62,993 nt of DNA from an uncultured Verrucomicrobiota bacterium. Its GTDB lineage: Bacteria; Verrucomicrobiota; Verrucomicrobiia; Opitutales; Opitutaceae. Made by a program: the position numbers and the translations under genes. Position 1 is the stretch's first letter. Each line of letters begins with the position of its first letter. This document shows, piece by piece, positions 1-62,993 of this stretch. Below the pieces are notes generated by a model. It did not search any database. It was not told where the DNA came from and saw nothing but the letters and a program-made list of their open reading frames with translations. The stretch lies in NCBI GenBank assembly GCA_903906135.1, contig CAIVJE010000003.1, positions 1-62,993 of the forward strand. Direction: 5' to 3'.

Positions 1-235
1 CGATTTGCTTCACGTGTTCAGTGCGGGCGTGAGGTATCGCAATTTCATTCCCGAGACAGGTGGTATCGAGTCGTTCGCGGGCGAGCAATTCCTGGTAGAA
101 ACTCGGAAAATTGGCCACGTCGGGGTGCTGCTCTAAGAGCAGGGCAATTTCATAGAGCGCTGCGGTCCGCTTGGTGCTCTGCACGTCGAGCAAAATGCGG
201 GAAGGATCGAGTAAACTGGAGAGACGAACAGGCAT
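1..235 (-). CDS. PTS EIIA domain protein (PtsN/fructose type), 3' end beyond the window
   Basis: Only the first 78 codons are present; the gene runs off the left edge. Reading from the ATG at 235, the protein begins MPVRLSSLLDPSRILLDVQS and reaches NEIAIPHARTEH. The IPHA motif around His69 matches the phosphorylated histidine region of PTS EIIA type-2 domains, where PtsN has its active histidine at a similar position. Such domains take a phosphoryl group from HPr or the nitrogen-PTS NPr; in bacteria with few sugar permeases they usually act in regulation. It lies downstream of gyrA on the same strand, separated from it by a strong terminator, so it probably has its own promoter. PtsN or a stand-alone sugar EIIA cannot be told apart without the C-terminal half. 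Confidence 0.8.
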   Translation of the reverse strand, partial: MPVRLSSLLDPSRILLDVQSTKRTAALYEIALLLEQHPDVANFPSFYQELLARERLDTTCLGNEIAIPHARTEHVKQI

Positions 236-300
236 CAGGTAAGCGCTAAGGAATTCCGCGGTCCATGGGTTGGCAAGGCCGGAGTGTGAAATCTCGGCCA

Positions 301-330
301 AAAAAAAGCGCGCCTTGGGGCGCGCTTTTT
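301..330 (-). terminator. Rho-independent terminator after gyrA
   Basis: A 12-bp inverted repeat (AAAAAGCGCGCC and GGCGCGCTTTTT, four-base loop) lies just past the gyrA stop codon. The A-run on the plus strand gives a U-run after the GC stem in the gyrA transcript. The T-run on the other side lets it work in both directions. Confidence 0.85.
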
Positions 331-347
331 GTGCGGGGTGGCAGATT

Positions 348-2867
348 TTATGGAGTGGCTGGCGGCAACTCGTTCGGGGTCTCACTCTCAGCTATGGCAT
401 TAGCCGCTTGCTCTTCGTCAGTCTCAACGATGCGCGCGATGCTTAATAATTTGTCGCCCTCCGCGAGCGTGACCAGCCGGACGCCCTTGCCCCCACGATT
501 TACCTCCCGGATCGTGTTGACGGGGCAGCGGACGCTCTGCCCTTTGGCTGTGAGGAGCATGATTTCATCGGTATCTTTAATACTCAGAGCTCCCGCGAGC
601 TTGATGGACCCATCCTCAGGTAAGTCGATCGCCCAGACCCCGGTACCGCCGCGATTAATGAGGCGATAATCTTCGAAGCGTGTACGCACGCCGAGACCAG
701 CTTCGCTGGCGACGAGGAATTTTGCCGAATGGTCGACGACTTCGATGACGTCGAGGCAGTCACTATCGAGTTTGAAGCGCATGCCGGTGACGCCCCCGGT
801 GGCCCGGCCGGTGGCGCGGAATAGTTCTTCGTTGGTTTCTGCATCGCGTTCGCGGAAGCGAACAGCGAGCCCTTGGTGGGAGACGAGGATCAGCTCGTTT
901 TCACCGGTGGTGAGTACGGTGCCGATAACGGTGTCGCCTTCCGCTAAATTAATCCCGATCAGGCCGCCTTCGCGGGTGCAGTTAGCGTAATCAGCGAGGG
1001 AGCTCTTTTTGATAACGCCACTCTTGGTGGCCATCACGAGGTAGCGATCCTCAGCGAAATCCTTCACGCAAATCATGGCCGCGATCTTTTCGCCCTCCGC
1101 CAGACGCAGGAAGCTGGAGATTGATTTACCCTTGGCCGTGCGGGTGCCCTCGGGGGTATCATAAACCTTTTTCGCATGGCATTGGCCGATGCTAGTGAGG
1201 AAAAGGATATAGTCGTGGGTGCTGGCGGTGAAAAGATGTTCGGCAAAATCTTCCTCGTAGGTTTCGGCCCCGATGACGCCCTTGCCCCCGCGTTTCTGGG
1301 AGCGATATTCAGCGACTGGGGTGCGTTTGATAAAACCGAGGTGCGAAACGGTGATGACGCAGCCCTCATTAGGGATGACGTCTTCCATGCGCAGTTCCCC
1401 AGCATCATCAATAATTTGAGTGCGGCGCGGAGAGGCGTATTTATCACGCAACTCGAGCAATTCTTTTTTGATTAAAGCGAGCAAGCGGGCCTCTGAGCCG
1501 AGAATGGCGCGGAGTTCCTCAATCAATTTCATCAATTCAAGGTACTCAGCCTCAATCTTGCCGCGCTCGAGGCCCGTGAGTTGATAGAGGCGCAGCTCGA
1601 GAATGGCGTTGGTCTGGCGTTCAGAAAGCGGATACTTCGCCATCAAGCGTACTTTCGCATCATCGCGATTGGTGGAGGCGCGGATAATTTTTACGAAATC
1701 ATCGAGATTATCGAGGGCGATGATGTAGCCTTCGAGAATATGAGCGCGATCCTCAGCTTGGCGCAGGCGAAACTGGGTGCGGCGCGTGATCACATCTCGG
1801 CGATGGTCAATGTAGCACTCGATGAGCTCCTTGATGTTCATCTGCTTCGGCCGCTTCTTGTCGAGGGCAAGCAAGATAACGCCAAAGGAAGACTCCAGAG
1901 AGGTCTTCTGGTAAAGTTGATTGATCACAATCTGGGCCTGTTCGCCCCGCTTGAGCTCAATCACGATGCGCGTGTTTTCATCTGACTCATCGCGGAGATC
2001 CCGAATGCCATCGATTTCCTTGTCGCGCACGAGATCGGCGATTCGCAGCACGAGGGTCGCACGGTTTACGTTATAAGGAATTTCCGTGATAACGATTTGC
2101 TCCATCCCGCCCTTCATCTCCTCGGTGTGGGCTTTACCGCGAGTGCGGACAATGCCACGACCGGTGGTCAGGTAGGACTTGATCCCTTCGCGGCCATTGA
2201 TGAATCCTCCGGTCGGGAAGTCGGGTCCGGGAATATAGCGAATGAGATCAATCACCGAAATGCTCGGCTGATCGATAACAGCGCAAGTCGCATCAATAAT
2301 TTCGCCGAGATTATGCGGCGGAATATTGGTCGTCATGCCGACGGCGATGCCCGTCGATCCGTTCATTAACAAATTAGGCAGAGCCGCAGGCAGCACGGTC
2401 GGCTCGGTGGTCGATTCTTTATAATTAGGCGCGAAATCGACGGTATCTTCCTCGATGTCTTTCAGGAGTTCCTCGGCAATCGCATTCAGGCGAGCTTCGG
2501 TGTAGCGGTAAGCCGCTGGCGGATCACCATCGACGGAGCCAAAGTTGCCTTGTGGGTCGATCAGCGGATAACGCATGACCCACGGTTGGGCCAGCCGCAC
2601 GAGCGTGTCGTAAACTGAGGAATCGCCATGGGGATGGTAATTCTTGAGCACTTCACCAACGACGCCGGCGCACTTATCAAATGGCCGATTGTGCACGAGG
2701 CCTTCACGCAACATCGCGTAGAGAATACGACGCTGAACCGGTTTGAGGCCATCACGAGCATCGGGCAGGGCGCGCGAGACGATGACCGACATCGAGTACT
2801 CGATGTAAGCCGTCTGCATGATGTCAGTAATGTTAGCGGAGGAGAGTTTTTCGTTAGCGGTATACAC
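348..2867 (-). CDS. gyrA: DNA gyrase subunit A
   Basis: The 839-residue breakage-reunion subunit of DNA gyrase forms an A2B2 complex with GyrB and introduces negative supercoils. The catalytic tyrosine is in [10 protein letters not shown] at Tyr122, the same number as in E. coli. The quinolone-resistance region reads HGDSSVYD with Ser83 and Asp87, the usual susceptible residues. A GyrA box is present as QKRGGKG in the C-terminal beta-pinwheel half, which marks gyrase rather than ParC of topoisomerase IV; the first Arg of the common QRRGGKG is Lys here. The length is slightly under the E. coli 875 residues because the acidic tail is shorter. It starts at ATG 2867, 89 bases after the gyrB stop, so gyrB-gyrA is probably one operon. 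Confidence 0.97.
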
Positions 2868-2956
2868 AGGGAAAAGTGAGGGGTGATGGGTAAGGGCGGA
2901 TGGGTTTCGGTCGCTGGGCTAAACCTATAGCCTATGACCTCTCGCCCAGGACCATT

Positions 2957-5593
<2,637 letters not shown>

Positions 5594-5749
5594 TTAACAA
5601 CATGATTAAAATGGGCTATTTTTCAGTATTCTTGGTTGGTCAATTTTTCATCGAAAAAAGAGGGTCTTTGGTGCGGTATTTTCATTTTGTCGCGTCGTTG
5701 TGACAGATTCATTTGACCGGACCGAGCGCCCACGCACAGTGACCACAAC

Positions 5750-6457
5750 ATGGCCGTATTTAGTCTGGAAAAATTGTTGGTGCTCCAGGAACGCGATAGC
5801 CAGCGATTGGCTTTCGAGCAACAGCTCAACGGGGTCCCCCGCGAGATTGCTGCCGTGGAGACCAAGATCGCGGCTGAGCGAACTGCCATTGAGGCCGCTA
5901 AGGCTGAATGGCACGGGCTAGAGTCAAAAAAGAAGCTGCTCGAAATTGAAATCAAGAGTGCCGAGGAAAAGATCGGCAAATATAAGACGCAGCAAAGTCA
6001 GGTGAGAAAAAATGATGAGTATCAGGCTTTGACGCACGAAATTGAGACTACCGAACAGAGTATCAGTGGATTAGAAGAGCAGGAGATTGGGGTGATGCTG
6101 CTCAGTGATGAGGCCAAGAAACGATTCGCGGCGGCGGAGGCTGAGTTGAAGCAAAATATTTCCGGCCACGAAGGGAGAATTCGCACGCTACAAGAGCGCG
6201 CGAAACAATTGTTGGTCGATGTCCAATCAGCCCAAGTGGCGGTGGACGCAGCGCGGCCGCTTGTGCCTGAGCCCACCTTGAGAATTTATGATCGGGTCGC
6301 CCGTAAGCCTGGTCACCCTGTCTGCGTAACGGTAAATGGCGACCGTTGTGGCGGTTGTCATCTTAAAGTGCCGACCCATATCGTAGTCCAAGCGCGCGCA
6401 GGGCTGGAAATTACCACTTGCGACCAATGTGGGCGTATTGTTTATTGGCAGGCTTAG
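5750..6457 (+). CDS. Coiled-coil C4 zinc-ribbon protein (PF02591/DUF164 type)
   Basis: A 235-residue protein with a long alpha-helical coiled coil (about residues 5-165, rich in Glu, Lys, Ala and Gln) followed by a C-terminal zinc ribbon with two CxxC pairs, DRCGGCHLKV and TTCDQCGRIV. This architecture matches the zf-RING_7/DUF164 family; the chlamydial member CdsZ is described as a type III secretion chaperone, but most members have no known role. The starting ATG follows an AT-rich region without a clear Shine-Dalgarno sequence. The stop codon at 6455-6457 lies inside the extended P1 stem of the RNase P RNA, so the two genes are fused end to end. The function here is unknown; nucleic-acid binding or a chaperone role are both possible. 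Confidence 0.85.
   Translation: MAVFSLEKLLVLQERDSQRLAFEQQLNGVPREIAAVETKIAAERTAIEAAKAEWHGLESKKKLLEIEIKSAEEKIGKYKTQQSQVRKNDEYQALTHEIETTEQSISGLEEQEIGVMLLSDEAKKRFAAAEAELKQNISGHEGRIRTLQERAKQLLVDVQSAQVAVDAARPLVPEPTLRIYDRVARKPGHPVCVTVNGDRCGGCHLKVPTHIVVQARAGLEITTCDQCGRIVYWQA
6418..6446 (+). promoter_or_regulatory. Possible rnpB promoter inside the preceding gene
   Basis: TTGCGA (6418-6423) and TTTATT (6441-6446) are 17 bases apart; each matches four of six bases of the sigma-70 -35 and -10 boxes. The predicted start falls near 6453, where the paired P1 strand of the RNase P RNA begins. The site lies within the last codons of the zinc-ribbon gene. Read-through from that gene followed by processing is the alternative. 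Confidence 0.4.
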
Positions 6458-6924
6458 TTTTGGGGCCAGGTCTTCGCTCCGAAGTTCTTTGATCCCAAGG
6501 CGCGGGTAATGCCGCGCCCGCTAAAGATAGTTCGGAGAGGAAAGTCCGGACACCACAGGGCAGGATTCCCCGCGAAAGAGGGGGCGCGACGCTTCAAGGC
6601 GTCGTGACGGATAGTGTCACAGAGAATATACCGCCTGAGGCGATTCACCGCAAGGTGAGGCGCTGAAGGTAAGGGTGAAAAGGTGGGGTAAGAGCCCACC
6701 GCGCCGAAAGTAATGACGGCGGCACGAAAAACCCAATCCGGTGCAAGACTAAATAGGGGACTCGGTGGCCCGTCGGATAGTCCCGGGTTAGTCGCACCCC
6801 AGCGTGTTCGGCGCAAGTCGAGCAACGGTGGGGCTGGTCACTTTCGGGTGGCCTGAGAGAAATGAAGATCACGTCGCATTAATACCGCGGCGGACAGAAT
6901 TCGGCTTATCGGCCCCAAAACTAA
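6454..6924 (+). ncRNA. rnpB: RNase P RNA, bacterial type A
   Basis: The catalytic RNA of ribonuclease P, which trims the 5' leaders of tRNA precursors. The universally conserved blocks are present: GAGGAAAGTCCGGACACCAC near 6535-6555, the GGTAAGAGCCCACCG region near 6687-6702, the GTGCAAGAC segment near 6741, and the 3' block with AGAGAAATGAAGATCAC near 6855 followed by ACAGAATTCGGCTTATCGG. The ends form a perfect 14-bp P1 helix, 6454-6467 pairing with 6911-6924. The mature ends may be a few bases inside these limits. At about 460 nucleotides it is longer than the E. coli RNA (377), from extended helices such as the GC-rich arm near 6570-6610. A terminator follows. Confidence 0.95.
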
Positions 6925-6938
6925 GTTCTTTTAAGCAC

Positions 6939-6969
6939 CGCGCCACCCCCTCTCGGGGTGGCGCGTTTT
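6939..6969 (+). terminator. Rho-independent terminator after rnpB
   Basis: An 11-bp GC-rich stem, CGCGCCACCCC pairing with GGGGTGGCGCG across a five-base loop, is followed by TTTT. It ends the rnpB transcript before the rpsT promoter region. Confidence 0.85.
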
Positions 6970-7013
6970 GCTGGTAGTCCTCCTCGGCGCTGCGACGGGG
7001 GAAGAATTCTCCC

Positions 7014-7043
7014 TTGACTCACTGGCCTGCCTCTGAGTTTTAG
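7014..7043 (+). promoter_or_regulatory. rpsT: Weak candidate promoter for rpsT
   Basis: TTGACT (7014-7019) is a good -35 box; TTTTAG (7038-7043) is a poor -10 box 18 bases downstream. It lies between the rnpB terminator and rpsT, where a promoter is needed. Confidence 0.3.
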
Positions 7044-7067
7044 CCCCTTCCAACCTATTTAAGACCT

Positions 7068-7334
7068 ATGGCCAACACTAAGTCCGCGATCAAAGCTGCC
7101 CGCAAATCCATCCGCAACGCGGCGCGTAACCAAGCCACCAAGACTCGGCTCAAGACCCTCGCTAAAGCCGTCCAGAAGGCTGCCGCTGGCACTGATGCCG
7201 AGGTAACCCGAGCAACGGCCATTGCCTACTGCTCCGCGCTCGACCGAGCCGTCAAGGCCGACGTCATTCATCGGAACTCAGCTTCCAATCATAAGGCGCA
7301 GTGCGCTAAGTATATTTTCGTCGCCAAAAAGTAA
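7068..7334 (+). CDS. rpsT: 30S ribosomal protein S20 (bS20)
   Basis: An 88-residue, strongly basic protein beginning MANTKSAIKAARKSIRNAAR, the standard S20 N-terminus. S20 is a primary 16S rRNA-binding protein of the small subunit and folds as a three-helix bundle. Length and Lys/Ala-rich composition fit the family. It is a single-gene unit flanked by a terminator on each side (6939-6969 and 7358-7388). The starting ATG lacks a Shine-Dalgarno sequence, as for several genes in this window. Confidence 0.96.
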   Translation: MANTKSAIKAARKSIRNAARNQATKTRLKTLAKAVQKAAAGTDAEVTRATAIAYCSALDRAVKADVIHRNSASNHKAQCAKYIFVAKK

Positions 7335-7357
7335 GCCGACTTCATCGAATTGCTCTG

Positions 7358-7388
7358 CCCCGTGCGCCTAACCGCCGCGGGGTTTTTT
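7358..7388 (+). terminator. Rho-independent terminator after rpsT
   Basis: CCCCG (7358-7362) pairs with CGGGG (7378-7382) and is followed by six T residues. The stem is short with a long loop, but the T-run and position 25 bases past the stop support it. Confidence 0.7.
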
Positions 7389-7471
7389 GTGCCGAGTAGG
7401 CGACGGGGCCGAAAATTGCGAAAACAAGTTGAGCCCGTCGTGATATTTCGTGTTCATCGCGGACACTTGGT

Positions 7472-10261
7472 ATGAAGGCTCGTCTGCATCTTTTGCCCTG
7501 GGATCGTCCATTGCTGGGACAGGCGGTGGCCTGGCTCTCCGCGGACTGGGTGGGTGCTGGGCCGCTCGATCTCTCACATCTTTTGGTGGTTGTGCCCACA
7601 CGGCAATCGGGGCGCCGGCTGCGGGAGGCTTTGGCGGCGCATGCTGGCGCGCGCGGGCAGGCCGTTTTTTCTCCGCGCGTGGTCTTGCCGGAAACGCTCG
7701 CGACGCTGAGCGCATCACCTGTCGGGGTGGCCACGCGACTGGCCAGCCAATTGGCTTGGATTCGAGTGTTGCGCCGAGTGCCACTCGCAGAATTCCGCGC
7801 AGTATTTCCGGTCGATCCTCCGGTGCGTGATTTTGCTTGGGCGCGGCGCTTGGCGGACCAGCTATTGCATCTGCAGTCGACGCTCGCCGAAGTTGGTTTA
7901 CAAATTGGCGGAGTTACGTCGCAGGCGGGTCCGGATTTTCCTGAGGCAGAACGCTGGCGGCAATTAGCAGATTTGGAGCAGCGGTATGTGGCCGTGCTGG
8001 CCGCCCAGCAATTACGGGATGCACAGGCCGCCAAATTAGATTTTGCGCTTCAGCCAATTTTACCCCCTGGGATTAAGAAAATTATTATGCTCGGGACGCC
8101 TGACCCGCTGCCACTGGCTAGTCGCATTATTGCTTTATTGGCCGAACAATTGCCGGTTGAAATTGGAGTGCTTGGTCCCGCCGATGAGTCAGCAGCGGCG
8201 CTTTTTGATGAATGGGGCCGGCCTCGGGTGGAGGTTTGGACCCAGCGGGAGCTGGGGGGGGCTGATTTTGAGCAGCGGGTGCGACTCTGCCTAGATCCCG
8301 CGGCCCAAGCCGGCCAGCTTGTGGCGCTGGCGCAGCGTTATGTGATCTCTGACGGGGGGCTCGCTCTGGGCATCGCCGATGCGGAGATCTTAGCACCGCT
8401 GGCGCATGGTCTCAGCTGTGCCGGCGTATCGGCGTTCAATCCCGAGGGTCGCCTGCGCCGGCAAGATGGCCTCTATGCGTTATTGAGCCTGTTGGCGGAA
8501 TTCGCGCGTAGTGATGCCTTCGCTACGAGCGCCGCACTGCTGCGTTGTCCGGCGCTGCTCGATTGGCTGGCGGCTCAGAGCGGAGCAGATTTTTCCTGCG
8601 CCACCCTGCTGCGCGAATGGGATGCTCTCCAGGCTGAGCATTTGCCCCCGACGCTCGCCGCCGCGCGGAGTTATGCGAAAAAATCTTCGCTGGCCGCGGA
8701 GGCGTTAGCGAGGCTGGCGGGATTGCAGCTTGAGTTGCAACAAGGAGTGTTTCCGCAAAATTGTCTGCAGTTATTAGAAAAATTATTTGCGGTCCGCGCC
8801 GTTCCATCCGCTGAACCACTGGTAGCCTCAGCCGCGGCGTGGGTGGAATTGGCCGAGGAAGTTGACAGCGCCTTGAAGATTTTCCCTGATTTAACGCCTG
8901 CGGAGAGCTGGGAATTTGCTTTGGCCCAATTCGCCGAAAGCGTGGGCTTTACAGAAAAATTAGCCGGCGCTCTCGAATTAAACGGCTGGCTTGAATTATT
9001 GTGGGAGGATGCACCGCATTTGGTCGTCGCCGGGCTTAACGATGGTCGCGTCCCGGATGTTGTTACTGGCGATGCTTTTTTGCCGGAAGTCTTGCGCGAG
9101 CGGCTGGGGTTAAAAACTAATGGGCGTCGTTTTGCGCGGGATGCTTATTTATTAGCTGCCATGGGGGCTGCGCGCGCCACGGCCGGACGATTGGAAATCT
9201 TGCTGGGTAAAGTCTCGCTGGCTGGGGATCCGTTGCGGCCGTCGCGGCTCTTGCTGCGCTGCGCGGATGCGGAACTCCCGGCGCGCATAGAATTTCTTTT
9301 TGATAAAGTGGTGGCGACGCAGGCGAGTTTACCGTGGACGCGCGCTTGGCCATTGCAGCCGACGGTGGCGCCGCCGCTGAAAAAAATATCTGTCACCGCT
9401 TTCCGCGATTACCTTCAGTGTCCGTTTCGTTTTTATTTACGACGGGTGCGCCGGATGGCGGCTTTGGATCTGGAAAAGGCTGAACTTGATGCCCGTGATT
9501 TTGGCAACCTCATGCATGATGCCCTCCGCGTGTGGGGTGATGATGAAAAATTACGCACCTGCGGGGAAGAATCAGTTCTGCGTGAGGCGTTGCTCGCGAC
9601 CTTAGAAGGGAAGATTCGCGCTCATTATGGTCGTGAATTGACGCTCCCTTTGGTGATTCAATTTGAGTCGGCTCGTCAGCGTTTGCGTCAGGCGGCCGCA
9701 GTGCAGGCGGCGGAATTTGCCGCCGGCTGGCGAATTGAGGCAGTCGAGCAGCCCTTTAATCTTTCGATTAGTGGACTCATGGTGGGAGGGAAAATCGACC
9801 GCCTGGACCGGCATATCGATGGTCGCGTGCGGGTATTGGACTACAAGACCTCCGACACTCCCGTTACCCCTGCGCAGGCGCATTGGGGTCCGGTCAACGC
9901 GACGAGTCCGGAGTGGGCCCGCCTTAGTATTAACGGTAAAGAGCGGGCGTGGCTTGATCTGCAACTGCCGCTCTATCAGTTAAATTTGGCGCCTGCCTTT
10001 GGGCCAGCAGTAGCCTGCGGGTATTTTAATTTACCTAAAGGGGTTGGGGCCACGGCGATTAGTGCCTGGACCGATTATACGCCGGATGTACAGCGGTCGG
10101 CCGAGGCCTGCGCAATGCATATTGTGGCAGCCGTGGCGGCTGGAGAATATTGGCCGCCGGCAGAATTAAAAGCAGGGGCGGATCGTGATTGGGGTAAATT
10201 ATTTCATCATGGGACGGCCGCGAGTGTTGCCGCGGATGCGTTAGCGGGAGGTCGGCGATGA
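7472..10261 (+). CDS. addB: AddB-like PD-(D/E)XK nuclease / inactivated helicase subunit
   Basis: A 929-residue protein acting with the helicase encoded next as an AddAB-type enzyme that resects double-strand DNA ends for recombination. The N-terminal part has a helicase-like fold, but the segment where a Walker A would lie reads PTRQSGRRLREAL, without the GKS/T. The C-terminal RecB-family nuclease is clear: SVTAFRDYLQCPFRFYLRR with Cys650, GKIDRLD with Asp776, and LDYKTSDTP with Asp790 and Lys792. Classical AddB staples this nuclease with an iron-sulfur cluster using one cysteine here and three near the C-terminus; only Cys650 remains and the last 30 residues have no cysteine. It overlaps the next gene by ATGA. 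The start is the ATG at 7472. The family is certain as a RecB-like nuclease; the AddB name rests on gene pairing. Confidence 0.85.
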   Translation: MKARLHLLPWDRPLLGQAVAWLSADWVGAGPLDLSHLLVVVPTRQSGRRLREALAAHAGARGQAVFSPRVVLPETLATLSASPVGVATRLASQLAWIRVLRRVPLAEFRAVFPVDPPVRDFAWARRLADQLLHLQSTLAEVGLQIGGVTSQAGPDFPEAERWRQLADLEQRYVAVLAAQQLRDAQAAKLDFALQPILPPGIKKIIMLGTPDPLPLASRIIALLAEQLPVEIGVLGPADESAAALFDEWGRPRVEVWTQRELGGADFEQRVRLCLDPAAQAGQLVALAQRYVISDGGLALGIADAEILAPLAHGLSCAGVSAFNPEGRLRRQDGLYALLSLLAEFARSDAFATSAALLRCPALLDWLAAQSGADFSCATLLREWDALQAEHLPPTLAAARSYAKKSSLAAEALARLAGLQLELQQGVFPQNCLQLLEKLFAVRAVPSAEPLVASAAAWVELAEEVDSALKIFPDLTPAESWEFALAQFAESVGFTEKLAGALELNGWLELLWEDAPHLVVAGLNDGRVPDVVTGDAFLPEVLRERLGLKTNGRRFARDAYLLAAMGAARATAGRLEILLGKVSLAGDPLRPSRLLLRCADAELPARIEFLFDKVVATQASLPWTRAWPLQPTVAPPLKKISVTAFRDYLQCPFRFYLRRVRRMAALDLEKAELDARDFGNLMHDALRVWGDDEKLRTCGEESVLREALLATLEGKIRAHYGRELTLPLVIQFESARQRLRQAAAVQAAEFAAGWRIEAVEQPFNLSISGLMVGGKIDRLDRHIDGRVRVLDYKTSDTPVTPAQAHWGPVNATSPEWARLSINGKERAWLDLQLPLYQLNLAPAFGPAVACGYFNLPKGVGATAISAWTDYTPDVQRSAEACAMHIVAAVAAGEYWPPAELKAGADRDWGKLFHHGTAASVAADALAGGRR

Positions 10262-13200
10262 AGACCCCCGGTCATGTTATGATTCTTGCCTCGGCGGGCT
10301 CGGGGAAAACTTATGCACTGACCAATCGATTTGTGCAGCTCTTAGCCAACGGCGCCGCCCCGGAGCGCATCGTGGCGCTGACTTTTACCCGCAAGGCGGC
10401 GGGAGAATTTTTTGATGAAATCCTCCGGAAGCTTGCGCAGGCCGCTGCTGATGAAGCGGCGGCGCGCAGACTGGCCATCGCCATCGAGGCGCCGAGCTTA
10501 GGCTCGGCTGATTTTCGGCGGATGCTGCGGTCGGTAGTGGAGGCGATGCCGCGGTTAAATTTAGGTACCCTTGACGGATTTTTTGCCCGCATTGTGCGAT
10601 CGTTCCCTCTGGAATTGGGTTTGGGGGGGGATTTCACTCTGCTGCAAGCTTCAGCTGTTCGCCGTGAGCAGCGGCGCGTGCAGCAGCAATTATTCGCGGC
10701 GAACGGCGAGCTCAGTGCGGCCCAGAGGGCATTTATCGAGGCATATAAACGCGCTACTTTTGGGGCGGACGAAAAGCAGCTGACGCGTCAGCTCGATGGG
10801 TGGTTGCATCAATACGCCGAGGTGTTTCTCGAAGTTCCTGTCGCGGCTCAGTGGGGCGGGGTGGCGCAAATTTGGCCACAGGGCTCGGAATGGTTGGCGC
10901 CGCTCGGGGAGCAAAAAGCGGTCGCTAGCCAATTGCGCGCCGTCTTGCCGTGGTCTGCGCTTGAAGATGGTCAGCGCGTGAAGTTGGAGGACTTCCTAAC
11001 TGAGTTGGTGGCTTGGCCGCCCGGAGCGCCTTTGGCGGCGCCGCTGGCGTATCTTTTAAAAAATGCGCTCTCCGTTTGGAGGGAATTACGCGCGGGGCGG
11101 GCTGAAATTACGATTGATCGGAAAAAAGTATTATTTGGAGTGGCCGCCAGCGCCGCCTTAGTCGCCGCCATTCGGCTGGTGGTGGGGGTGCAGCTCGCAA
11201 AAAATTTAGAGCAAACGCGCGGAATTTTTACGGTCCTAGAAGGCTATGATTTGGCCTATCATGAAGCAGTCCGGCGCAAGGGGCAGCTAACCTTTGCCGA
11301 TGTGCAGCGCTTACTGCGGCCTGACGGCGATCGCCCGATGCTGAGTCAAGCGGCCGGTGGTGGCCGTTTGTTGATCGACTGGCGACTGGATGCAAAATTT
11401 GACCACTGGCTGTTAGACGAATTTCAGGATACAAGTTACACGCAGTGGACTATTTTGCGTAACTTGCTCGATGAGGCGGTTCAGGATGCTGAGCATCGGC
11501 GTAGTTTATTTTATGTGGGGGATGTGAAGCAGGCGATTTTTGCCTGGCGCGAAGGTGATGCGCGGCTTTTCCGGCAAATCTTTGAGCACTATAATCAGGC
11601 TGCGCCCGGGGCAATTGCGGAGCGCTATTTGACGGATTCTTGGCGCTCCGGCCCCGCCGTGATCTCGATGGTAAATCGGGTCTTCGGCGATGTGCAGGCT
11701 TGGCGTGCCCTGATCCCCGTGGCCGCCGCGACTCGTTGGGCTGGAGAGTGGCGCGAGCATACCAGCGCAAAGCCGGAGCTGGGGGGGTACGCTGAGTTGT
11801 TGCAGGCGAACGATGAGGAGGGTCGATTCGCCGAGACTCTGCGCATTCTGCAAAAGGTGGAGCCAGGTCGCCGCGGTTTGAGTGTCGCGGTTATTGTACA
11901 AAAAAATGATACGGGCGCACGCCTCGCCGATTATCTGCGTCGGGTGGGCGGGTTGCCAGCGGTGGCAGAAAGTGACCGGCAGATTGCCCTCGATAATCCG
12001 CTGACGACCGCGTTGCTGGCACTCTTGCGTTTGGCGGCGCATCCGGGGGACACCTTCGCGGCTGAACATCTCGCCATGACGCCGTTAGCGGCGCTTTTGC
12101 GCGCGTCGGGGATTGATACTCCCGCTGAACTCACAGCCCGATTATTGGCTGAACTTCACGCGGACGGTTTTGCGGTGACGATTGACCGCTGGTTGCGCGC
12201 CTTGCAGTCAAGCTTGGTGGCGACGGATGGATTTAGCCAATTGCGTGGCCGTCAATTGGTGGAGGCGGCGCAGGAATTTGATCAAACTGGGCAGCGGGAC
12301 GTCGCCGAATTTTTAGGGTGGGCGGAAAATTATACGGTCCGTGAAGTTGATACGGCGGGGGTGGTGCGGGTGTTGACGATTCATGCGGCTAAAGGGCTTG
12401 GTTTTGAATTAGTAATTTTGCCTGATATTCAAGGCCGCACGATGGACGAGATGCGCGAGGGCTTGGCGGTGCAAAGATCGGACGATCGCCAAATTGAATG
12501 GGTGCTCGATTTGCCCAGCGCGATTTTTTATGAGGCAGATGAAGTCTTGAGTGCGCACGTTGCCGCCCGGAAAGCAGATGCGGCCTATGAGTCGATGTGC
12601 AAATTCTATGTAGCGATGACCCGGGCCAAGCGGGCGATGTATGTGATTGCTGAGCCGGTGGGCGCCTCAAAGTCGAAAAATTTTCCTAAATTGCTCGAGC
12701 AAACCTTAGGGGATACTTGGGCTGTAGGTGACCCAGCATGGTATGAGGGATTAGCCGCGACCAAGGGTAAGTTAGCTCCGGCTGCATTGGCGCCACTTGA
12801 CCCTGCGAGCGTAAGGCGGGTGGTGCGCTTGCCCTCGCGCCGGCCTTCGGATGCTCATTTCGAGGGGGAGTCCGTGCGATTATTTGCGGCGGCAGGATCG
12901 GGGGCCGCTGATTTTGGGACTAAGGTACATGCGCTCTTTGAGACGGTAGAATGGTGGCATGAATCTGCGGCCGCTGCTTGGCTGGCTGCTCGCCAGCGCG
13001 AGGGGGCTTCCTCTGAGGCTTTGGCGGAAGTGTGGCGCAGTTTGCATCACCCCCAGCTGGCAGCAGTGTTTCGATCGGATGGAAATTATTCTGAGGTTTG
13101 GCGGGAGCGGATTTTCGAAGTTATCATTGATGGGGTATGGTTAACCGGCGTGTTTGATCGCGTTCTTATCGCGCGAGATGCGGAGGGGCGAGCAAGGAGT

Positions 13201-13398
13201 GCCTTGGTGATTGATTTTAAGACTGACCGGTCTGGGCCGAGTGAGGGCGGACGGGCTGCGGTGGCAAGGCACACGGGCCAGCTTAACCTTTACCGACGTG
13301 TTGCCGCGATTTTAACTGGCCTTCCTCTTGCCCAGATCGAGTGTTTTTTGGTGCTTACCGCGGGGCCTAGTTTAGTGATGGTGCCGCAATCGGTATAA
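10258..13398 (+). CDS. addA: AddA-like UvrD-family helicase-nuclease
   Basis: A 1046-residue superfamily 1A DNA helicase with a C-terminal nuclease. Walker A is ASAGSGKT at residues 11-18, motif Ia follows in ALTFTRKAAGEF, motif II is LLDEFQDTSYTQW with Asp387-Glu388, motif III lies near YVGDVKQAIFAWREGD, motif V is LTIHAAKGLGFELVILPD and motif VI is FYVAMTRAKRAMYVI. The C-terminal RecB-type nuclease shows LVIDFKTDRSG with Asp986 and Lys988 and a following GQLNLYRR motif. This fits AddA, which unwinds DNA from double-strand ends and cuts one strand. Its ATG overlaps the addB stop codon, so translation is probably coupled. RecB is an alternative family name, but no RecC or RecD lies nearby. 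Confidence 0.9.
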   Translation: MKTPGHVMILASAGSGKTYALTNRFVQLLANGAAPERIVALTFTRKAAGEFFDEILRKLAQAAADEAAARRLAIAIEAPSLGSADFRRMLRSVVEAMPRLNLGTLDGFFARIVRSFPLELGLGGDFTLLQASAVRREQRRVQQQLFAANGELSAAQRAFIEAYKRATFGADEKQLTRQLDGWLHQYAEVFLEVPVAAQWGGVAQIWPQGSEWLAPLGEQKAVASQLRAVLPWSALEDGQRVKLEDFLTELVAWPPGAPLAAPLAYLLKNALSVWRELRAGRAEITIDRKKVLFGVAASAALVAAIRLVVGVQLAKNLEQTRGIFTVLEGYDLAYHEAVRRKGQLTFADVQRLLRPDGDRPMLSQAAGGGRLLIDWRLDAKFDHWLLDEFQDTSYTQWTILRNLLDEAVQDAEHRRSLFYVGDVKQAIFAWREGDARLFRQIFEHYNQAAPGAIAERYLTDSWRSGPAVISMVNRVFGDVQAWRALIPVAAATRWAGEWREHTSAKPELGGYAELLQANDEEGRFAETLRILQKVEPGRRGLSVAVIVQKNDTGARLADYLRRVGGLPAVAESDRQIALDNPLTTALLALLRLAAHPGDTFAAEHLAMTPLAALLRASGIDTPAELTARLLAELHADGFAVTIDRWLRALQSSLVATDGFSQLRGRQLVEAAQEFDQTGQRDVAEFLGWAENYTVREVDTAGVVRVLTIHAAKGLGFELVILPDIQGRTMDEMREGLAVQRSDDRQIEWVLDLPSAIFYEADEVLSAHVAARKADAAYESMCKFYVAMTRAKRAMYVIAEPVGASKSKNFPKLLEQTLGDTWAVGDPAWYEGLAATKGKLAPAALAPLDPASVRRVVRLPSRRPSDAHFEGESVRLFAAAGSGAADFGTKVHALFETVEWWHESAAAAWLAARQREGASSEALAEVWRSLHHPQLAAVFRSDGNYSEVWRERIFEVIIDGVWLTGVFDRVLIARDAEGRARSALVIDFKTDRSGPSEGGRAAVARHTGQLNLYRRVAAILTGLPLAQIECFLVLTAGPSLVMVPQSV

Positions 13399-13461
13399 CT
13401 TCACGCTTTACACCGCGCCAGCCCAGTTGCACGTTTCGCCGCTAAACCACTCTCTAACACC

Positions 13462-13563
13462 ATGGGTAATCTCAAAAAGAAACGACGTCTCAAGATGTCG
13501 AAACACAAACGCCGGAAGCGCCTCAAGGCTAACCGCCACAAGAAGCGCACTTGGCAGAAGTAG
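13462..13563 (+). CDS. bS22-like tiny ribosomal protein (AURKAIP1/COX24 domain)
   Basis: A 33-residue, extremely basic protein starting [20 protein letters not shown] and ending KKRTWQK; more than half of its residues are Lys or Arg. The KKRRxKMSKHKxRKRLK pattern is that of AURKAIP1/COX24-domain proteins, known in mycobacteria as ribosomal protein bS22 and in mitochondria as mS38, bound at the decoding region of the small subunit. It lies 63 bases after addA and is followed by a strong terminator, so it is probably a short separate unit. Genes this short are often missed. The ribosomal assignment is from family resemblance. Confidence 0.85.
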
Positions 13564-13592
13564 TCGCGGCTAAATTTTAGCGAATTTCACCC

Positions 13593-13623
13593 AGCCCGCC
13601 AATTAATATTGGCGGGCTTTTTA
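13593..13623 (+). terminator. Rho-independent terminator after the bS22-like gene
   Basis: A perfect 10-bp stem, AGCCCGCCAA pairing with TTGGCGGGCT across a six-base loop, followed by a T-run. Confidence 0.9.
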
Positions 13624-13786
13624 TCGTAATATAAAATATATAAGTTATTGATATTGAACGATATTTAGAGGTTAATAGTCGCGATTGAATCGATTGATAG
13701 GGGGATGGCCAGGGGCACTTGATGATGGAGCTTGATGCTTCTCTAATTTGTCCGATAGACAAGATGTCCCTCTATTTCAATAACGC

Positions 13787-14839
13787 ATGTTTTTTGCAAC
13801 ACGCCAATATTCTTTCTGCGTCGAAATCGGCGAGCACTCCACGTTATTGGCTAAATTCACGCGTGCGGGCGAGATCACCGTCATTGAGGAGCTAAAATAG
13901 CTGCCCACTGTTGATACGGGTGCGATTGCTGAGTGGATTAAGGGTAATGAGGGGAGGGGCTCCACCGGTTATGCCCATGCAATTTGTGGCATTTATCCAG
14001 CGAAGCGGGTGATTCGGCGCCAAACCATAGACCTTAAGCGGTTGAAGGATCCGGTCTATTTTGACGAAATATACGCCCAGCAATTCCGCTTGGATCCCGA
14101 GAATTACACCATGAGGGCCTTTAATCCAGTGGATGGATTGGATTATGACGCCGGTAAAGGTGCGCAAAGAGAGGTGCTCTTTGCTGGATTGCCATCGGAT
14201 GATATCATCGCGGCACAGGAAAGATTACTCGCTCAGGGTATTTATCCTGAGCGCTTGGAGTTAGGCACGCTGGCACTTCTCGGCGGCCTGACCAATTATC
14301 TGCAATTTAAGCAGATTCAATCCCCGCTCTTGCTGCTGGAGATCGGCGAAGAGCTAACGCAGAGCTTCATCTTGCGCGCCGACGGGGTTGATATTTCACG
14401 ACCTATTCCCAGCGGGATTGCGGCCATGGTGCCCGTGGTGCAAAAAGAGCTCAGCTTAAAGGATGAGGAATCGGCCCGAAAGCTTTTCTATTCGAACACT
14501 TTCGATTTCACCGCGATGGGCGGTACGCTCATCAAGAAATTGCTGAAGGAGTTGCAGTCCTCAATCGGTTTTTATGAAGTGCAGACCGGCCAATCTATCG
14601 GCCATGTTTATTGCACTCAATTACCGAGCAGTCTGGCTTGGCTCGGCGCCGCGTTGGCCGGTGCGCTGGGCGTGGCTCCGCTAAGAATTGATCTGCGGCC
14701 GTGGCTCGATTCCCTTAATATCAAGTTGGCCGAGGGCGTGCTGCCCCATCCGCCAGACGAGCACTGGGCGGGACTATTTTCTCTTATCGCTTCCTACCAA
14801 CCCAATGGCGTTCAATCTATCACTGGCGAAAAAAAATAA
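13787..14839 (+). pseudogene. pilM: pilM-like actin-fold ATPase interrupted by an in-frame amber codon
   Basis: From the ATG at 13787 the frame reads MFFATRQYSFCVEIGEHSTL, a typical PilM start with the phosphate-binding strand, and continues to TAG at 13898-13900 (codon 38). The same frame then continues without shift as LPTVDTGAIAEWIKG and on to the stop at 14839, about 350 codons in all. A CAG to TAG change would explain it. The first standard start downstream is GTG 14009, which would give a 276-residue protein without the N-terminal phosphate-1 region. PilM is the cytoplasmic ring protein linking PilN to the pilus motor. The genes pilN, pilO, pilP and pilQ follow directly and are intact. 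It could be a recent mutation, a sequencing error, or a codon that is read through. Confidence 0.8.
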
Positions 14840-15455
14840 TGCCGCAGCGACGATGGCGTCACCTTGGCATGCCAATTTTCGCAACTACCAGCAGTTGCCG
14901 GACACTAAGGTCGTCCGTACAACTTTTTTCATCAATACGGCGGCGATTGCCGTCGTCCTTGGTCTAATGCTGTGGCTGGGTTTTCGTGAATATCACATTT
15001 ATAATCTACGGATACAAATCGCGGGGTCGCAGAAAGAAATTGATACGCTCGCGAGGGCGAATCGTGAAGCGCTTCGTTTGAATAAGGCCTTTGAGGTGGA
15101 GGCTAAAAAAATAGCAGAGGCTCAAGCGTTTCGCCAAGCGCTGATGAATCCGGCGGAATTTGTTGCGCTCTTGGGGCAGACCTTGCCCAAATCAATTACG
15201 ATTGAATCCGTGGAAGCCCGTCTGGCGGAACCGAACGGAGGGGTGACTTTTATGGTGCGAGGGCAAGTTGCTGGGGAAGCAGGTGAAGCGGCCGGAGTGG
15301 CGGCGGGCTACGTTGATATGCTGCGAGCGCACCCGCGTCTGGGGGCAGTATTCTCGGCTATTAATCTCGCCAATCTTAGTCGTGATGCGCGCAGCAACTC
15401 TCTGACGTTTGATATTTCGCTTCGGGTTAAAGCTGACGGTAAGGAGAAGAAATAA
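14805..15455 (+). CDS. pilN: PilN-like pilus assembly membrane protein
   Basis: A 216-residue bitopic inner-membrane protein. From the chosen ATG at 14805 there is a short cytoplasmic N-terminus, MAFNLSLAKKNNA, corresponding to the conserved Asn-containing peptide by which PilN binds PilM. A transmembrane helix follows (about residues 32-54), then a coiled coil and a periplasmic ferredoxin-like domain. It overlaps the end of pilM by 35 bases in another frame, which argues for coupled expression. The frame is open further upstream inside pilM, but the NLSL peptide fixes the start. The assignment rests on topology and gene order; the sequence itself is divergent. Confidence 0.8.
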   Translation: MAFNLSLAKKNNAAATMASPWHANFRNYQQLPDTKVVRTTFFINTAAIAVVLGLMLWLGFREYHIYNLRIQIAGSQKEIDTLARANREALRLNKAFEVEAKKIAEAQAFRQALMNPAEFVALLGQTLPKSITIESVEARLAEPNGGVTFMVRGQVAGEAGEAAGVAAGYVDMLRAHPRLGAVFSAINLANLSRDARSNSLTFDISLRVKADGKEKK

Positions 15456-15456
15456 C

Positions 15457-16026
15457 ATGACCTTGGCCGATCTTCTCGCGACTTTTAAGAAGCAACCCAT
15501 CGGGTCTGTTTGTGGGGCCTTGGCGATTATTTTGGCTGGGCTGTTATATTTTCGCAATGATCTGATTGCCGAAAATCAAGCAAGCGCTGACGCGAAAGTG
15601 TCTGAGGCGGCCCAAATCCTTAGCAACACGCGATACGCCGAAGGGTTGGCCAAACAAGTGGAGCAGATGCAGGCGTTCGGGAAAGAAATCGATAGTCGGC
15701 TCATTCGGGCCGGCCAGTTAGGGATTAATCTGCAATATTTTTATAAGTTAGAGGCGGAGAGCCAGGTTAAGTTGCTGGATGTGCGCCAGGGTCTTCCGCC
15801 TAAAGTTAGTAAAGGGCTTTATCTGGGCATTCCTTACACCCTATCGGTACAAGGGTCATTCAAGCAGGTGGTCTTCTTTTTGCAGCATTTGGAAAATGGG
15901 CCACATTTTTGCCATTTCACCGCAGCCACTTACAGTAAGGCGGCTAGCGCTGGCGTCGATGCTCCCGGTGGCGCGGCCGGTGGCGTGACCCTCAATCTTA
16001 CCCTCGAATTACTCGGTTTGCCATGA
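15457..16026 (+). CDS. pilO: PilO-like pilus assembly membrane protein
   Basis: A 189-residue bitopic protein starting MTLADLLATFKKQ, one base after the pilN stop codon. A good Shine-Dalgarno sequence, AAGGAG at 15441-15446, precedes this ATG and decides against the start 16 codons upstream. One transmembrane helix covers residues 17-32; a coiled coil and a small periplasmic domain follow. The tail carries a Gly/Ala-rich loop (DAPGGAAGGV). PilO pairs with PilN in the alignment subcomplex joining the inner-membrane motor to the secretin. The family is assigned mainly from order and topology. Confidence 0.75.
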   Translation: MTLADLLATFKKQPIGSVCGALAIILAGLLYFRNDLIAENQASADAKVSEAAQILSNTRYAEGLAKQVEQMQAFGKEIDSRLIRAGQLGINLQYFYKLEAESQVKLLDVRQGLPPKVSKGLYLGIPYTLSVQGSFKQVVFFLQHLENGPHFCHFTAATYSKAASAGVDAPGGAAGGVTLNLTLELLGLP

Positions 16027-16523
16027 TCCCATCTATTTCTAATTTATCCCGATGGGTTTTTGTTCTAGCCGCGGCCGCGAGCCTCGTGGTGGCTCAAGCT
16101 GACGAGGCTGGTGTGCTTAGCCCTAGCAAGCGGCAGGAAATATTGGATAAAGGTAAACAGCTTTTAGCGACCAAGGAGATTGCTGCCCCAGAAGCGGATC
16201 CATTCTATTATACTGAATTAGGGACAAATAACGAAAAGGTGACGGCCTCAGAAATTGCGGAGCTCGCGGCTGGGGCCAAAAAATCTAGCGGACCCTTGAC
16301 GGGGCGAGATAAGCTTCAGGCGATTGCGATGGGGCTTAAGCCAACTTTTTTTATGCGAGGCGGTGAGCCGACGCTTCTTATCGGCTCAAAAAAAATATCT
16401 ATCGGGGGCATTATGACGGTCACCGTTGAAGGAGCTAAATACACTCTCGAGATCGTTTCAATTAACCCCCCGGACTTCACTCTTCTTCTCAATCACGAGC
16501 AATTTACTCGGCCCATTAAATAA
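16023..16523 (+). CDS. pilP: PilP-like periplasmic pilus assembly protein
   Basis: A 166-residue protein with an N-terminal signal peptide (hydrophobic residues 10-24, likely cut after VVAQA). No lipobox cysteine is visible, unlike classical PilP lipoproteins. The C-terminal part (about residues 100-166) contains short beta strands such as TLLIGSKKISIGGIMTVTVE, consistent with the HR beta-sandwich by which PilP contacts the secretin. Its ATG overlaps the pilO stop as ATGA. Sequence identity to known PilP is low; position between pilO and pilQ is the main support. Confidence 0.65.
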   Translation: MIPSISNLSRWVFVLAAAASLVVAQADEAGVLSPSKRQEILDKGKQLLATKEIAAPEADPFYYTELGTNNEKVTASEIAELAAGAKKSSGPLTGRDKLQAIAMGLKPTFFMRGGEPTLLIGSKKISIGGIMTVTVEGAKYTLEIVSINPPDFTLLLNHEQFTRPIK

Positions 16524-16534
16524 ATATCTCCTAT

Positions 16535-18523
16535 ATGAATATTCTACGCTTGGTGCTCATCGCGATTTTTCTCAAGTCTGGCTGTCTGGCGGCATTGGCC
16601 CAGTCGGTCACTCCTTCCGCAAATTCGGCCCTCATCGAATCATCGCCAAAAATAGACCCAGCTGCGCCCGTCAGGACTGCGGCCAGTCGTGATAAGGATA
16701 CGCTCTCGGTTGATTTTCCTGATGAAGATCTGAAAACAATTCTCCGTAATGTCGGGGATCTTTTTGAGCTTAATCTCGTGGTGCCCGACACCCTCGTTGG
16801 GAAAACTTCCATCAAATTGCGGGATGTGACTTGGCGACAGATTTTTCACGTCGTCCTATCGCCGGTTGGTTACTCCTATATCGAAGAAGGTAATATCATT
16901 AAAATTGTTAGCAACGAGCGCCTAAATGATGAGCCCTCATTAACGGAAGTTTTCATCCTCAACAACGCCAAGGCCTCGGATATCAAACCGACGATTGATG
17001 GCCTGGTTAATGGTAAGGATGGAAAAATTGTAATCGACACCCGCAGCAACTCTTTGGTGATCACGGAGCGGCCTTCCCAGTTGAAGCGCATCGCTTCTAT
17101 TATTGAACAACTCGATAAGGCCACGGATCAAGTGATGATTGAGTCCAAATTTGTTGAAGTAACGGATCGTGATATCCGTAATATCGGAGTTAATTGGGCG
17201 TCGCTGCAGGGCCTGCAACTGGGTGTCAGCGGGGTCAATCAGACTTGGGATCGCGGTCGCGGTCAAACCTTGGGGGACGACGTCCAGATCACGGGGGTCA
17301 CGGGCAATGGGGCTACGTCCCAAAATTCTAACGGAACCAGTAGCACAAATACGAGTGGCACCAACGCGAGTGTGACTAATGGTACGTCGGGCAGCACGGC
17401 TAACGGCACGACTGCTAGCACTGGGGCTGGCAATGCCATTGTCTATGCAACTACACCTACTTCGATTGATTCGGCAAACGGAGTTTATGCTACCGCGACG
17501 ATTAATCCAGCTACGGGAGCCGTCAGTGGATTGCCCGCATCGGTTGCCGCGGGCACCGGGGTAGCTAATTACGTGGCGCCAGTGGTAACCGCAGGGACCC
17601 CGCCGACTGTCACTCCAGCAACTTTCACCAGTGTTAATACTTTTAATGGTACCAATGCTAACGGTACCACCGCCAGCACTGCCAATGGGACGACGAGTGC
17701 AACCAGCAATGGCACCACCGGCACAACGGGTCGAACAGTTACCGATGCGGTGGCCAATACGCTGAGTAATTCAGCCACAAATGCGGTTAATTCTCTGATC
17801 GGTCTCACTAATTCTGGTTCCACTAATCGCCTCGCTTCGGCGGTTTTCTCCTCTTCCGATTTTAATGTTATAGTTTCCGCGCTGAAGCAGCAAAACAACA
17901 GCAAGGTCGTATCAAATCCTACGATTGTCACCCTGAACAACACGGAAGCAGTCATTAATATTGGCCAAGAGTTCCCCGTGCCGAGTTATACCTATAACGA
18001 GCAGCGTGGGTCGTTTGAGGTTTCCGGTTTTACCTACAAGCCCATCGGCATTATCCTGAAGGTTACTCCCCAGGTAAACGCGCGTGGCGTCATCAAGCTC
18101 GCGTTGGAGCCAGAGGTTAGCATCCAGAACGGATCCACTTCGTTTGGTGGCGCCGGCGGCGCGCAGATTCCGATTATTGGAACGCGCAAAGTCAAAACCC
18201 AGGTTTCTTTGAAAGATGGTTACACCATGGGCATCGGCGGCCTCATCAGCAGCGCGACCAGCCATGGCGGGACCAAGGTTCCTATTCTGGGCGATATCCC
18301 GTTGTTGGGCCGGTTATTTTCTTCCAAATCAGTTAATGATGAGGCGACGAATCTTCTGATCTTCATCACAGCTAAGACTGTGAGCGCTGATGGGGCTTCG
18401 CCCGAAGAAGTGTTCGATCCTCGCGCAGTGCAGGCGATTGGCATGAGTCGGGAGGATATGCCCGGCAATCGGACGCCCAAGGGCGCCGATATGTTTGCGC
18501 CGGCCTCAGCTAATAAAAAATAA
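16535..18523 (+). CDS. pilQ: Type IV pilus secretin with an Asn-Gly-Thr-rich insert
   Basis: A 662-residue outer-membrane secretin. A signal peptide ends near LAALAQS. An STN/N0-type domain (DTLSVDFPDEDLKTILRNVG), N-domains (VFILNNAKASDIKPTIDGLV; LVITERPSQLKRIASIIEQL) and the secretin core (FNVIVSALKQQNNSKVVSNP, NIGQEFPVPSY, VPILGDIPLLGRLF) are all present. Between the N3 strand ending near residue 240 and the secretin core near residue 430 lies a low-complexity stretch, about residues 250-415, rich in Thr, Asn, Gly, Ala and Ser, with NGT repeated seven times. It replaces the short flexible loop normally found there. The gene follows pilP by 11 bases and a terminator ends the cluster. PilQ forms the pore for the pilus; a type II secretion secretin is the alternative, made less likely by pilMNOP. 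Confidence 0.9.
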   Translation: MNILRLVLIAIFLKSGCLAALAQSVTPSANSALIESSPKIDPAAPVRTAASRDKDTLSVDFPDEDLKTILRNVGDLFELNLVVPDTLVGKTSIKLRDVTWRQIFHVVLSPVGYSYIEEGNIIKIVSNERLNDEPSLTEVFILNNAKASDIKPTIDGLVNGKDGKIVIDTRSNSLVITERPSQLKRIASIIEQLDKATDQVMIESKFVEVTDRDIRNIGVNWASLQGLQLGVSGVNQTWDRGRGQTLGDDVQITGVTGNGATSQNSNGTSSTNTSGTNASVTNGTSGSTANGTTASTGAGNAIVYATTPTSIDSANGVYATATINPATGAVSGLPASVAAGTGVANYVAPVVTAGTPPTVTPATFTSVNTFNGTNANGTTASTANGTTSATSNGTTGTTGRTVTDAVANTLSNSATNAVNSLIGLTNSGSTNRLASAVFSSSDFNVIVSALKQQNNSKVVSNPTIVTLNNTEAVINIGQEFPVPSYTYNEQRGSFEVSGFTYKPIGIILKVTPQVNARGVIKLALEPEVSIQNGSTSFGGAGGAQIPIIGTRKVKTQVSLKDGYTMGIGGLISSATSHGGTKVPILGDIPLLGRLFSSKSVNDEATNLLIFITAKTVSADGASPEEVFDPRAVQAIGMSREDMPGNRTPKGADMFAPASANKK

Positions 18524-18547
18524 GGGTAGCTTGTTTTAACGACCCTC

Positions 18548-18575
18548 AACCGGTGGCCACCCCACCGGTTTTTTT
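18548..18575 (+). terminator. Rho-independent terminator after pilQ
   Basis: AACCGGTGG pairs with CCACCGGTT over a five-base loop, followed by five more T residues; 24 bases past the pilQ stop. Confidence 0.9.
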
Positions 18576-18702
18576 ATGAATAGTTGGGTTGGGGCTTGGC
18601 TATTTTCAAGGTATTCGCGGTTCAGTCTTTTCGGATTTTGCGCCCCAAGGTGAACGATAATATTTGTTAGCCATTTCTGCGGTCGTGTTTAAATTTTGGG
18701 CA

Positions 18703-19743
18703 ATGGCTGGACCCTTGACCTCATCCCCAACGCCGCAACCCCCGCGCGATTTTCAGGAGCTTTTCCATCACGTGAGCCCGCAGATGGCGGCGCTTGATGT
18801 TTTCATGCGCGACCAGGTCGAGCGTTTTGAACCGGAGATTCGCTCGATGGCGGCTTACTGCCTAGATACGACGGGTAAACGCTTGAGGCCAACCTTGGTT
18901 TTTATTTGTGGCTGGCGCGGGGTCGGGGTGGTGGCCGACGAGTTGGTCCGCGTTGCCGGGGTACTCGAGATGGTGCATCTCGCCACCTTGGTGCATGACG
19001 ATATCATGGATCGGGCAGACCTGCGTCGGAATCGCCAGACGGCCTCGCGTAAGTTTGGTCCTGATGCGGCCGTATTATTGGGGGATGCGCTTTTTTCTCA
19101 GGCCCTGCACATTGCCGCACAATTTCCTACGACGGAAGTTTGCCGGCTGGTGTCAGAGTCTACGCGGAAGGTTTGCTCGGGAGAAATCATGCAAACGCTG
19201 CGGCGGCGGGATATTAATATCTCGCTCGCCGATTACCGCCGCATGATCGACTTAAAGACCGCCGAACTATTCCGGGTTTCTTGTCTCCTTGGGGCGCGCC
19301 TTGGTGGCTACGCCGCTGACTTCGTGGCGGCGGCCGATCGGTTTGGTCATCATCTCGGCATTGCTTATCAAATCTATGACGATCTTGCCGATTTTGTTGG
19401 CGAGGAGCAACGGATTGGCAAAACGCTTGGCACTGATTTGGCGACCGGCAAACTAACCTTGCCCTTGATGATGCTGTTGGAGCGAGTGTCAGCCCCCGAG
19501 CGAGCCGCTATCGTGGCCGCTTTGCTGGGGGGGCAGCCTTTAGGATTGGCCGCGAGCCGGCAGCGTATGAAGGAAATGGATGTTGCGGCTGCCGTCCGAG
19601 GGGCGATTGAGGATGAGCTTGATTTCGCGATTGCTGGTTTGAAACCCTATGCGGACTTAGCTCCGGTTCCCTTCATGTTGCAGCTGGCTGATATGTTGCG
19701 CCATCAGGTGGCTGCACTGGAAACGGCCTCGATTGCTGGATAA
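18703..19743 (+). CDS. Trans-polyprenyl diphosphate synthase
   Basis: A 346-residue enzyme that extends allylic diphosphates with isopentenyl diphosphate. Both aspartate-rich motifs are present: FARM in LVHDDIMDRADLRR and SARM in YQIYDDLADFVGEE; GKRLRPTL is the substrate-binding motif. Two bulky/His residues lie just before the FARM (MVHLATLVHDD) and the enzyme is all-trans and long- or medium-chain in type, like IspB/HepT, which make quinone side chains. That fits a genome with complex I. The ATG at 18703 is chosen; a TTG 13 codons upstream is possible. It forms a single unit between the pilQ terminator and the sigma-factor gene 47 bases downstream. Confidence 0.88.
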   Translation: MAGPLTSSPTPQPPRDFQELFHHVSPQMAALDVFMRDQVERFEPEIRSMAAYCLDTTGKRLRPTLVFICGWRGVGVVADELVRVAGVLEMVHLATLVHDDIMDRADLRRNRQTASRKFGPDAAVLLGDALFSQALHIAAQFPTTEVCRLVSESTRKVCSGEIMQTLRRRDINISLADYRRMIDLKTAELFRVSCLLGARLGGYAADFVAAADRFGHHLGIAYQIYDDLADFVGEEQRIGKTLGTDLATGKLTLPLMMLLERVSAPERAAIVAALLGGQPLGLAASRQRMKEMDVAAAVRGAIEDELDFAIAGLKPYADLAPVPFMLQLADMLRHQVAALETASIAG

Positions 19744-19790
19744 TTTCGATTGCTTGGCTCTTTAGCCAATTTAAGCTGTCTTTCCTCGAG

Positions 19791-20423
19791 ATGAATCTGT
19801 CTAAGGTTTTCACCAAGGCTATCATCACCTCCCCTGAGCGTCAGCAGGAGGCGGATGCTGATTTATCCATCGTGAAACGGGTCCAAGCCGGGGAGGTTGC
19901 GGCCTTTGATCAGCTGATTCTTAAATATCGAGAGCGGGTTTTTGGTATTATTTACAATCTGACCTCGAATCGTGAAGATGCTTCCGATCTTACCCAGGAT
20001 GCCTTTATTAAGGCTTTTCAGTCCATCAACCGATTCCAGGGACATTGTTCTTTCTTTACGTGGCTTTACCGGATCGCAGTGAATGGAGCCCTTAGCCACC
20101 TGCGCAAGAATCGGTTACGCACTTTTTTTAGTCTAGAGAAGCTGCATGAAGATGGCGCAAATGCTCAAATCCTTGATCAGCTGACAGATAAGAAAGGGGC
20201 TGATCGGGGGACTTATCTGAAAGAGCTTCAGGAAAAATTGAACGAAGCGCTCCAAAAATTGTCTATCCCGCACAGAACAGTGATTACCCTTTTTGAAATA
20301 GATGGCCTAGGCCACGCCGAAATCGCCGAAATTATGGGCTGCACCGAAGGGACCGTCCGTTCTCGGCTCCATTACGCCAAGCAGTTTCTCCAGGGAGAAA
20401 TGAGCAAGTATCTCAATTCTTAA
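19791..20423 (+). CDS. ECF-type sigma-70 family RNA polymerase sigma factor
   Basis: A 210-residue sigma factor with regions 2 and 4 only. Region 2 shows DLTQDAFIKAFQSINRFQG followed by FFTWLYRIAVNGALSHLRK, with the tryptophan and Arg-Ile-Ala-X-Asn signature of ECF sigmas. Region 4 shows LSIPHRTVITLFEIDGLGHA and the helix-turn-helix EIAEIMGCTEGTVRSRLHYA. The linker (residues about 120-150) is long and charged. The next gene begins seven bases after its stop and encodes a membrane protein with the topology of an anti-sigma factor. The group resembles SigW/RpoE-like stress sigmas, but the regulon cannot be read from this window. Confidence 0.92.
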   Translation: MNLSKVFTKAIITSPERQQEADADLSIVKRVQAGEVAAFDQLILKYRERVFGIIYNLTSNREDASDLTQDAFIKAFQSINRFQGHCSFFTWLYRIAVNGALSHLRKNRLRTFFSLEKLHEDGANAQILDQLTDKKGADRGTYLKELQEKLNEALQKLSIPHRTVITLFEIDGLGHAEIAEIMGCTEGTVRSRLHYAKQFLQGEMSKYLNS

Positions 20424-20430
20424 TTTTCGC

Positions 20431-21240
20431 ATGCCCCACTTGAAGCAACGCCCTAAAGTCACTATTGAGGATCTGATCCGCCTTAAACGAGATGAGCGTC
20501 CCGAGGCCGCCTTTTGGATTAATTTTGACCATGAACTGCGCCAGAAGCAGCTGACGGCTTTGCTCAAAAAACGGGCTTGGTGGCAGGAGTTGCCGCAGTT
20601 GCTCATGCGGCGTGCTTATCTGCCAGTCGGGGCTACCGCGATTCTTGCGTTCACTTTTGTCTCGGTTAAATATTATGGACCAACCCAAGTCACGGCGTTG
20701 GTTTCTGCGCCGGTTCAGCAAAGTCAGGTCGCAGCAGATCCTGTGGTCGCTAATCAAGCCGTGAGTTCGCCGCTCGCTAATCGCAGTCCAATAATCACGG
20801 CTGTTCTCGAGGCTCGCCCCACTGAGGTGACCGACTCAACTGGTTTACCTGAGTCGATCGAGCTCATGCCGCGGCAGACTCGCGCGGCCGCTACGGAGAC
20901 GCCTTCGGCGCAGACCATAGCGGCTAATCTTGCTAGCTTTGAGCTGACTGAGCCGGAGCTGGTAAATTCTGTGCGCGGGAGTCGTCTCAGCCCTGCCGCT
21001 CGGATCCAGAGCGTCGATTTGGTCGTTTCTGAGTTAGCCTCAGTGCCAACCAATGCCTCCATGCGGAGTCGAATTCTCGCGCAGTATGCTGACCGTCCGC
21101 TTAGTCGTGAACCGAGTGCTCCTGAAATCGTCCGGGAGCGGCTCGCTCGTCGTCTGGGTAATACTGACATTACCGATCGTCTTAATCGCATCGGTTTGAG
21201 GGGCGATCAAGTATCGTTGGGTGTGACCCTACGGCTTTAA
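20431..21240 (+). CDS. Single-span membrane protein, candidate anti-sigma factor of an unnamed family
   Basis: 269 residues: a charged cytoplasmic-type N-terminus (1-60), one transmembrane helix (about 63-79) and a long exported, low-complexity domain rich in Ala, Ser, Thr and Pro, ending in a short conserved-looking segment (RERLARRLGNTDITDRLNRI). The N-terminus has no HxxxCxxC zinc-binding anti-sigma motif; instead it carries EAAFWINFDHELRQKQLTAL. Position seven bases downstream of the sigma gene, topology and a shared terminator at 21250-21276 suggest it restrains that sigma factor. No known domain is recognised. The alternative is an unrelated envelope protein controlled by the sigma factor. 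Confidence 0.7.
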   Translation: MPHLKQRPKVTIEDLIRLKRDERPEAAFWINFDHELRQKQLTALLKKRAWWQELPQLLMRRAYLPVGATAILAFTFVSVKYYGPTQVTALVSAPVQQSQVAADPVVANQAVSSPLANRSPIITAVLEARPTEVTDSTGLPESIELMPRQTRAAATETPSAQTIAANLASFELTEPELVNSVRGSRLSPAARIQSVDLVVSELASVPTNASMRSRILAQYADRPLSREPSAPEIVRERLARRLGNTDITDRLNRIGLRGDQVSLGVTLRL

Positions 21241-21249
21241 CGGTCGTTC

Positions 21250-21276
21250 AACCCGCCTTTGCTGGCGGGTTTTTTT
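21250..21276 (+). terminator. Rho-independent terminator of the sigma/anti-sigma unit
   Basis: AACCCGCC (21250-21257) pairs with GGCGGGTT over a six-base loop, followed by a T-run to 21276. Confidence 0.9.
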
Positions 21277-21344
21277 ATGAAGCGCGCCGGTTGATTTGCG
21301 CTCATCGTGCGACCGCGATTGAGAGGCCTTTTTGCTCGATGGCT

Positions 21345-22985
21345 TTACTTCTCTGGCACGCAAATGCCACAGGTATTCACAAAGAAATCGGTGCCTTTGT
21401 CATCGACCAAAATGAAGGCGGGGAAATCTTTTACCGTGATCTTCCAAATGGCCTCCATGCCGAGTTCAGGATAGTCGATCACTTCTACTTGAGTGATATT
21501 ATCCTGAGCGAGAATAGCGGCGGGCCCCCCAATGCTGCCTAAATAAAAGCCGCCATGTTTTTTGCACGCCTCGGTCACCGCCTTGCTCCGATTGCCTTTC
21601 GCTAGCATGATCAAGGAGCCGCCGTACGATTGGAAAAGATCAACATAACTATCCATGCGTCCAGCCGTGGTGGGGCCAAATGAGCCTGAGGCCATGCCAA
21701 GGGGAGTTTTCGCCGGACCCGCGTAATAGATTGGGTGATTTTTGGCGTAGTCTGGCAGGCCCTGACCGGCGGCGAGGCGGTCTTGCAATTTGGCGTGAGC
21801 GCTATCGCGCGCCACAATGAGCGTGCCCGTCAGGGCCACCCGAGTGGTGACAGGATGTTTTGCCAGTTCTGCTAGGATGGCCGGCATCGGTTGGTTGAGA
21901 TCGATGCGCACAAAATTATCATCCTTAAAAGTCCGCAATTCAGGGGGGATAAAACGCCCGGGATTAGTTTCCATCTGCTCAATAAAAATACCGTCCGCCG
22001 TAATTTTTGCTTTTATATTACGATCGGCGCTGCAGGACACGCCCAGCCCCACAGGGCAACTAGCTCCATGGCGAGCGAGGCGAATTATGCGTACATCAAG
22101 GGCGAAGTATTTCCCCCCAAACTGAGCCCCAACGCCGCTTTGCTGAGCAATTTTGAGCACTTTGTCCTCCATCGCTATGTCGCGAAAGGCGCGCCCGTGT
22201 TCGTTACCGGTCGTGGGTAGCGCATCGAGATACTTAGTTGTGGCGAGCTTGAGGGTTTTTAAGCAGGCCTCGGCGCTGGTGCCGCCAATGACAAAGACAA
22301 GATGATAGGGCGGGCAGGCCGAGGTGCCGAGGAGCGCCATTTTTTCGGTAAAAAATTTCTCCAGGTTTTTTGGATTCAGGAGCGCTTTGGTTTCCTGGAA
22401 GAGGTAAAGTTTGTTGGCCGAGCCGCCGCCCTTGGCGACAAAAAGGAATTCATATTTATCACCTTCGGTCGCCACGAGATCGATTTGCGCAGGTAAGTTG
22501 GTGCCCGTATTGACCTCCTTAAACATATCTAACGGGGCGACCTGAGAGTAGCGTAGGTTTTCCGCCGTATAGCATTCATAGACCCCGCGCGCGAGTTGGG
22601 CGGCGTCGTTGCTATCGGTCCAAACTTGTTGGCCTTTCTTAGCAAAAATGGAACAGGTGCCGGTGTCTTGGCACATCGGCAAAATACCGCGCGCGGCGAT
22701 CTCGGCATTTTTGAGTAAAGTCAGGGCTACATAACGATCGTTAGCGGATGCTTCCGGATCGGTTAAAATTGCCGCTACTTGCGCTAAATGCTTTGGGCGC
22801 AGGAAAAAATTAGTATCATGAAACGCTTCGCGGGCGAGATAGGTCAAAGCCGCGGGGGCTACCTTGAGGATGGACTTTCCCTCAAAGGTCGTGGTCGTGA
22901 TGCCGTCGCTGGAAAGCTGACGATAGACGGTATCATCGGGGCCGAGCGGCAGGGGATCTTGGTAGACGAAAGGCGGCGTAGGCAT
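21345..22985 (-). CDS. fumA: Fumarate hydratase class I, iron-sulfur type
   Basis: A 546-residue enzyme of the FumA/FumB family that hydrates fumarate to malate in the citric acid cycle with a [4Fe-4S] cluster. Likely cluster cysteines lie in [10 protein letters not shown] (Cys105, the same number as in E. coli FumA), TSACPPYHL and GASCPVGLG. The C-terminal beta half carries [18 protein letters not shown] and [17 protein letters not shown]. The start [14 protein letters not shown] aligns with the E. coli N-terminus; the frame runs open seven codons further up without resemblance. It follows kdsD by 66 bases on the same strand. Some FumA/B relatives also act on other dicarboxylates. Confidence 0.93.
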
Positions 22986-23051
22986 AGGGCGATTGCCACT
23001 AATCAACTCAATGCCCCAGTATTCGCAATCTTGAACCTCGGCTAGCGGGCC

Positions 23052-24044
23052 TTACAAAATCTTAAGCTTCGGTAAATCTTGCACGTCGATGTAGCCGACG
23101 GGTTTTTGCTCAGCATCCAGCGCGATGAGATCAGAAATTCGATATTGCTGAAATATTTTGAGCGCTTCTACCGCGAGGACTTGGGCGGAGATCGTGCGCG
23201 GCTGGCGCGTCATGAATTTTTGCACGGAAGTTTTAAGAAAATCAGCGCCGCCATGCAGCGCGCTGCGTCGGAAATCGCCATCGGTAAAGATGCCCGTCAT
23301 GACGCCATTGGCATCAACTAAGGCCACGGCGCCCGCTTTGGCTTTAGTCATGGCAAAGATGGCCGCTTGCACGGTCGTGGTATTTTCGGGCAGAACGGGA
23401 CAAGCCTCGCCGGTCCGCATGATATCTTTGACGCGCAGCAGAAGGGTCATCCCGAGGGTTCCGGCGGGGTGATATTTAGCGAAATCTTCTCGGGTTAAGC
23501 CCCGGCTCTCCAGTAGCACCATGGCTAAGGCGTCGCCGAGCGCGAGGGCGGCGGTCGTGCTGGCCGTTGGGGCCAAGGCGAGGGGGCAGGCTTCGCGTGG
23601 GGCTTGGTAAATGAGCCGGTAATTAGCGCCGCGCGCCAGTTCGCTTTCGGGGGACCCCGTCAGCGCCACGGTCAGGAGGCCAAATTTTTCGAAAAGGGGC
23701 AAAAGTTGTAGGACTTCCGCGCTGGCGCCGCTGTTACTTAATAAAATAGCCAGATCGCCCGCTGCGCATAGGCCAAGATCGCCGTGGCGGGCTTGGGTGG
23801 GATCAAGAAAACAAGCAGGCACTCCGGTGCTGTTAAAAGTGCCGGCTAATTTCTGGGCGATGTGGGCATTTTTCCCCACCCCCGAGATGATGAGTTTATG
23901 GCCGGTGGCGACGACTGCTTCCACCGCCCGCACGACCTTAACGAAATCTTCATTCAGGGCGGTGGCGGTGGCGTCAAGGGCCTCACGTTCAATGGCAAGG
24001 CATTGACGGGCTTGCGCGAGAAGAGTAGCGGAATCTAGGGGCAT
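23052..24044 (-). CDS. kdsD: Arabinose-5-phosphate isomerase (KDO pathway)
   Basis: A 330-residue protein converting ribulose 5-phosphate to arabinose 5-phosphate, the first step to KDO of lipopolysaccharide. It has an N-terminal SIS domain (about 30-170) with GHKLIISGVGKNAHIAQKLA, QARHGDLG and LLSNSGASAEVL, followed by two CBS domains (about 205-330; VKDIMRTGEACPVL and VQKFMTRQPRTI). FTDGDFRR and TREDFAKYHPAGTLG are typical of the KdsD/KpsF family. The ATG at 24044 is used; the frame stays open 14 codons further. It is divergent from the LysM gene, with 72 bases between the starts. Together with lpxA at the far end of the window it indicates LPS synthesis. Confidence 0.93.
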   Translation of the reverse strand: MPLDSATLLAQARQCLAIEREALDATATALNEDFVKVVRAVEAVVATGHKLIISGVGKNAHIAQKLAGTFNSTGVPACFLDPTQARHGDLGLCAAGDLAILLSNSGASAEVLQLLPLFEKFGLLTVALTGSPESELARGANYRLIYQAPREACPLALAPTASTTAALALGDALAMVLLESRGLTREDFAKYHPAGTLGMTLLLRVKDIMRTGEACPVLPENTTTVQAAIFAMTKAKAGAVALVDANGVMTGIFTDGDFRRSALHGGADFLKTSVQKFMTRQPRTISAQVLAVEALKIFQQYRISDLIALDAEQKPVGYIDVQDLPKLKIL

Positions 24045-24116
24045 CAAAAACTTGTGTTGGGAGGGGGCACCGCCAAACCTAGGCAACGTCCCTTGCCGTT
24101 CAATTCATTTCCAATC

Positions 24117-25010
24117 GTGTTACGTTTTACGCCTCAGCTTCGTTTTCTGTGCTTCCTGTTACTGGGCGGGTTAACCATGGAGTGGGCGGGTTGCAGTGGT
24201 AGTGAGCGGCTTTCTTATGCGACGGAAGTGGATGAGCCAGCCTATCGTGAAGGCCAAGCGTTGCTTAAATCCGGTCGCTGGCAGGAGGCGCTCAATGCCT
24301 TTCTCAAGGTCATCGATCGGCGCGGGGAGGATGCCGCAGAATCGCACTTGGAGCTGGGCTTACTTTATTTACAGCACATCAACGATCCGCTGTCGGCCAT
24401 TTATCATTTCCGCAAGTACCTCGCTTTGCGCCCCAACAGCCCACAAGCCGCGTTGATTAAGCAACGGATTGATGCCGCCACCCGGGAATTTGCCCGGACC
24501 CTACCGGCGCAACCCCTGGAAAATAAATTGCAGCGCATCGATCTCGTGGCGGCGCTCGATCGGCTCAAGCAGGAGAATGGGGCCCTGAAGCAAGATCTCG
24601 CTGACTTAAAAGCTAACCGGAGTGAGGCGGCCCAGACGTCCCCCGCTGAGGTTGACCGCGCAGCCACGCCCGCGGCATCCGCTAATTTTAATTTTGCAGC
24701 GGAGAACACTCCGATTGTGCGGACTAGGCCGGGCCCGAGCGCAGGGCCGCGCTCAAATGGGGTTACCCCTAAAACAAATGCTGCCCCCGGGGCTCGGACT
24801 ACCACTCAAGTTAAGCCGGTGGTCGCGGCTCCAGCTAATCAGGCTGCCGGGGTGCGCCAGCACACGGTCAAAGCCGGTGACACCTTATTTAAGCTCGCGC
24901 AGCAATACTATGGCAACCGGGCTAAATGGCGCGATATCTACTCAGCCAATCGGAATCTGATGAAGAGCGAGTCTGATTTAAAGGCCGGGATGATCTTAAA
25001 AATTCCCTAA
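24117..25010 (+). CDS. LysM-domain lipoprotein with TPR-like repeats
   Basis: 297 residues from the GTG at 24117. The N-terminus (LRFTPQLRFLCFLLLGGL) is hydrophobic and ends in a lipobox-like WAGC, so it is probably an outer- or inner-membrane lipoprotein. A TPR-like helical part follows (about residues 35-115; AYREGQALLKSGRWQEALNA, HLELGLLYLQHINDPLSAIY), then a coiled coil, a Pro/Ala/Thr-rich linker and a C-terminal LysM (HTVKAGDTLFKLAQQYYGN to LKAGMILKIP) that binds peptidoglycan. TTG at 24054 or ATG at 24178 are other starts, but the latter would remove the signal peptide. The layout suggests a cell-wall scaffold or division protein; no specific role is recognised. Confidence 0.82.
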   Translation: MLRFTPQLRFLCFLLLGGLTMEWAGCSGSERLSYATEVDEPAYREGQALLKSGRWQEALNAFLKVIDRRGEDAAESHLELGLLYLQHINDPLSAIYHFRKYLALRPNSPQAALIKQRIDAATREFARTLPAQPLENKLQRIDLVAALDRLKQENGALKQDLADLKANRSEAAQTSPAEVDRAATPAASANFNFAAENTPIVRTRPGPSAGPRSNGVTPKTNAAPGARTTTQVKPVVAAPANQAAGVRQHTVKAGDTLFKLAQQYYGNRAKWRDIYSANRNLMKSESDLKAGMILKIP

Positions 25011-25014
25011 GAAC

Positions 25015-25039
25015 AAAAAATTTTCGCCGTTGAGGCGAA
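25015..25039 (-). terminator. Probable terminator after queD
   Basis: On the minus strand, TTCGCC and GGCGAA form a six-bp stem over a five-base loop, followed by a run of T residues (the A-run at 25015-25020). It lies 40 bases past the queD stop codon. Confidence 0.55.
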
Positions 25040-25079
25040 GCCGCCGGCCCAGCGCCTTCTACGGCCGGCCGGTTAAGCG

Positions 25080-25529
25080 CTAATCCGTATACTCCGCCCA
25101 ACTTGAACTGGTTTCAGTGATGCGCACACGCTCGACCCGCACGGTCGCCGCAATGGCAAAATCACCTTGTCGGTTGGTCCCCGCCAGAGCGCGAGCCAGC
25201 TCAGCATAGATTGTTTGCGCCATCACCTCGGTGGTGGGATCGGTGTGCGCGAAAGGGATCAGGCGCTCACCGTGCTTGGCTTGGTAGAAAGCAAAATTAG
25301 GATCATCGGTATTGACGGCCAGGGCGTGATCCCAGCTATCGAGAAAAGCCTGGAGGGCTAATTTCACGGCCTTGAAGTCACAGACCATATCGTTCGCATC
25401 AAGCGTGTCTGCCGCTAGGACAACTTCTACACGCCGACTGTGGCCGTGAGGGAAGCGGCATTTCCCGGGGTGCTTTGAAAGAATATGGCCGCTTTCAATT
25501 TCGAAAATTTTGCCGATTCGATAAGTCAT
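25080..25529 (-). CDS. queD: 6-carboxytetrahydropterin synthase (QueD) / PTPS family
   Basis: A 149-residue T-fold enzyme. The zinc ligands appear as His15 (ESGHILSKHP) and the pair in CRFPHGHS, with the catalytic cysteine (Cys24) before them; the C-terminal TETSSSWAEY carries the pterin-anchoring glutamate. QueD converts dihydroneopterin triphosphate to 6-carboxytetrahydropterin on the way to queuosine. The start codon lies three bases after the hemN stop, so the two are cotranscribed. No other queuosine gene is in the window, so a 6-pyruvoyl-tetrahydropterin synthase-like role cannot be excluded. Confidence 0.87.
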   Translation of the reverse strand: MTYRIGKIFEIESGHILSKHPGKCRFPHGHSRRVEVVLAADTLDANDMVCDFKAVKLALQAFLDSWDHALAVNTDDPNFAFYQAKHGERLIPFAHTDPTTEVMAQTIYAELARALAGTNRQGDFAIAATVRVERVRITETSSSWAEYTD

Positions 25530-25532
25530 AAC

Positions 25533-26957
25533 TTAAACAGTTTTAGAAAATCCCCCGGGGCGTTTGGCCAGGTGAGCATCAAAGCGCATCGCGATGATGC
25601 GCAGAAAAAGTCGGCCCAAGGCAGTAACGGCGAGGCCTTGGGGCTGGCGAACGAGCAACTGGTCGTTTTCTAAATCAGCGAGCGAGGCTAATTCAGTCGC
25701 GTAAGTAGTGGCAAAATCAAGTCCGAGACGCCGGGAGAGTTGGGCGAAATTAATTTCTTTTCCGCACATAATGTCTGAGATGATCAGGCGGCGGCGCCGG
25801 TCGTCGTCACTCAGCAAGTAGCCGCGTTCAATGGGCAGTCGGCCCGCTTCGAGGGCGGCTATGTAGTTGGGTAAATCTTTATGGTTTTGCCGAAATGCGC
25901 CGGCGGTTTCAGAAATTGAAGACATGCCAAAGCCGTAGAGTGAGGCCCCGGCCCGAGTGGTATAGCCTTGGAAATTGCGGTGGAGGGTGCCTTCGGCGAA
26001 AGCGAGGGCGAGTTCATCATTCGGCCGAGCAAAATGGTCCATCCCGATCTGGACATAACCAGCTGCCGTCAATTTCTCGACTGCGGTCATGAGCATGGCG
26101 AGCTTCGCTTCGGTGGTGGGCAGCTGGGCGCGATCATCAAAGATTTTTTGCGCCGGCTTGATCCATGGAACATGCGCGTAGCTGAAGACCGCCAAGCGAT
26201 CAGGGTTGAGGGCGATAATCTCATCAAGCGTCTGGGTGAAAGTGGCGGCGGTCTGGAGTGGGAGCCCATAGATCAAATCGACGCTGATTGATTGAAAGCC
26301 CGCTTCGCGAAGCCAAGTAATGGCTTGGGCGGTTTGTGCTAAGGGCTGCCAGCGATGCACAGCGAGCTGCACCTCGGGGTTGGTATCTTGTACTCCTAGA
26401 GACGCACGATTGCAGCCGAGTCGGCGAAAGGCTTCGACATGCGCTTTAGTCAAACGGCGCGGATCTATTTCCACCGAATTTTCAGCATCGGGGTCGAATT
26501 TGAAGTGCCGATGAATCGCGGCCGCTAAGCGATCGATTTCGGCCGGGGGCAAAAAGGTGGGCGTGCCACCGCCAAAGTGCAGCTGGGTGACGGGTCGAGC
26601 CGCATTAAGGAGAGGGGCGGTGAGGGCTAATTCTTTTTCAAGCCAAGTAACGTATTCTCCGGCAGACGCTAGTCGCTTGGTTATGACGGTGGTGCATCCG
26701 CAATACCAGCAGAGCGTCTCGCAGAACGGTAGATGAAAGTAGAGAGAGAGCGGTCCTTCTGCTGGCGGCGAGGAGCCCGCGGATAAGTTGCGATTATCGT
26801 GGGCAATTTCGGCCAACAGCGCCGATCGATCAATCGACTCTGAAAATTGTGGAGCCGTCGGATAAGAGGTATAGCGAGGGCCGGGAATATTATATTTCCG
26901 GACAAGTTCGAGCGCAGGCGCGACCGAGGCTTGGACGGTGTTGCGTGGTGACACCAT
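25533..26957 (-). CDS. hemN: Oxygen-independent coproporphyrinogen III dehydrogenase
   Basis: A 474-residue radical SAM enzyme that decarboxylates two propionate side chains of coproporphyrinogen III in haem synthesis without oxygen. The cluster motif is FCETLCWYCGC with Cys79, Cys83 and Cys86, and the extra Cys88 typical of true HemN. YFHLPFCETLC, HFGGGTPTFL, NRASLGVQD and SVDLIYGLPLQT follow in the usual order. The N-terminal KYNIPGPRYTSYPTAP trip-wire motif, present in HemN but absent in HemW, supports the assignment. It lies between sufS (117 bases upstream) and queD. Confidence 0.94.
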   Translation of the reverse strand: MVSPRNTVQASVAPALELVRKYNIPGPRYTSYPTAPQFSESIDRSALLAEIAHDNRNLSAGSSPPAEGPLSLYFHLPFCETLCWYCGCTTVITKRLASAGEYVTWLEKELALTAPLLNAARPVTQLHFGGGTPTFLPPAEIDRLAAAIHRHFKFDPDAENSVEIDPRRLTKAHVEAFRRLGCNRASLGVQDTNPEVQLAVHRWQPLAQTAQAITWLREAGFQSISVDLIYGLPLQTAATFTQTLDEIIALNPDRLAVFSYAHVPWIKPAQKIFDDRAQLPTTEAKLAMLMTAVEKLTAAGYVQIGMDHFARPNDELALAFAEGTLHRNFQGYTTRAGASLYGFGMSSISETAGAFRQNHKDLPNYIAALEAGRLPIERGYLLSDDDRRRRLIISDIMCGKEINFAQLSRRLGLDFATTYATELASLADLENDQLLVRQPQGLAVTALGRLFLRIIAMRFDAHLAKRPGGFSKTV

Positions 26958-27074
26958 AAGGCAGCCATCATAGCCAAATGGAGTGGGCGCGACTACGCAT
27001 ATCTTGTCTAAGATTGGGCAGGGCTTGAGGGCGAGCGGTAGGGCCTGTCCACGCGATCGCTAAAAGTCAGAGGG

Positions 27075-28307
27075 TTAACCGGCAAAAAATTTCTGAATCT
27101 TCTGCAAGGTAGCCACGAGGCGTTCGATCTCCGCTTCGGTATTGTAGAGATAAAAACTAGCGCGAGAAGTTGAGCTAAGTCCCAGTTTACGCATCAGCGG
27201 CTGGTTGCAGTGGTGGCCGCCGCGTAAAGCGACGCCTTCCTGGTCAGCCATAGTTACGACATCATGGGCGTGCACGCCGGGAAGATCGAAGCTGATAACG
27301 CCGCTGCGATGGTGCGCTGGCCCCAGCATGCGAATGCCAGGAATTTCGCTGGCGAGACGAGCATAGGCGAGGGCGGCGAGTTTCTCATCGTGTTGGGCGA
27401 TCGCCTCGCGGCCGAGATCGTCGAGATAGTCCATGGCCCGAGCGAGCGCAATGACGTCCGCAATATTGGGAGTGCCGGCCTCAAATTTTTGGGGGGCAGG
27501 GGCCCATTTGCTTTCAAAGTATTCTACGTTGGAGATCATGCTACCGCCGCCGCGATAGGGTGGCATGGCCTCGAGTAAGGCTTTGCGGCCGTAGAGCAGG
27601 CCGACCCCGGTTGGGCCGCACATTTTATGGCCCGAGACGGCGAGAAAGTCGCAATCCATGGCACGGACATCGATCGGCATGTGCCCAGCGCTCTGCGCGG
27701 CATCGATGACGGAAATCGCGCCAACTTTCTTTGCGGCAGCGCACAGCGCGGCCGCGGGGTTGATGACGCCGAGTGTATTGGAGACATGCGTGAACGCAAA
27801 AATCTTCACCTCGGGTGTGAGGACTTGGGCCAGCTGCGTGAGGTCGAGCAGGCCAGTGTCGCCGGCGACGACGGGTAGATAACGCAGCTTGGCGCCGGTG
27901 CGCTGCGCGAGTAGCTGCCAGGGCACCATGTTCGAGTGATGCTCCATTTCCGTCAGGAGGATGATGTCACCCGCCTTGAGGTTTTTATCGCCCCAAGCAT
28001 TTGCCACGAGGTTAATGCTGTCGGTCGTCCCAGCGGTGAAGACGATTTCCCCCGGTTCGGTGGCATTGAGAAATTTAGCGCTACGTTCCCGGGCCGCTTC
28101 GTAGGCAAAAGTAGCCCGCATCGAAAGGGTGTGAATGCCGCGGTGAACGTTGGCGTTATCGCGTTGGTAATAATTCACCAACGCATCGATGACGCACTGG
28201 GGTTTTTGCGACGTGGCCGCATTATCAAGGTAGACGAGCGCTTGACCGTTAACTTGTTGGTTAAGGATGGGGAAATCAGCGCGCAGATTCTGCCAAGCGG
28301 GATTCAT
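27075..28307 (-). CDS. sufS: Cysteine desulfurase, SufS type
   Basis: A 410-residue PLP enzyme that takes sulfur from cysteine for iron-sulfur cluster assembly. The PLP lysine is in AVSGHKMCGPTGVG, preceded by DAAQSAGHMPIDV; the catalytic cysteine is in RGGHHCNQPLMRKLG, the group II (SufS) form without the long loop of IscS. The N-terminus MNPAWQNLRADFPILNQQVN and VYLDNAATSQKP are typical. The gene begins six bases after the sufU stop, so the pair is cotranscribed. SufBCD are not in the window. Confidence 0.95.
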   Translation of the reverse strand: MNPAWQNLRADFPILNQQVNGQALVYLDNAATSQKPQCVIDALVNYYQRDNANVHRGIHTLSMRATFAYEAARERSAKFLNATEPGEIVFTAGTTDSINLVANAWGDKNLKAGDIILLTEMEHHSNMVPWQLLAQRTGAKLRYLPVVAGDTGLLDLTQLAQVLTPEVKIFAFTHVSNTLGVINPAAALCAAAKKVGAISVIDAAQSAGHMPIDVRAMDCDFLAVSGHKMCGPTGVGLLYGRKALLEAMPPYRGGGSMISNVEYFESKWAPAPQKFEAGTPNIADVIALARAMDYLDDLGREAIAQHDEKLAALAYARLASEIPGIRMLGPAHHRSGVISFDLPGVHAHDVVTMADQEGVALRGGHHCNQPLMRKLGLSSTSRASFYLYNTEAEIERLVATLQKIQKFFAG

Positions 28308-28313
28308 GTGATT

Positions 28314-28769
28314 TTAGTCGCTTGGCTTTTCGGTGGTGGCGGGTTGCGCGTCGCCTTTGGCGGCATTAAGGGCCGCATGCCAGCCGAGGGTGGCGCACTT
28401 AATCCGAGCGGGGAATTGATGAACACCGGCGAGGGCCGCGAGATCGGACATATCATCTTCCACGACCTTTCCGGTGGTGACCATCTGGTGTAGATTGGCG
28501 TAAATTGCTTCGGCCTCGGCGATGGTCTTGCCCTTGAGGTTGACGGTCATGAGGGAAGCACTGGCTTTGGAGATGGCGCACCCACTCCCTTGGAAACTGA
28601 CATTGCTGATCCGGTCACCGTCGAGTTGCACATAGACGGTGATCTGATCGCCACACATCGGATTGTTGCCACTCCCAACGCGGTTGGCGCTGGGCAGCAC
28701 GGAGTAATTCCGTGGGCGGCGGTTGTGGTCTAGAATGACGGACTGATAGAGGTCAGTGAGATCTTGCAT
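28314..28769 (-). CDS. sufU: SufU-type iron-sulfur assembly / sulfur-transfer protein
   Basis: A 151-residue NifU-N/IscU-fold protein. Conserved cysteines are NPMCGDQ, GSGCAIS and RIKCATL; the last belongs to the SufU pattern, together with the insert between the second and third cysteines (about 18 residues more than IscU). SufU is a zinc protein that accepts sulfur from SufS. It starts MQDLTDLYQSVILDHNRRPR, the usual SufU opening. It is the first gene of the sufU-sufS(-hemN-queD) series; its promoter would lie in 28770-29004, shared with the divergent fucosidase gene. Confidence 0.93.
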   Translation of the reverse strand: MQDLTDLYQSVILDHNRRPRNYSVLPSANRVGSGNNPMCGDQITVYVQLDGDRISNVSFQGSGCAISKASASLMTVNLKGKTIAEAEAIYANLHQMVTTGKVVEDDMSDLAALAGVHQFPARIKCATLGWHAALNAAKGDAQPATTEKPSD

Positions 28770-29004
28770 CGACGAGTGACGTGAACGGCAGAGACTACGT
28801 GGCTGGTCTCGTTTGGCAAACAGAGTTTGTGTATGTGGGTGGATTGTTCTCTCGGTCGTGGGCGATTAATTAATGGCCGGTGCGCTGGGCCGGCAGAGTG
28901 GGGTGTAATTTTGGCATTGGCCGATGGCCTTTGGGCTGGTTGGTTGGCGCAGACTTAGGTCAGGAATTTTTCACCCACTCTGCTTATTCAACCCCACTAG
29001 CGCT

Positions 29005-30507
29005 ATGGAACGTTCTATCCGCACTTTCATCTTAACTGGTTTGCTGGCCCTGATCGCGGCTGGTTGGTCATCGGCTCCCGCTTATGCGGTTGAGCCGCAT
29101 TATGAGGCCAACTGGGCTTCGCTTGATGCGCGTCCGATGCCGGAGTGGTTTCGTGATGCTAAATTTGGGGTATTCATTCACTGGGGCGTCTATTCGGTGC
29201 CGGCCTGGGGTAAAGTGGGTCAGTATGCCGAATGGTATGGAAATTACATCGCGAGCTCCAAACCGGAGCATGCGGTGTGGCGTGAATATCATGCCAAAAA
29301 CTATGGCGCTGATTTTCCCTATAAAGATTTCGCCCCCGCGTTTAAGGCGGAGTTGTTTGATGCACGGCAGTGGGCGGATATTTTCGCCCGCGCGGGGATT
29401 AAATATGTCGTGCCCACTTCCAAGCATCACGAAGGCTTCGCGCTTTGGCCCAGTGCTGAGGCCAGCCGGACTTGGGGCCGGCCTTGGAATGCGCTGGAGG
29501 TTGGGCCCAAGCGAGATTTGCTCGGCGAGCTCGCTACGGCTACCCGTGCGCGGGGTTTAAAGTTCGGATTTTATTATTCACTTTATGAATGGTTCAACCC
29601 GCTTTGGCTCAAAGATCGCGCCCGTTATGTGGATGAGCATATGACGCCGCAATTCAAAGACGTGGTGACCCGTTATGCCCCGGATATTATTTTTGCGGAC
29701 GGGGAGTGGGACATGCCGTCCGCTGATTGGAAAAGTGAAGCCTTACTCGCGTGGCTATTTAACGAATCGCCCTCCCGTGCGGAGGTCGTGATTAATGATC
29801 GTTGGGGTAAGGAGAGTCGCCACAAGCATGGCGGTTATTGGACGACCGAATATGCCGCTGGGTTAAAAGATGGCGCTCACCCTTGGGAGGAGAGTCGTGG
29901 GATGGCGCACTCTTATGGTCTTAATCGAGCAGAACGCGTAGATGACTACCGGCCATCGCGAGAATTTATTTTGGTGCTCATCGATCTGGTCAGCCGCGGC
30001 GGTAATCTTCTTTTGGATATTGGGCCGGCGGCTGATGGCACCATTCCTCCCCTGATGGAGCAACGGTTGCTGGAAATTGGCGACTGGCTCAAGGTCAACG
30101 GGGAAGCTATTTACGGTACCCGCACAGCGGGCCGCTCGTGCCAATGGACGGAGGGGTCGCAACCTAAGCAGGAATACGGCGAATTTTTTGTTAAATATAA
30201 TCTGCTCGACCAAGTTGGCCAGCAACCACGGGCTGGCATGGCGGTGAAGCAGGTGTTTTTCACCAAGAAACCTGACGCGCTCTATGCGATTAGTATTGGT
30301 TGGCCTGGTGCGCAGTTGGTGTTGCGCGATGTGACGGTGCCTCCTGGGGCAATCGTTACGATGTTAGGCGTGCCCGGTGCGCTCACGACGAGCGTCAATG
30401 GGACCACGCTGACGATCACCACGCCTCGACTTGAGCCAGACGCGGCGCCGTGTCAGCATGCCTTTGTTTTTAAAATTACGGGGGCGACGGTCAGCGCCGA
30501 AAAGTAA
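29005..30507 (+). CDS. Secreted alpha-L-fucosidase, GH29
   Basis: 500 residues. The N-terminal signal peptide (hydrophobic residues 8-20) is likely cut after APAYA. The GH29 barrel shows WFRDAKFGVFIHWGVYSVP, YVVPTSKHHEGFALW, KFGFYYSLYEW and the nucleophile region PDIIFADGEWDMP; NLLLDIGPAADGTIPPLM is the usual GH29 block. A beta-sandwich domain follows. The enzyme releases alpha-L-fucose from polysaccharides or glycans outside the cytoplasm. No sulfatase, transporter or other glycosidase is adjacent, so it stands alone. The ATG at 29005 is chosen because it directly precedes the signal peptide; the open frame above it is not protein-like. Confidence 0.92.
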   Translation: MERSIRTFILTGLLALIAAGWSSAPAYAVEPHYEANWASLDARPMPEWFRDAKFGVFIHWGVYSVPAWGKVGQYAEWYGNYIASSKPEHAVWREYHAKNYGADFPYKDFAPAFKAELFDARQWADIFARAGIKYVVPTSKHHEGFALWPSAEASRTWGRPWNALEVGPKRDLLGELATATRARGLKFGFYYSLYEWFNPLWLKDRARYVDEHMTPQFKDVVTRYAPDIIFADGEWDMPSADWKSEALLAWLFNESPSRAEVVINDRWGKESRHKHGGYWTTEYAAGLKDGAHPWEESRGMAHSYGLNRAERVDDYRPSREFILVLIDLVSRGGNLLLDIGPAADGTIPPLMEQRLLEIGDWLKVNGEAIYGTRTAGRSCQWTEGSQPKQEYGEFFVKYNLLDQVGQQPRAGMAVKQVFFTKKPDALYAISIGWPGAQLVLRDVTVPPGAIVTMLGVPGALTTSVNGTTLTITTPRLEPDAAPCQHAFVFKITGATVSAEK

Positions 30508-30629
30508 GCGGCCAGGGATCGAATTTTCTGGGGGGCTAAACTTGGCTGAATTCCCCGAAAATACTCCTCTCATGGACGCTGCGCGTTGAATGACCATGAT
30601 TCGCGCTAACGCCATTTAACTTCGTCAAA

Positions 30630-30719
30630 TGGCGGAGAGGGAGGGATTCGAACCCCCGGTAGGCTTGCGCCTACACGTGCTTTCCAAGCACGCGCATTCG
30701 ACCACTCTGCCACCTCTCC
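30630..30719 (-). tRNA. tRNA-Ser (anticodon GGA)
   Basis: Reading the minus strand, GGAGAGG and CCTCTCC form the acceptor stem, with G discriminator and an encoded CCA. The anticodon arm is CGTGC-TTGGAAA-GCACG with anticodon GGA (reads UCC/UCU). A long variable arm, TAGGC-GCAA-GCCTA, confirms serine. The T-arm has GGTTCGAATCC. The gene is 90 bases with CCA and is divergent from nuoB. Confidence 0.97.
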
Positions 30720-30875
30720 GTGACTGGCCTAAGGGTCGATTTAAGTTAAAACTCGACGCCGCGGTCAACGGAAATTCCTCGGCCTTAGCAATCATTCTAC
30801 TAGGACACATTTTCTAACCAAAACCTCCTTGCATGGGATAAGTGGCTTGGTAGCTTGGGTTGATTTTTTACTTAA

Positions 30876-31385
30876 ATGGTCACTGCCAACTCCGAGCTCA
30901 CGTATAACAGCAAAATAGAGGGGGACATCATCGTCACTCGGGCGGATGCGGCCATTAATTGGGTGCGGACCAACTCTATGTGGCCCATGCCCATGGGCTT
31001 GGCCTGCTGTGCCATCGAGCTCATGGCTTCGGCGGCGAGTCGCTTTGATATTGCGCGCTTTGGGGCTGAAGTGATGCGTTTTTCTCCTCGGCAAGCCGAC
31101 TGCATGATCGTGGCTGGTACCGTTACTTATAAAATGGCTCCAGTGGTGCGGCGGATTTATGATCAAATGGCGGCGCCCAAGTGGGTGATTGCGATGGGTG
31201 CCTGCGCCTCCTCTGGTGGCATGTATCGTAGTTATGCTACCCTGCAGGGCGTAGATCGGATTGTGCCAGTTGACGTTTATGTCAGCGGTTGTCCGCCGCG
31301 TCCCGAGGCGCTCCTAGACGCCTTGATGAAGCTTCAGGCGAAGGTCAAACGTGAGCCCTCGGCCGCTAAGCTGCTCCATCCTTAA
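30876..31385 (+). CDS. nuoB: NADH-quinone oxidoreductase subunit B
   Basis: A 169-residue subunit of complex I holding the terminal [4Fe-4S] cluster N2 that hands electrons to quinone. Ligands are visible in [11 protein letters not shown] (two adjacent cysteines), [12 protein letters not shown] and [13 protein letters not shown]. It is the first gene of the complex I cluster; nuoA, which normally precedes it, is missing, and tRNA-Ser lies upstream on the other strand. The promoter must be between 30720 and 30875; no clear boxes were recognised. Confidence 0.97.
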
Positions 31386-31402
31386 TCTGATCTCCTGAGC
31401 GC

Positions 31403-32023
31403 ATGACCACCGACGTCGATCTTACGACAGCCGTTAGCCAACAATTTCCCTCGGCCTCGCCGCGGGCCAGCCTCGACTGCCCCGCCTTTAATATTTTGGC
31501 CGCGGAGGTTCCTGCCATTTTACAATATCTGCGCGATGCCCAGGGCTTCGATTTTTTAACTGATTTGACCGCGATCGACTGGACGGCAGAAAAATCACCA
31601 CGTTTTACGGTTATCTGGCATCTCTATTCGAGCGGGCAGCATCGCTATGTGCGGGTGGCGGCTGACTGTACGAGCGCCACCGAGCCAGTGATGCCGAGTG
31701 TGACCGGATTATGGGCGGGGGCCGATTGGCATGAGCGGGAGTGCTACGATATGTTTGGGATTATATTTACGGGGCATCCTGATTTACGCCGAATTTTGAT
31801 GTGGGATGGCTATCCTTATTTTCCACTGCGCAAAGAATTTCCGTTGGCTGGATTACCCGCGGCGCTGCCTGATGCAGAAATTTCCGCTGAGACCGGCGCC
31901 GGCGTCATTGCTGCCCCGATGATGGGCGGCCCCTTTGTGGCCATACCAGGTCAACCCATGAGCGCGGCCGAACCCCGCGCCAAAGATGAAGCGTGGAGTG
32001 AGCATTCCGAGAAAACTGTGTAA
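31403..32023 (+). CDS. nuoC: NADH-quinone oxidoreductase subunit C
   Basis: A 206-residue hydrophilic subunit of the complex I Q-module. The family signature is ERECYDMFGIIFTGHPDLRR, followed by ILMWDGYPYFPLRKEFPL. Length is usual for a stand-alone NuoC, not fused to NuoD as in E. coli. The C-terminal 50 residues are an Ala/Pro-rich tail. It lies 17 bases after nuoB and five before nuoD. Confidence 0.95.
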   Translation: MTTDVDLTTAVSQQFPSASPRASLDCPAFNILAAEVPAILQYLRDAQGFDFLTDLTAIDWTAEKSPRFTVIWHLYSSGQHRYVRVAADCTSATEPVMPSVTGLWAGADWHERECYDMFGIIFTGHPDLRRILMWDGYPYFPLRKEFPLAGLPAALPDAEISAETGAGVIAAPMMGGPFVAIPGQPMSAAEPRAKDEAWSEHSEKTV

Positions 32024-32028
32024 ACCTC

Positions 32029-33261
32029 ATGGCCACCGATTTTTCCTATCCTGATGCTGCCGCCAAAGCGGCGGCCTTGCCCAAAGAGTTTGGGCCAGAA
32101 AAAATGTCGCTATCGATGGGGCCGTCCCATCCGTCCACTCACGGCGTGCTGCGCATCCAGTTTGAACTCGATGGCGAGATTGTGACTAAGGCTGATCCGG
32201 TGATTGGCTATCTGCATCGCGGCGATGAGAAGATCGCGGAGAACATGACTTATAATCAGTTCGTGCCTTATACGGACCGGCTGGATTACATCGCGCCGCT
32301 CGCGAACAACATGGCCTATGCCATCGCGGTCGAGCGTCTGGCTAAACTGGAAGTGCCGGCGCGCTGTCAGGCCATCCGCGTGCTCACCGCAGAAATGGCC
32401 CGCGTCTCTTCCCATCTCATGGGCCTAGGCGCCTTCGGGATCGATGTCGGCGCGTGGACGGTGTTCATGTATTGTTTCGAAGAGCGCGAAAAACTCTACA
32501 AACTCTTCGAGGAGCTGACGGGCGCGCGTTTTACCACGAGCTACAGTCGCATTGGAGGTTTAGCCCGCGATGTGCCTGACGGTTGGATTCAGCGAGTGGA
32601 TGCCTTCACTGACCAGTTTTTACCGATCCTTGACGAGGTGTTGTCACTGCTTTCGCGCAATAAAATCTTTCTCGATCGTACGGTGGGTGTTGGCGTCATC
32701 TCGCGGTCTGATGCCATCGCTTATGGCCTGAGCGGCCCCAATCTCCGCGGCTCGGGGGTGGCCAATGATCTCCGAAAAGACCGGCCTTATAGCGGCTACG
32801 AGCAATACGAGTTCGACGTGCCGGTAGGCGCGCAAGGTGATTGTTATGACCGTTATTTATGTCGGGGCGAAGAAATGAAGCAGTCGATTGGCATCATCCG
32901 GCAGATCGTGAAGAATTTTCCCCGTGGTGACTGGTATGCGCCAGATGCGCGCAAAATTTTTGCGCCACCGAAGGAAAAGATTCTCACCTCCATGGAGGAG
33001 CTGATTAATAATTTCATGATTGTGACCGAGGGGCCGCAGATGCCGGTGGGGGAAGTTTATTTTGAAGCGGAGAATCCTAAGGGGGCGCTCGGTTTTTATA
33101 TTGTGAGTAAAGGGGGCGGGGTGCCTTACCGCATGAAGATCCGCAGTCCCTCGTTCTGTAATTTGAGCATTTTGCCTAAATTATGCGTGGGTAATTTGGT
33201 TTCCGATGTGGTCGCCATTTTGGGCTCACTCGACTTCGTGATGGGCGAGTGTGATCGCTAA
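32029..33261 (+). CDS. nuoD: NADH-quinone oxidoreductase subunit D
   Basis: A 410-residue subunit forming the quinone-binding pocket with NuoB. The N-terminal MSLSMGPSHPSTHGVLRIQF contains the quinone-site histidine loop; YLHRGDEKIAENMTYNQ, RVLTAEMARVSSHLMGLG and DFVMGECDR at the C-terminus are the standard NuoD blocks. It ends with the Arg that is conserved at the tip of the subunit. The hydrogenase-like fold has lost its metal cysteines, as expected. Confidence 0.97.
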   Translation: MATDFSYPDAAAKAAALPKEFGPEKMSLSMGPSHPSTHGVLRIQFELDGEIVTKADPVIGYLHRGDEKIAENMTYNQFVPYTDRLDYIAPLANNMAYAIAVERLAKLEVPARCQAIRVLTAEMARVSSHLMGLGAFGIDVGAWTVFMYCFEEREKLYKLFEELTGARFTTSYSRIGGLARDVPDGWIQRVDAFTDQFLPILDEVLSLLSRNKIFLDRTVGVGVISRSDAIAYGLSGPNLRGSGVANDLRKDRPYSGYEQYEFDVPVGAQGDCYDRYLCRGEEMKQSIGIIRQIVKNFPRGDWYAPDARKIFAPPKEKILTSMEELINNFMIVTEGPQMPVGEVYFEAENPKGALGFYIVSKGGGVPYRMKIRSPSFCNLSILPKLCVGNLVSDVVAILGSLDFVMGECDR

Positions 33262-33295
33262 AAAAACTACCGCGAATCTGACTAACTTACCCGTG

Positions 33296-33790
33296 ATGAA
33301 TCTCCAGCCGACCACGTTACAAAAAATCGACGAAGTGATCACCCATTATCCGGTGAAGCGGAGCGCGACGTTGCCGCTCTTGCACTTGATTCAGGAGGAT
33401 CTGGGTTGGATCTCGCCAGAAGCGATGGAGTGGATTGCGGCGAAGCTCGAGCTGCCGCCTATCAATGTTTACGAGGTCGTTACTTTTTATCCGATGTTCC
33501 GGCAAAAGCCCATTGGCCGTCGGCATATCAAGGTTTGTCGAACGCTTTCATGCGCGCTGACGGGCGGCTATAAAGTTTGCGCAGAATTTCAAAAACAGTT
33601 CGGCAGCCAGCCGGGGGCCGTGTCCGCCGATGGCGAAGTCACCATCGATTTTGTCGAATGTCTGGCCAGTTGTGGCACGGGCCCCGTGGTGATGATTGAT
33701 GATGACCTCCACGTCAAAGTGGACGTCGCCCGCGCGCAGCAACTCAGTGCTCAAATTAAAGCCGTCGCCAAAGCACGGACCACCCCATGA
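33296..33790 (+). CDS. nuoE: NADH-quinone oxidoreductase subunit E
   Basis: A 164-residue subunit of the NADH-oxidising module with the [2Fe-2S] cluster N1a. Ligands are CRTLSC and ECLASC. The frame is open from GTG 33251, which overlaps nuoD, but the ATG at 33296 gives the usual length and starts at the first family-like residues (TLQKIDEVITHYPVKRSATL). Presence of nuoEFG shows this is an NADH-dependent complex I and not a truncated 11-subunit form. Confidence 0.94.
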   Translation: MNLQPTTLQKIDEVITHYPVKRSATLPLLHLIQEDLGWISPEAMEWIAAKLELPPINVYEVVTFYPMFRQKPIGRRHIKVCRTLSCALTGGYKVCAEFQKQFGSQPGAVSADGEVTIDFVECLASCGTGPVVMIDDDLHVKVDVARAQQLSAQIKAVAKARTTP

Positions 33791-34089
33791 AAAAACATCG
33801 CCTGCTGCAAATTCCGCCGATCCGCTTCGGCGTCGTCTTAGGATTAATTAATGGCCTGATTGGTTTGCTCGTTGCACCGATCATCTTGCTTGCTGGTGGG
33901 GTGATTGCGGCCACGGAGGCGCCGAGGCTGCTGGGCATTCCTTGGCTATTTGTGGGCGCGGGGGCGCTGTTCATGCCGCTGATTCATGCCGTGGGTGGTT
34001 TCCTTGTGGGGCTCTTGCTCGCGATGGCCTATAATTTTGCCGCGCGTTGGACGGGCGGCATAGAATTAGTCTTGGAGGAAAAGCCCTAA
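33787..34089 (+). CDS. Small membrane protein of unknown function inside the nuo operon
   Basis: A 100-residue, very hydrophobic protein with about three membrane segments (roughly residues 14-30, 31-44 and 52-80), a basic start MKKHRLLQIPPIRFG and an acidic end VLEEKP. Its ATG overlaps the nuoE stop as ATGA, so it is translated with the operon. It is not NuoA: the length is similar, but the conserved acidic NuoA motifs are absent. No family is recognised for certain. It might help assembly of the complex, or be a passenger. Confidence 0.75.
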   Translation: MKKHRLLQIPPIRFGVVLGLINGLIGLLVAPIILLAGGVIAATEAPRLLGIPWLFVGAGALFMPLIHAVGGFLVGLLLAMAYNFAARWTGGIELVLEEKP

Positions 34090-34132
34090 GTGGTCGTCCC
34101 TGTTCGATATTATTTAAAAGCTAACTTTGCGC

Positions 34133-35488
34133 ATGCCTGCTCCTGACCAACACCGCTTAATTTTTGCTCATATCGATGAGCCCGGCTACAGCCCGGACCT
34201 CGCTTGCTATCAACAGCATGGTGGCTACGCCGTGATGAAGCGCGCGTTTGCGCGTAAACCCGAAGAATTAATCGACGAAGTTAAGCGCTCCGGACTGCGC
34301 GGGCGCGGTGGCGCTGGTTTCCCTTGTGGTGTCAAATGGAGTTTAGTCGATCGCAAGAGCGGCAAGCCGATCTATTTAATCGTTAATGCCGATGAATCGG
34401 AGCCTGGTACTTTTAAGGATCGTTATATTATTCATCAAGATCCGCATCAATTATTGGAGGGCACGCTCATTGCTTGTTTTGCCAATAACGTGAAGCAGGC
34501 GTATATTTATATCCGCGGCGAGATGCCGCTCGGTGCGCGGATTTTAGAAAAGGCCATCGCCGAAGCGCGGGCGGCTAATCTGGTCGGGCCTAATATTTTG
34601 GGTACGAGCTACAGCTGCGAAATTTATGTGCACCGCGGCGCTGGCGCCTACATTTGCGGCGAGGAGACCGGCTTGATCGAATCGCTCGAGGGCAAACGGG
34701 CCAATCCGCGGATTAAGCCGCCTTACTTTCCTGCCGTGCTGGGTCTTTATCAGTGTCCCACGATCGTGAACAACGTCGAGACACTCTGTCATGTTAAGCA
34801 TATCGCGGATATGGGCGGGGAGGCGTACACTAAAATTGGCACGCCCAACAATACGGGGACGCGTATTTTCTGCGTTTCGGGTCACGTGCAGCGCCCTGGC
34901 TATTATGAATTTGAGGCGGGAAAGATAACGCTCGGTCAATTGCTGAATGAAGTCTGCGGCGGGCCCCTGCCTGGGCGCACGTTCAAGGCGGTTATTCCCG
35001 GCGGATCTTCCGCAAAAATTCTGCGCTTCGGCGAACGCTTTAAAGGCAAGCGCAAGGTCGGCGCGGAGCTGGTCGACTACGATTGGGGCGTCGAGGATGT
35101 CCCCATGGATTTTGATTCGCTGGGCATGATCGGCACCATGGGCGGCTCCGGTGGGGTCATCGTGATGGATGATTCGGTTAATATGGTCGAGGCCTTGGCT
35201 AATATTAATGCTTTTTACGCGCACGAGAGTTGTGGGCAGTGCACGCCGTGTCGCGAAGGTTCACTTTGGATGAAAAAAATTACGACGCGGATGGTGCACG
35301 GCACGGCGCGAGCGGAAGATGCGGCGTTGCTCAAGAGCGTCGCGGATCAAATTCCCGGCCGGACCATCTGCGCTTTTGGCGAAGCCTGTTCTTGGCCGAC
35401 GCAAAGCTTCCTCGCGAAATTTGGTGATGAATTTAAAAATTATGCGGAGACCAAGCAAGGGTCACCGGCTCCGGCTACCCTGATCTGA
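34133..35488 (+). CDS. nuoF: NADH-quinone oxidoreductase subunit F
   Basis: A 451-residue subunit carrying FMN, the NADH site and cluster N3. GLRGRGGAGFPCGVKW binds NADH and FMN, CGEETGLIESLEGKRANPR binds FMN, and HESCGQCTPCREG with a later cysteine (ICAFGEAC) holds the [4Fe-4S] cluster. The ATG at 34133 is preferred over a TTG two codons earlier. A 43-base gap separates it from the small membrane protein gene. Confidence 0.97.
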   Translation: MPAPDQHRLIFAHIDEPGYSPDLACYQQHGGYAVMKRAFARKPEELIDEVKRSGLRGRGGAGFPCGVKWSLVDRKSGKPIYLIVNADESEPGTFKDRYIIHQDPHQLLEGTLIACFANNVKQAYIYIRGEMPLGARILEKAIAEARAANLVGPNILGTSYSCEIYVHRGAGAYICGEETGLIESLEGKRANPRIKPPYFPAVLGLYQCPTIVNNVETLCHVKHIADMGGEAYTKIGTPNNTGTRIFCVSGHVQRPGYYEFEAGKITLGQLLNEVCGGPLPGRTFKAVIPGGSSAKILRFGERFKGKRKVGAELVDYDWGVEDVPMDFDSLGMIGTMGGSGGVIVMDDSVNMVEALANINAFYAHESCGQCTPCREGSLWMKKITTRMVHGTARAEDAALLKSVADQIPGRTICAFGEACSWPTQSFLAKFGDEFKNYAETKQGSPAPATLI

Positions 35489-35543
35489 GCCGCCCCGAGA
35501 CGCTTTTCTTTATCCGCAAAACTTAGCGATTAAAATATTTGCA

Positions 35544-37277
35544 ATGATTCAGCCGCTCCCATCCGACCTCATAACCGTCAACGTTGACGGCCAGGACATC
35601 GCCGTGCCGAAGGGGACGAATATGATTGAGGCTGCTCGGCTGGCCAGTGTGGAGGTGCCGCATTATTGCTATCACCCTAAGCTGACGATCTCCGGCAACT
35701 GCCGCATGTGTCTGGTCGAAATGGGTCTGCCGGCGGTTGATCCCGCGACGAAGGCCCCGCTCATGGACCCTGCCACGGGTAAGCAAAAGATTAACTGGAT
35801 GCCGCGTCCGACGATTGCTTGCGCCACGAATGCTTCCCCCGGTCTGCATATCCGCACCAACACTGCGGCGGTGCAGGATTGCCGCAACAGCGTGACAGAA
35901 TTTCTCCTGATTAATCATCCGCTCGATTGTCCGATTTGCGATCAAGCGGGTGAGTGTAAATTACAGGAGCACTCGACGGCTTATGGCCGCGGCTATTCGC
36001 GCTTCGTGGAGCAGAAAAATGTTAAGCCCAAGCGCACCCAGCTCGGGCCGCGGGTCACGCTGGATGACGAACGCTGCATTCTGTGCTCACGCTGTGTGCG
36101 TTTTAGTAAAGAGATCGCGCAGGATGATGTCTTGGGCTTCATTGATCGCGGTAGTTACAGCACCCTGACGTGCTATCCGGGCAAGCAGCTCGCGAATAAT
36201 TATTCGCTCAACACGGTGGATCTTTGTCCGGTTGGGGCGCTCACCAGTACCGATTTTCGCTTCAAGATGCGCGTCTGGTTTCTCAAGCAAACCCCGAGCA
36301 TTGATTGCGAATCATCGGTCGGGGCCAATACCGAGGTCTGGAGTCGCGAAGGCGTGATCTACCGCATCACGCCGCGACAAAATGATGCCGTCAATGATAC
36401 GTGGATGGCCGATTCTGGTCGCGTACTTTTCAAGGAGGTGTCAGCTGCTGATCGACTCACCAGCGCTTGGCTTAATGGGGTCAAGACCTCTCAGGAAAAG
36501 GCGTTGCAAGCCGCGGTAGACTTACTGAGCGTGCGCGGCGGTCGGGCTGAGTCGGGCTCGGTTAAAGGGGTGGCGGTGGTTGGTTCTGGGCGCAGTACGG
36601 TCGAGGAGCAATTTCTGACGCGAAAGATTGCGGATAAGCTTAAGGCCCCAGTGGCCCTCGTTAGTCGGGTGGGCGCGGGGGATAAAATTTTAGTTTCCGC
36701 TGATCGTAATCCGAATATCCGGGGGGCCTTAGTCACGGGGTTGATTTGCGCTTTGCCGGAGCAGAAACTTGCGGCTTTGGGTGCGGCAATCGACGCTGGT
36801 CAGGTCCAAGTGGTGCTTTCGGTCGGGGAGGACTTAATCGCGGCGGGCTTGACGGGTGCGCAGCTGGCTAAGGTGGCCGTGATTTATTTGGGCACGCACC
36901 AAAATGCTACCAGCGCAGCGGCCTCGGTGGTCATTCCCGCGCTGACCGTTTTCGAAAAAGCAGGCACGTTGGTGAATCAACAATTCCGATTGCAGAAATT
37001 TGCGCGCGCGGTCCCTGGGCTAGCCGGGATCTCTGATGATTTGGTGACGCTCAGTCATTTACTGAATGCGCTGGGTGGTGCCCCGCTGGGTTCGACGCTC
37101 GGCGCGCTTTGGCCGGTCATCGCCGCGGAAGTGAAGGTTCTCGCGCATGCCAGCTACGACACACTGCCGAGCACGGGGCTGCTGCTCGATGGCGCCCCAT
37201 GGGCCGGTCTGCCATTTGTGGAAGGGGAGACGCTGCACTTTAAACCGGTTGCTGTTGTGACGGGGGTGACCTCATGA
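35544..37277 (+). CDS. nuoG: NADH-quinone oxidoreductase subunit G (short form)
   Basis: A 577-residue iron-sulfur subunit. N-terminal [2Fe-2S] ligands lie in PHYCYHPKLTISGNCRMC and IACATNA; cluster N5 in HPLDCPICDQAGECKLQEH; cluster N4 in CILCSRCVRFS with CPVGALT. The molybdopterin-type domain, complete in E. coli NuoG (908 residues), is strongly shortened here: it runs from SIDCESSVGANTEVW to a poorly conserved tail. The N7 cysteines of some NuoG proteins are not visible. It is the longest unusual member of this otherwise standard set. Confidence 0.93.
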   Translation: MIQPLPSDLITVNVDGQDIAVPKGTNMIEAARLASVEVPHYCYHPKLTISGNCRMCLVEMGLPAVDPATKAPLMDPATGKQKINWMPRPTIACATNASPGLHIRTNTAAVQDCRNSVTEFLLINHPLDCPICDQAGECKLQEHSTAYGRGYSRFVEQKNVKPKRTQLGPRVTLDDERCILCSRCVRFSKEIAQDDVLGFIDRGSYSTLTCYPGKQLANNYSLNTVDLCPVGALTSTDFRFKMRVWFLKQTPSIDCESSVGANTEVWSREGVIYRITPRQNDAVNDTWMADSGRVLFKEVSAADRLTSAWLNGVKTSQEKALQAAVDLLSVRGGRAESGSVKGVAVVGSGRSTVEEQFLTRKIADKLKAPVALVSRVGAGDKILVSADRNPNIRGALVTGLICALPEQKLAALGAAIDAGQVQVVLSVGEDLIAAGLTGAQLAKVAVIYLGTHQNATSAAASVVIPALTVFEKAGTLVNQQFRLQKFARAVPGLAGISDDLVTLSHLLNALGGAPLGSTLGALWPVIAAEVKVLAHASYDTLPSTGLLLDGAPWAGLPFVEGETLHFKPVAVVTGVTS

Positions 37278-38440
37278 GCGCCCTCTATCAATGTTGGTTG
37301 AATCTGCCGCTGGTGCTCCAAATGGTCATCAAGGGCTTGGCGGTCATCGGCTTCATGTTTCCCTTTGGCGGTGCGTGTTCGCTGATTGAGCGCAAAGTTT
37401 CTGCGTGGATGCAGGGGCGGCACGGGCCCAATCGAGCCATACCCTTCTGGATCGCGTGGGTGCCGATCTTCGGTCCCTTGCTGCAGCGCTTGGGGGTATT
37501 CCACTTGATGGCGGATGGCGGAAAAATGTTTTTTAAGGAGGACCCCATTCCGGGGCACGTGAACAAGTTTTATTTCATCCTCGCGCCGATCGTCGCGATG
37601 ATCCCGGCCTTGACCACCGTGAGCGTGGTGCCGTTTGGGGCTTACGTGGATGCCGCGGGGCAGCTCGTTCCTTTGATCTTAGCGGATGTTGATGTCGGTT
37701 TGCTGGCGGTATTTGCGGTGTCCTCTCTCGGAGTCTATGCCTTGATTTTGGCCGGCTGGGCTTCCAATTCAAAATATCCGTTCTTGGGCGGCGTGCGCGC
37801 TTCGGCGCAGCTCATTTCGTACGAGCTCTCCATGACGCTCTCCATTTTGCCGGTGTTCCTGTGGGTGAATGCGCCGGGCGGTTCCGGTACGCTTAGTCTG
37901 TTTGCCGTCGTGCAAGCGCAATCAGGCCCCTGGCATGGTTGGAGCGGCTTATGGTTTATTTTTACGATGCCGGTGGCGGCGCTGATTTTTCTCGTCTCGC
38001 TTTTCGCGGAGACCAATCGGTTGCCCTTCGATATGGCGGAGGGGGAGGCTGATCTCGTGGGTGGTTTTCATACCGAATACGGTTCGCTTAAGTGGGGGCT
38101 TTTCTTTGTCGCGGAGTATTCTCACATGCTGATTGGTTCCGGGGTGTTCGTGCTGCTTTTCTTGGGGGGCTGGAATCCGCTGCCGTGGCTGCCGCTGGCA
38201 ACTTTCGCGGGCTGGCTGGGTCTGGCGGGCAATCCGCTGGTAGTTGGCGCGCTTTCCATTGTGATTTTTCTCAGCAAGGTGCTGTTCTTTGTATTCCTCT
38301 TTATGTGGGTACGCTGGACTGTGCCGCGCTTCCGTTATGATCAAGTGATGAAACTTGGCTGGCAGAAATTACTGCCGCTCGCGATTGGTAACTTAATTGT
38401 CTACGCGCTGGTCATTGCCTGGGTGCAGGTCAAAAACTAA
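37274..38440 (+). CDS. nuoH: NADH-quinone oxidoreductase subunit H
   Basis: A 388-residue membrane subunit with eight or so helices that forms the entry of the quinone channel. Typical motifs are SLIERKVSAWMQGRHGPNR, GSLKWGLFFVAEYSHM-type sequence after FAETNRLPFDMAEGEADLVG, and VRWTVPRFRYDQVMKLGWQK at the end. The ATG overlaps the nuoG stop as ATGA. Confidence 0.97.
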   Translation: MSALYQCWLNLPLVLQMVIKGLAVIGFMFPFGGACSLIERKVSAWMQGRHGPNRAIPFWIAWVPIFGPLLQRLGVFHLMADGGKMFFKEDPIPGHVNKFYFILAPIVAMIPALTTVSVVPFGAYVDAAGQLVPLILADVDVGLLAVFAVSSLGVYALILAGWASNSKYPFLGGVRASAQLISYELSMTLSILPVFLWVNAPGGSGTLSLFAVVQAQSGPWHGWSGLWFIFTMPVAALIFLVSLFAETNRLPFDMAEGEADLVGGFHTEYGSLKWGLFFVAEYSHMLIGSGVFVLLFLGGWNPLPWLPLATFAGWLGLAGNPLVVGALSIVIFLSKVLFFVFLFMWVRWTVPRFRYDQVMKLGWQKLLPLAIGNLIVYALVIAWVQVKN

Positions 38441-38448
38441 TTCTTGTC

Positions 38449-38988
38449 ATGGCCTACGTTGTCGAACGCAAACCTCTCACCCTCGCTGAACGGCTTTATC
38501 TGCCGCAGATTTTCGCGGGCTTACGCATCACCTTAAAGCATTTGTTCGCGCCGAATGTGACGCTGCAGTACCCCGAGGAGCGCCCCGTTATTCCGCCCGG
38601 CTATCGGGGAGTCCCGACACTCGTGCGTGATCCTCAGGGGCGCGAGAAATGTGTTTCTTGCCAACTGTGTGAGTTTGTTTGTCCGCCAAAGGCGATTCGC
38701 ATCACGCCGGGGGCGGTGCCCGCGGATCAGCCGGACCGGTTGCATATTGAAAAAGCACCGCAAGCCTTCGAAATCGACATGCTGCGCTGCATCTATTGCG
38801 GCCTGTGCCAAGAAGTCTGCCCGGAGGAAGCGATCTTTTTGCAGAATCAATATTCCCTGAGCGGCTACACGCGCGCGGAAATGGTTAATGATAAAGCCCG
38901 ACTTTATGAGCTGGGTGGCACTTTGCCGGATCAACATTATAAATGGGACAAAAAGAAAATAGCGGCTGAGCACGGCAACACTCATTGA
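38449..38988 (+). CDS. nuoI: NADH-quinone oxidoreductase subunit I
   Basis: A 179-residue peripheral-arm subunit with two [4Fe-4S] clusters (N6a and N6b). The ligand sets are CVSCQLCEFVCPPKAI and CIYCGLCQEVCPEEAI, the second followed by a cluster-proximal NQYSLSGYTRAEM. It starts eight bases after nuoH. The stop overlaps a TTG that could be the start of nuoJ. Confidence 0.97.
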   Translation: MAYVVERKPLTLAERLYLPQIFAGLRITLKHLFAPNVTLQYPEERPVIPPGYRGVPTLVRDPQGREKCVSCQLCEFVCPPKAIRITPGAVPADQPDRLHIEKAPQAFEIDMLRCIYCGLCQEVCPEEAIFLQNQYSLSGYTRAEMVNDKARLYELGGTLPDQHYKWDKKKIAAEHGNTH

Positions 38989-38993
38989 TTCCG

Positions 38994-39500
38994 ATGGCTA
39001 ACCTCTTATTTTATTTCTTCGCTTCGCTTGCCCTCGTCAGCGCTGTGCTGGTCGTGGTGAGTAAAAATCCCGTTAACGCGGCGCTCGGTTTGCTCTTAAG
39101 CCTCGTCGGTGTCGCCGGTTTGTTTGTGCTCCTGAATGCAGCCCTCTTGGCGTTCGTACTGCTCTTGGTCTATGCTGGTGCCGTCGTCGCCCTTTTTCTT
39201 TTCATTATCATGTTGCTGGATACGCGGCCGGAACAGCAAAAGCCATTTCAACGCATGACGTTAATCGCGGCCACTCTCGGTGGGGCCCTGCTCGTCGTTG
39301 GCGTGCTTTCGTTGAATCAGCGCGCGGTCTTGACGGTGGGGGGCGCGCCCGGGACGGGGCCCACTTTAAAGCATTATGCAGAGCAACTCTTCACCACCTA
39401 TCTTCTGCCGGTGCAACTCGTGGGTTTTCTACTCCTGATTGCGATGCTCGGCGTGATCGTATTAAGTAAAAAATCCGACCAAGCGGAGGAGGGGTCATGA
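38994..39500 (+). CDS. nuoJ: NADH-quinone oxidoreductase subunit J
   Basis: A 168-residue membrane subunit with five helices. [19 protein letters not shown] and [18 protein letters not shown] (the pi-bulge helix TM3) are characteristic. The ATG at 38994 is chosen; a TTG at 38985 overlapping the nuoI stop is the alternative and would add three residues. The C-terminus overlaps nuoK by ATGA. Confidence 0.93.
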
Positions 39501-39802
39501 TCGTAGATCTACCGCATTATTTATTATTGAGCGCGGTGCTTTTTGTCCTCGGTTTTTTCGGGGTGCTGTTGCGCAAGAATACGTTGGTGATTTATATGTG
39601 TCTGGAGCTGATGCTCATTGCCGCAACGATCGCCTTGGCCGCCTTCTCGCACTTCAACGATACGCTCGACGGCAACGTTTTTGTTTTTTTCATCCTCACG
39701 ATTGCCGCCGCGGAGGTTGCGGTTGGGCTAGCTATCATTGTCGCCCTCTTCCGGAAGCGGGGCACCGTGCAGGTGGAGGCCCTCAACCATTTGCGGCACT
39801 GA
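39497..39802 (+). CDS. nuoK: NADH-quinone oxidoreductase subunit K
   Basis: A 101-residue, three-helix subunit related to MrpC. The two buried glutamates important for proton transfer are visible in [13 protein letters not shown] and in [12 protein letters not shown]. Length equals that of E. coli NuoK (100). Its ATG overlaps the nuoJ stop. Confidence 0.97.
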
Positions 39803-39803
39803 T

Positions 39804-41675
39804 ATGAATCCCGTTCACACGACTCTGCTTATTCTGCTGTTGCCGCTTTTTTCGGCGGCCGTGATTGCGTTGGGCTTGCGGCGGCAAGGGGCCTGGGCGG
39901 CGGGGCTCTCTACGGCGGTCGCTGGCGCCATTGCGATATTGTCATGGCAGCTTATTTTCAGCGGGCAGCGTAACTTCCCGGCGGCCTGGGAGTGGTTACG
40001 CCTGGGCGATTTTGTGGTCTCCCTCGGTTTTAAATTTGATGACCTCGCCGCACTGATGCTCTTCGTGGTTAGCTTCGTTGGTTTCCTGATTCATATTTTT
40101 TCGCTAGGCTACATGCGCGCTGATGCGGCGCGGGCTCGGTTCTTTGGTGGTTTGTCTATCTTTATGTTTTCGATGCTCGGCATCGTTCTGGCTGATAATT
40201 TGTTCATGATTTTTATTTTTTGGGAACTGGTGGGCTTCAGTTCCTATTTGCTCATCGGACACTGGCACGAGCGGACCGCGGCGGCGGAGGCGGCTAAAAA
40301 GGCCTTTATCGTTAATCGGGTGGGCGACTTCGGCTTCCTGCTCGGTATCATCATGTGCTACTGGAGCAACGGCACGGTGAATCTCACTGCGCTCGCGGCG
40401 CAACACGTGCCGAGTACGCTGATCGCTTTGCTGCTGTTCTGTGGCGCCGCGGGCAAATCGGCCCAGTTGCCGCTGCAGGTTTGGCTGCCGGACGCGATGG
40501 AAGGTCCCACGCCGGTGTCGGCGCTGATTCATGCGGCCACCATGGTGGCCGCCGGCATTTATCTGCTCTGTCGGATCAATGTCCTCATGGTCCCTGATGC
40601 CCTCACCGTCATCATGTGGATCGGCACCCTCACGGCGTTGTATGCAGCGCTTTGTGCCGTCGTGCAGCGTGACATCAAGAAGGTCCTCGCTTACTCAACG
40701 CTTTCGCAGCTCGGCTACATGGTCGCCGCTTTTGGGTTAGGCTCGCTTACGCTCCGGCATGAAATGGGTGGCGTCGTTCATGAAATGGTCATCGCCACCG
40801 GCGTGGGCGCCGCGATGTTCCATCTGACGACGCATGCTTTTTTTAAGGCCCTACTTTTCTTGGGTTCGGGCTCGGTGATTCACGGCTGTCATCATGAGCA
40901 GGATATTTTTAAAATGGGCGGGCTGCGCGCCAAGATGCCGCTTACGTTCATCACCTTTACGCTCGGGGTTCTGGCGATTATCGGGATGCCCGGACTGGCC
41001 GGATTTTTCTCCAAAGATGCTATTCTCTATTTAGCGCTGGAGAAAAATACGGCGGTCTTCGCGGTCTTAGTTTTCACGGCGGTGCTGACGTCGTTCTATA
41101 TGATTCGCCTGTGGAAATTAACCTTCTGGGGCGCCGCTCGCTCAGATCACGCGGCGCAAGCGCATGAGAGTGGTTTCACGATGACGTTACCCCTGGTGGT
41201 GCTCGCGGTCCTCTCGATCATCGGAGGCTATGCGGGATTTTTTAGTCGCTTGGCGGGAGCAGTCGCGGACCTCGTGCCTGAGGCCACCGGGGCCGCGCAT
41301 AGCACGATCTTGTTGGTCTCCCTCGGCGTTATGCTAGCGGGTGCCAGCGGGGCTTGGCTTTTCTATGCGTCAGCTGAAACCGATTCATTGGAGGGAAAAT
41401 TTCGCTTGGGCTTCCGCGGGCTCGCGGGGTTGCAGGAATCGTTCGACCGCCTTTATACATACTACGTGGCGAAGGTGCAGCAGCGTTTGGCTATGTTGCT
41501 GAATTTTATAGAGCAAATATTTTTAGCCGGACTGCTGATCCGCGGATTTGGGGGCGTCGTTACGCTGATCGGTTATGGCGCGCGGTCGCTCTACACCGGC
41601 AGCCTGCATGCCTATGTTTATTGGTTTTTATTGGGGGCCGCACTCCTTTGGGCCTTCGCCGTTGGTATTTTTTAA
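39804..41675 (+). CDS. nuoL: NADH-quinone oxidoreductase subunit L
   Basis: A 623-residue antiporter-like proton-pumping subunit with about 16 helices and the long lateral helix at the C-terminus. FWELVGFSSYLLIGHWHE contains the key glutamate, KSAQLPLQVWLPDAMEGPTP the helix-7 lysine, and LHAATMVAAG-type sequence (ALIHAATMVAAGIYLL) follows. The frame is open 22 codons upstream inside nuoK, but MNPVHTTLLILLLPLFSAA is the true N-terminus. It begins one base after the nuoK stop. Confidence 0.96.
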   Translation: MNPVHTTLLILLLPLFSAAVIALGLRRQGAWAAGLSTAVAGAIAILSWQLIFSGQRNFPAAWEWLRLGDFVVSLGFKFDDLAALMLFVVSFVGFLIHIFSLGYMRADAARARFFGGLSIFMFSMLGIVLADNLFMIFIFWELVGFSSYLLIGHWHERTAAAEAAKKAFIVNRVGDFGFLLGIIMCYWSNGTVNLTALAAQHVPSTLIALLLFCGAAGKSAQLPLQVWLPDAMEGPTPVSALIHAATMVAAGIYLLCRINVLMVPDALTVIMWIGTLTALYAALCAVVQRDIKKVLAYSTLSQLGYMVAAFGLGSLTLRHEMGGVVHEMVIATGVGAAMFHLTTHAFFKALLFLGSGSVIHGCHHEQDIFKMGGLRAKMPLTFITFTLGVLAIIGMPGLAGFFSKDAILYLALEKNTAVFAVLVFTAVLTSFYMIRLWKLTFWGAARSDHAAQAHESGFTMTLPLVVLAVLSIIGGYAGFFSRLAGAVADLVPEATGAAHSTILLVSLGVMLAGASGAWLFYASAETDSLEGKFRLGFRGLAGLQESFDRLYTYYVAKVQQRLAMLLNFIEQIFLAGLLIRGFGGVVTLIGYGARSLYTGSLHAYVYWFLLGAALLWAFAVGIF

Positions 41676-41678
41676 TCT

Positions 41679-43217
41679 GTGAACTCTCTGCACGCTCAAC
41701 TCCTTCAGCTGGCGATCGCGACTCCGTTGGTTGCTGCCCTCATCATTGCGGGTGGCTTGCCTAAGCGGTTCGCCGTTAAACTCGCTGGGGTCGCCTTTGT
41801 GGTCCCAGCCCTCATCGCCGCTTGGTTGTGGCAGCAGTTTCCCGCGGAGGGTGGGGCGACCTATCATTACCTGAGCAACATGGATACCGGCCTTGGCCGA
41901 TTCGGCATCACGCTCAAGCTCGGACTCAATGGCATTGCACTCCCCTTGTTTTTGTTGGCCGCCACGGTGGGCTTAGCGGCCGGTCTCTATGCGCTCCGTT
42001 CGGGGGCTGAGCGGCTCAAGCTCTACCTCATGCTGCTGTTGATCATGCAGGGCGGCTTACTCGGCGTTTTTGCTTCGGTAGATATTTTCTTTTTCTATTT
42101 CTTTCATGAATTGGCCCTGATTCCTACTTTCATCATGGTCGGGATTTGGGGTGGCCGGGATCGCAATTATGCGGCGATGAAGATGACGATTTATTTGACG
42201 GCCGGCGCATTGCTTTCACTGCTCGGTCTCATTGCTATTTATGTTAAGAGTGGGGCGCAGAGCTTCGATTTAATCGAGCTGAAGGCGGCCCTCGCACACC
42301 AGGGCCTCGCGCCCACCGCGCAGAAATATATTTTCGGTCTCCTCCTCTTTGGCTTCGGCACGCTGGTTTCGCTTTGGCCGCTGCACACTTGGGCGCCGCT
42401 GGGCTACGGGGCCGCGCCGAGTTCTGCCGCGATGTTGCATGCGGGGGTTTTGAAGAAGTTTGGCCTCTATGGGCTCATTCAGATTGCGCTGCCGTTACTC
42501 CCTGCGGGCGCACAAACATGGGCGTGGCAGTTAGCGCTGCTCGCGGGTATCGGCAATGTTTTGGTTATTGGTTTCATCACCCTTGCTCAGCGCGATCTGA
42601 AACAAATGTTGGGCTACAGTTCTGTAATGCACATGGGTTATTGCTTTCTCGGCATCAGTTGCCTTTCCGCGATCGGGACGGGCGGCGTGGTGCTTTTGAT
42701 GGTCGCTCATGGGTTGTCCGTGGCCTTGCTGTTTATGTTGGCCACGAGTGTGCATCATCGTACGCATACTTTTGATTTAGCGGAGATGGGTGGTTTGGCG
42801 CAAAAAACTCCCGTACTGGCGGCCTGCTTCGTCGCAGGAACGATGGCGAGCATTGGTCTGCCGGCTTTTGCTAATTTTTGGGGCGAGCTCGCGATTTTTG
42901 TCGCCCTCTGGAAATTCTCTCCCGGCCTCACGGCCGTGGCCGTAGCCGGCGTGGTGATTTCAGCGATCTATGGTCTCCGGGCCGTTGCGCGAATTTTCTT
43001 TGGCCCGCCTAGCGAACATCTGCAGCAGGTCATGGCGCAGCATCCGCCCGCTGACCTTGGCTGGGGCGAACGCTTACCCGCGCTCATCTTGCTCGCTGCT
43101 CTCCTCTGGTTGGGTTTTTACCCACAAGCTCTTTCTCGCTCGATCGATCAGGCTTTACCCGTGGGGTTGGCGAGCGTCTCCGCCGGTTCCGTAACCGTTT
43201 CTCCAGTGCAACCATGA
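41679..43217 (+). CDS. nuoM: NADH-quinone oxidoreductase subunit M
   Basis: A 512-residue antiporter-like subunit. FFYFFHELALIPTFIMVGIW has the essential glutamate of helix 5, and VSLWPLHTWAPLGYGAAPSS the conserved loop with SAAMLHAGVLKKFGLYGLIQ. The start is GTG at 41679, three bases after the nuoL stop. Length is about average for NuoM (E. coli 509). Confidence 0.96.
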   Translation: MNSLHAQLLQLAIATPLVAALIIAGGLPKRFAVKLAGVAFVVPALIAAWLWQQFPAEGGATYHYLSNMDTGLGRFGITLKLGLNGIALPLFLLAATVGLAAGLYALRSGAERLKLYLMLLLIMQGGLLGVFASVDIFFFYFFHELALIPTFIMVGIWGGRDRNYAAMKMTIYLTAGALLSLLGLIAIYVKSGAQSFDLIELKAALAHQGLAPTAQKYIFGLLLFGFGTLVSLWPLHTWAPLGYGAAPSSAAMLHAGVLKKFGLYGLIQIALPLLPAGAQTWAWQLALLAGIGNVLVIGFITLAQRDLKQMLGYSSVMHMGYCFLGISCLSAIGTGGVVLLMVAHGLSVALLFMLATSVHHRTHTFDLAEMGGLAQKTPVLAACFVAGTMASIGLPAFANFWGELAIFVALWKFSPGLTAVAVAGVVISAIYGLRAVARIFFGPPSEHLQQVMAQHPPADLGWGERLPALILLAALLWLGFYPQALSRSIDQALPVGLASVSAGSVTVSPVQP

Positions 43218-44731
43218 CAACCGATTATCTCAAAAGCGTCGCTGAGTCTAATCAGTGGTGGGCTCTCGGGCCGGAAATAATGCTGGCCTGCGCCGCTCTC
43301 GGGTTGCTGGTCATGGAGATTATTTTGCCGAAGAAGGATCATCGCTTTATTCCGTTCGTCGCGATTGTGGCTCAAGCGATGGTGCTATTGACGGTAATTT
43401 TAAATTTTCAAACCATCTGGCTCGGCGAAAATCTTTTTGGGGGCCTGATTAAGCTCAGCCCATGGGGGCAGGTTGCGCGGGTGTTCTTCCTCGTATCGTC
43501 CTTATTGGTCTCATTTTTGGGCACCATTTGTTTGCCGCGAACCAAACTGCCTCGCGTCGAATTTTACCACATTGTGATGGTGGTTACGGCGGCCATGATG
43601 CTGCTGGTTCACAGTAACCATTTCGTGATGTTTTTCGTCGCGCTCGAAACAGTGACGATTGGTTTTTATATTCTGGTGAGTTATTTCCGCGATAACGCGC
43701 TGACGTTGGAGGCCGGTTTAAAATATCTGGTGCTCGGAGCTTTGAGTTCGGCGATCATGCTTTTCGGCATCGTCTTGCTTTATGGCGCAGTGGGCAAAGT
43801 TAGCCTCAATGGCATCACGCACACGGGCTTCGAGTTTGAGGTTCTGCATGATTTTTTGCGACACCACCCTGATAATTTTCTGGCCATCGCCGGCGCGCTG
43901 CTGGTGGTCGGAGGCGTGGCGTTTAAGATCGGCGCTTTTCCCTTTCAGATTTGGATTCCTGATGTCTATCAAGGGGCGCCGACGCCGGTCACCGCCTTCT
44001 TGGCTGTTTCTTCCAAAGCGGCTGGCTTCGCGGTGCTTTTGACGCTCGTCAATCAGGTCTTCACCCCGCTCGCGGGTGTTTTAGTGCCGGTGCTTTCTCT
44101 GCTGGCTGCAGCCACAATAATTATGGGCAATCTGGCTGCGCTCACCCAGCGCAACACGAAACGACTCATGGGACTCTCGGGGATATCGCACGCCGGTTAT
44201 TTGCTCATTGGCGTGGTGGCTTCGTTTACGGTGCCGTGGGCCACGAGTGCCGTGTGGTTTTATCTGTGTACCTATTTGCTAGCCTCGATGGCTGTTTTTG
44301 GCGTCATGGCTTACCTGACCGGCCCAGATGATACCGATCAAACCTTGGATCACTATGAGCACTTAGCCAAGCAGCACCCGTTCTTAGGTGGCGTCTTAGC
44401 GGTGGGGGTTGGTTCGCTCGCGGGCATTCCTCCCTTGGCGGGCTTTATGGGGAAATTGCTGCTGTTTATCGTCGCCTTCCAAGCTGAACTCTACCCCTTG
44501 CTAGCGATTGCTATTGGGGGTGTGGTACTCTCGATCTACTATTATTTTGGTTGGATTAAGTCTGCCTATTTTGAAGCGTGGCGGCCGGCTGCAACCGCTC
44601 CGACCGCGGCTCCTCAATTCGCCATCACGATCCCTTCGCTTGGCGGGAAATTGATTTTAGGCTTACTGGCACTGGCGACCCTGCTGCTGGGCTGCTATCC
44701 CGGCCCGCTGAGTCACTGGCTGCCCTTTTAA
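43214..44731 (+). CDS. nuoN: NADH-quinone oxidoreductase subunit N
   Basis: A 505-residue antiporter-like subunit, the last complex I gene. MFFVALETVTIGFYILVSYF carries the conserved glutamate, and AFPFQIWIPDVYQGAPTPVT with FLAVSSKAAGFAVLL the lysine region. SGISHAGYLLIGV and GSLAGIPPLAGFMGKLLLF follow. The ATG overlaps the nuoM stop. No convincing terminator follows, so thyX 100 bases downstream may be co-transcribed or have its own promoter. Confidence 0.96.
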   Translation: MTTDYLKSVAESNQWWALGPEIMLACAALGLLVMEIILPKKDHRFIPFVAIVAQAMVLLTVILNFQTIWLGENLFGGLIKLSPWGQVARVFFLVSSLLVSFLGTICLPRTKLPRVEFYHIVMVVTAAMMLLVHSNHFVMFFVALETVTIGFYILVSYFRDNALTLEAGLKYLVLGALSSAIMLFGIVLLYGAVGKVSLNGITHTGFEFEVLHDFLRHHPDNFLAIAGALLVVGGVAFKIGAFPFQIWIPDVYQGAPTPVTAFLAVSSKAAGFAVLLTLVNQVFTPLAGVLVPVLSLLAAATIIMGNLAALTQRNTKRLMGLSGISHAGYLLIGVVASFTVPWATSAVWFYLCTYLLASMAVFGVMAYLTGPDDTDQTLDHYEHLAKQHPFLGGVLAVGVGSLAGIPPLAGFMGKLLLFIVAFQAELYPLLAIAIGGVVLSIYYYFGWIKSAYFEAWRPAATAPTAAPQFAITIPSLGGKLILGLLALATLLLGCYPGPLSHWLPF

Positions 44732-44831
44732 GTCTATCGGTCATCCGACCGAATCGTGAGGGCGGGTGGTCGCATAATAGTTCGCAGATTTTCTTCGCCT
44801 CCTCGGGTGAATATGTTTCGTCTTAGCCTGT

Positions 44832-46178
44832 ATGAAAGTCACCGGACTCGCCATTGTGCCACCCCCTGCGGCGGCTGATCTTCCCCGCGTAACCCCAGAG
44901 TTGCTGGCTTCCGTGCTGGCTCGCTATTCACGGAGCAACGAGGGCATCGGTAAGATTATGGAGAAGGTTGATCTCGCCAATCCGGACGCTTCGATTGATC
45001 GAATTTTAAAATTTGTTGATTATGGCCATGCTTCCATTGGCGGGCTGACGGGGGGGCTCGCCATTGCGCTCGACGACGTGTCGATGTGGCTCGCTTATAA
45101 GATATTTGAAATTGCCCAAATGGCGGACGGGCAAGAGTCGAGTACGCGTTACATTACGATGGAGGCCACGAATCTGCCGACCCCGGCGGAGCTGGGTATT
45201 CCCGCTGATCTAGCTCCGCGTTGGACCGCCTTGATGGCCCAATCTTTTGCGGCCTATCATGCCGAGTACGATCGGCTGGATCGGGCCGCGCTCGCTGACC
45301 CTAGTTTGGTGCGCTTGCCTCCCGACGCAAAACCAGCGGTCATCACTCGACTGCGAAAAAATTACGCGCTCGACCGGGCGCGTTATTTCATCCCGCTCGC
45401 CACGCGCACCAATCTCGGACTGGTGCAAAGTTCGCGGATGTGGGCGGCGACGGTGAAGCAGCTCGACTCTCTGCCGATGCCTGAGGCGCAAGCCGCGGCC
45501 CAGTTGATTCGGAATGAATTATTGAAATCATCGCCGCGCTTGATGCGTCACAGCGTCGCCGAGAAATCCTATCAAGCTCAAGCTGAGCAGGAATTAGCGG
45601 CGAGTTTGCAGCTCGGGTTGGCGCGCCTCTCGATTCAGCCGCTTGCCGATGAGGTGTGGGTGAAGGTTGATAACGACTCACCCCCTTGGTTGCGCGAGGA
45701 GCAAACCATGGCGGAAGCCTTACGGCATCGGACTAATCGTTATGGGTACCAAGGAAAGGCGACGCGGCGAATGCGCGTCAGTTTTGCCTGGAATAATATG
45801 GCGATCGCGGAGCTCCGTGATTTGAACCGCCACCGGACTGGTCATCGCTACACGCCACTGATCCAGGCGGGTTTTTATTTGCCGCCGGAAATTAAGCACG
45901 CGGCGCATCAGTCGTTGCTGGAGGAACAAGCCGCCTTGACCCGCGAGCTGATGACGCGGGGTTCAGCTGCCTACGTTTATTCGTTATTGCTGGGGGCGCA
46001 GACGCCCTTTGAACACAGCACGCAGGCGGATAAATTTATCTATGAGGCTGAGTTGCGGACCGGCATGGGGGCGCATTTTCGCTATGCGGAACATTTGAGC
46101 GCCGCGTTGCGCGAATTCTTGCGCGCCGTCCCGACGGCGCGAGATTGGGTGGTCGAGGGGACCGCTGAACCAGAATAA
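44832..46178 (+). CDS. thyX: Two-domain ThyX-like flavin-dependent thymidylate synthase
   Basis: 448 residues, about twice the length of ordinary ThyX (220-250). Both halves carry part of the ThyX signature RHRxxSxNExSxRY. In the first half only the second part is seen, in MADGQESSTRYITM (residues 97-110); in the second half only the first part, in LNRHRTGHRYTPLIQ (RHRT at 333-336). FVDYGHASIGG in the first half resembles the H-GHxS motif of ThyX. The simplest reading is a tandem duplication in which the two halves together build active sites. ThyX makes dTMP from dUMP with FAD and methylene-tetrahydrofolate. Long, divergent ThyX proteins are known to me from chlamydiae, also in the PVC group; that comparison is from memory. 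Activity is not proven by sequence. Confidence 0.75.
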   Translation: MKVTGLAIVPPPAAADLPRVTPELLASVLARYSRSNEGIGKIMEKVDLANPDASIDRILKFVDYGHASIGGLTGGLAIALDDVSMWLAYKIFEIAQMADGQESSTRYITMEATNLPTPAELGIPADLAPRWTALMAQSFAAYHAEYDRLDRAALADPSLVRLPPDAKPAVITRLRKNYALDRARYFIPLATRTNLGLVQSSRMWAATVKQLDSLPMPEAQAAAQLIRNELLKSSPRLMRHSVAEKSYQAQAEQELAASLQLGLARLSIQPLADEVWVKVDNDSPPWLREEQTMAEALRHRTNRYGYQGKATRRMRVSFAWNNMAIAELRDLNRHRTGHRYTPLIQAGFYLPPEIKHAAHQSLLEEQAALTRELMTRGSAAYVYSLLLGAQTPFEHSTQADKFIYEAELRTGMGAHFRYAEHLSAALREFLRAVPTARDWVVEGTAEPE

Positions 46179-46208
46179 AGGTCAGGGGTGGGTCGCTAGT
46201 TGGCGGAA

Positions 46209-46490
46209 TTATTTGGTGCGGCGCACGCGTTCTTTCTCTTCTTCGCGCTCTTCTTCCAGTCGCGCTTTCTCCCCCGCCGCTTGTTTGCGGATTTTATCCA
46301 CCTCGTCAAATTTTTGATCAGCTAAAGCGGCATTAAGCTGTTGCTGCAGGAATATTTCGCGCTCCGCGAGCTTGCCTTGATAGACGCGTTGAATCTCAGC
46401 CAGGCGCGCTTTTTTTTCTGCAGTGAGCGGGGGGGCGGTTGGTTCAGATTTAGCCAATCTTTCCATCGCGAGTTCGTAAGCACTTTTCAT
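46209..46490 (-). CDS. Small charged coiled-coil protein
   Basis: A 93-residue, soluble, highly charged helical protein. It begins MKSAYELAMERLAKSEP, then LTAEKKARLAEIQRVYQGKL and an end rich in Glu, Arg and Lys (EEEREEEKERVRR). No signal peptide, membrane segment or cysteine is present. Codon use and length look like a real conserved gene, and I recall similar small proteins in planctomycetes and verrucomicrobia, without a known role. It stands alone between thyX and comEC. Confidence 0.7.
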   Translation of the reverse strand: MKSAYELAMERLAKSEPTAPPLTAEKKARLAEIQRVYQGKLAEREIFLQQQLNAALADQKFDEVDKIRKQAAGEKARLEEEREEEKERVRRTK

Positions 46491-46571
46491 GCAGCCATCG
46501 TTACCATGAAAAATGAGAAATACACCGAAAATATAAGGTAACTCGGCCGACTAACCCTGAGACGAAAGCGC

Positions 46572-48224
46572 TCAACCAAAATGGACGCCGAACAACAGAA
46601 GCAAAGCGAGCAGGAGAACTGGCGGCCAGAAACCACCATACCGTGGACTCCATTTGCCGGCTAGCCCCGCCAGCATCACGGTGGTCATTCCCACCAGCGA
46701 GACGGGAGCTAGCCAGCTGACGACGAACTGGGCGTTGTAATACATTCCCGGTAAGGCGATGCCTTGCTGCACCAGCCAGTCCATCACAATTAAAATAAGT
46801 GCCGCGGCGGAGTTGAAGAGTATGCTCCAGGTTGAGAGGCCGACCAGGCCGGTCAGGAGCGCCAAGAATCCGGCCACCAAGGCAAACGAGGAAATCGGGA
46901 TAATGATGAGATTAGCCACGAGGGATCCCGGCGAAAGCGTTTGAAAATAACCGATCCCCGATGGGGTGCTTGCGAGGAAGGCCACCCAACAGACGGCCCC
47001 AGCACTGAGTAACTCGCGCCCACCCCAATCGAGGTGCTGTTGATAGCCGCGCCAATGGGCTCGGGGAATTAATGCATAAGGCTGCCAGCTTTCAGTCCAT
47101 TTCTTGCTTAGGGGAATACCCATGACGACCAACGCCACTACCACTGCGTAAGACATCTGAAATCCCGTGCTGAACAACTGGAGCGGCTCCAGTAGCACTG
47201 TCATGAGTGCGGCCCCAGCCAGCGCAGCCAAAGGATTTTGCGGTAAGCGAAAAATTTGGGCAGCATATAAAAATGCGATCATCAAAAAGGAGCGCTCGGC
47301 CGGTGAGCTGGCCCCAGTGATTTGCACGTAAAGCCAAAGCAGTGGCAAACACAGGGCGGCCGCAAGCCGTTGGGGTAAGCGTAACAGGCGAAAGAGTGAG
47401 TGGAGCGAAAGGGCGATCACCCCGACATGCAGACCACTGACGGAGAAAATATGGAAAGTCCCGCTACGCATAAAGGCATTCTGCTGCGCTTGAGAGAGAA
47501 CGGCTTTCTCGCCGAGGAGCATGCCAAGGTAGAGCGAGCGTGTTTGTGGATGATGCTCGAGCCCACGTTGTAAAATAGTTTCGAGGTGATTTTCGGCGCG
47601 GTTGCAGAAATCAATAAACCATCCGGGGGGGCGCACCTCGCGGAGGATACGCCCGCGGGTGAGTTTCTGGCGAACGCCATGGCTGGCGAGGTAGTCGTTG
47701 AAACTGGCGGCCGCTGCCTCCGGTGCGAGCGGTTCGATCAGGCCTTGCATTAAGTAATGGCCGGCGCGGCGCGGGGGGAGGCTGATTTTCCTGATCGCGG
47801 AAAAATAAATTCTGCGGCCGATCAGTTCACGCTCTTGCGCGCCCGCTGAAATAATGACCCCCAGTCCGGTCAAACTTCGAGCGGTGGGGGTCGGCGAAAA
47901 TAACTGTATGACCTCAAAAGTTACGGTGACTTCGCGCGTAGGGCGGTCGATCAACGCGTGCAGCTGCGGGTAGCGAGCCTGCAACAAGATAAATCCCGCG
48001 AGTCCCGTGGTCAGACTGAGGCTCAGCTGCCAACCGAAGTGAGCGTAACGGGTTGGCCGGAAAGCGCAGCCGGCCGCCGCTAGACTCAAGGCACCAGCGA
48101 GCGCGGTTAACCAGCCTAAGCCACTCGCAGGCGGTGGCCAGAGTTTGGCGGCGGTCAGGCCAGCCAGCAGCGGCAGCAATAACCACAGAAGCGGCGCACG
48201 AAGGTGCGTGGCGGGCGAGGGCAT
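46572..48224 (-). CDS. comEC: ComEC/Rec2-family DNA uptake channel, short form
   Basis: A 550-residue polytopic membrane protein. The N-terminal part has four hydrophobic segments and a soluble OB-fold-like DUF4131 domain (about 125-260), then the Competence domain with FHIFSVSGLHVGVIALSLHS and SSPAERSFLMIAFLYAAQIF. ComEC carries incoming single-stranded DNA through the inner membrane. The C-terminal metallo-beta-lactamase nuclease domain found in full ComEC proteins (about 750 residues) is absent; the protein stops after the last membrane helix. The start MPSPATHLRAPLLW is chosen since the 64 codons above it overlap the divergent rarA promoter region. The pilus genes earlier in the window fit a natural-transformation pathway, but pilM is broken. 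Confidence 0.87.
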   Translation of the reverse strand: MPSPATHLRAPLLWLLLPLLAGLTAAKLWPPPASGLGWLTALAGALSLAAAGCAFRPTRYAHFGWQLSLSLTTGLAGFILLQARYPQLHALIDRPTREVTVTFEVIQLFSPTPTARSLTGLGVIISAGAQERELIGRRIYFSAIRKISLPPRRAGHYLMQGLIEPLAPEAAAASFNDYLASHGVRQKLTRGRILREVRPPGWFIDFCNRAENHLETILQRGLEHHPQTRSLYLGMLLGEKAVLSQAQQNAFMRSGTFHIFSVSGLHVGVIALSLHSLFRLLRLPQRLAAALCLPLLWLYVQITGASSPAERSFLMIAFLYAAQIFRLPQNPLAALAGAALMTVLLEPLQLFSTGFQMSYAVVVALVVMGIPLSKKWTESWQPYALIPRAHWRGYQQHLDWGGRELLSAGAVCWVAFLASTPSGIGYFQTLSPGSLVANLIIIPISSFALVAGFLALLTGLVGLSTWSILFNSAAALILIVMDWLVQQGIALPGMYYNAQFVVSWLAPVSLVGMTTVMLAGLAGKWSPRYGGFWPPVLLLALLLLFGVHFG

Positions 48225-48333
48225 AAGAAGTATCTGCGCCTTGGCCCAAGCAAACAGTGGTAGGAGTGGACAGTATTTTGGGCTCCCTTCAAACTTGTTT
48301 CTCGGGCTATCGGGCCACAACCTACAGAAGTCC

Positions 48334-49686
48334 ATGGCGCGTTCGCACAATAATTCTGATTCCCTGTTTGAGGCTGAGCCGTCCACGGCGGTCACCTCAC
48401 TGACAGCCAAGTCCACGGCCCATCAACCGTTGGCCGCGCGGATGCGCCCACGGCGGTTGGCGGAAATCGTCGGGCAGGAGCATATTTTAAAAGCAGGCAA
48501 TTTGCTGCCCCGACTAATCGCCAGTAATCGATTCGGCAGTCTGCTGTTTTATGGACCGCCGGGCTGCGGCAAAACCAGCCTCGCTGAGGTGATTGCGCGG
48601 GAGACGAAGAGCCGCTTTGTGCGGGTTAATGCGGTCATGTCCAATGTGGCCGAGTTGCGTGAGATTTTGGCGGCCGCGCGCCGGCAGCCTGAGGCGGGTA
48701 CGTTGCTTTTTATTGATGAGCTGCATCGTTTTAATAAATCACAGCAGGATCTTTTGCTGCCGGATGTTGAAGAGGGTACCGTGCGACTCATCGGAGCGAC
48801 GACGCACAATCCAGGATTTTATGTGAATCCTCCTTTGCTCAGTCGCAGTCATCTCTTCCGGCTGGAGCCCCTGTCGGCCGAGGCCGTGGCCGGGGTTTTG
48901 CGGCAGGCTTTGGTCGATCATGAGCGCGGGCTCGGCCAGCGCGGGCACACGGCGGAGGATAAAATATTGGCTGATCTCGCGGTGCTCTGTGATGGCGATA
49001 TGCGCCGCGCGCTCAACGCGCTGGAAGTGGTCGCGCTGAGCCTGCCGGAACAAGCGGCCATCACGGCGCAGGAGTTGGAATTATTTGCCCGCGAGCGGCG
49101 CATTCGGTACGACGCGGATGAAGACGAGCATTATGATACGATTTCAGCATTCATCAAAAGTTGCCGGGGTAGCGATCCCGATGCGGCGATGTACTGGTTG
49201 GCTAAAATGCTAGCGGGGGGTGAGGACCCGCGTTTTATAGCGCGGCGGTTGGTGATTTTGGCGAGTGAGGATGTCGGCTTAGCGGATCCCCAGGCCTTGC
49301 CGCTGACCGTCGCGGCGCATCATGCCTGTGACTTTATCGGCCTGCCGGAGGCCGAGCTGACTTTAGCCCACGCCACGCTTTACATTGCGACGGCGCCTAA
49401 AAGCAATTCAGCGACACTCGCGCTCGCGGCGGCGCACCGCGAACTTAAGGAGCGGCCGGTGCAGGCGATTCCGCTTTCCTTGCGGGACAAAAGCGGGGCG
49501 GCGAGCAAACAGGCCGGCCATGGGAAGGGTTATTTATATGCTCACGATTTTCCGGAAAATATCTCTGGGGAGATTTATCTGGAACAGCCCCGGCAAATTT
49601 ATACGCCGAAAATCGCCGGGTGGGAGGCGAAGATTGCTGAACGCCTGGCTCGGTGGAGCGAATTGCGTCGGCAGCGGCGGAGCTGA
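48334..49686 (+). CDS. rarA: Replication-associated recombination protein A (AAA+ clamp-loader-like)
   Basis: A 450-residue RarA/MgsA/WRNIP1 ATPase that acts at stalled replication forks. LAARMRPRRLAEIVGQEHIL opens the AAA+ module, Walker A is FYGPPGCGKTSLAEVIA, Walker B LLFIDELHRFNKSQQD, sensor 1 lies in IGATTHNP, and the C-terminal MgsA tetramerisation part shows AMYWLAKMLAGGEDPRFIAR and GLADPQALPL. The first 25 residues are a variable extension. It is divergent from comEC, with 109 bases between the starts. Confidence 0.94.
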   Translation: MARSHNNSDSLFEAEPSTAVTSLTAKSTAHQPLAARMRPRRLAEIVGQEHILKAGNLLPRLIASNRFGSLLFYGPPGCGKTSLAEVIARETKSRFVRVNAVMSNVAELREILAAARRQPEAGTLLFIDELHRFNKSQQDLLLPDVEEGTVRLIGATTHNPGFYVNPPLLSRSHLFRLEPLSAEAVAGVLRQALVDHERGLGQRGHTAEDKILADLAVLCDGDMRRALNALEVVALSLPEQAAITAQELELFARERRIRYDADEDEHYDTISAFIKSCRGSDPDAAMYWLAKMLAGGEDPRFIARRLVILASEDVGLADPQALPLTVAAHHACDFIGLPEAELTLAHATLYIATAPKSNSATLALAAAHRELKERPVQAIPLSLRDKSGAASKQAGHGKGYLYAHDFPENISGEIYLEQPRQIYTPKIAGWEAKIAERLARWSELRRQRRS

Positions 49687-49733
49687 CTTGTGCGGAGGCT
49701 TGCGCGGAGCGCCCCTTGGGCTAGAGTGGCTAG

Positions 49734-50159
49734 ATGAAAAATGCCTTCGCGATGATCTTTGCGGGATTTTTAGCCTTCACCGGCCTGTGGGCGGCTCCGC
49801 ACGCCGCAGTCACTAAAGGGGAGACCCCCGAGGCGGAGCCCAAGATTTTGGGCGCGGTGATCACACGGGCTGATGGTACCTTCTTGGGGTTAGAGGTGGT
49901 GGCGGGTAATTTTAAACTCTCCTTTTACGATACCAAGAAAAAGGCCATTGCCCCGAATGTCAGTCAGGCGCGCGCCACGTGGCCTAATCCACGCGGGCTA
50001 GGGGACTTGCGCACGATGCTCAATCGGAGCGAAAATGCCTTGGTTGGGGCTAAGCCAGTGTTGCCTCCTTACACCTATAATGTTCGGTTGGTGCTCTTGC
50101 AGGGCACTGGTGAACAACAGCAAGTTGTGGAATCTTTTGTGGTGCCATTTAGGGGCTGA
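49734..50159 (+). CDS. Exported protein of unknown function
   Basis: 141 residues with a signal peptide (MKNAFAMIFAGFLAFTGLWA, cut near WAAPHA). The mature part looks all-beta: ILGAVITRADGTFLGLEVVA, NFKLSFYDTKKKAIAPNV, then VRLVLLQGTGEQQQVVESFV. No cysteine, lipobox or membrane anchor is seen. It lies between rarA (47 bases) and ribBA (54 bases) on the same strand. The fold suggests a small periplasmic beta-sandwich; no family is recognised. Confidence 0.7.
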   Translation: MKNAFAMIFAGFLAFTGLWAAPHAAVTKGETPEAEPKILGAVITRADGTFLGLEVVAGNFKLSFYDTKKKAIAPNVSQARATWPNPRGLGDLRTMLNRSENALVGAKPVLPPYTYNVRLVLLQGTGEQQQVVESFVVPFRG

Positions 50160-50213
50160 GCGAGCGCAGATTTGACAGCGGCGAGCGCGCGGCAAAGGCT
50201 CTCCTTTCACGCC

Positions 50214-51308
50214 ATGGCTACTTCCCAAGCTTTTGATTCAATTGAGACCGCGATCCAGACGATCGCGGCCGGCGGGGTTATTATTGTGACGGACGACGAA
50301 GGGCGGGAAAATGAAGGGGATTTGGTGATGGCCGCCGAGAAGGCGACGCCGGAGTTAGTTAATATGATGATTCGCCACGCGCGTGGGCTTATCTGCGTGC
50401 CGATGACAGAACCCCAGCTTAAGCGACTCGGGGTTAATCCCATGGTGCAGCAAAATCGCGAGGCGATGCGCACCGCTTTCACCGTTTCGGTGGACGCCGC
50501 GGAGGGAATCACAACGGGGATCAGTGCTTTTGATCGGGCTCGAACAATTTTACTGTTGGCTAATCCCGAGACCCGTCCTGACGAGCTCGTGCAGCCCGGA
50601 CATGTTTTCCCGCTTTGCTCGCGCCCGGGTGGCGTGCTGGAGCGGGCGGGGCATACGGAAGCGGCCGTGGATCTAGCGGCGTTAGCGGGCCTGAAGCCGG
50701 CGGCCGTCATTTGCGAAATTCTCAGCGAAGATGGGACGATGGCCCGACTCCCTGAGTTGGTAAAATTTAAGCATCAACATAAAATTCCGCTTATCTCAAT
50801 CGCTGCGCTCATCGAATATCGGCATCAACGTGAGCAGCTCGTCGAAGCGGTAGCGCAGCGTCCTTTTGCCTCAGAATATGGTGAGTTTCAGCTGCATGTT
50901 TTTCGCAGCAAAGTCGATGGCCGACATCACTTGGCTTTTGCCAAAGGGCAGCTCGATGCCTCGCCGACACTGGTCCGGGTGCATACGGAAAATTTGCTGA
51001 GCGATGTTTTTCATGCGCAAGGCATGGATAGCCACCGCTCGTTAATGGCCTCCCTGGCTCATGTAGCTAAAGCTGGTCATGGCGTGATTGTTTACATGGA
51101 GCAATCCGGTCGAATGCAGGAGGCGCTCCTAGGCGAGGCCCCGTCGACGCCCGGGCTGGGGCGGGGTAATCTTCGCGACTATGGGATTGGGGCGCAAATT
51201 TTGACGGCACTCGGCTTGCGCAAGATTCGCCTGATGGCGCATTCCCCGCGTCGCGTAGTGGGCTTAGATGGCTATGGGCTCGAGATTGTGGAACAGATTC
51301 CAGTATGA
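50214..51308 (+). CDS. ribB: DHBP synthase fused to a degenerate GTP cyclohydrolase II domain (RibBX type)
   Basis: 364 residues. The N-terminal RibB domain (about 1-205) makes 3,4-dihydroxy-2-butanone 4-phosphate and is intact: VTDDEGRENEGDLVMAAE, PGHVFPLCSRPGGVLERAGH and TEAAVDLAALAG. The C-terminal RibA-like domain keeps the fold (DYGIGAQILTALGLRKIRLM, VGLDGYGLEIVE), but the three zinc cysteines of GTP cyclohydrolase II are replaced: Asn260, Met271 and Ser273. The GTP-binding QEGRGIGL loop is also altered (MEQSGRMQEALL). So GTP cyclohydrolase activity is not expected, and a separate RibA should exist elsewhere. ribH follows 90 bases later. No FMN riboswitch is seen in the short upstream gap. 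Confidence 0.9.
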   Translation: MATSQAFDSIETAIQTIAAGGVIIVTDDEGRENEGDLVMAAEKATPELVNMMIRHARGLICVPMTEPQLKRLGVNPMVQQNREAMRTAFTVSVDAAEGITTGISAFDRARTILLLANPETRPDELVQPGHVFPLCSRPGGVLERAGHTEAAVDLAALAGLKPAAVICEILSEDGTMARLPELVKFKHQHKIPLISIAALIEYRHQREQLVEAVAQRPFASEYGEFQLHVFRSKVDGRHHLAFAKGQLDASPTLVRVHTENLLSDVFHAQGMDSHRSLMASLAHVAKAGHGVIVYMEQSGRMQEALLGEAPSTPGLGRGNLRDYGIGAQILTALGLRKIRLMAHSPRRVVGLDGYGLEIVEQIPV

Positions 51309-51398
51309 AGATTTTATCATTAAGTTTTAGATTACTGATTGGCGCTTGCGCGTAAGCATTAGCGCAATTGTCTCCCCTCAGCTATCCGCGGAAATTCT

Positions 51399-51878
51399 AT
51401 GAGTCTTTTGGTTGCAAACCCTCTCTCGATCAACGGGGCCCCTTTTACCTTTGGGGTCGTGGCGGCGCGTTATAATAACGTGCTGGTCGATGGGCTGCTC
51501 CAAGTGGTGCTGGCTAAATTGGGTGCGGCTGGGGTGAAAGCCAAGCGACTCACGGTGCTGCGGGTACCGGGCTCCCATGAGGTGCCCTGGGCTGTGCAAG
51601 CGTTAGCGGCGCAGCGCGGTTGCGATTGTGTCATCGCTCTTGGGGTGTTGATCGCGGGCGACACCAATCATCACGAGATGGTCGGGCAAAGCGTTTCGCA
51701 GGCATTGCAGCAGGTCGCGCTCACGACGGGCACGCCCATCATCAATGGGGTGATCGTGGCTAATAATCTTAAACAGGCTCGGGCGCGGTGTCTTGGCCCC
51801 ATTAATCGCGGGGCTGAATTTGCGGCGGCTGGTCTTGAAGTGGCCGCACTCAAGCGCTCATTCGGAGAAAAATTATGA
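51399..51878 (+). CDS. ribH: 6,7-dimethyl-8-ribityllumazine synthase
   Basis: A 159-residue enzyme that joins the RibB product with the pyrimidine precursor of riboflavin. FTFGVVAARYNNVLVDGLLQ begins the flavodoxin-like core; VPGSHEVPWAVQ and GVLIAGDTNHHEMVGQSVSQ carry the phosphate-binding and catalytic histidine region. IINGVIVANNLKQARARC has diverged from the usual FGVLTTDT form. The stop overlaps nusB (ATGA). Confidence 0.94.
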   Translation: MSLLVANPLSINGAPFTFGVVAARYNNVLVDGLLQVVLAKLGAAGVKAKRLTVLRVPGSHEVPWAVQALAAQRGCDCVIALGVLIAGDTNHHEMVGQSVSQALQQVALTTGTPIINGVIVANNLKQARARCLGPINRGAEFAAAGLEVAALKRSFGEKL

Positions 51879-52321
51879 ATAGTCAGTTTACCCAACGCCG
51901 CGAATGTCGCGCGGCTGCCTTTCAATATCTTTACGCTTGGAGTGTGAATCAACCGGCCGCGCTCGGTGATGACTTGCGGTTATTTTTTGAGCATCTCGAG
52001 CAACCGCGCGATTATTATGCTTTTGCAGAGGAGCTCATTCACGGAGCGATTGAGCATGTGGTGGAACTTGACGGCCACATCAAGGGGTTGGCGCACAATT
52101 GGGAATTCGAGCGCATCGCTAAAATTGATTTAGCCATTCTGCGGTTGGCGATGTTCGAGATGTTGCATCGGAAGGACATCCCGCCGGTCGTTTCGATCAA
52201 CGAGGCCATTGACCTCAGCAAGCTCTATTCAAGCGCCGATGCTAAGCGATTCATCAATGGAGTGCTCGATCGCATGAAGGATCAACTCGGGCGCGATTTG
52301 CGTAAGCCGTCGACGGAATGA
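51875..52321 (+). CDS. nusB: Transcription antitermination factor NusB
   Basis: A 148-residue all-helical protein binding BoxA RNA with S10 in rRNA antitermination. RRECRAAAFQYLYAWSVNQP, RIAKIDLAILRLAMFEMLHR and VVSINEAIDLSKLYSSADAK match the family, with the NGVLDRM end (RFINGVLDRMKDQL). The ribH-nusB order is common in bacteria. The ATG overlaps the ribH stop, so the two are coupled. Confidence 0.96.
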   Translation: MNSQFTQRRECRAAAFQYLYAWSVNQPAALGDDLRLFFEHLEQPRDYYAFAEELIHGAIEHVVELDGHIKGLAHNWEFERIAKIDLAILRLAMFEMLHRKDIPPVVSINEAIDLSKLYSSADAKRFINGVLDRMKDQLGRDLRKPSTE

Positions 52322-52402
52322 GCCTCGGGTGCGGCCCTCGGGGCTTGAGTTGGTCGGCAGCCAAGCAAGCTTTTTGGGCATAACGCGTCGGAGATTTTTT
52401 TG

Positions 52403-53323
52403 ATGTTTTCACTTTTTAAGAAATTTAAAGATGGGTTGCATAAGACCGTTGCGGCGCTGGCGACGAAAACACATAATCTCTTTGGCGGGCGAAAAATTGA
52501 TACCGCATCGCTGGCTGAATTAGAGGAGGCGCTGTATACGGCTGATTTTGGGGTCGAGACGACGACGGAAATTTTGGCTGAAATTAAAGCTGCCTACCGC
52601 AAAGATCCTGAGCTCAAAGGGCAGCAAGCGGCGAGTATTGGGGCCGCGGTGCTCCGGCGGGTGTTGGCCGGGGCTGAGGGCAAGTTGCCTTCAGTCATTC
52701 AAAAACCTGCGGTTATTTGTTTAATTGGGGTTAATGGCTCGGGCAAGACGACCACCACCGCCAAGCTAGCACATAAGTTAAAAAATGACGGCCAGACCGT
52801 AATCGTCGCTGCCTGTGATACCTTTCGGGCGGCAGCGGTGGAGCAATTAAAAAGCTGGGCCGAGCGTCTGCAGATCGAAATTGTCGCTAGCCATACCGGC
52901 GCGGATTCTGCCGCCGTGGCCTATGATGCTTGGCAAGCGGCTAAGGCGCGCGGTCACGATTGGCTCATCGTCGACACGGCGGGCCGATTGCATACCAAGG
53001 GGAATTTATTGGAGGAATTAGCTAAAATTCGGCGCGTGCTGCAGAAACATGATCTGACCGCGCCCCAACATCGCTGGCTGGTCGTCGATGGCAGCTTAGG
53101 GGCTAACTCCATTGAGCAGGCCAAGGTGTTTCACCAGAGCTTCGGGCTGACTGGTCTCGTGGTGACTAAATTAGACGGCACCAGTCGAGGCGGTGCGCTG
53201 GCGGGAATTTACCGACAATTGAAAATCCCTATTTATTTTATCGGATTAGGGGAGCAGCCCGATGACCTGCAGCCTTTTTCCATTGAGCATTATGCGCGGG
53301 CTGTTTTTGGTCTGGAAGCATGA
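52403..53323 (+). CDS. ftsY: Signal recognition particle receptor FtsY
   Basis: A 306-residue SRP GTPase that receives ribosome-SRP complexes at the membrane. G1 is GVNGSGKTTTTAKLA, then DTFRAAAVEQLKSWAER, DTAGRLHTKGNL and TKLDGTSRGGALAGIY, and the end GEQPDDLQPF. The acidic A domain present in E. coli FtsY is missing; only the short amphipathic start MFSLFKKFKDGLHKT remains for membrane contact. The ATG at 52403 is chosen over an adjacent TTG; GGAG at 52390 is a plausible ribosome-binding site. Confidence 0.95.
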   Translation: MFSLFKKFKDGLHKTVAALATKTHNLFGGRKIDTASLAELEEALYTADFGVETTTEILAEIKAAYRKDPELKGQQAASIGAAVLRRVLAGAEGKLPSVIQKPAVICLIGVNGSGKTTTTAKLAHKLKNDGQTVIVAACDTFRAAAVEQLKSWAERLQIEIVASHTGADSAAVAYDAWQAAKARGHDWLIVDTAGRLHTKGNLLEELAKIRRVLQKHDLTAPQHRWLVVDGSLGANSIEQAKVFHQSFGLTGLVVTKLDGTSRGGALAGIYRQLKIPIYFIGLGEQPDDLQPFSIEHYARAVFGLEA

Positions 53324-53760
53324 GCTTGCGCGGCGTTCTTGGCTTTTGCCTGTTATTAAGTTTTGCGATCGGCCAACCCGTCGTGGCGCCGGCGATGAGG
53401 CTAAGTTCAGGTGCCGTACGCACGAATGTGAAAACCGTCGTGACCGCTCAATTAAAGGCTTTGCAGGCTCGTGATTTTGACGCGGCGTATGCCTATGCTG
53501 CGCGAGGAATTAAGGCGCAATTCGATCTGCCGTTATTCGCTGCTCTGATGGAACGCGGGTATGCTCCGCTGTTGCAGCACCAAACCGTAGATATTGGAGT
53601 GGTCCGTGATAACGGCGCAGGCTTAGCTCAAGTAACCATCACGGTAATTGATCAACAGCAACGGCGGACGACTTATCGTTATGCGCTCATTAAGGAAAAT
53701 GTTAATTGGCGGATTGCAGGTGTCGTGCTGGCGCAGTCGCCTTTACTCGGCGATACTTAG
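53320..53760 (+). CDS. Exported DUF4864-like protein
   Basis: 146 residues with a signal peptide (hydrophobic 5-17, cut near VVAPA). The core ALQARDFDAAYAYAARGIKA, then LFAALMERGYAPLLQHQTVD and WRIAGVVLAQSP, resembles DUF4864, a small NTF2-like domain of unknown function. Its ATG overlaps the ftsY stop as ATGA. It is convergent with the TonB receptor gene 29 bases away; no terminator is clear between them. Confidence 0.75.
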   Translation: MSLRGVLGFCLLLSFAIGQPVVAPAMRLSSGAVRTNVKTVVTAQLKALQARDFDAAYAYAARGIKAQFDLPLFAALMERGYAPLLQHQTVDIGVVRDNGAGLAQVTITVIDQQQRRTTYRYALIKENVNWRIAGVVLAQSPLLGDT

Positions 53761-53789
53761 CCGGTTTGAAGGTGATGGGAGGCTGGTGA

Positions 53790-55874
53790 TTAGAAGTTCA
53801 AGCGCACGCCAACTGCCATGCCGCGGCCCGGCAGCGGGGCGATGTCTTTAAGAAAGGAGGTGCTGATGCGGGCATCTTGATTGGTTAGATTAGAACCGCG
53901 GACGAAAAATTCCCACTCGGTATGCGCTTGGGTAAAGCGGTAGCTGGCGTCGACGCTGACCAAAGTATAGCCGTCAGTGGTGCTTTCATCAGGTGAGGCC
54001 CGCTCTTGCTGGAACGAGTGGCGCAGGCTGGCCCCGAGGTTCCAAGGACCGCTGGTATAGCGCAGCGTGGCCCCAAGGCGAAACGGGGGAATCCGCGGGA
54101 GCGGCTCGTCATCCGTGGTTTGCTGGGCGTGAACATAGTCTGCACTGAGATCCAGATGCAGGTGCTGCTCCTGCGCATCATGAAGATGCAGCGAGACCTC
54201 GGCCTCACCGCCGTAGAAAAGCGCATCCCGAGCGATGAATTGATAGATGGGCAGAAATCCGTCGTTAGGTGGAACGGGATAGCGTAATAAATCCCCAGTC
54301 GCTTCATCGAAGTAGCTGGTGGGGTCTTTTTGCTCGAAGATATAATTTTTAAATTGGTTAACAAAGGCGCCGATCGAGCCCGTCGCAAAGCCCGTTCGCT
54401 TACGCAGCGTGAGGTCGAGGCCGAGCGATTTTTCCTTACCAAGGGCAGTCGAACCGATTTCATAGGCTCCCGTGCCGCCATGCGGACCGTTCGAGAATAT
54501 CTCCTGGGCCACCGGCAGGCGTTCAGAGAAGGCGAGGGAGAAGCCTAAGGAATAATCTTTGGCCGGATAATAAACTGCGCCCGCCGACAGGCTCACGCCC
54601 TGATCAGAGCATTTTTCGCCGGTGGTAGCGGCATAGCCATGGTAAGCAGGTAAAAATTTATTAACGGTCCCGAGTGTGATGCTTTGCATCTCATAGCGTC
54701 CGCCAAATTGCAGCGAGAGTTGCGGGTGGAGTTGGTAGGATTCTAGAAAGAAAAGCGCGTGATTATAGGATAAGGTTGGCGGGGTAACTACCTCCGCCCC
54801 CACGGCAGAGAAATCACCGCGGGAAGTTTGGAGCCCTACTGTGCCGGTGAGGGCGCCACGGTCTTGTTGCGCTAATTCAAGCCGGCCTTCGTAGGCTTTA
54901 TTTTTGAAGGTGGTATTGGGTTCACCGGTGGAGGCATCGATTTCAGCGTGAGTGTAATGGGCGAGACCAAAGCGGAATTTAGCCGATTTAAAACCATCGC
55001 CCAGTCGCGTAAGTTCCGCCCGCAGATCGGCCCGCTGCTGTTTCATATCAATTAGAATCGGCTCGCCCACCGGCACGCCGTAGATGGTGGCGTATTCGCT
55101 CACGGCTAAACCGAGACTGCCCTTGGGTCCAAAGCGGGTGCCGCCGACGGAGACGCTTTGGGCGGAGCGGGCGCTGTTGACCAAGGTGCCTCGATCGGCG
55201 GGATGAGCCCGATCGGCATAGCCGGGGATGCTGACATCGTCAGTCTCAGAGCGCAGTCCGTTGATTTGCAGCGCGTAGGTTTGGTTACCAGCCCCGAGCG
55301 CGATCACCCCCGTGCGCTCGTTGGCGGCCGAGTCGTAGCGAAATTCTGCGCGGCTGGGGCGAGGTTCACTCGTCGCGGCAGTTGGGATGCGATTATCGAT
55401 CACATTGACGACGCCGCCCACGGCTGAGCTGCCGTAGAGCAGGGTAGCTGGGCCGCGTAATACTTCGATGCGATCGACCAACAGTGGTTCGACGCTGACA
55501 TTATGGTCAGGGCTGACGCTGGAGGCGTCGAGTGAGCCGACGCCGTTGTCGAGCATGCGCACGCGATCGCCGCCAAGCCCGCGAATAATGGGGCGGCTAG
55601 CGCCCGGACCGTAATAGGTGGCATTGACACCAGGTGTGTTGATGAGCGTGTCGCCTAGAGTGGCTGCAATATTTCGGCGGAGTTGATCGTTCATCAGGAC
55701 GGCGGTCCCTTGGGCGAGGTCGAAAGCAGATTTAGGATCGGGGCCAACGCTCACGACCATAACTTCAAGGTTGATGGGATGATCGGGTTTATCGCTTGAT
55801 CGGCTGGGTGCAATTTGGGCGGAAGCCAAACCAGCAAGAATAGAAAATAAGGTGAAGGAACAGAAAGGTTTCAT
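53790..55874 (-). CDS. TonB-dependent outer-membrane receptor, ZnuD-like
   Basis: A 694-residue 22-strand barrel receptor. The signal peptide is MKPFCSFTLFSILAGLASAQ; the plug has RPIIRGLGGDRVRMLDNGVG, SLDASSVSPDHNVSVEPLLV and RIEVLRGPATLLYGSSAVGG followed by VVNVIDNRIP. These blocks are close to the zinc/haem receptor ZnuD and its relatives. The C-terminus ends GVRLNF, with the terminal Phe that BamA recognises. It lies 100 bases downstream of a gene for a His-rich exported protein on the same strand, which supports metal uptake. Zinc, copper or a metallophore are the likely substrates; the sequence does not decide. Confidence 0.88.
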   Translation of the reverse strand: MKPFCSFTLFSILAGLASAQIAPSRSSDKPDHPINLEVMVVSVGPDPKSAFDLAQGTAVLMNDQLRRNIAATLGDTLINTPGVNATYYGPGASRPIIRGLGGDRVRMLDNGVGSLDASSVSPDHNVSVEPLLVDRIEVLRGPATLLYGSSAVGGVVNVIDNRIPTAATSEPRPSRAEFRYDSAANERTGVIALGAGNQTYALQINGLRSETDDVSIPGYADRAHPADRGTLVNSARSAQSVSVGGTRFGPKGSLGLAVSEYATIYGVPVGEPILIDMKQQRADLRAELTRLGDGFKSAKFRFGLAHYTHAEIDASTGEPNTTFKNKAYEGRLELAQQDRGALTGTVGLQTSRGDFSAVGAEVVTPPTLSYNHALFFLESYQLHPQLSLQFGGRYEMQSITLGTVNKFLPAYHGYAATTGEKCSDQGVSLSAGAVYYPAKDYSLGFSLAFSERLPVAQEIFSNGPHGGTGAYEIGSTALGKEKSLGLDLTLRKRTGFATGSIGAFVNQFKNYIFEQKDPTSYFDEATGDLLRYPVPPNDGFLPIYQFIARDALFYGGEAEVSLHLHDAQEQHLHLDLSADYVHAQQTTDDEPLPRIPPFRLGATLRYTSGPWNLGASLRHSFQQERASPDESTTDGYTLVSVDASYRFTQAHTEWEFFVRGSNLTNQDARISTSFLKDIAPLPGRGMAVGVRLNF

Positions 55875-55974
55875 AGGCAAAGTCAGAATTCGTGAAGGCA
55901 AGACAGCCGGTCGGCCGAATGGCTGGACAGGCTTTAACGCGGCCGCAATGACAGCGCCGCGGGACGAACTTAAC

Positions 55975-56298
55975 TTAGCAGAGAGGCGGACCGCAGGCCG
56001 GGGGCAAGCGATCAGTGGTCACCCTCAAGAGAGCCAGCGGGCTACGCGCTAGAACCGTGAAAATTAGCTGGGGCGTAAAAATTAAGTCGACCTCAACGGC
56101 GGTCGTTTCCACGCCATGGCTAAACAGGGTGATCGCGCACGTGTGATTGGCTTCATCGCCGTCGTGGTGCAGTGGCGCGTGCAGTTGCGGACTGACATTA
56201 AGCAGACCGAGCAGCCAAATCGTTAAAGCACAGAACGCCGCGAGCCAGCGGGAAGCTGGCATGGGTAGCGGGTGGGACTGAGCGGCGGAGGCAGACAT
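55975..56298 (-). CDS. Small exported His-rich protein, possible metal binder
   Basis: 107 residues with a hydrophobic segment (about 17-35) that is either a signal anchor or a signal peptide. After it comes a cluster of possible metal ligands, QLHAPLHHDGDEANHTC: His40, His44, His45, Asp46, Asp48, His52 and Cys54, then His61. The end is LPPACGPPLC. It precedes the ZnuD-like receptor on the same strand by 100 bases. I recall similar small ORFs beside such receptors in verrucomicrobia. A periplasmic metal chaperone is a guess from composition and context. Confidence 0.7.
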   Translation of the reverse strand: MSASAAQSHPLPMPASRWLAAFCALTIWLLGLLNVSPQLHAPLHHDGDEANHTCAITLFSHGVETTAVEVDLIFTPQLIFTVLARSPLALLRVTTDRLPPACGPPLC

Positions 56299-56429
56299 GG
56301 CGCGAGGTTTCTCTTTCGTATCTTACTCTATTCGTCAAGCGCGCGCAGCAGAGCCCAGTCGTTTTGATAAGGAAGAGGCGGCGGTCGCGCTGAGCTCCAG
56401 TGGTGGCCATGGTCGCTTTAAATTATGCA

Positions 56430-56650
56430 GGTCCTTGCGGCACCTGAAATAAGGCGTTTTGCGTGGTCCGCTAAAAACCTAAAATGTGGTTTTATAGCAG
56501 TGCAGTGATCGACTTTGGCAACAAAGGAGAAAGCTGCTCAAAGGGGTTCGCGGGTACTTGACTGGCCCGTTGTGTGCACGCGAACCCCGATACTTTTGCA
56601 GGTGGCCGGCTACTAAATAAAAAAGGCGCAGTAAATTCTGCGCCTTTTTT
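56430..56650 (+). ncRNA. Candidate structured small RNA gene
   Basis: The region 56299-56667 holds no protein gene. On the plus strand it contains, in order: a closing helix GGCACCTG (56439-56446) pairing with CAGGTGGCC (56599-56607) with one bulge; a nine-bp hairpin at 56471-56497; a small hairpin CTTTG-GCAA-CAAAG with GNRA loop (56513-56526), flanked by AGCAG/CTGCT; a strong 10-bp stem GGGGTTCGCG (56543-56552) with CGCGAACCCC (56579-56588); and a terminator. A TTAAAT -10-like box is at 56418-56423. Flanking genes point left on both sides, so a plus-strand transcript would be independent. It does not match tmRNA, SRP RNA or any riboswitch I know; 6S RNA is possible but not supported by a clear central bubble. 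Confidence 0.5.
56619..56650. terminator. Bidirectional rho-independent terminator
   Basis: AAAAAAGGCGCAG pairs with CTGCGCCTTTTTT over a six-base loop. It ends the POT transporter transcript on the minus strand and the candidate small RNA on the plus strand. Confidence 0.92.
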
Positions 56651-56667
56651 ATTGGATTAAGATGCGT

Positions 56668-58179
56668 TCAGCGCACGCCGCCCATGAGTTTTTTAACCCA
56701 AGGGACTAAGGCAAAGAGCACGAGGGTGCAGGCGCCTACGGCAAGCGCTTGGTGCCAGAAAAAAGTAGCGAGTTGGTCGGCGTTGTCGCTTTTGAACTCC
56801 CCCGCCAGCACCCCGGCGAGTTTATTGCCCAACGCGGCGGCGAGAAACCAAATGCCCATCACCATGCCGAGCAGACGCTGCGGCGCGAGTTTGGTCATGG
56901 TGGATAGACCCACCGGGCTAAGCAGCATCTCGCCGACCGTTTGCAGGAAAAAAAGACCCACGAGCCAGAGCGGCCCGACTTTTCCTTCGGCAGTTAATTT
57001 GGCTGCCGGTACCATCAGAACGAAGGAGAGGGCTACGAACAACAGGCCGAGGACAAATTTCATCGGGCTGGAAGGTTGTTTCGGTCCGAGGGTGATCCAA
57101 AGAAAGGCGAAGACTGGCGCGAGTAAGATTACCCAAATAGAGTTAACCGATTGCCACCACGAGGAGGGGAACGATTGGCCGAGGATTTCGTTCCGCGTTA
57201 ATTTATCGGCAAACAGAGAGATGGTCGAGCCCGTCTGTTCGAAGATGGCCCAAAAAATTTCGGCGGCGAAAAAGAAAACCAGAATAGCGGCGATACGTTT
57301 GCTGTCGGCCGTTGGCTTGAAGGAAAAAAATAAAATTGCGGCGATTTGCAGGGCGAAGAGAACATAAACGAGCGCGGGATATTGATCGCTCGCTTTCATC
57401 GCCGCAATCAGCGCCAGCGAACCAAGGGCGACGAGCGCTAGTTTACCCCAGGGGCGGTCATGATTTTTCCCGGTCACCGGCGCGTGACCGACCTGAGCGA
57501 GCCGCTCGCGCTGCAGCACATACACCACCAAACCGAAGGTCATGCCGACGCCGGCGGCGGCGAAGCCCCAGTGCCAACTATGGACAGGATCAAGGCCCCA
57601 GCTACTCAGTTGCGCTTTCCAGCTGGCGCTCTGGGCGAGGTAACCGGTGATGAGTGGAGCGAGAAAGGCCCCGATATTGATGCCCATATAGAAAATGGAG
57701 AAGCCGGCGTCGCGGCGCTCATCGGTCGGGCTATAAAGGCTGCCGACCATCGTTGAGATGTTGGGCTTGAGCAGGCCGGTTCCGAGGGCAATGAGAACGA
57801 GGCCAGCGAAAAATGTACTTTGGGCGCTGAAGGCCATGGCGTAGTGACCACAGGCGATGATGATGCCGCCGATTAATACTGAACGCCGGGCGCCGATAAA
57901 ATTATCAGCGATAAACCCACCTAGAATGGAGAGCAGATAAACGCTCATCGTGTAGGTGCCATAAATTGCCGCCGCTTTTTTGGTGTCGTAGCCAAGGCCG
58001 CCGTCGGCCGCTGTCTTCACCATAAAAAGAATGAGCAAGGCCCGCATGCCGTAGTAGGAGAATCGTTCCCACATTTCGGTGAAGAAGAGGGTGGTGAGGC
58101 CGCGCGGGTGACCACCGATACCACCGGTGTCCATGACGGAGGGGGCTGGGGATTCTGCGCTAGGAATGGAAGAAGACAT
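56668..58179 (-). CDS. POT/PTR2-family proton-coupled peptide transporter
   Basis: A 503-residue transporter with about 14 membrane helices. The ExxER motif is EMWERFSYYGMRALLILFMV, and FIGARRSVLIGG, GTGLLKPNISTMVGSLY and GFSIFYMGINIGAFLAPLI are POT blocks (PTR2 signature). FVFLAAA-type C-terminal helices end in WVKKLMGGV. It takes up di- and tripeptides with protons. It is a single gene between two TonB receptors, with a strong terminator after it. Confidence 0.94.
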   Translation of the reverse strand: MSSSIPSAESPAPSVMDTGGIGGHPRGLTTLFFTEMWERFSYYGMRALLILFMVKTAADGGLGYDTKKAAAIYGTYTMSVYLLSILGGFIADNFIGARRSVLIGGIIIACGHYAMAFSAQSTFFAGLVLIALGTGLLKPNISTMVGSLYSPTDERRDAGFSIFYMGINIGAFLAPLITGYLAQSASWKAQLSSWGLDPVHSWHWGFAAAGVGMTFGLVVYVLQRERLAQVGHAPVTGKNHDRPWGKLALVALGSLALIAAMKASDQYPALVYVLFALQIAAILFFSFKPTADSKRIAAILVFFFAAEIFWAIFEQTGSTISLFADKLTRNEILGQSFPSSWWQSVNSIWVILLAPVFAFLWITLGPKQPSSPMKFVLGLLFVALSFVLMVPAAKLTAEGKVGPLWLVGLFFLQTVGEMLLSPVGLSTMTKLAPQRLLGMVMGIWFLAAALGNKLAGVLAGEFKSDNADQLATFFWHQALAVGACTLVLFALVPWVKKLMGGVR

Positions 58180-58272
58180 GGTGGATTATATCGGTGAGGA
58201 ATTGCCCTGAGGGCAAGCGCAGGAATGGCCGCCGATGGCTAGGGCTAGGCGCGGCGCGCTCATGGCCTATTT

Positions 58273-60528
58273 TTAAAATTCCCATTCCGCCCCAACGTAA
58301 AAATTACGCCGCGGGGCGGGATCGATTCCATCCGGCCGAATGCGGCTATAATAATCTTCATCAAGGAGATTATTGACACCGGCAATCAAGCGAAGCGGGG
58401 CGTTCGGGACACGCCACTCCGCGGTTAGGTCCCAAACAGCATACGCGGGCACGTAACGCTGTGCGGTGTTGCCATCATCTGCATAGTTATCAGCCGATAG
58501 GGTTCCCGTCAGCGCAAGTTTGAGCGCATCGATGCGCGTGTAGACGAGTCCAAGCCGAATGGTGTGGTCTGGGGCATATTGCGGCGTCTTACCCGCCGTA
58601 GCTCCTTCCTTGAATTTTGCATCAAGGAATAGCGCATTGGCATAGATTTTTAGCGCGGCTGGCTTACTCGCGGTAGCTTGAAGGGCAAACAGGTCATAAC
58701 TAATAGCTAACTCAGTGCCTTGGTGTACGGCTCGGCCCACATTACTGACGGAGGTGAGTCCATTGGGGAGGGTGATACTGCCGATTTGGTTGTAGAATTT
58801 AAGGTAAAATATACTGGCATCAAAGATGAGGCCCCGCGCGGGCTGAGCGCGGTAGCCTAATTCATATTGCACTGCGCGACCCTCTTTGAGGTCGGCGTTC
58901 ACAACGGTCGTGGCTCCATTGGGAACGGCCTCAGTAAATACCATTGGTCGGTAACTTTGCGCGGCGTTGGCGTACCATTCGGCTTGGTGCGGCAGTTGGC
59001 CAGCGGCTCCGAGGCCAAAAAGGGGCAGGGCGGTACGTTCATCCCGCTGCTGCAGGGAGGTTGCCGTGCGGGCGACATTAATGATTTCACGCACGTTCTG
59101 GTCGACGAATTCAAAACGAACCCCCGGCGTTAGACTGAACGCACCAAAACGGAACAAGTTTTCGGCAAAAACGGGTGTATATAATATTTCCCGCTCGGAT
59201 TTCAGCCGCACGGATCCGCTGGTGGCGTCGGGGGAAGTTCCCCGTGAGTCAGTCCGCGGAGATTGGCTATAGTAAAACTGTGCTCCCGCTGTGAATACAT
59301 GACCGTTAGCTCCACCCCAATCGAGGCGCCCCCGGGTTTCAGCCCCGAATTGATCGAATTGCTGGACTTCAATCGTATTGGTAAGAGCTGCGATATTTGT
59401 CGGTAGGGTGCCAAACCCACCCCCTCCCTGCCGGCGGCTGGCGCGCGTGTAATCGATCTGCCAAATGCGACCGACCAAGGTACCTTGGGAGAAATCTCGC
59501 TCCCAAACCACGGAGCGGGCCTGCCGACGAAGGTTAAAGCGATCGTAGAGTCGCGAAGGCGTTGCCCTTTCCGTGGAATAATTGACCGTGCCGGGTCCAC
59601 TGGCAAAGGTAAGCCCCCCAGGCTCCCCGTGCTCCTCGGAATAAGACTCGGCGCTAAAAATAATTCGCGAGTGGGTGTCGGCGCCGATTACAAGTTTAGC
59701 TTGGTAATCGTCTAACTGATAGTCGCTATTGGCGGAGCGGATGCCGTTTGATTCGCGATGATTATAATAACCGTAATAGCCTAATGGTCCCGTAGTGCCG
59801 TCGATATAATTGAAGGTGGCGTAATAATTTTCGCTGCCGAAGGTCTGCAAGGTGCTGGCACCTAGTGCAGTGTCGCTGCGCGGGCGATGGGTTACGTAAT
59901 TCAGTGCCCCGCCAGGTTGGGGGCCGTACATCAACGCGGCACCACCGCGGGTGAATTCGATGCGATCGATCGTATCGAGAGGGGGCACATAATACGCCTC
60001 TGGGTAGCCAAATTGATCGGCATGGATGGGAATGCCATCTTTCAGCACTTGGGTGAACTGAGCCCGGTGAGGCGCTAGCCCGCGGTAGCCTATGCTGATG
60101 AGGGGTGACGTCTCCTCACTCAAAATTAGGCCGGGCGCTTGGGCCAGGGCCTGCCGATAATTATTGCCCGTGATGCGGGGTAGCTCATCAAAATCGAGCA
60201 CCGTGGTTTTTTTCCCGACATTGATTTTCACCCCTTGTGTCGCCGGTAGAAATGGCCCCTGAATATAATGATCCGTTTCTGCTTCGGCTTCGATACGATA
60301 GGTTGGGAGAACCATAGCCCCATCAGGCAGGATAGCGTCAGAGGTCACTTCACTCTGGAGTAATGGCCGAGACAACAAGGTGACAGTTGCCAAGCAGAAT
60401 AACAGGTGCCTCGCCTGTATTACATTCTGCGGGTTAGGCAGTAACGTATCGAATCGCAGCCTATTTGAACGGATTTTTCTGCAAATTAGGCCAGTTAAAA
60501 TACGGCATATAGTATGGCAAACAATCAT
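58273..60528 (-). CDS. TonB-dependent receptor, FecA/siderophore-like
   Basis: About 751 residues from the ATG at 60528. The plug domain has KKTTVLDFDELPRITGNNYR, QALAQAPGLILSEETSPLIS, GYRGLAPHRAQFTQVLKDGI and RIEFTRGGAALMYGPQPGGA with LNYVTHRP; the barrel ends FYVGAEWEF. IGYRGLxPHR and PIHADQFGYPEAYY resemble Fe-citrate/siderophore receptors. The start is uncertain: the signal-like segment HLLFCLATVTLLS lies about 40 residues after this ATG, an unusually long N-region, and no closer ATG, GTG or TTG exists before it. The frame is open to 60660, but that would overlap aroB. Iron-type substrate is inferred from resemblance. Confidence 0.82.
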   Translation of the reverse strand: MIVCHTICRILTGLICRKIRSNRLRFDTLLPNPQNVIQARHLLFCLATVTLLSRPLLQSEVTSDAILPDGAMVLPTYRIEAEAETDHYIQGPFLPATQGVKINVGKKTTVLDFDELPRITGNNYRQALAQAPGLILSEETSPLISIGYRGLAPHRAQFTQVLKDGIPIHADQFGYPEAYYVPPLDTIDRIEFTRGGAALMYGPQPGGALNYVTHRPRSDTALGASTLQTFGSENYYATFNYIDGTTGPLGYYGYYNHRESNGIRSANSDYQLDDYQAKLVIGADTHSRIIFSAESYSEEHGEPGGLTFASGPGTVNYSTERATPSRLYDRFNLRRQARSVVWERDFSQGTLVGRIWQIDYTRASRRQGGGGFGTLPTNIAALTNTIEVQQFDQFGAETRGRLDWGGANGHVFTAGAQFYYSQSPRTDSRGTSPDATSGSVRLKSEREILYTPVFAENLFRFGAFSLTPGVRFEFVDQNVREIINVARTATSLQQRDERTALPLFGLGAAGQLPHQAEWYANAAQSYRPMVFTEAVPNGATTVVNADLKEGRAVQYELGYRAQPARGLIFDASIFYLKFYNQIGSITLPNGLTSVSNVGRAVHQGTELAISYDLFALQATASKPAALKIYANALFLDAKFKEGATAGKTPQYAPDHTIRLGLVYTRIDALKLALTGTLSADNYADDGNTAQRYVPAYAVWDLTAEWRVPNAPLRLIAGVNNLLDEDYYSRIRPDGIDPAPRRNFYVGAEWEF

Positions 60529-60560
60529 GTTTTCTATGAAGATGAGACGCAGTATCACTG

Positions 60561-60574
60561 CAATATTAATATTG
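60561..60574. promoter_or_regulatory. Palindrome, possible operator for the TonB receptor and aroB
   Basis: CAATATTAATATTG is a perfect 14-bp palindrome, 32 bases before the receptor ATG and 69 before the divergent aroB ATG. A second, shorter inverted repeat, GAGA-TAGAG-TCTC, follows at 60575-60587. It does not match the Fur box well. Confidence 0.4.
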
Positions 60575-60643
60575 AGATAGAGTCTCGAAACCTGGCCCAT
60601 AACGGGCGTTGACCCATGCAAGTCACTGCCTTTAAACGAACCT

Positions 60644-61729
60644 ATGATGCAGGCGCTCACAGTTGAAATCGGGGCAAAAAATTACCCGATTCATTTTCTG
60701 GCAACAGGCGCAACTGATATCTGCTTGGCCATCCAGGACTACGCAAAAATGGGCCGACCATCGATATTACTAACGGATCATGGTGTAGCGGAGGCGCAGG
60801 CGGATTTTTTAGCGGATGCATTTGCCGGCATACCGCGACTGGTGGTCGGCCGGGGCGAGGCTTCAAAATCGCTGGAGGTTTTTGGGCAAGTCTTAGAATT
60901 TTTAGCTGAGCATCGTATTACGCGGCAGGGCTTGTTGTGGGTCGTGGGCGGCGGCGTAACGGGTGATCTGGGCGGATTTGCCGCCGCGAGTTATTTGCGG
61001 GGCATCGAGTATCTGCAGGTGCCGACCACCTTGCTCGCCATGGTGGACAGCGCAGTCGGCGGTAAGACGGGCTTAAATCTTGCGGCTGGGAAAAATCTGG
61101 TTGGCGCCTTTCATCATCCGCAAGCCGTTTATGTCGGGACCCATTTTCTGGCGACGCTGCCGCCGCGCGAATTCGCGGCTGGGGCCGCCGAAGTAATTAA
61201 ATACGGATTACTGGGTGACGCTGCTCTATTTACCCAATTAGAGGAAGCGCCCATGCAGATTGGTAGCCCAGCTTTGCCGGCAATTATCCGGCGGTGCTGC
61301 GAAATTAAGGCGGCCATCGTGCGTGCGGATGAGCGGGAGACGGCGGCGGAGGGTGGGCGCGCTTTGCTCAATCTTGGACATACTTTTGGTCATGCGATTG
61401 AGCAGGTAACCGGTTATGGCACTTACTTACACGGAGAAGCCGTGGCGGTTGGTCTGGTGGGTGCAGTGCGGTTATCTCATCGCCTAGGACTGCGGCCGTT
61501 AGCTGATATTGCTCGGGTAGAACGCGTACTTTTAGCGCACAAGCTACCGATCAAATTGCGCGCCCCGCTGGCCATCACCGCGCTGCAAGATGCGATGTCG
61601 CGTGATAAGAAAAATCGGGCCGATGGGCTGCGCTTTATTGTTCTCCCGGCCATTGGGGCCGCGGCGACCCACTCAGGGATCGCGCCTGAACTCATCGCCT
61701 CCATTTGGCATGAGTTGGGGGCAATTTAA
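60644..61729 (+). CDS. aroB: 3-dehydroquinate synthase
   Basis: A 361-residue zinc/NAD enzyme for the second step of the shikimate pathway. GEASKSLEVFGQVLEFL, VVGGGVTGDLGGFAAASYLR, VPTTLLAMVDSAVGGKTGLN, AAEVIKYGLLGD and LLNLGHTFGHAIEQVTGYGT with YLHGEAVAVGL carry the NAD, zinc and substrate residues. There are two adjacent ATG codons (60644 and 60647); either may be used. The neighbouring gene starts 45 bases downstream on the same strand. Confidence 0.96.
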   Translation: MMQALTVEIGAKNYPIHFLATGATDICLAIQDYAKMGRPSILLTDHGVAEAQADFLADAFAGIPRLVVGRGEASKSLEVFGQVLEFLAEHRITRQGLLWVVGGGVTGDLGGFAAASYLRGIEYLQVPTTLLAMVDSAVGGKTGLNLAAGKNLVGAFHHPQAVYVGTHFLATLPPREFAAGAAEVIKYGLLGDAALFTQLEEAPMQIGSPALPAIIRRCCEIKAAIVRADERETAAEGGRALLNLGHTFGHAIEQVTGYGTYLHGEAVAVGLVGAVRLSHRLGLRPLADIARVERVLLAHKLPIKLRAPLAITALQDAMSRDKKNRADGLRFIVLPAIGAAATHSGIAPELIASIWHELGAI

Positions 61730-61774
61730 AATTTGGTGTGCTATCCCTGCGCAACTGACTAAGTTGCTGATCTT

Positions 61775-62419
61775 ATGTCAGCTATCGATGAAGGCATTGT
61801 CCGCGAATATTTCGAGCAAAGTGGATTTTTGGTCCGCCAAGTGCGCAAGTATCAGGTTCAGGCGCGCCGAAAAACAGGCGATGAAGAGGTTGATTTGGTG
61901 GTTTATAATCCGGCCTATTCCGCGCGCAATGCCCGGAAACCGGATTTCTTTCTTTTCGCCAATGAACTCGCCTTCGTGCATCGGGCCATCGTGGTGGTCA
62001 AGGGCTGGCACACGGGGAAATTCACGCCTAATATGTTAAAAAGTAGCCCAGAGATTTTCCGCTTTCTGGAAGAGAATGTACTCAAGGAGGTCACGCGATT
62101 TTTTCCCGTGGATGAGGAAGAGCCCGGTAATGCACCGGATGTGACGAAAATTCTCGTGCTACCGAGTCTCCCGACGGCGGAACCTTTTCGCTCCCAGAGC
62201 GTGGCCATGCTGAAGGAACACGGCATCGATGGCATCATTTCATTTCGCTCCATGTTGCTCGATATCATCGAGCGGGTGGAGATTAACAAAAGCTACGGAA
62301 AGTCGGACACGTTGCAGGTTATTCGGATTTTGAAAAATTATGACCTGCTCAAAGACGCCCAACTCGACTTGATTGCGGAACGCCCGAGTGCGGCGCGCGC
62401 TAACGCTACCCGCGCATGA
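61775..62419 (+). CDS. Conserved-looking protein of unknown function between aroB and lpxA
   Basis: 214 soluble residues, no signal peptide. IVREYFEQSGFLVRQVRKYQ, then DEEVDLVVYNPAYSARNARK, FANELAFVHRAIVVVKGWHT and LEENVLKEVTRFFPVDEEE. The alternation of helix, strand with EVD and strand ending in Lys resembles the core of PD-(D/E)XK nucleases (E38, D40, K76), but the residue before the lysine that should be acidic is Val, so a working nuclease site is doubtful. Its stop overlaps the lpxA ATG (ATGA), so it is expressed with lpxA. I do not recognise a named family. Confidence 0.75.
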   Translation: MSAIDEGIVREYFEQSGFLVRQVRKYQVQARRKTGDEEVDLVVYNPAYSARNARKPDFFLFANELAFVHRAIVVVKGWHTGKFTPNMLKSSPEIFRFLEENVLKEVTRFFPVDEEEPGNAPDVTKILVLPSLPTAEPFRSQSVAMLKEHGIDGIISFRSMLLDIIERVEINKSYGKSDTLQVIRILKNYDLLKDAQLDLIAERPSAARANATRA

Positions 62420-62993
62420 GTATTCATCCCACCGCGATTATTGAAGCGGGCGCGCAGCTGGGCGCGGGCTGTGAGGTTCATGCCCATGCAATTATTAAAA
62501 AGCATGCCGTCCTGGGCGCGGGCGTGGTGGTGCATTCTTTCGCGGTTATCGGCGGTGATCCGCAGTTTCTTAAATTTGATCCTGCCACTATTTCCGGCGT
62601 GCATCTCGGAGCCGGCACGATTGTGCGCGAGCATGTGACCATTAATCGCTCGATTCATGCAGGCCAGGCCACGCGGATTGGGGCGCGCTGTTTTTTGATG
62701 GCGAGCGCGCATGTCGGCCACGATTGCGTGGTCGCTGATGAGGTGGTGTTGGCCAATAATGTGATGCTCGCCGGACACGTAGAAATCGGCGGTTTCACTT
62801 TTGTCGGCGGCGGCGCGGGCATTCATCAATTCGTCCGCATCGGCGAGGGCGTCATGGTGAGTGGCCTGACCCGTCTGACCCGTGATGTGGCGCCTTTTTT
62901 GATGGTCGCGGAGCGGGATGAGGTCCCGGGCTTTAACGTCGTGGGCTTCAAGCGGCGGGGTTTCAGTCGCGAGGCGATCCATGAGCTTAAAGC
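62416..62993 (+). CDS. lpxA: UDP-N-acetylglucosamine acyltransferase, 3' end beyond the window
   Basis: 192 codons are present; the gene runs off the right edge. LpxA adds the first acyl chain to UDP-GlcNAc in lipid A synthesis. Hexapeptide repeats begin MSIHPTAIIEAGAQLGAGCE; GDPQFLKF corresponds to the GDPQDLKF substrate loop; the catalytic histidine is His102 in ASAHVGHDCVV, matching E. coli His125. GAGIHQFVRIGEGVMVSGLT and DVAPFLMVAERDEVPGFNVV follow. The ATG overlaps the stop of the preceding unknown gene. Confidence 0.94.
   Translation, partial: MSIHPTAIIEAGAQLGAGCEVHAHAIIKKHAVLGAGVVVHSFAVIGGDPQFLKFDPATISGVHLGAGTIVREHVTINRSIHAGQATRIGARCFLMASAHVGHDCVVADEVVLANNVMLAGHVEIGGFTFVGGGAGIHQFVRIGEGVMVSGLTRLTRDVAPFLMVAERDEVPGFNVVGFKRRGFSREAIHELK

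Follow-up and report, generated by a model that had tools for sequence, protein, structure and literature searches.

The intergenic DNA around positions 56430–56650 of the window, the 62,993-nucleotide stretch of an uncultured Opitutaceae bacterium analyzed here, almost certainly encodes a real structured RNA, and comparison of related sequences points with equal assurance to the plus strand as the functional one. The best explanation, held with about even confidence, is a new family of free-standing, probably trans-acting small structured RNA read from the plus strand. As far as Rfam 15 and the literature searches made here show, the family is uncatalogued, and among the genomes sampled it is restricted to part of the family Opitutaceae (Verrucomicrobiota). 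The RNA lies in a gap (56411–56667) with minus-strand ORFs on one side and a minus-strand POT transporter on the other. No ORF of at least 60 amino acids is listed between 56410 and 56668, in keeping with the gene-free gap noticed in an earlier reading of this DNA (hereafter the preliminary description). A hidden small protein was considered and rejected: the longest stop-free stretch is 29 to 49 codons across the homologs, and the linker between the first two hairpins varies freely. The parts of the locus and its main neighbors are as follows.

52400–53323, plus strand: ftsY (SRP receptor GTPase), with Pfam SRP54 domains; a frequent upstream neighbor in the homologs
56442–56455, plus strand: P1, a short hairpin (CCU/AGG) with the sequence ACCUGAAAUAAGGC; a near-palindromic box, ACCTRAATTTAGGT in many relatives
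56456–56505, plus strand: linker, in the alignments variable in sequence and fairly constant in length (∼50 nt)
56506–56533, plus strand: P2 hairpin, with 12 aligned positions per side, a GCAA (GNRA) loop at 56518–56521, and covariation
56543–56588, plus strand: P3 hairpin, with 18 model pairs, the hexaloop UGGCCC at 56563–56568, and covariation
56593–56597, plus strand: conserved CUUUU tract after P3, a possible 3′ end of the RNA
56619–56650, readable on both strands: terminator hairpin with an A-run and a T-run; read on the minus strand, it lies just after the transporter stop
56668–58179, minus strand: POT/PTR2 peptide transporter (Pfam PF00854, E = 1.8e-68), convergent with the RNA

A BLASTN search over 57 genomes, that of the window included, revealed a conserved core (56539–56597) in many genomes of the same genus. 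In the 16 homologs aligned first, the distance from ACCUGAA to the end of P3 was 144–149 nt. The final alignment comprised 29 full-length homologs, one from each of 29 genomes, of which 17 belong to the genus of the window and 12 to three other genera. Two checks were independent of any fitted structure, a MAFFT alignment of the 16 homologs and a separate MAFFT pair scan. In the former, 11 of 32 pairs showed double-sided changes in one or more sequences, and RNAalifold predicted P1, P2, and P3. In the latter, an exhaustive scan returned a 14-pair P3 (score 3.87) and a 12-pair P2 (2.56), and the next candidate, which overlaps P3, scored 0.76. In the alignment of all 29 homologs, which was fitted to a plus-strand model and whose pair counts lean toward that model, 18 of 32 pairs had changed on both sides, compared with a shuffle mean of 9.4, and none of 500 shuffles equaled the observed covariation on any of five measures. 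Standard pairs filled 96.8% of the cells of the model alignment, against at most 60.8% when the partners were slid. Double-sided changes were seen in 6 of 10 pairs of P2 and 12 of 18 pairs of P3, where 98.4% of the cells were paired. The preliminary description had proposed a search for covarying pairs in relatives; the pairing of P2 and P3 is indeed kept there and covaries.

The strand could be judged from the wobble pairs. All model pairs taken together contain 149 G-U cells and 1 A-C cell in the fitted alignment, and A-C is absent from the pair types of the unfitted alignment as well. Because a G-U pair on the plus strand would be an A-C mismatch on the minus strand, this asymmetry indicates that selection acts on the plus-strand RNA, the strand favored from the outset. 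The plus strand of 56425–56655 folds to −100.7 kcal/mol, compared with a shuffle mean of −69.5 (z = −7.15), and none of 200 shuffles was as good. The minus strand of the same region also folds well (z = −6.18), because the main hairpins are near-palindromic.

P3 corresponds to the 10-bp stem GGGGUUCGCG/CGCGAACCCC (56543–56588) seen in the single sequence and now held by covariation. Its hexaloop, UGGCCC, is the same in 29/29 homologs at five of six positions and in 28/29 at the U. The joiner between P2 and P3 reads GUGACCAA in 23 of the 29 and differs in six, the window copy included. This structured loop and the two sides of the lower P2 stem are where conservation is concentrated. The P2 loop is a GNRA tetraloop in 16 of 29 homologs. 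P2 of the window copy is a weak example, standard pairing being absent from 4 of its 12 positions. In P1, the sequence ACCU(G/A)AAUUUAGG recurs in many homologs, and CCU and AGG are invariant in all 29, so that the three core pairs give no covariation evidence either way.

Other helices of the preliminary description did not survive the comparison. Of its two hairpins, the one with the GCAA loop is P2, which covaries; the other, placed in the linker at 56470–56498, is not conserved, since it could be drawn by eye only in L001, L003, and L004 and the pairwise covariation scan of the 29 homologs showed no conserved helix in the linker. The closing helix (CACCUG with CAGGUG plus flanking pairs) can be drawn in the window copy, and L003 and L004 alter its letters without compensation. 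As a further check, the 60 nt that follow P3 were compared with the 5′ end for complementarity, and the longest run was set against a shuffle control. Its mean over the 29 homologs was 4.76 versus 4.64 in shuffles, and p ≤ 0.05 was reached only in L007 and L016 (window copy, p = 0.065). Judged by these alignments, the conserved core is smaller than originally drawn.

Transcription from the plus strand would start near 56430, and would stop at one of two places, the U-tract that follows P3 (∼56597) or the terminator (∼56650), giving an RNA of ∼165 or 220 nt. A sigma-70-type promoter consensus was not found at the window locus, nor did a shared promoter motif emerge by eye upstream of the homologs. 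Downstream, a C/T-TTT tract occurs within 16 nt of P3 in 24 of 29 homologs, and a plus-strand terminator within 120 nt of P3 in 21 of 29, compared with 2 of 116 control stretches. Seven of the eight homologs in which the scan returned no plus-strand terminator have a U-tract after P3. In the window, the hairpin at 56619–56650, with its A-run and T-run, agrees with the bidirectional terminator of the preliminary description. A stricter consensus scan of 56300–56700 returned none (shuffles, 0.7); we take the terminator stem to absorb the T-run there. At L042, L045, L047, L048, and L049, in a genus that includes Candidatus Didemnitutus genomes, a second hairpin without a plus-strand T-run is present. 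It looks like the transporter's own terminator, and given the missing T-run, the RNA at these loci probably ends after P3.

The distribution of the RNA is narrow and patchy. A first covariance model gave matches in 21 of 200 sampled family genomes (4 of 49 genera) and, with its stricter filters, did not find the RNA in the remaining 179 Opitutaceae genomes; that it was not found in so many, nor in four genomes of the window's own genus (see below), indicates that the RNA is not essential across Opitutaceae. Matches in the order sample (7 of 273 genomes) and in the phylum sample (7 of 387) were all members of Opitutaceae. The family, order, and phylum searches, each of more than 40 genomes, used the stricter filters and may miss weak relatives. 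A second model, run with laxer filters on 38 near relatives, found the RNA in 17; all of these belong to the window's genus, represented by 21 genomes, and the other four of that genus gave no match. Two of these four, G014 and G018, are ∼99% complete. In G014, the region after ftsY has no model match, and the RNA was therefore lost or never gained there. In every one of the 29 aligned genomes, a single strong match spans the full length. The weak extra matches, apart from one of 23.9 bits in G005, fall on the reverse strand at or around P3.

Divergent copies hidden beside ftsY in other genera were also sought, in 29 of 30 ftsY loci (L184, that of the window, was left out). Only L186 and L187 scored strongly, and both come from genomes in which the RNA had been found before; L187 also gave one 10.3-bit match (E = 0.55). 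The 14-base loop core was searched for in viral contigs, and the matches listed were about those expected by chance for 14 letters and were set aside. A BLASTN match to 56404–56503 of the window (query 5–104; 84% identity) lies at 59833–59932 of contig C112 of genome G002 and lacks P2 and P3; the same genome carries a full copy of the RNA on C117.

The search of the whole window against Rfam 15 at gathering scores returned only RNase P RNA and tRNA elsewhere and none at the locus. A permissive search of 56200–56900 (E up to 5) gave nine matches, each of them due to the terminator hairpin, and in 12 of the 29 homologs (E up to 1), P1–P3 were without a match; the impression that the RNA resembles no known family was therefore upheld. 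One of the candidates considered, STnc40 (RF02057), was rejected: it has a terminator hairpin of nearly identical sequence and scored 35.5 and 31.4 bits against a gathering score of 45, the match covering the terminator only, on both strands. ARAGORN, run for tmRNA in the window, returned tRNA-Ser only. The only match of the genome to bacterial SRP RNA (RF00169) is at C212:6335–6433 (61.8 bits), and the only match to 6S RNA (RF00013) at C119:15180–15361 (55.2 bits), both away from this locus. 6S RNA is similar in length, structured, and free-standing, but it forms one long bulged rod with a central bubble, in contrast to the several separate hairpins seen here. Acido-Lenti-1 and similar orphan motifs are likewise described as lineage-restricted structured RNAs from comparative genomics (PMC2864571), but Acido-Lenti-1 is catalogued (RF01687) and has no match at this locus. 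The new RNA shares with bacterial trans-acting sRNAs an intergenic gene with one full-length match per aligned genome, a predicted length of ∼165–220 nt, hairpins with an exposed conserved loop, and an intrinsic terminator in 21 of 29 copies. It differs from them in its confinement to part of one family, in having no Rfam family, and in coming from a genome with no detected Hfq or ProQ gene.

How such an RNA might act can be sketched from its conserved parts. Acting in trans, P3 would present the near-invariant UGGCCC loop, and the joiner (GUGACCAA in most copies) and the 5′ linker would be exposed; an RNA so arranged would bind something by sequence. By analogy with known sRNAs, contact is likely to be made through the loop and the unpaired joiner. 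As partner, our first choice is a set of mRNAs, at somewhat below even confidence, and the same tentative standing is given to the RNA as a base-pairing regulator; a dedicated protein is the second choice and nearly as probable. Searches for Hfq (PF17209) and ProQ (PF04352), both positive in E. coli, gave no match in this 94.7%-complete genome, which suggests that the protein partner, if any, is probably another one. Complementarity between the window copy and the SRP, 6S, and RNase P RNAs was equaled by 22, 122, and 131 of 200 shuffles, respectively, and these partners were set aside.

The concentration of conservation in the structured P3 loop and the lower P2 stem, together with the failure to detect Hfq or ProQ, could also be read as the mark of a protein-binding RNA, 6S-like or sequestering, in which P2 and P3 dock an RNA-binding protein or RNA polymerase and a protein reads UGGCCC. 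We regard this as possible but less likely than not, since no partner is known, 6S RNA itself is encoded elsewhere in the genome, and the separate hairpins do not resemble the long bulged rod of 6S. A further proposal starts from the self-complementary GGCC core of the loop: in an Opitutaceae-specific regulatory RNA working without Hfq or ProQ, UGGCCC would mediate loop-loop contacts, either in dimers or with an RNA dedicated to it, or else a lineage-specific protein would recognize it. This is improbable on present evidence; if true, it would represent a previously undescribed functional class.

The conservation of P1 (ACCTRAATTTAGGT) may have a different origin from that of P2 and P3. The box is a perfect or near-perfect palindrome in many copies and its three core pairs lack covariation, as might be expected if it were a DNA operator where the RNA gene begins or close by, with P1 forming an RNA helix only in addition or not at all. 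The palindrome with one mismatch allowed had 38 matches in five genomes compared with nine for a reversed control, and 7 of 19 inspected loci without the RNA are intergenic and unexplained. However, a palindromic site is counted on each strand, and the total of 38 includes the RNA loci; seven of the 19 inspected loci fall within long ORFs and five are part of a separate dispersed element, and in the window's own genome, the matches equal the control (four and four). We consider the operator doubtful, and it would leave P2 and P3 untouched. The dispersed element is intergenic and was seen at L241, L244, L245, L246, and L251 (∼1400–1600 of each) in G003, G012, and G016. It shows long-range complementarity of GAGACA/GCGCGGG with CCCGCGC/UGUCUC and a ACCTGAAATTAGGGG-like box, and had no Rfam match at E up to 0.5. 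In G012, one gene encoding an Rce1-like (CAAX protease) domain has a copy of the element on either side.

Whether the structured RNA is a gene of its own or part of a neighboring transcript was judged from the surroundings of the 29 loci, searched by tblastn over ∼1.5 kb on each side (less at contig ends). Pfam names around the window copy are nusB, ftsY, DUF4864, TonB receptor, and POT, with DUF4864, the TonB receptor, and a 107-aa ORF between ftsY and the RNA, and the upstream ORFs that adjoin the RNA are on the minus strand. The TonB-dependent receptor and the 107-aa ORF, which has no Pfam match, lie on the minus strand at 53790–56298, on the RNA side of ftsY and DUF4864. Among the homologs, FtsY is upstream on the same strand within ∼1.5 kb in 16 of 29 loci and out of this range in 13. 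POT is downstream on the opposite strand in 16 loci and upstream in one (L050). DUF4864 and a TonB receptor are each near the RNA in 7 of 29 loci, and relatives of the 107-aa ORF are upstream in eight, including L043 and L051 of other genera. The RNA is thus kept while the neighboring genes change, which argues for an independent, trans-acting gene. With the covariation and the strand asymmetry, this supports the free-standing RNA first suggested for the window, and we hold with good confidence that it is not cis-acting.

A cis element, serving as 3′ UTR, terminator, or antiterminator of the ftsY mRNA on the plus strand or the POT mRNA on the minus strand, appears improbable by comparison. In 7 of 29 loci, 72 to 119 nt separate P1 from the end of an upstream ftsY on the same strand, but the RNA persists in the 13 loci without FtsY within 1.5 kb, and minus-strand genes separate the two in the window. 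The frequent convergent POT gene, with the terminator hairpin just after it, would likewise fit a POT element; 13 of the 29 loci, though, have the RNA but no downstream POT in the examined stretch (in L050, POT is on the other side), and the excess of G-U over A-C, 149 to 1, argues strongly against a selected minus strand. A riboswitch-like leader on the plus strand is very improbable: the next gene is the convergent POT transporter in the window, where, as had been pointed out, no plus-strand gene follows, and in 16 of 29 loci, and a plus-strand terminator follows in 21 of 29, even if a plus-strand ORF starting ∼70 nt after P3 in L054 makes a cis role possible there.

Further RNA motifs were reportedly described in a survey of 2017. 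Those parts of the literature on structured or small RNAs of Verrucomicrobia and Opitutaceae that were covered here contained no description of this RNA, and in the main text of a 2010 survey of 104 motifs, the words for Verrucomicrobia and Opitutus are absent (Weinberg et al.; PMC2864571). Known sRNAs are unevenly spread, the table of one review counting 8 for the PVC group and 345 for Proteobacteria (PMC9029176). With its near-invariant loop, and with no Hfq or ProQ gene detected in the genome, this well-supported RNA family offers a concrete handle on RNA regulation in Verrucomicrobiota, and one that is testable in cultured Lacunisphaera strains. Elsewhere in the window are a class A RNase P RNA (6504–6920) and, on the minus strand, a tRNA-Ser (GGA) at 30633–30719.
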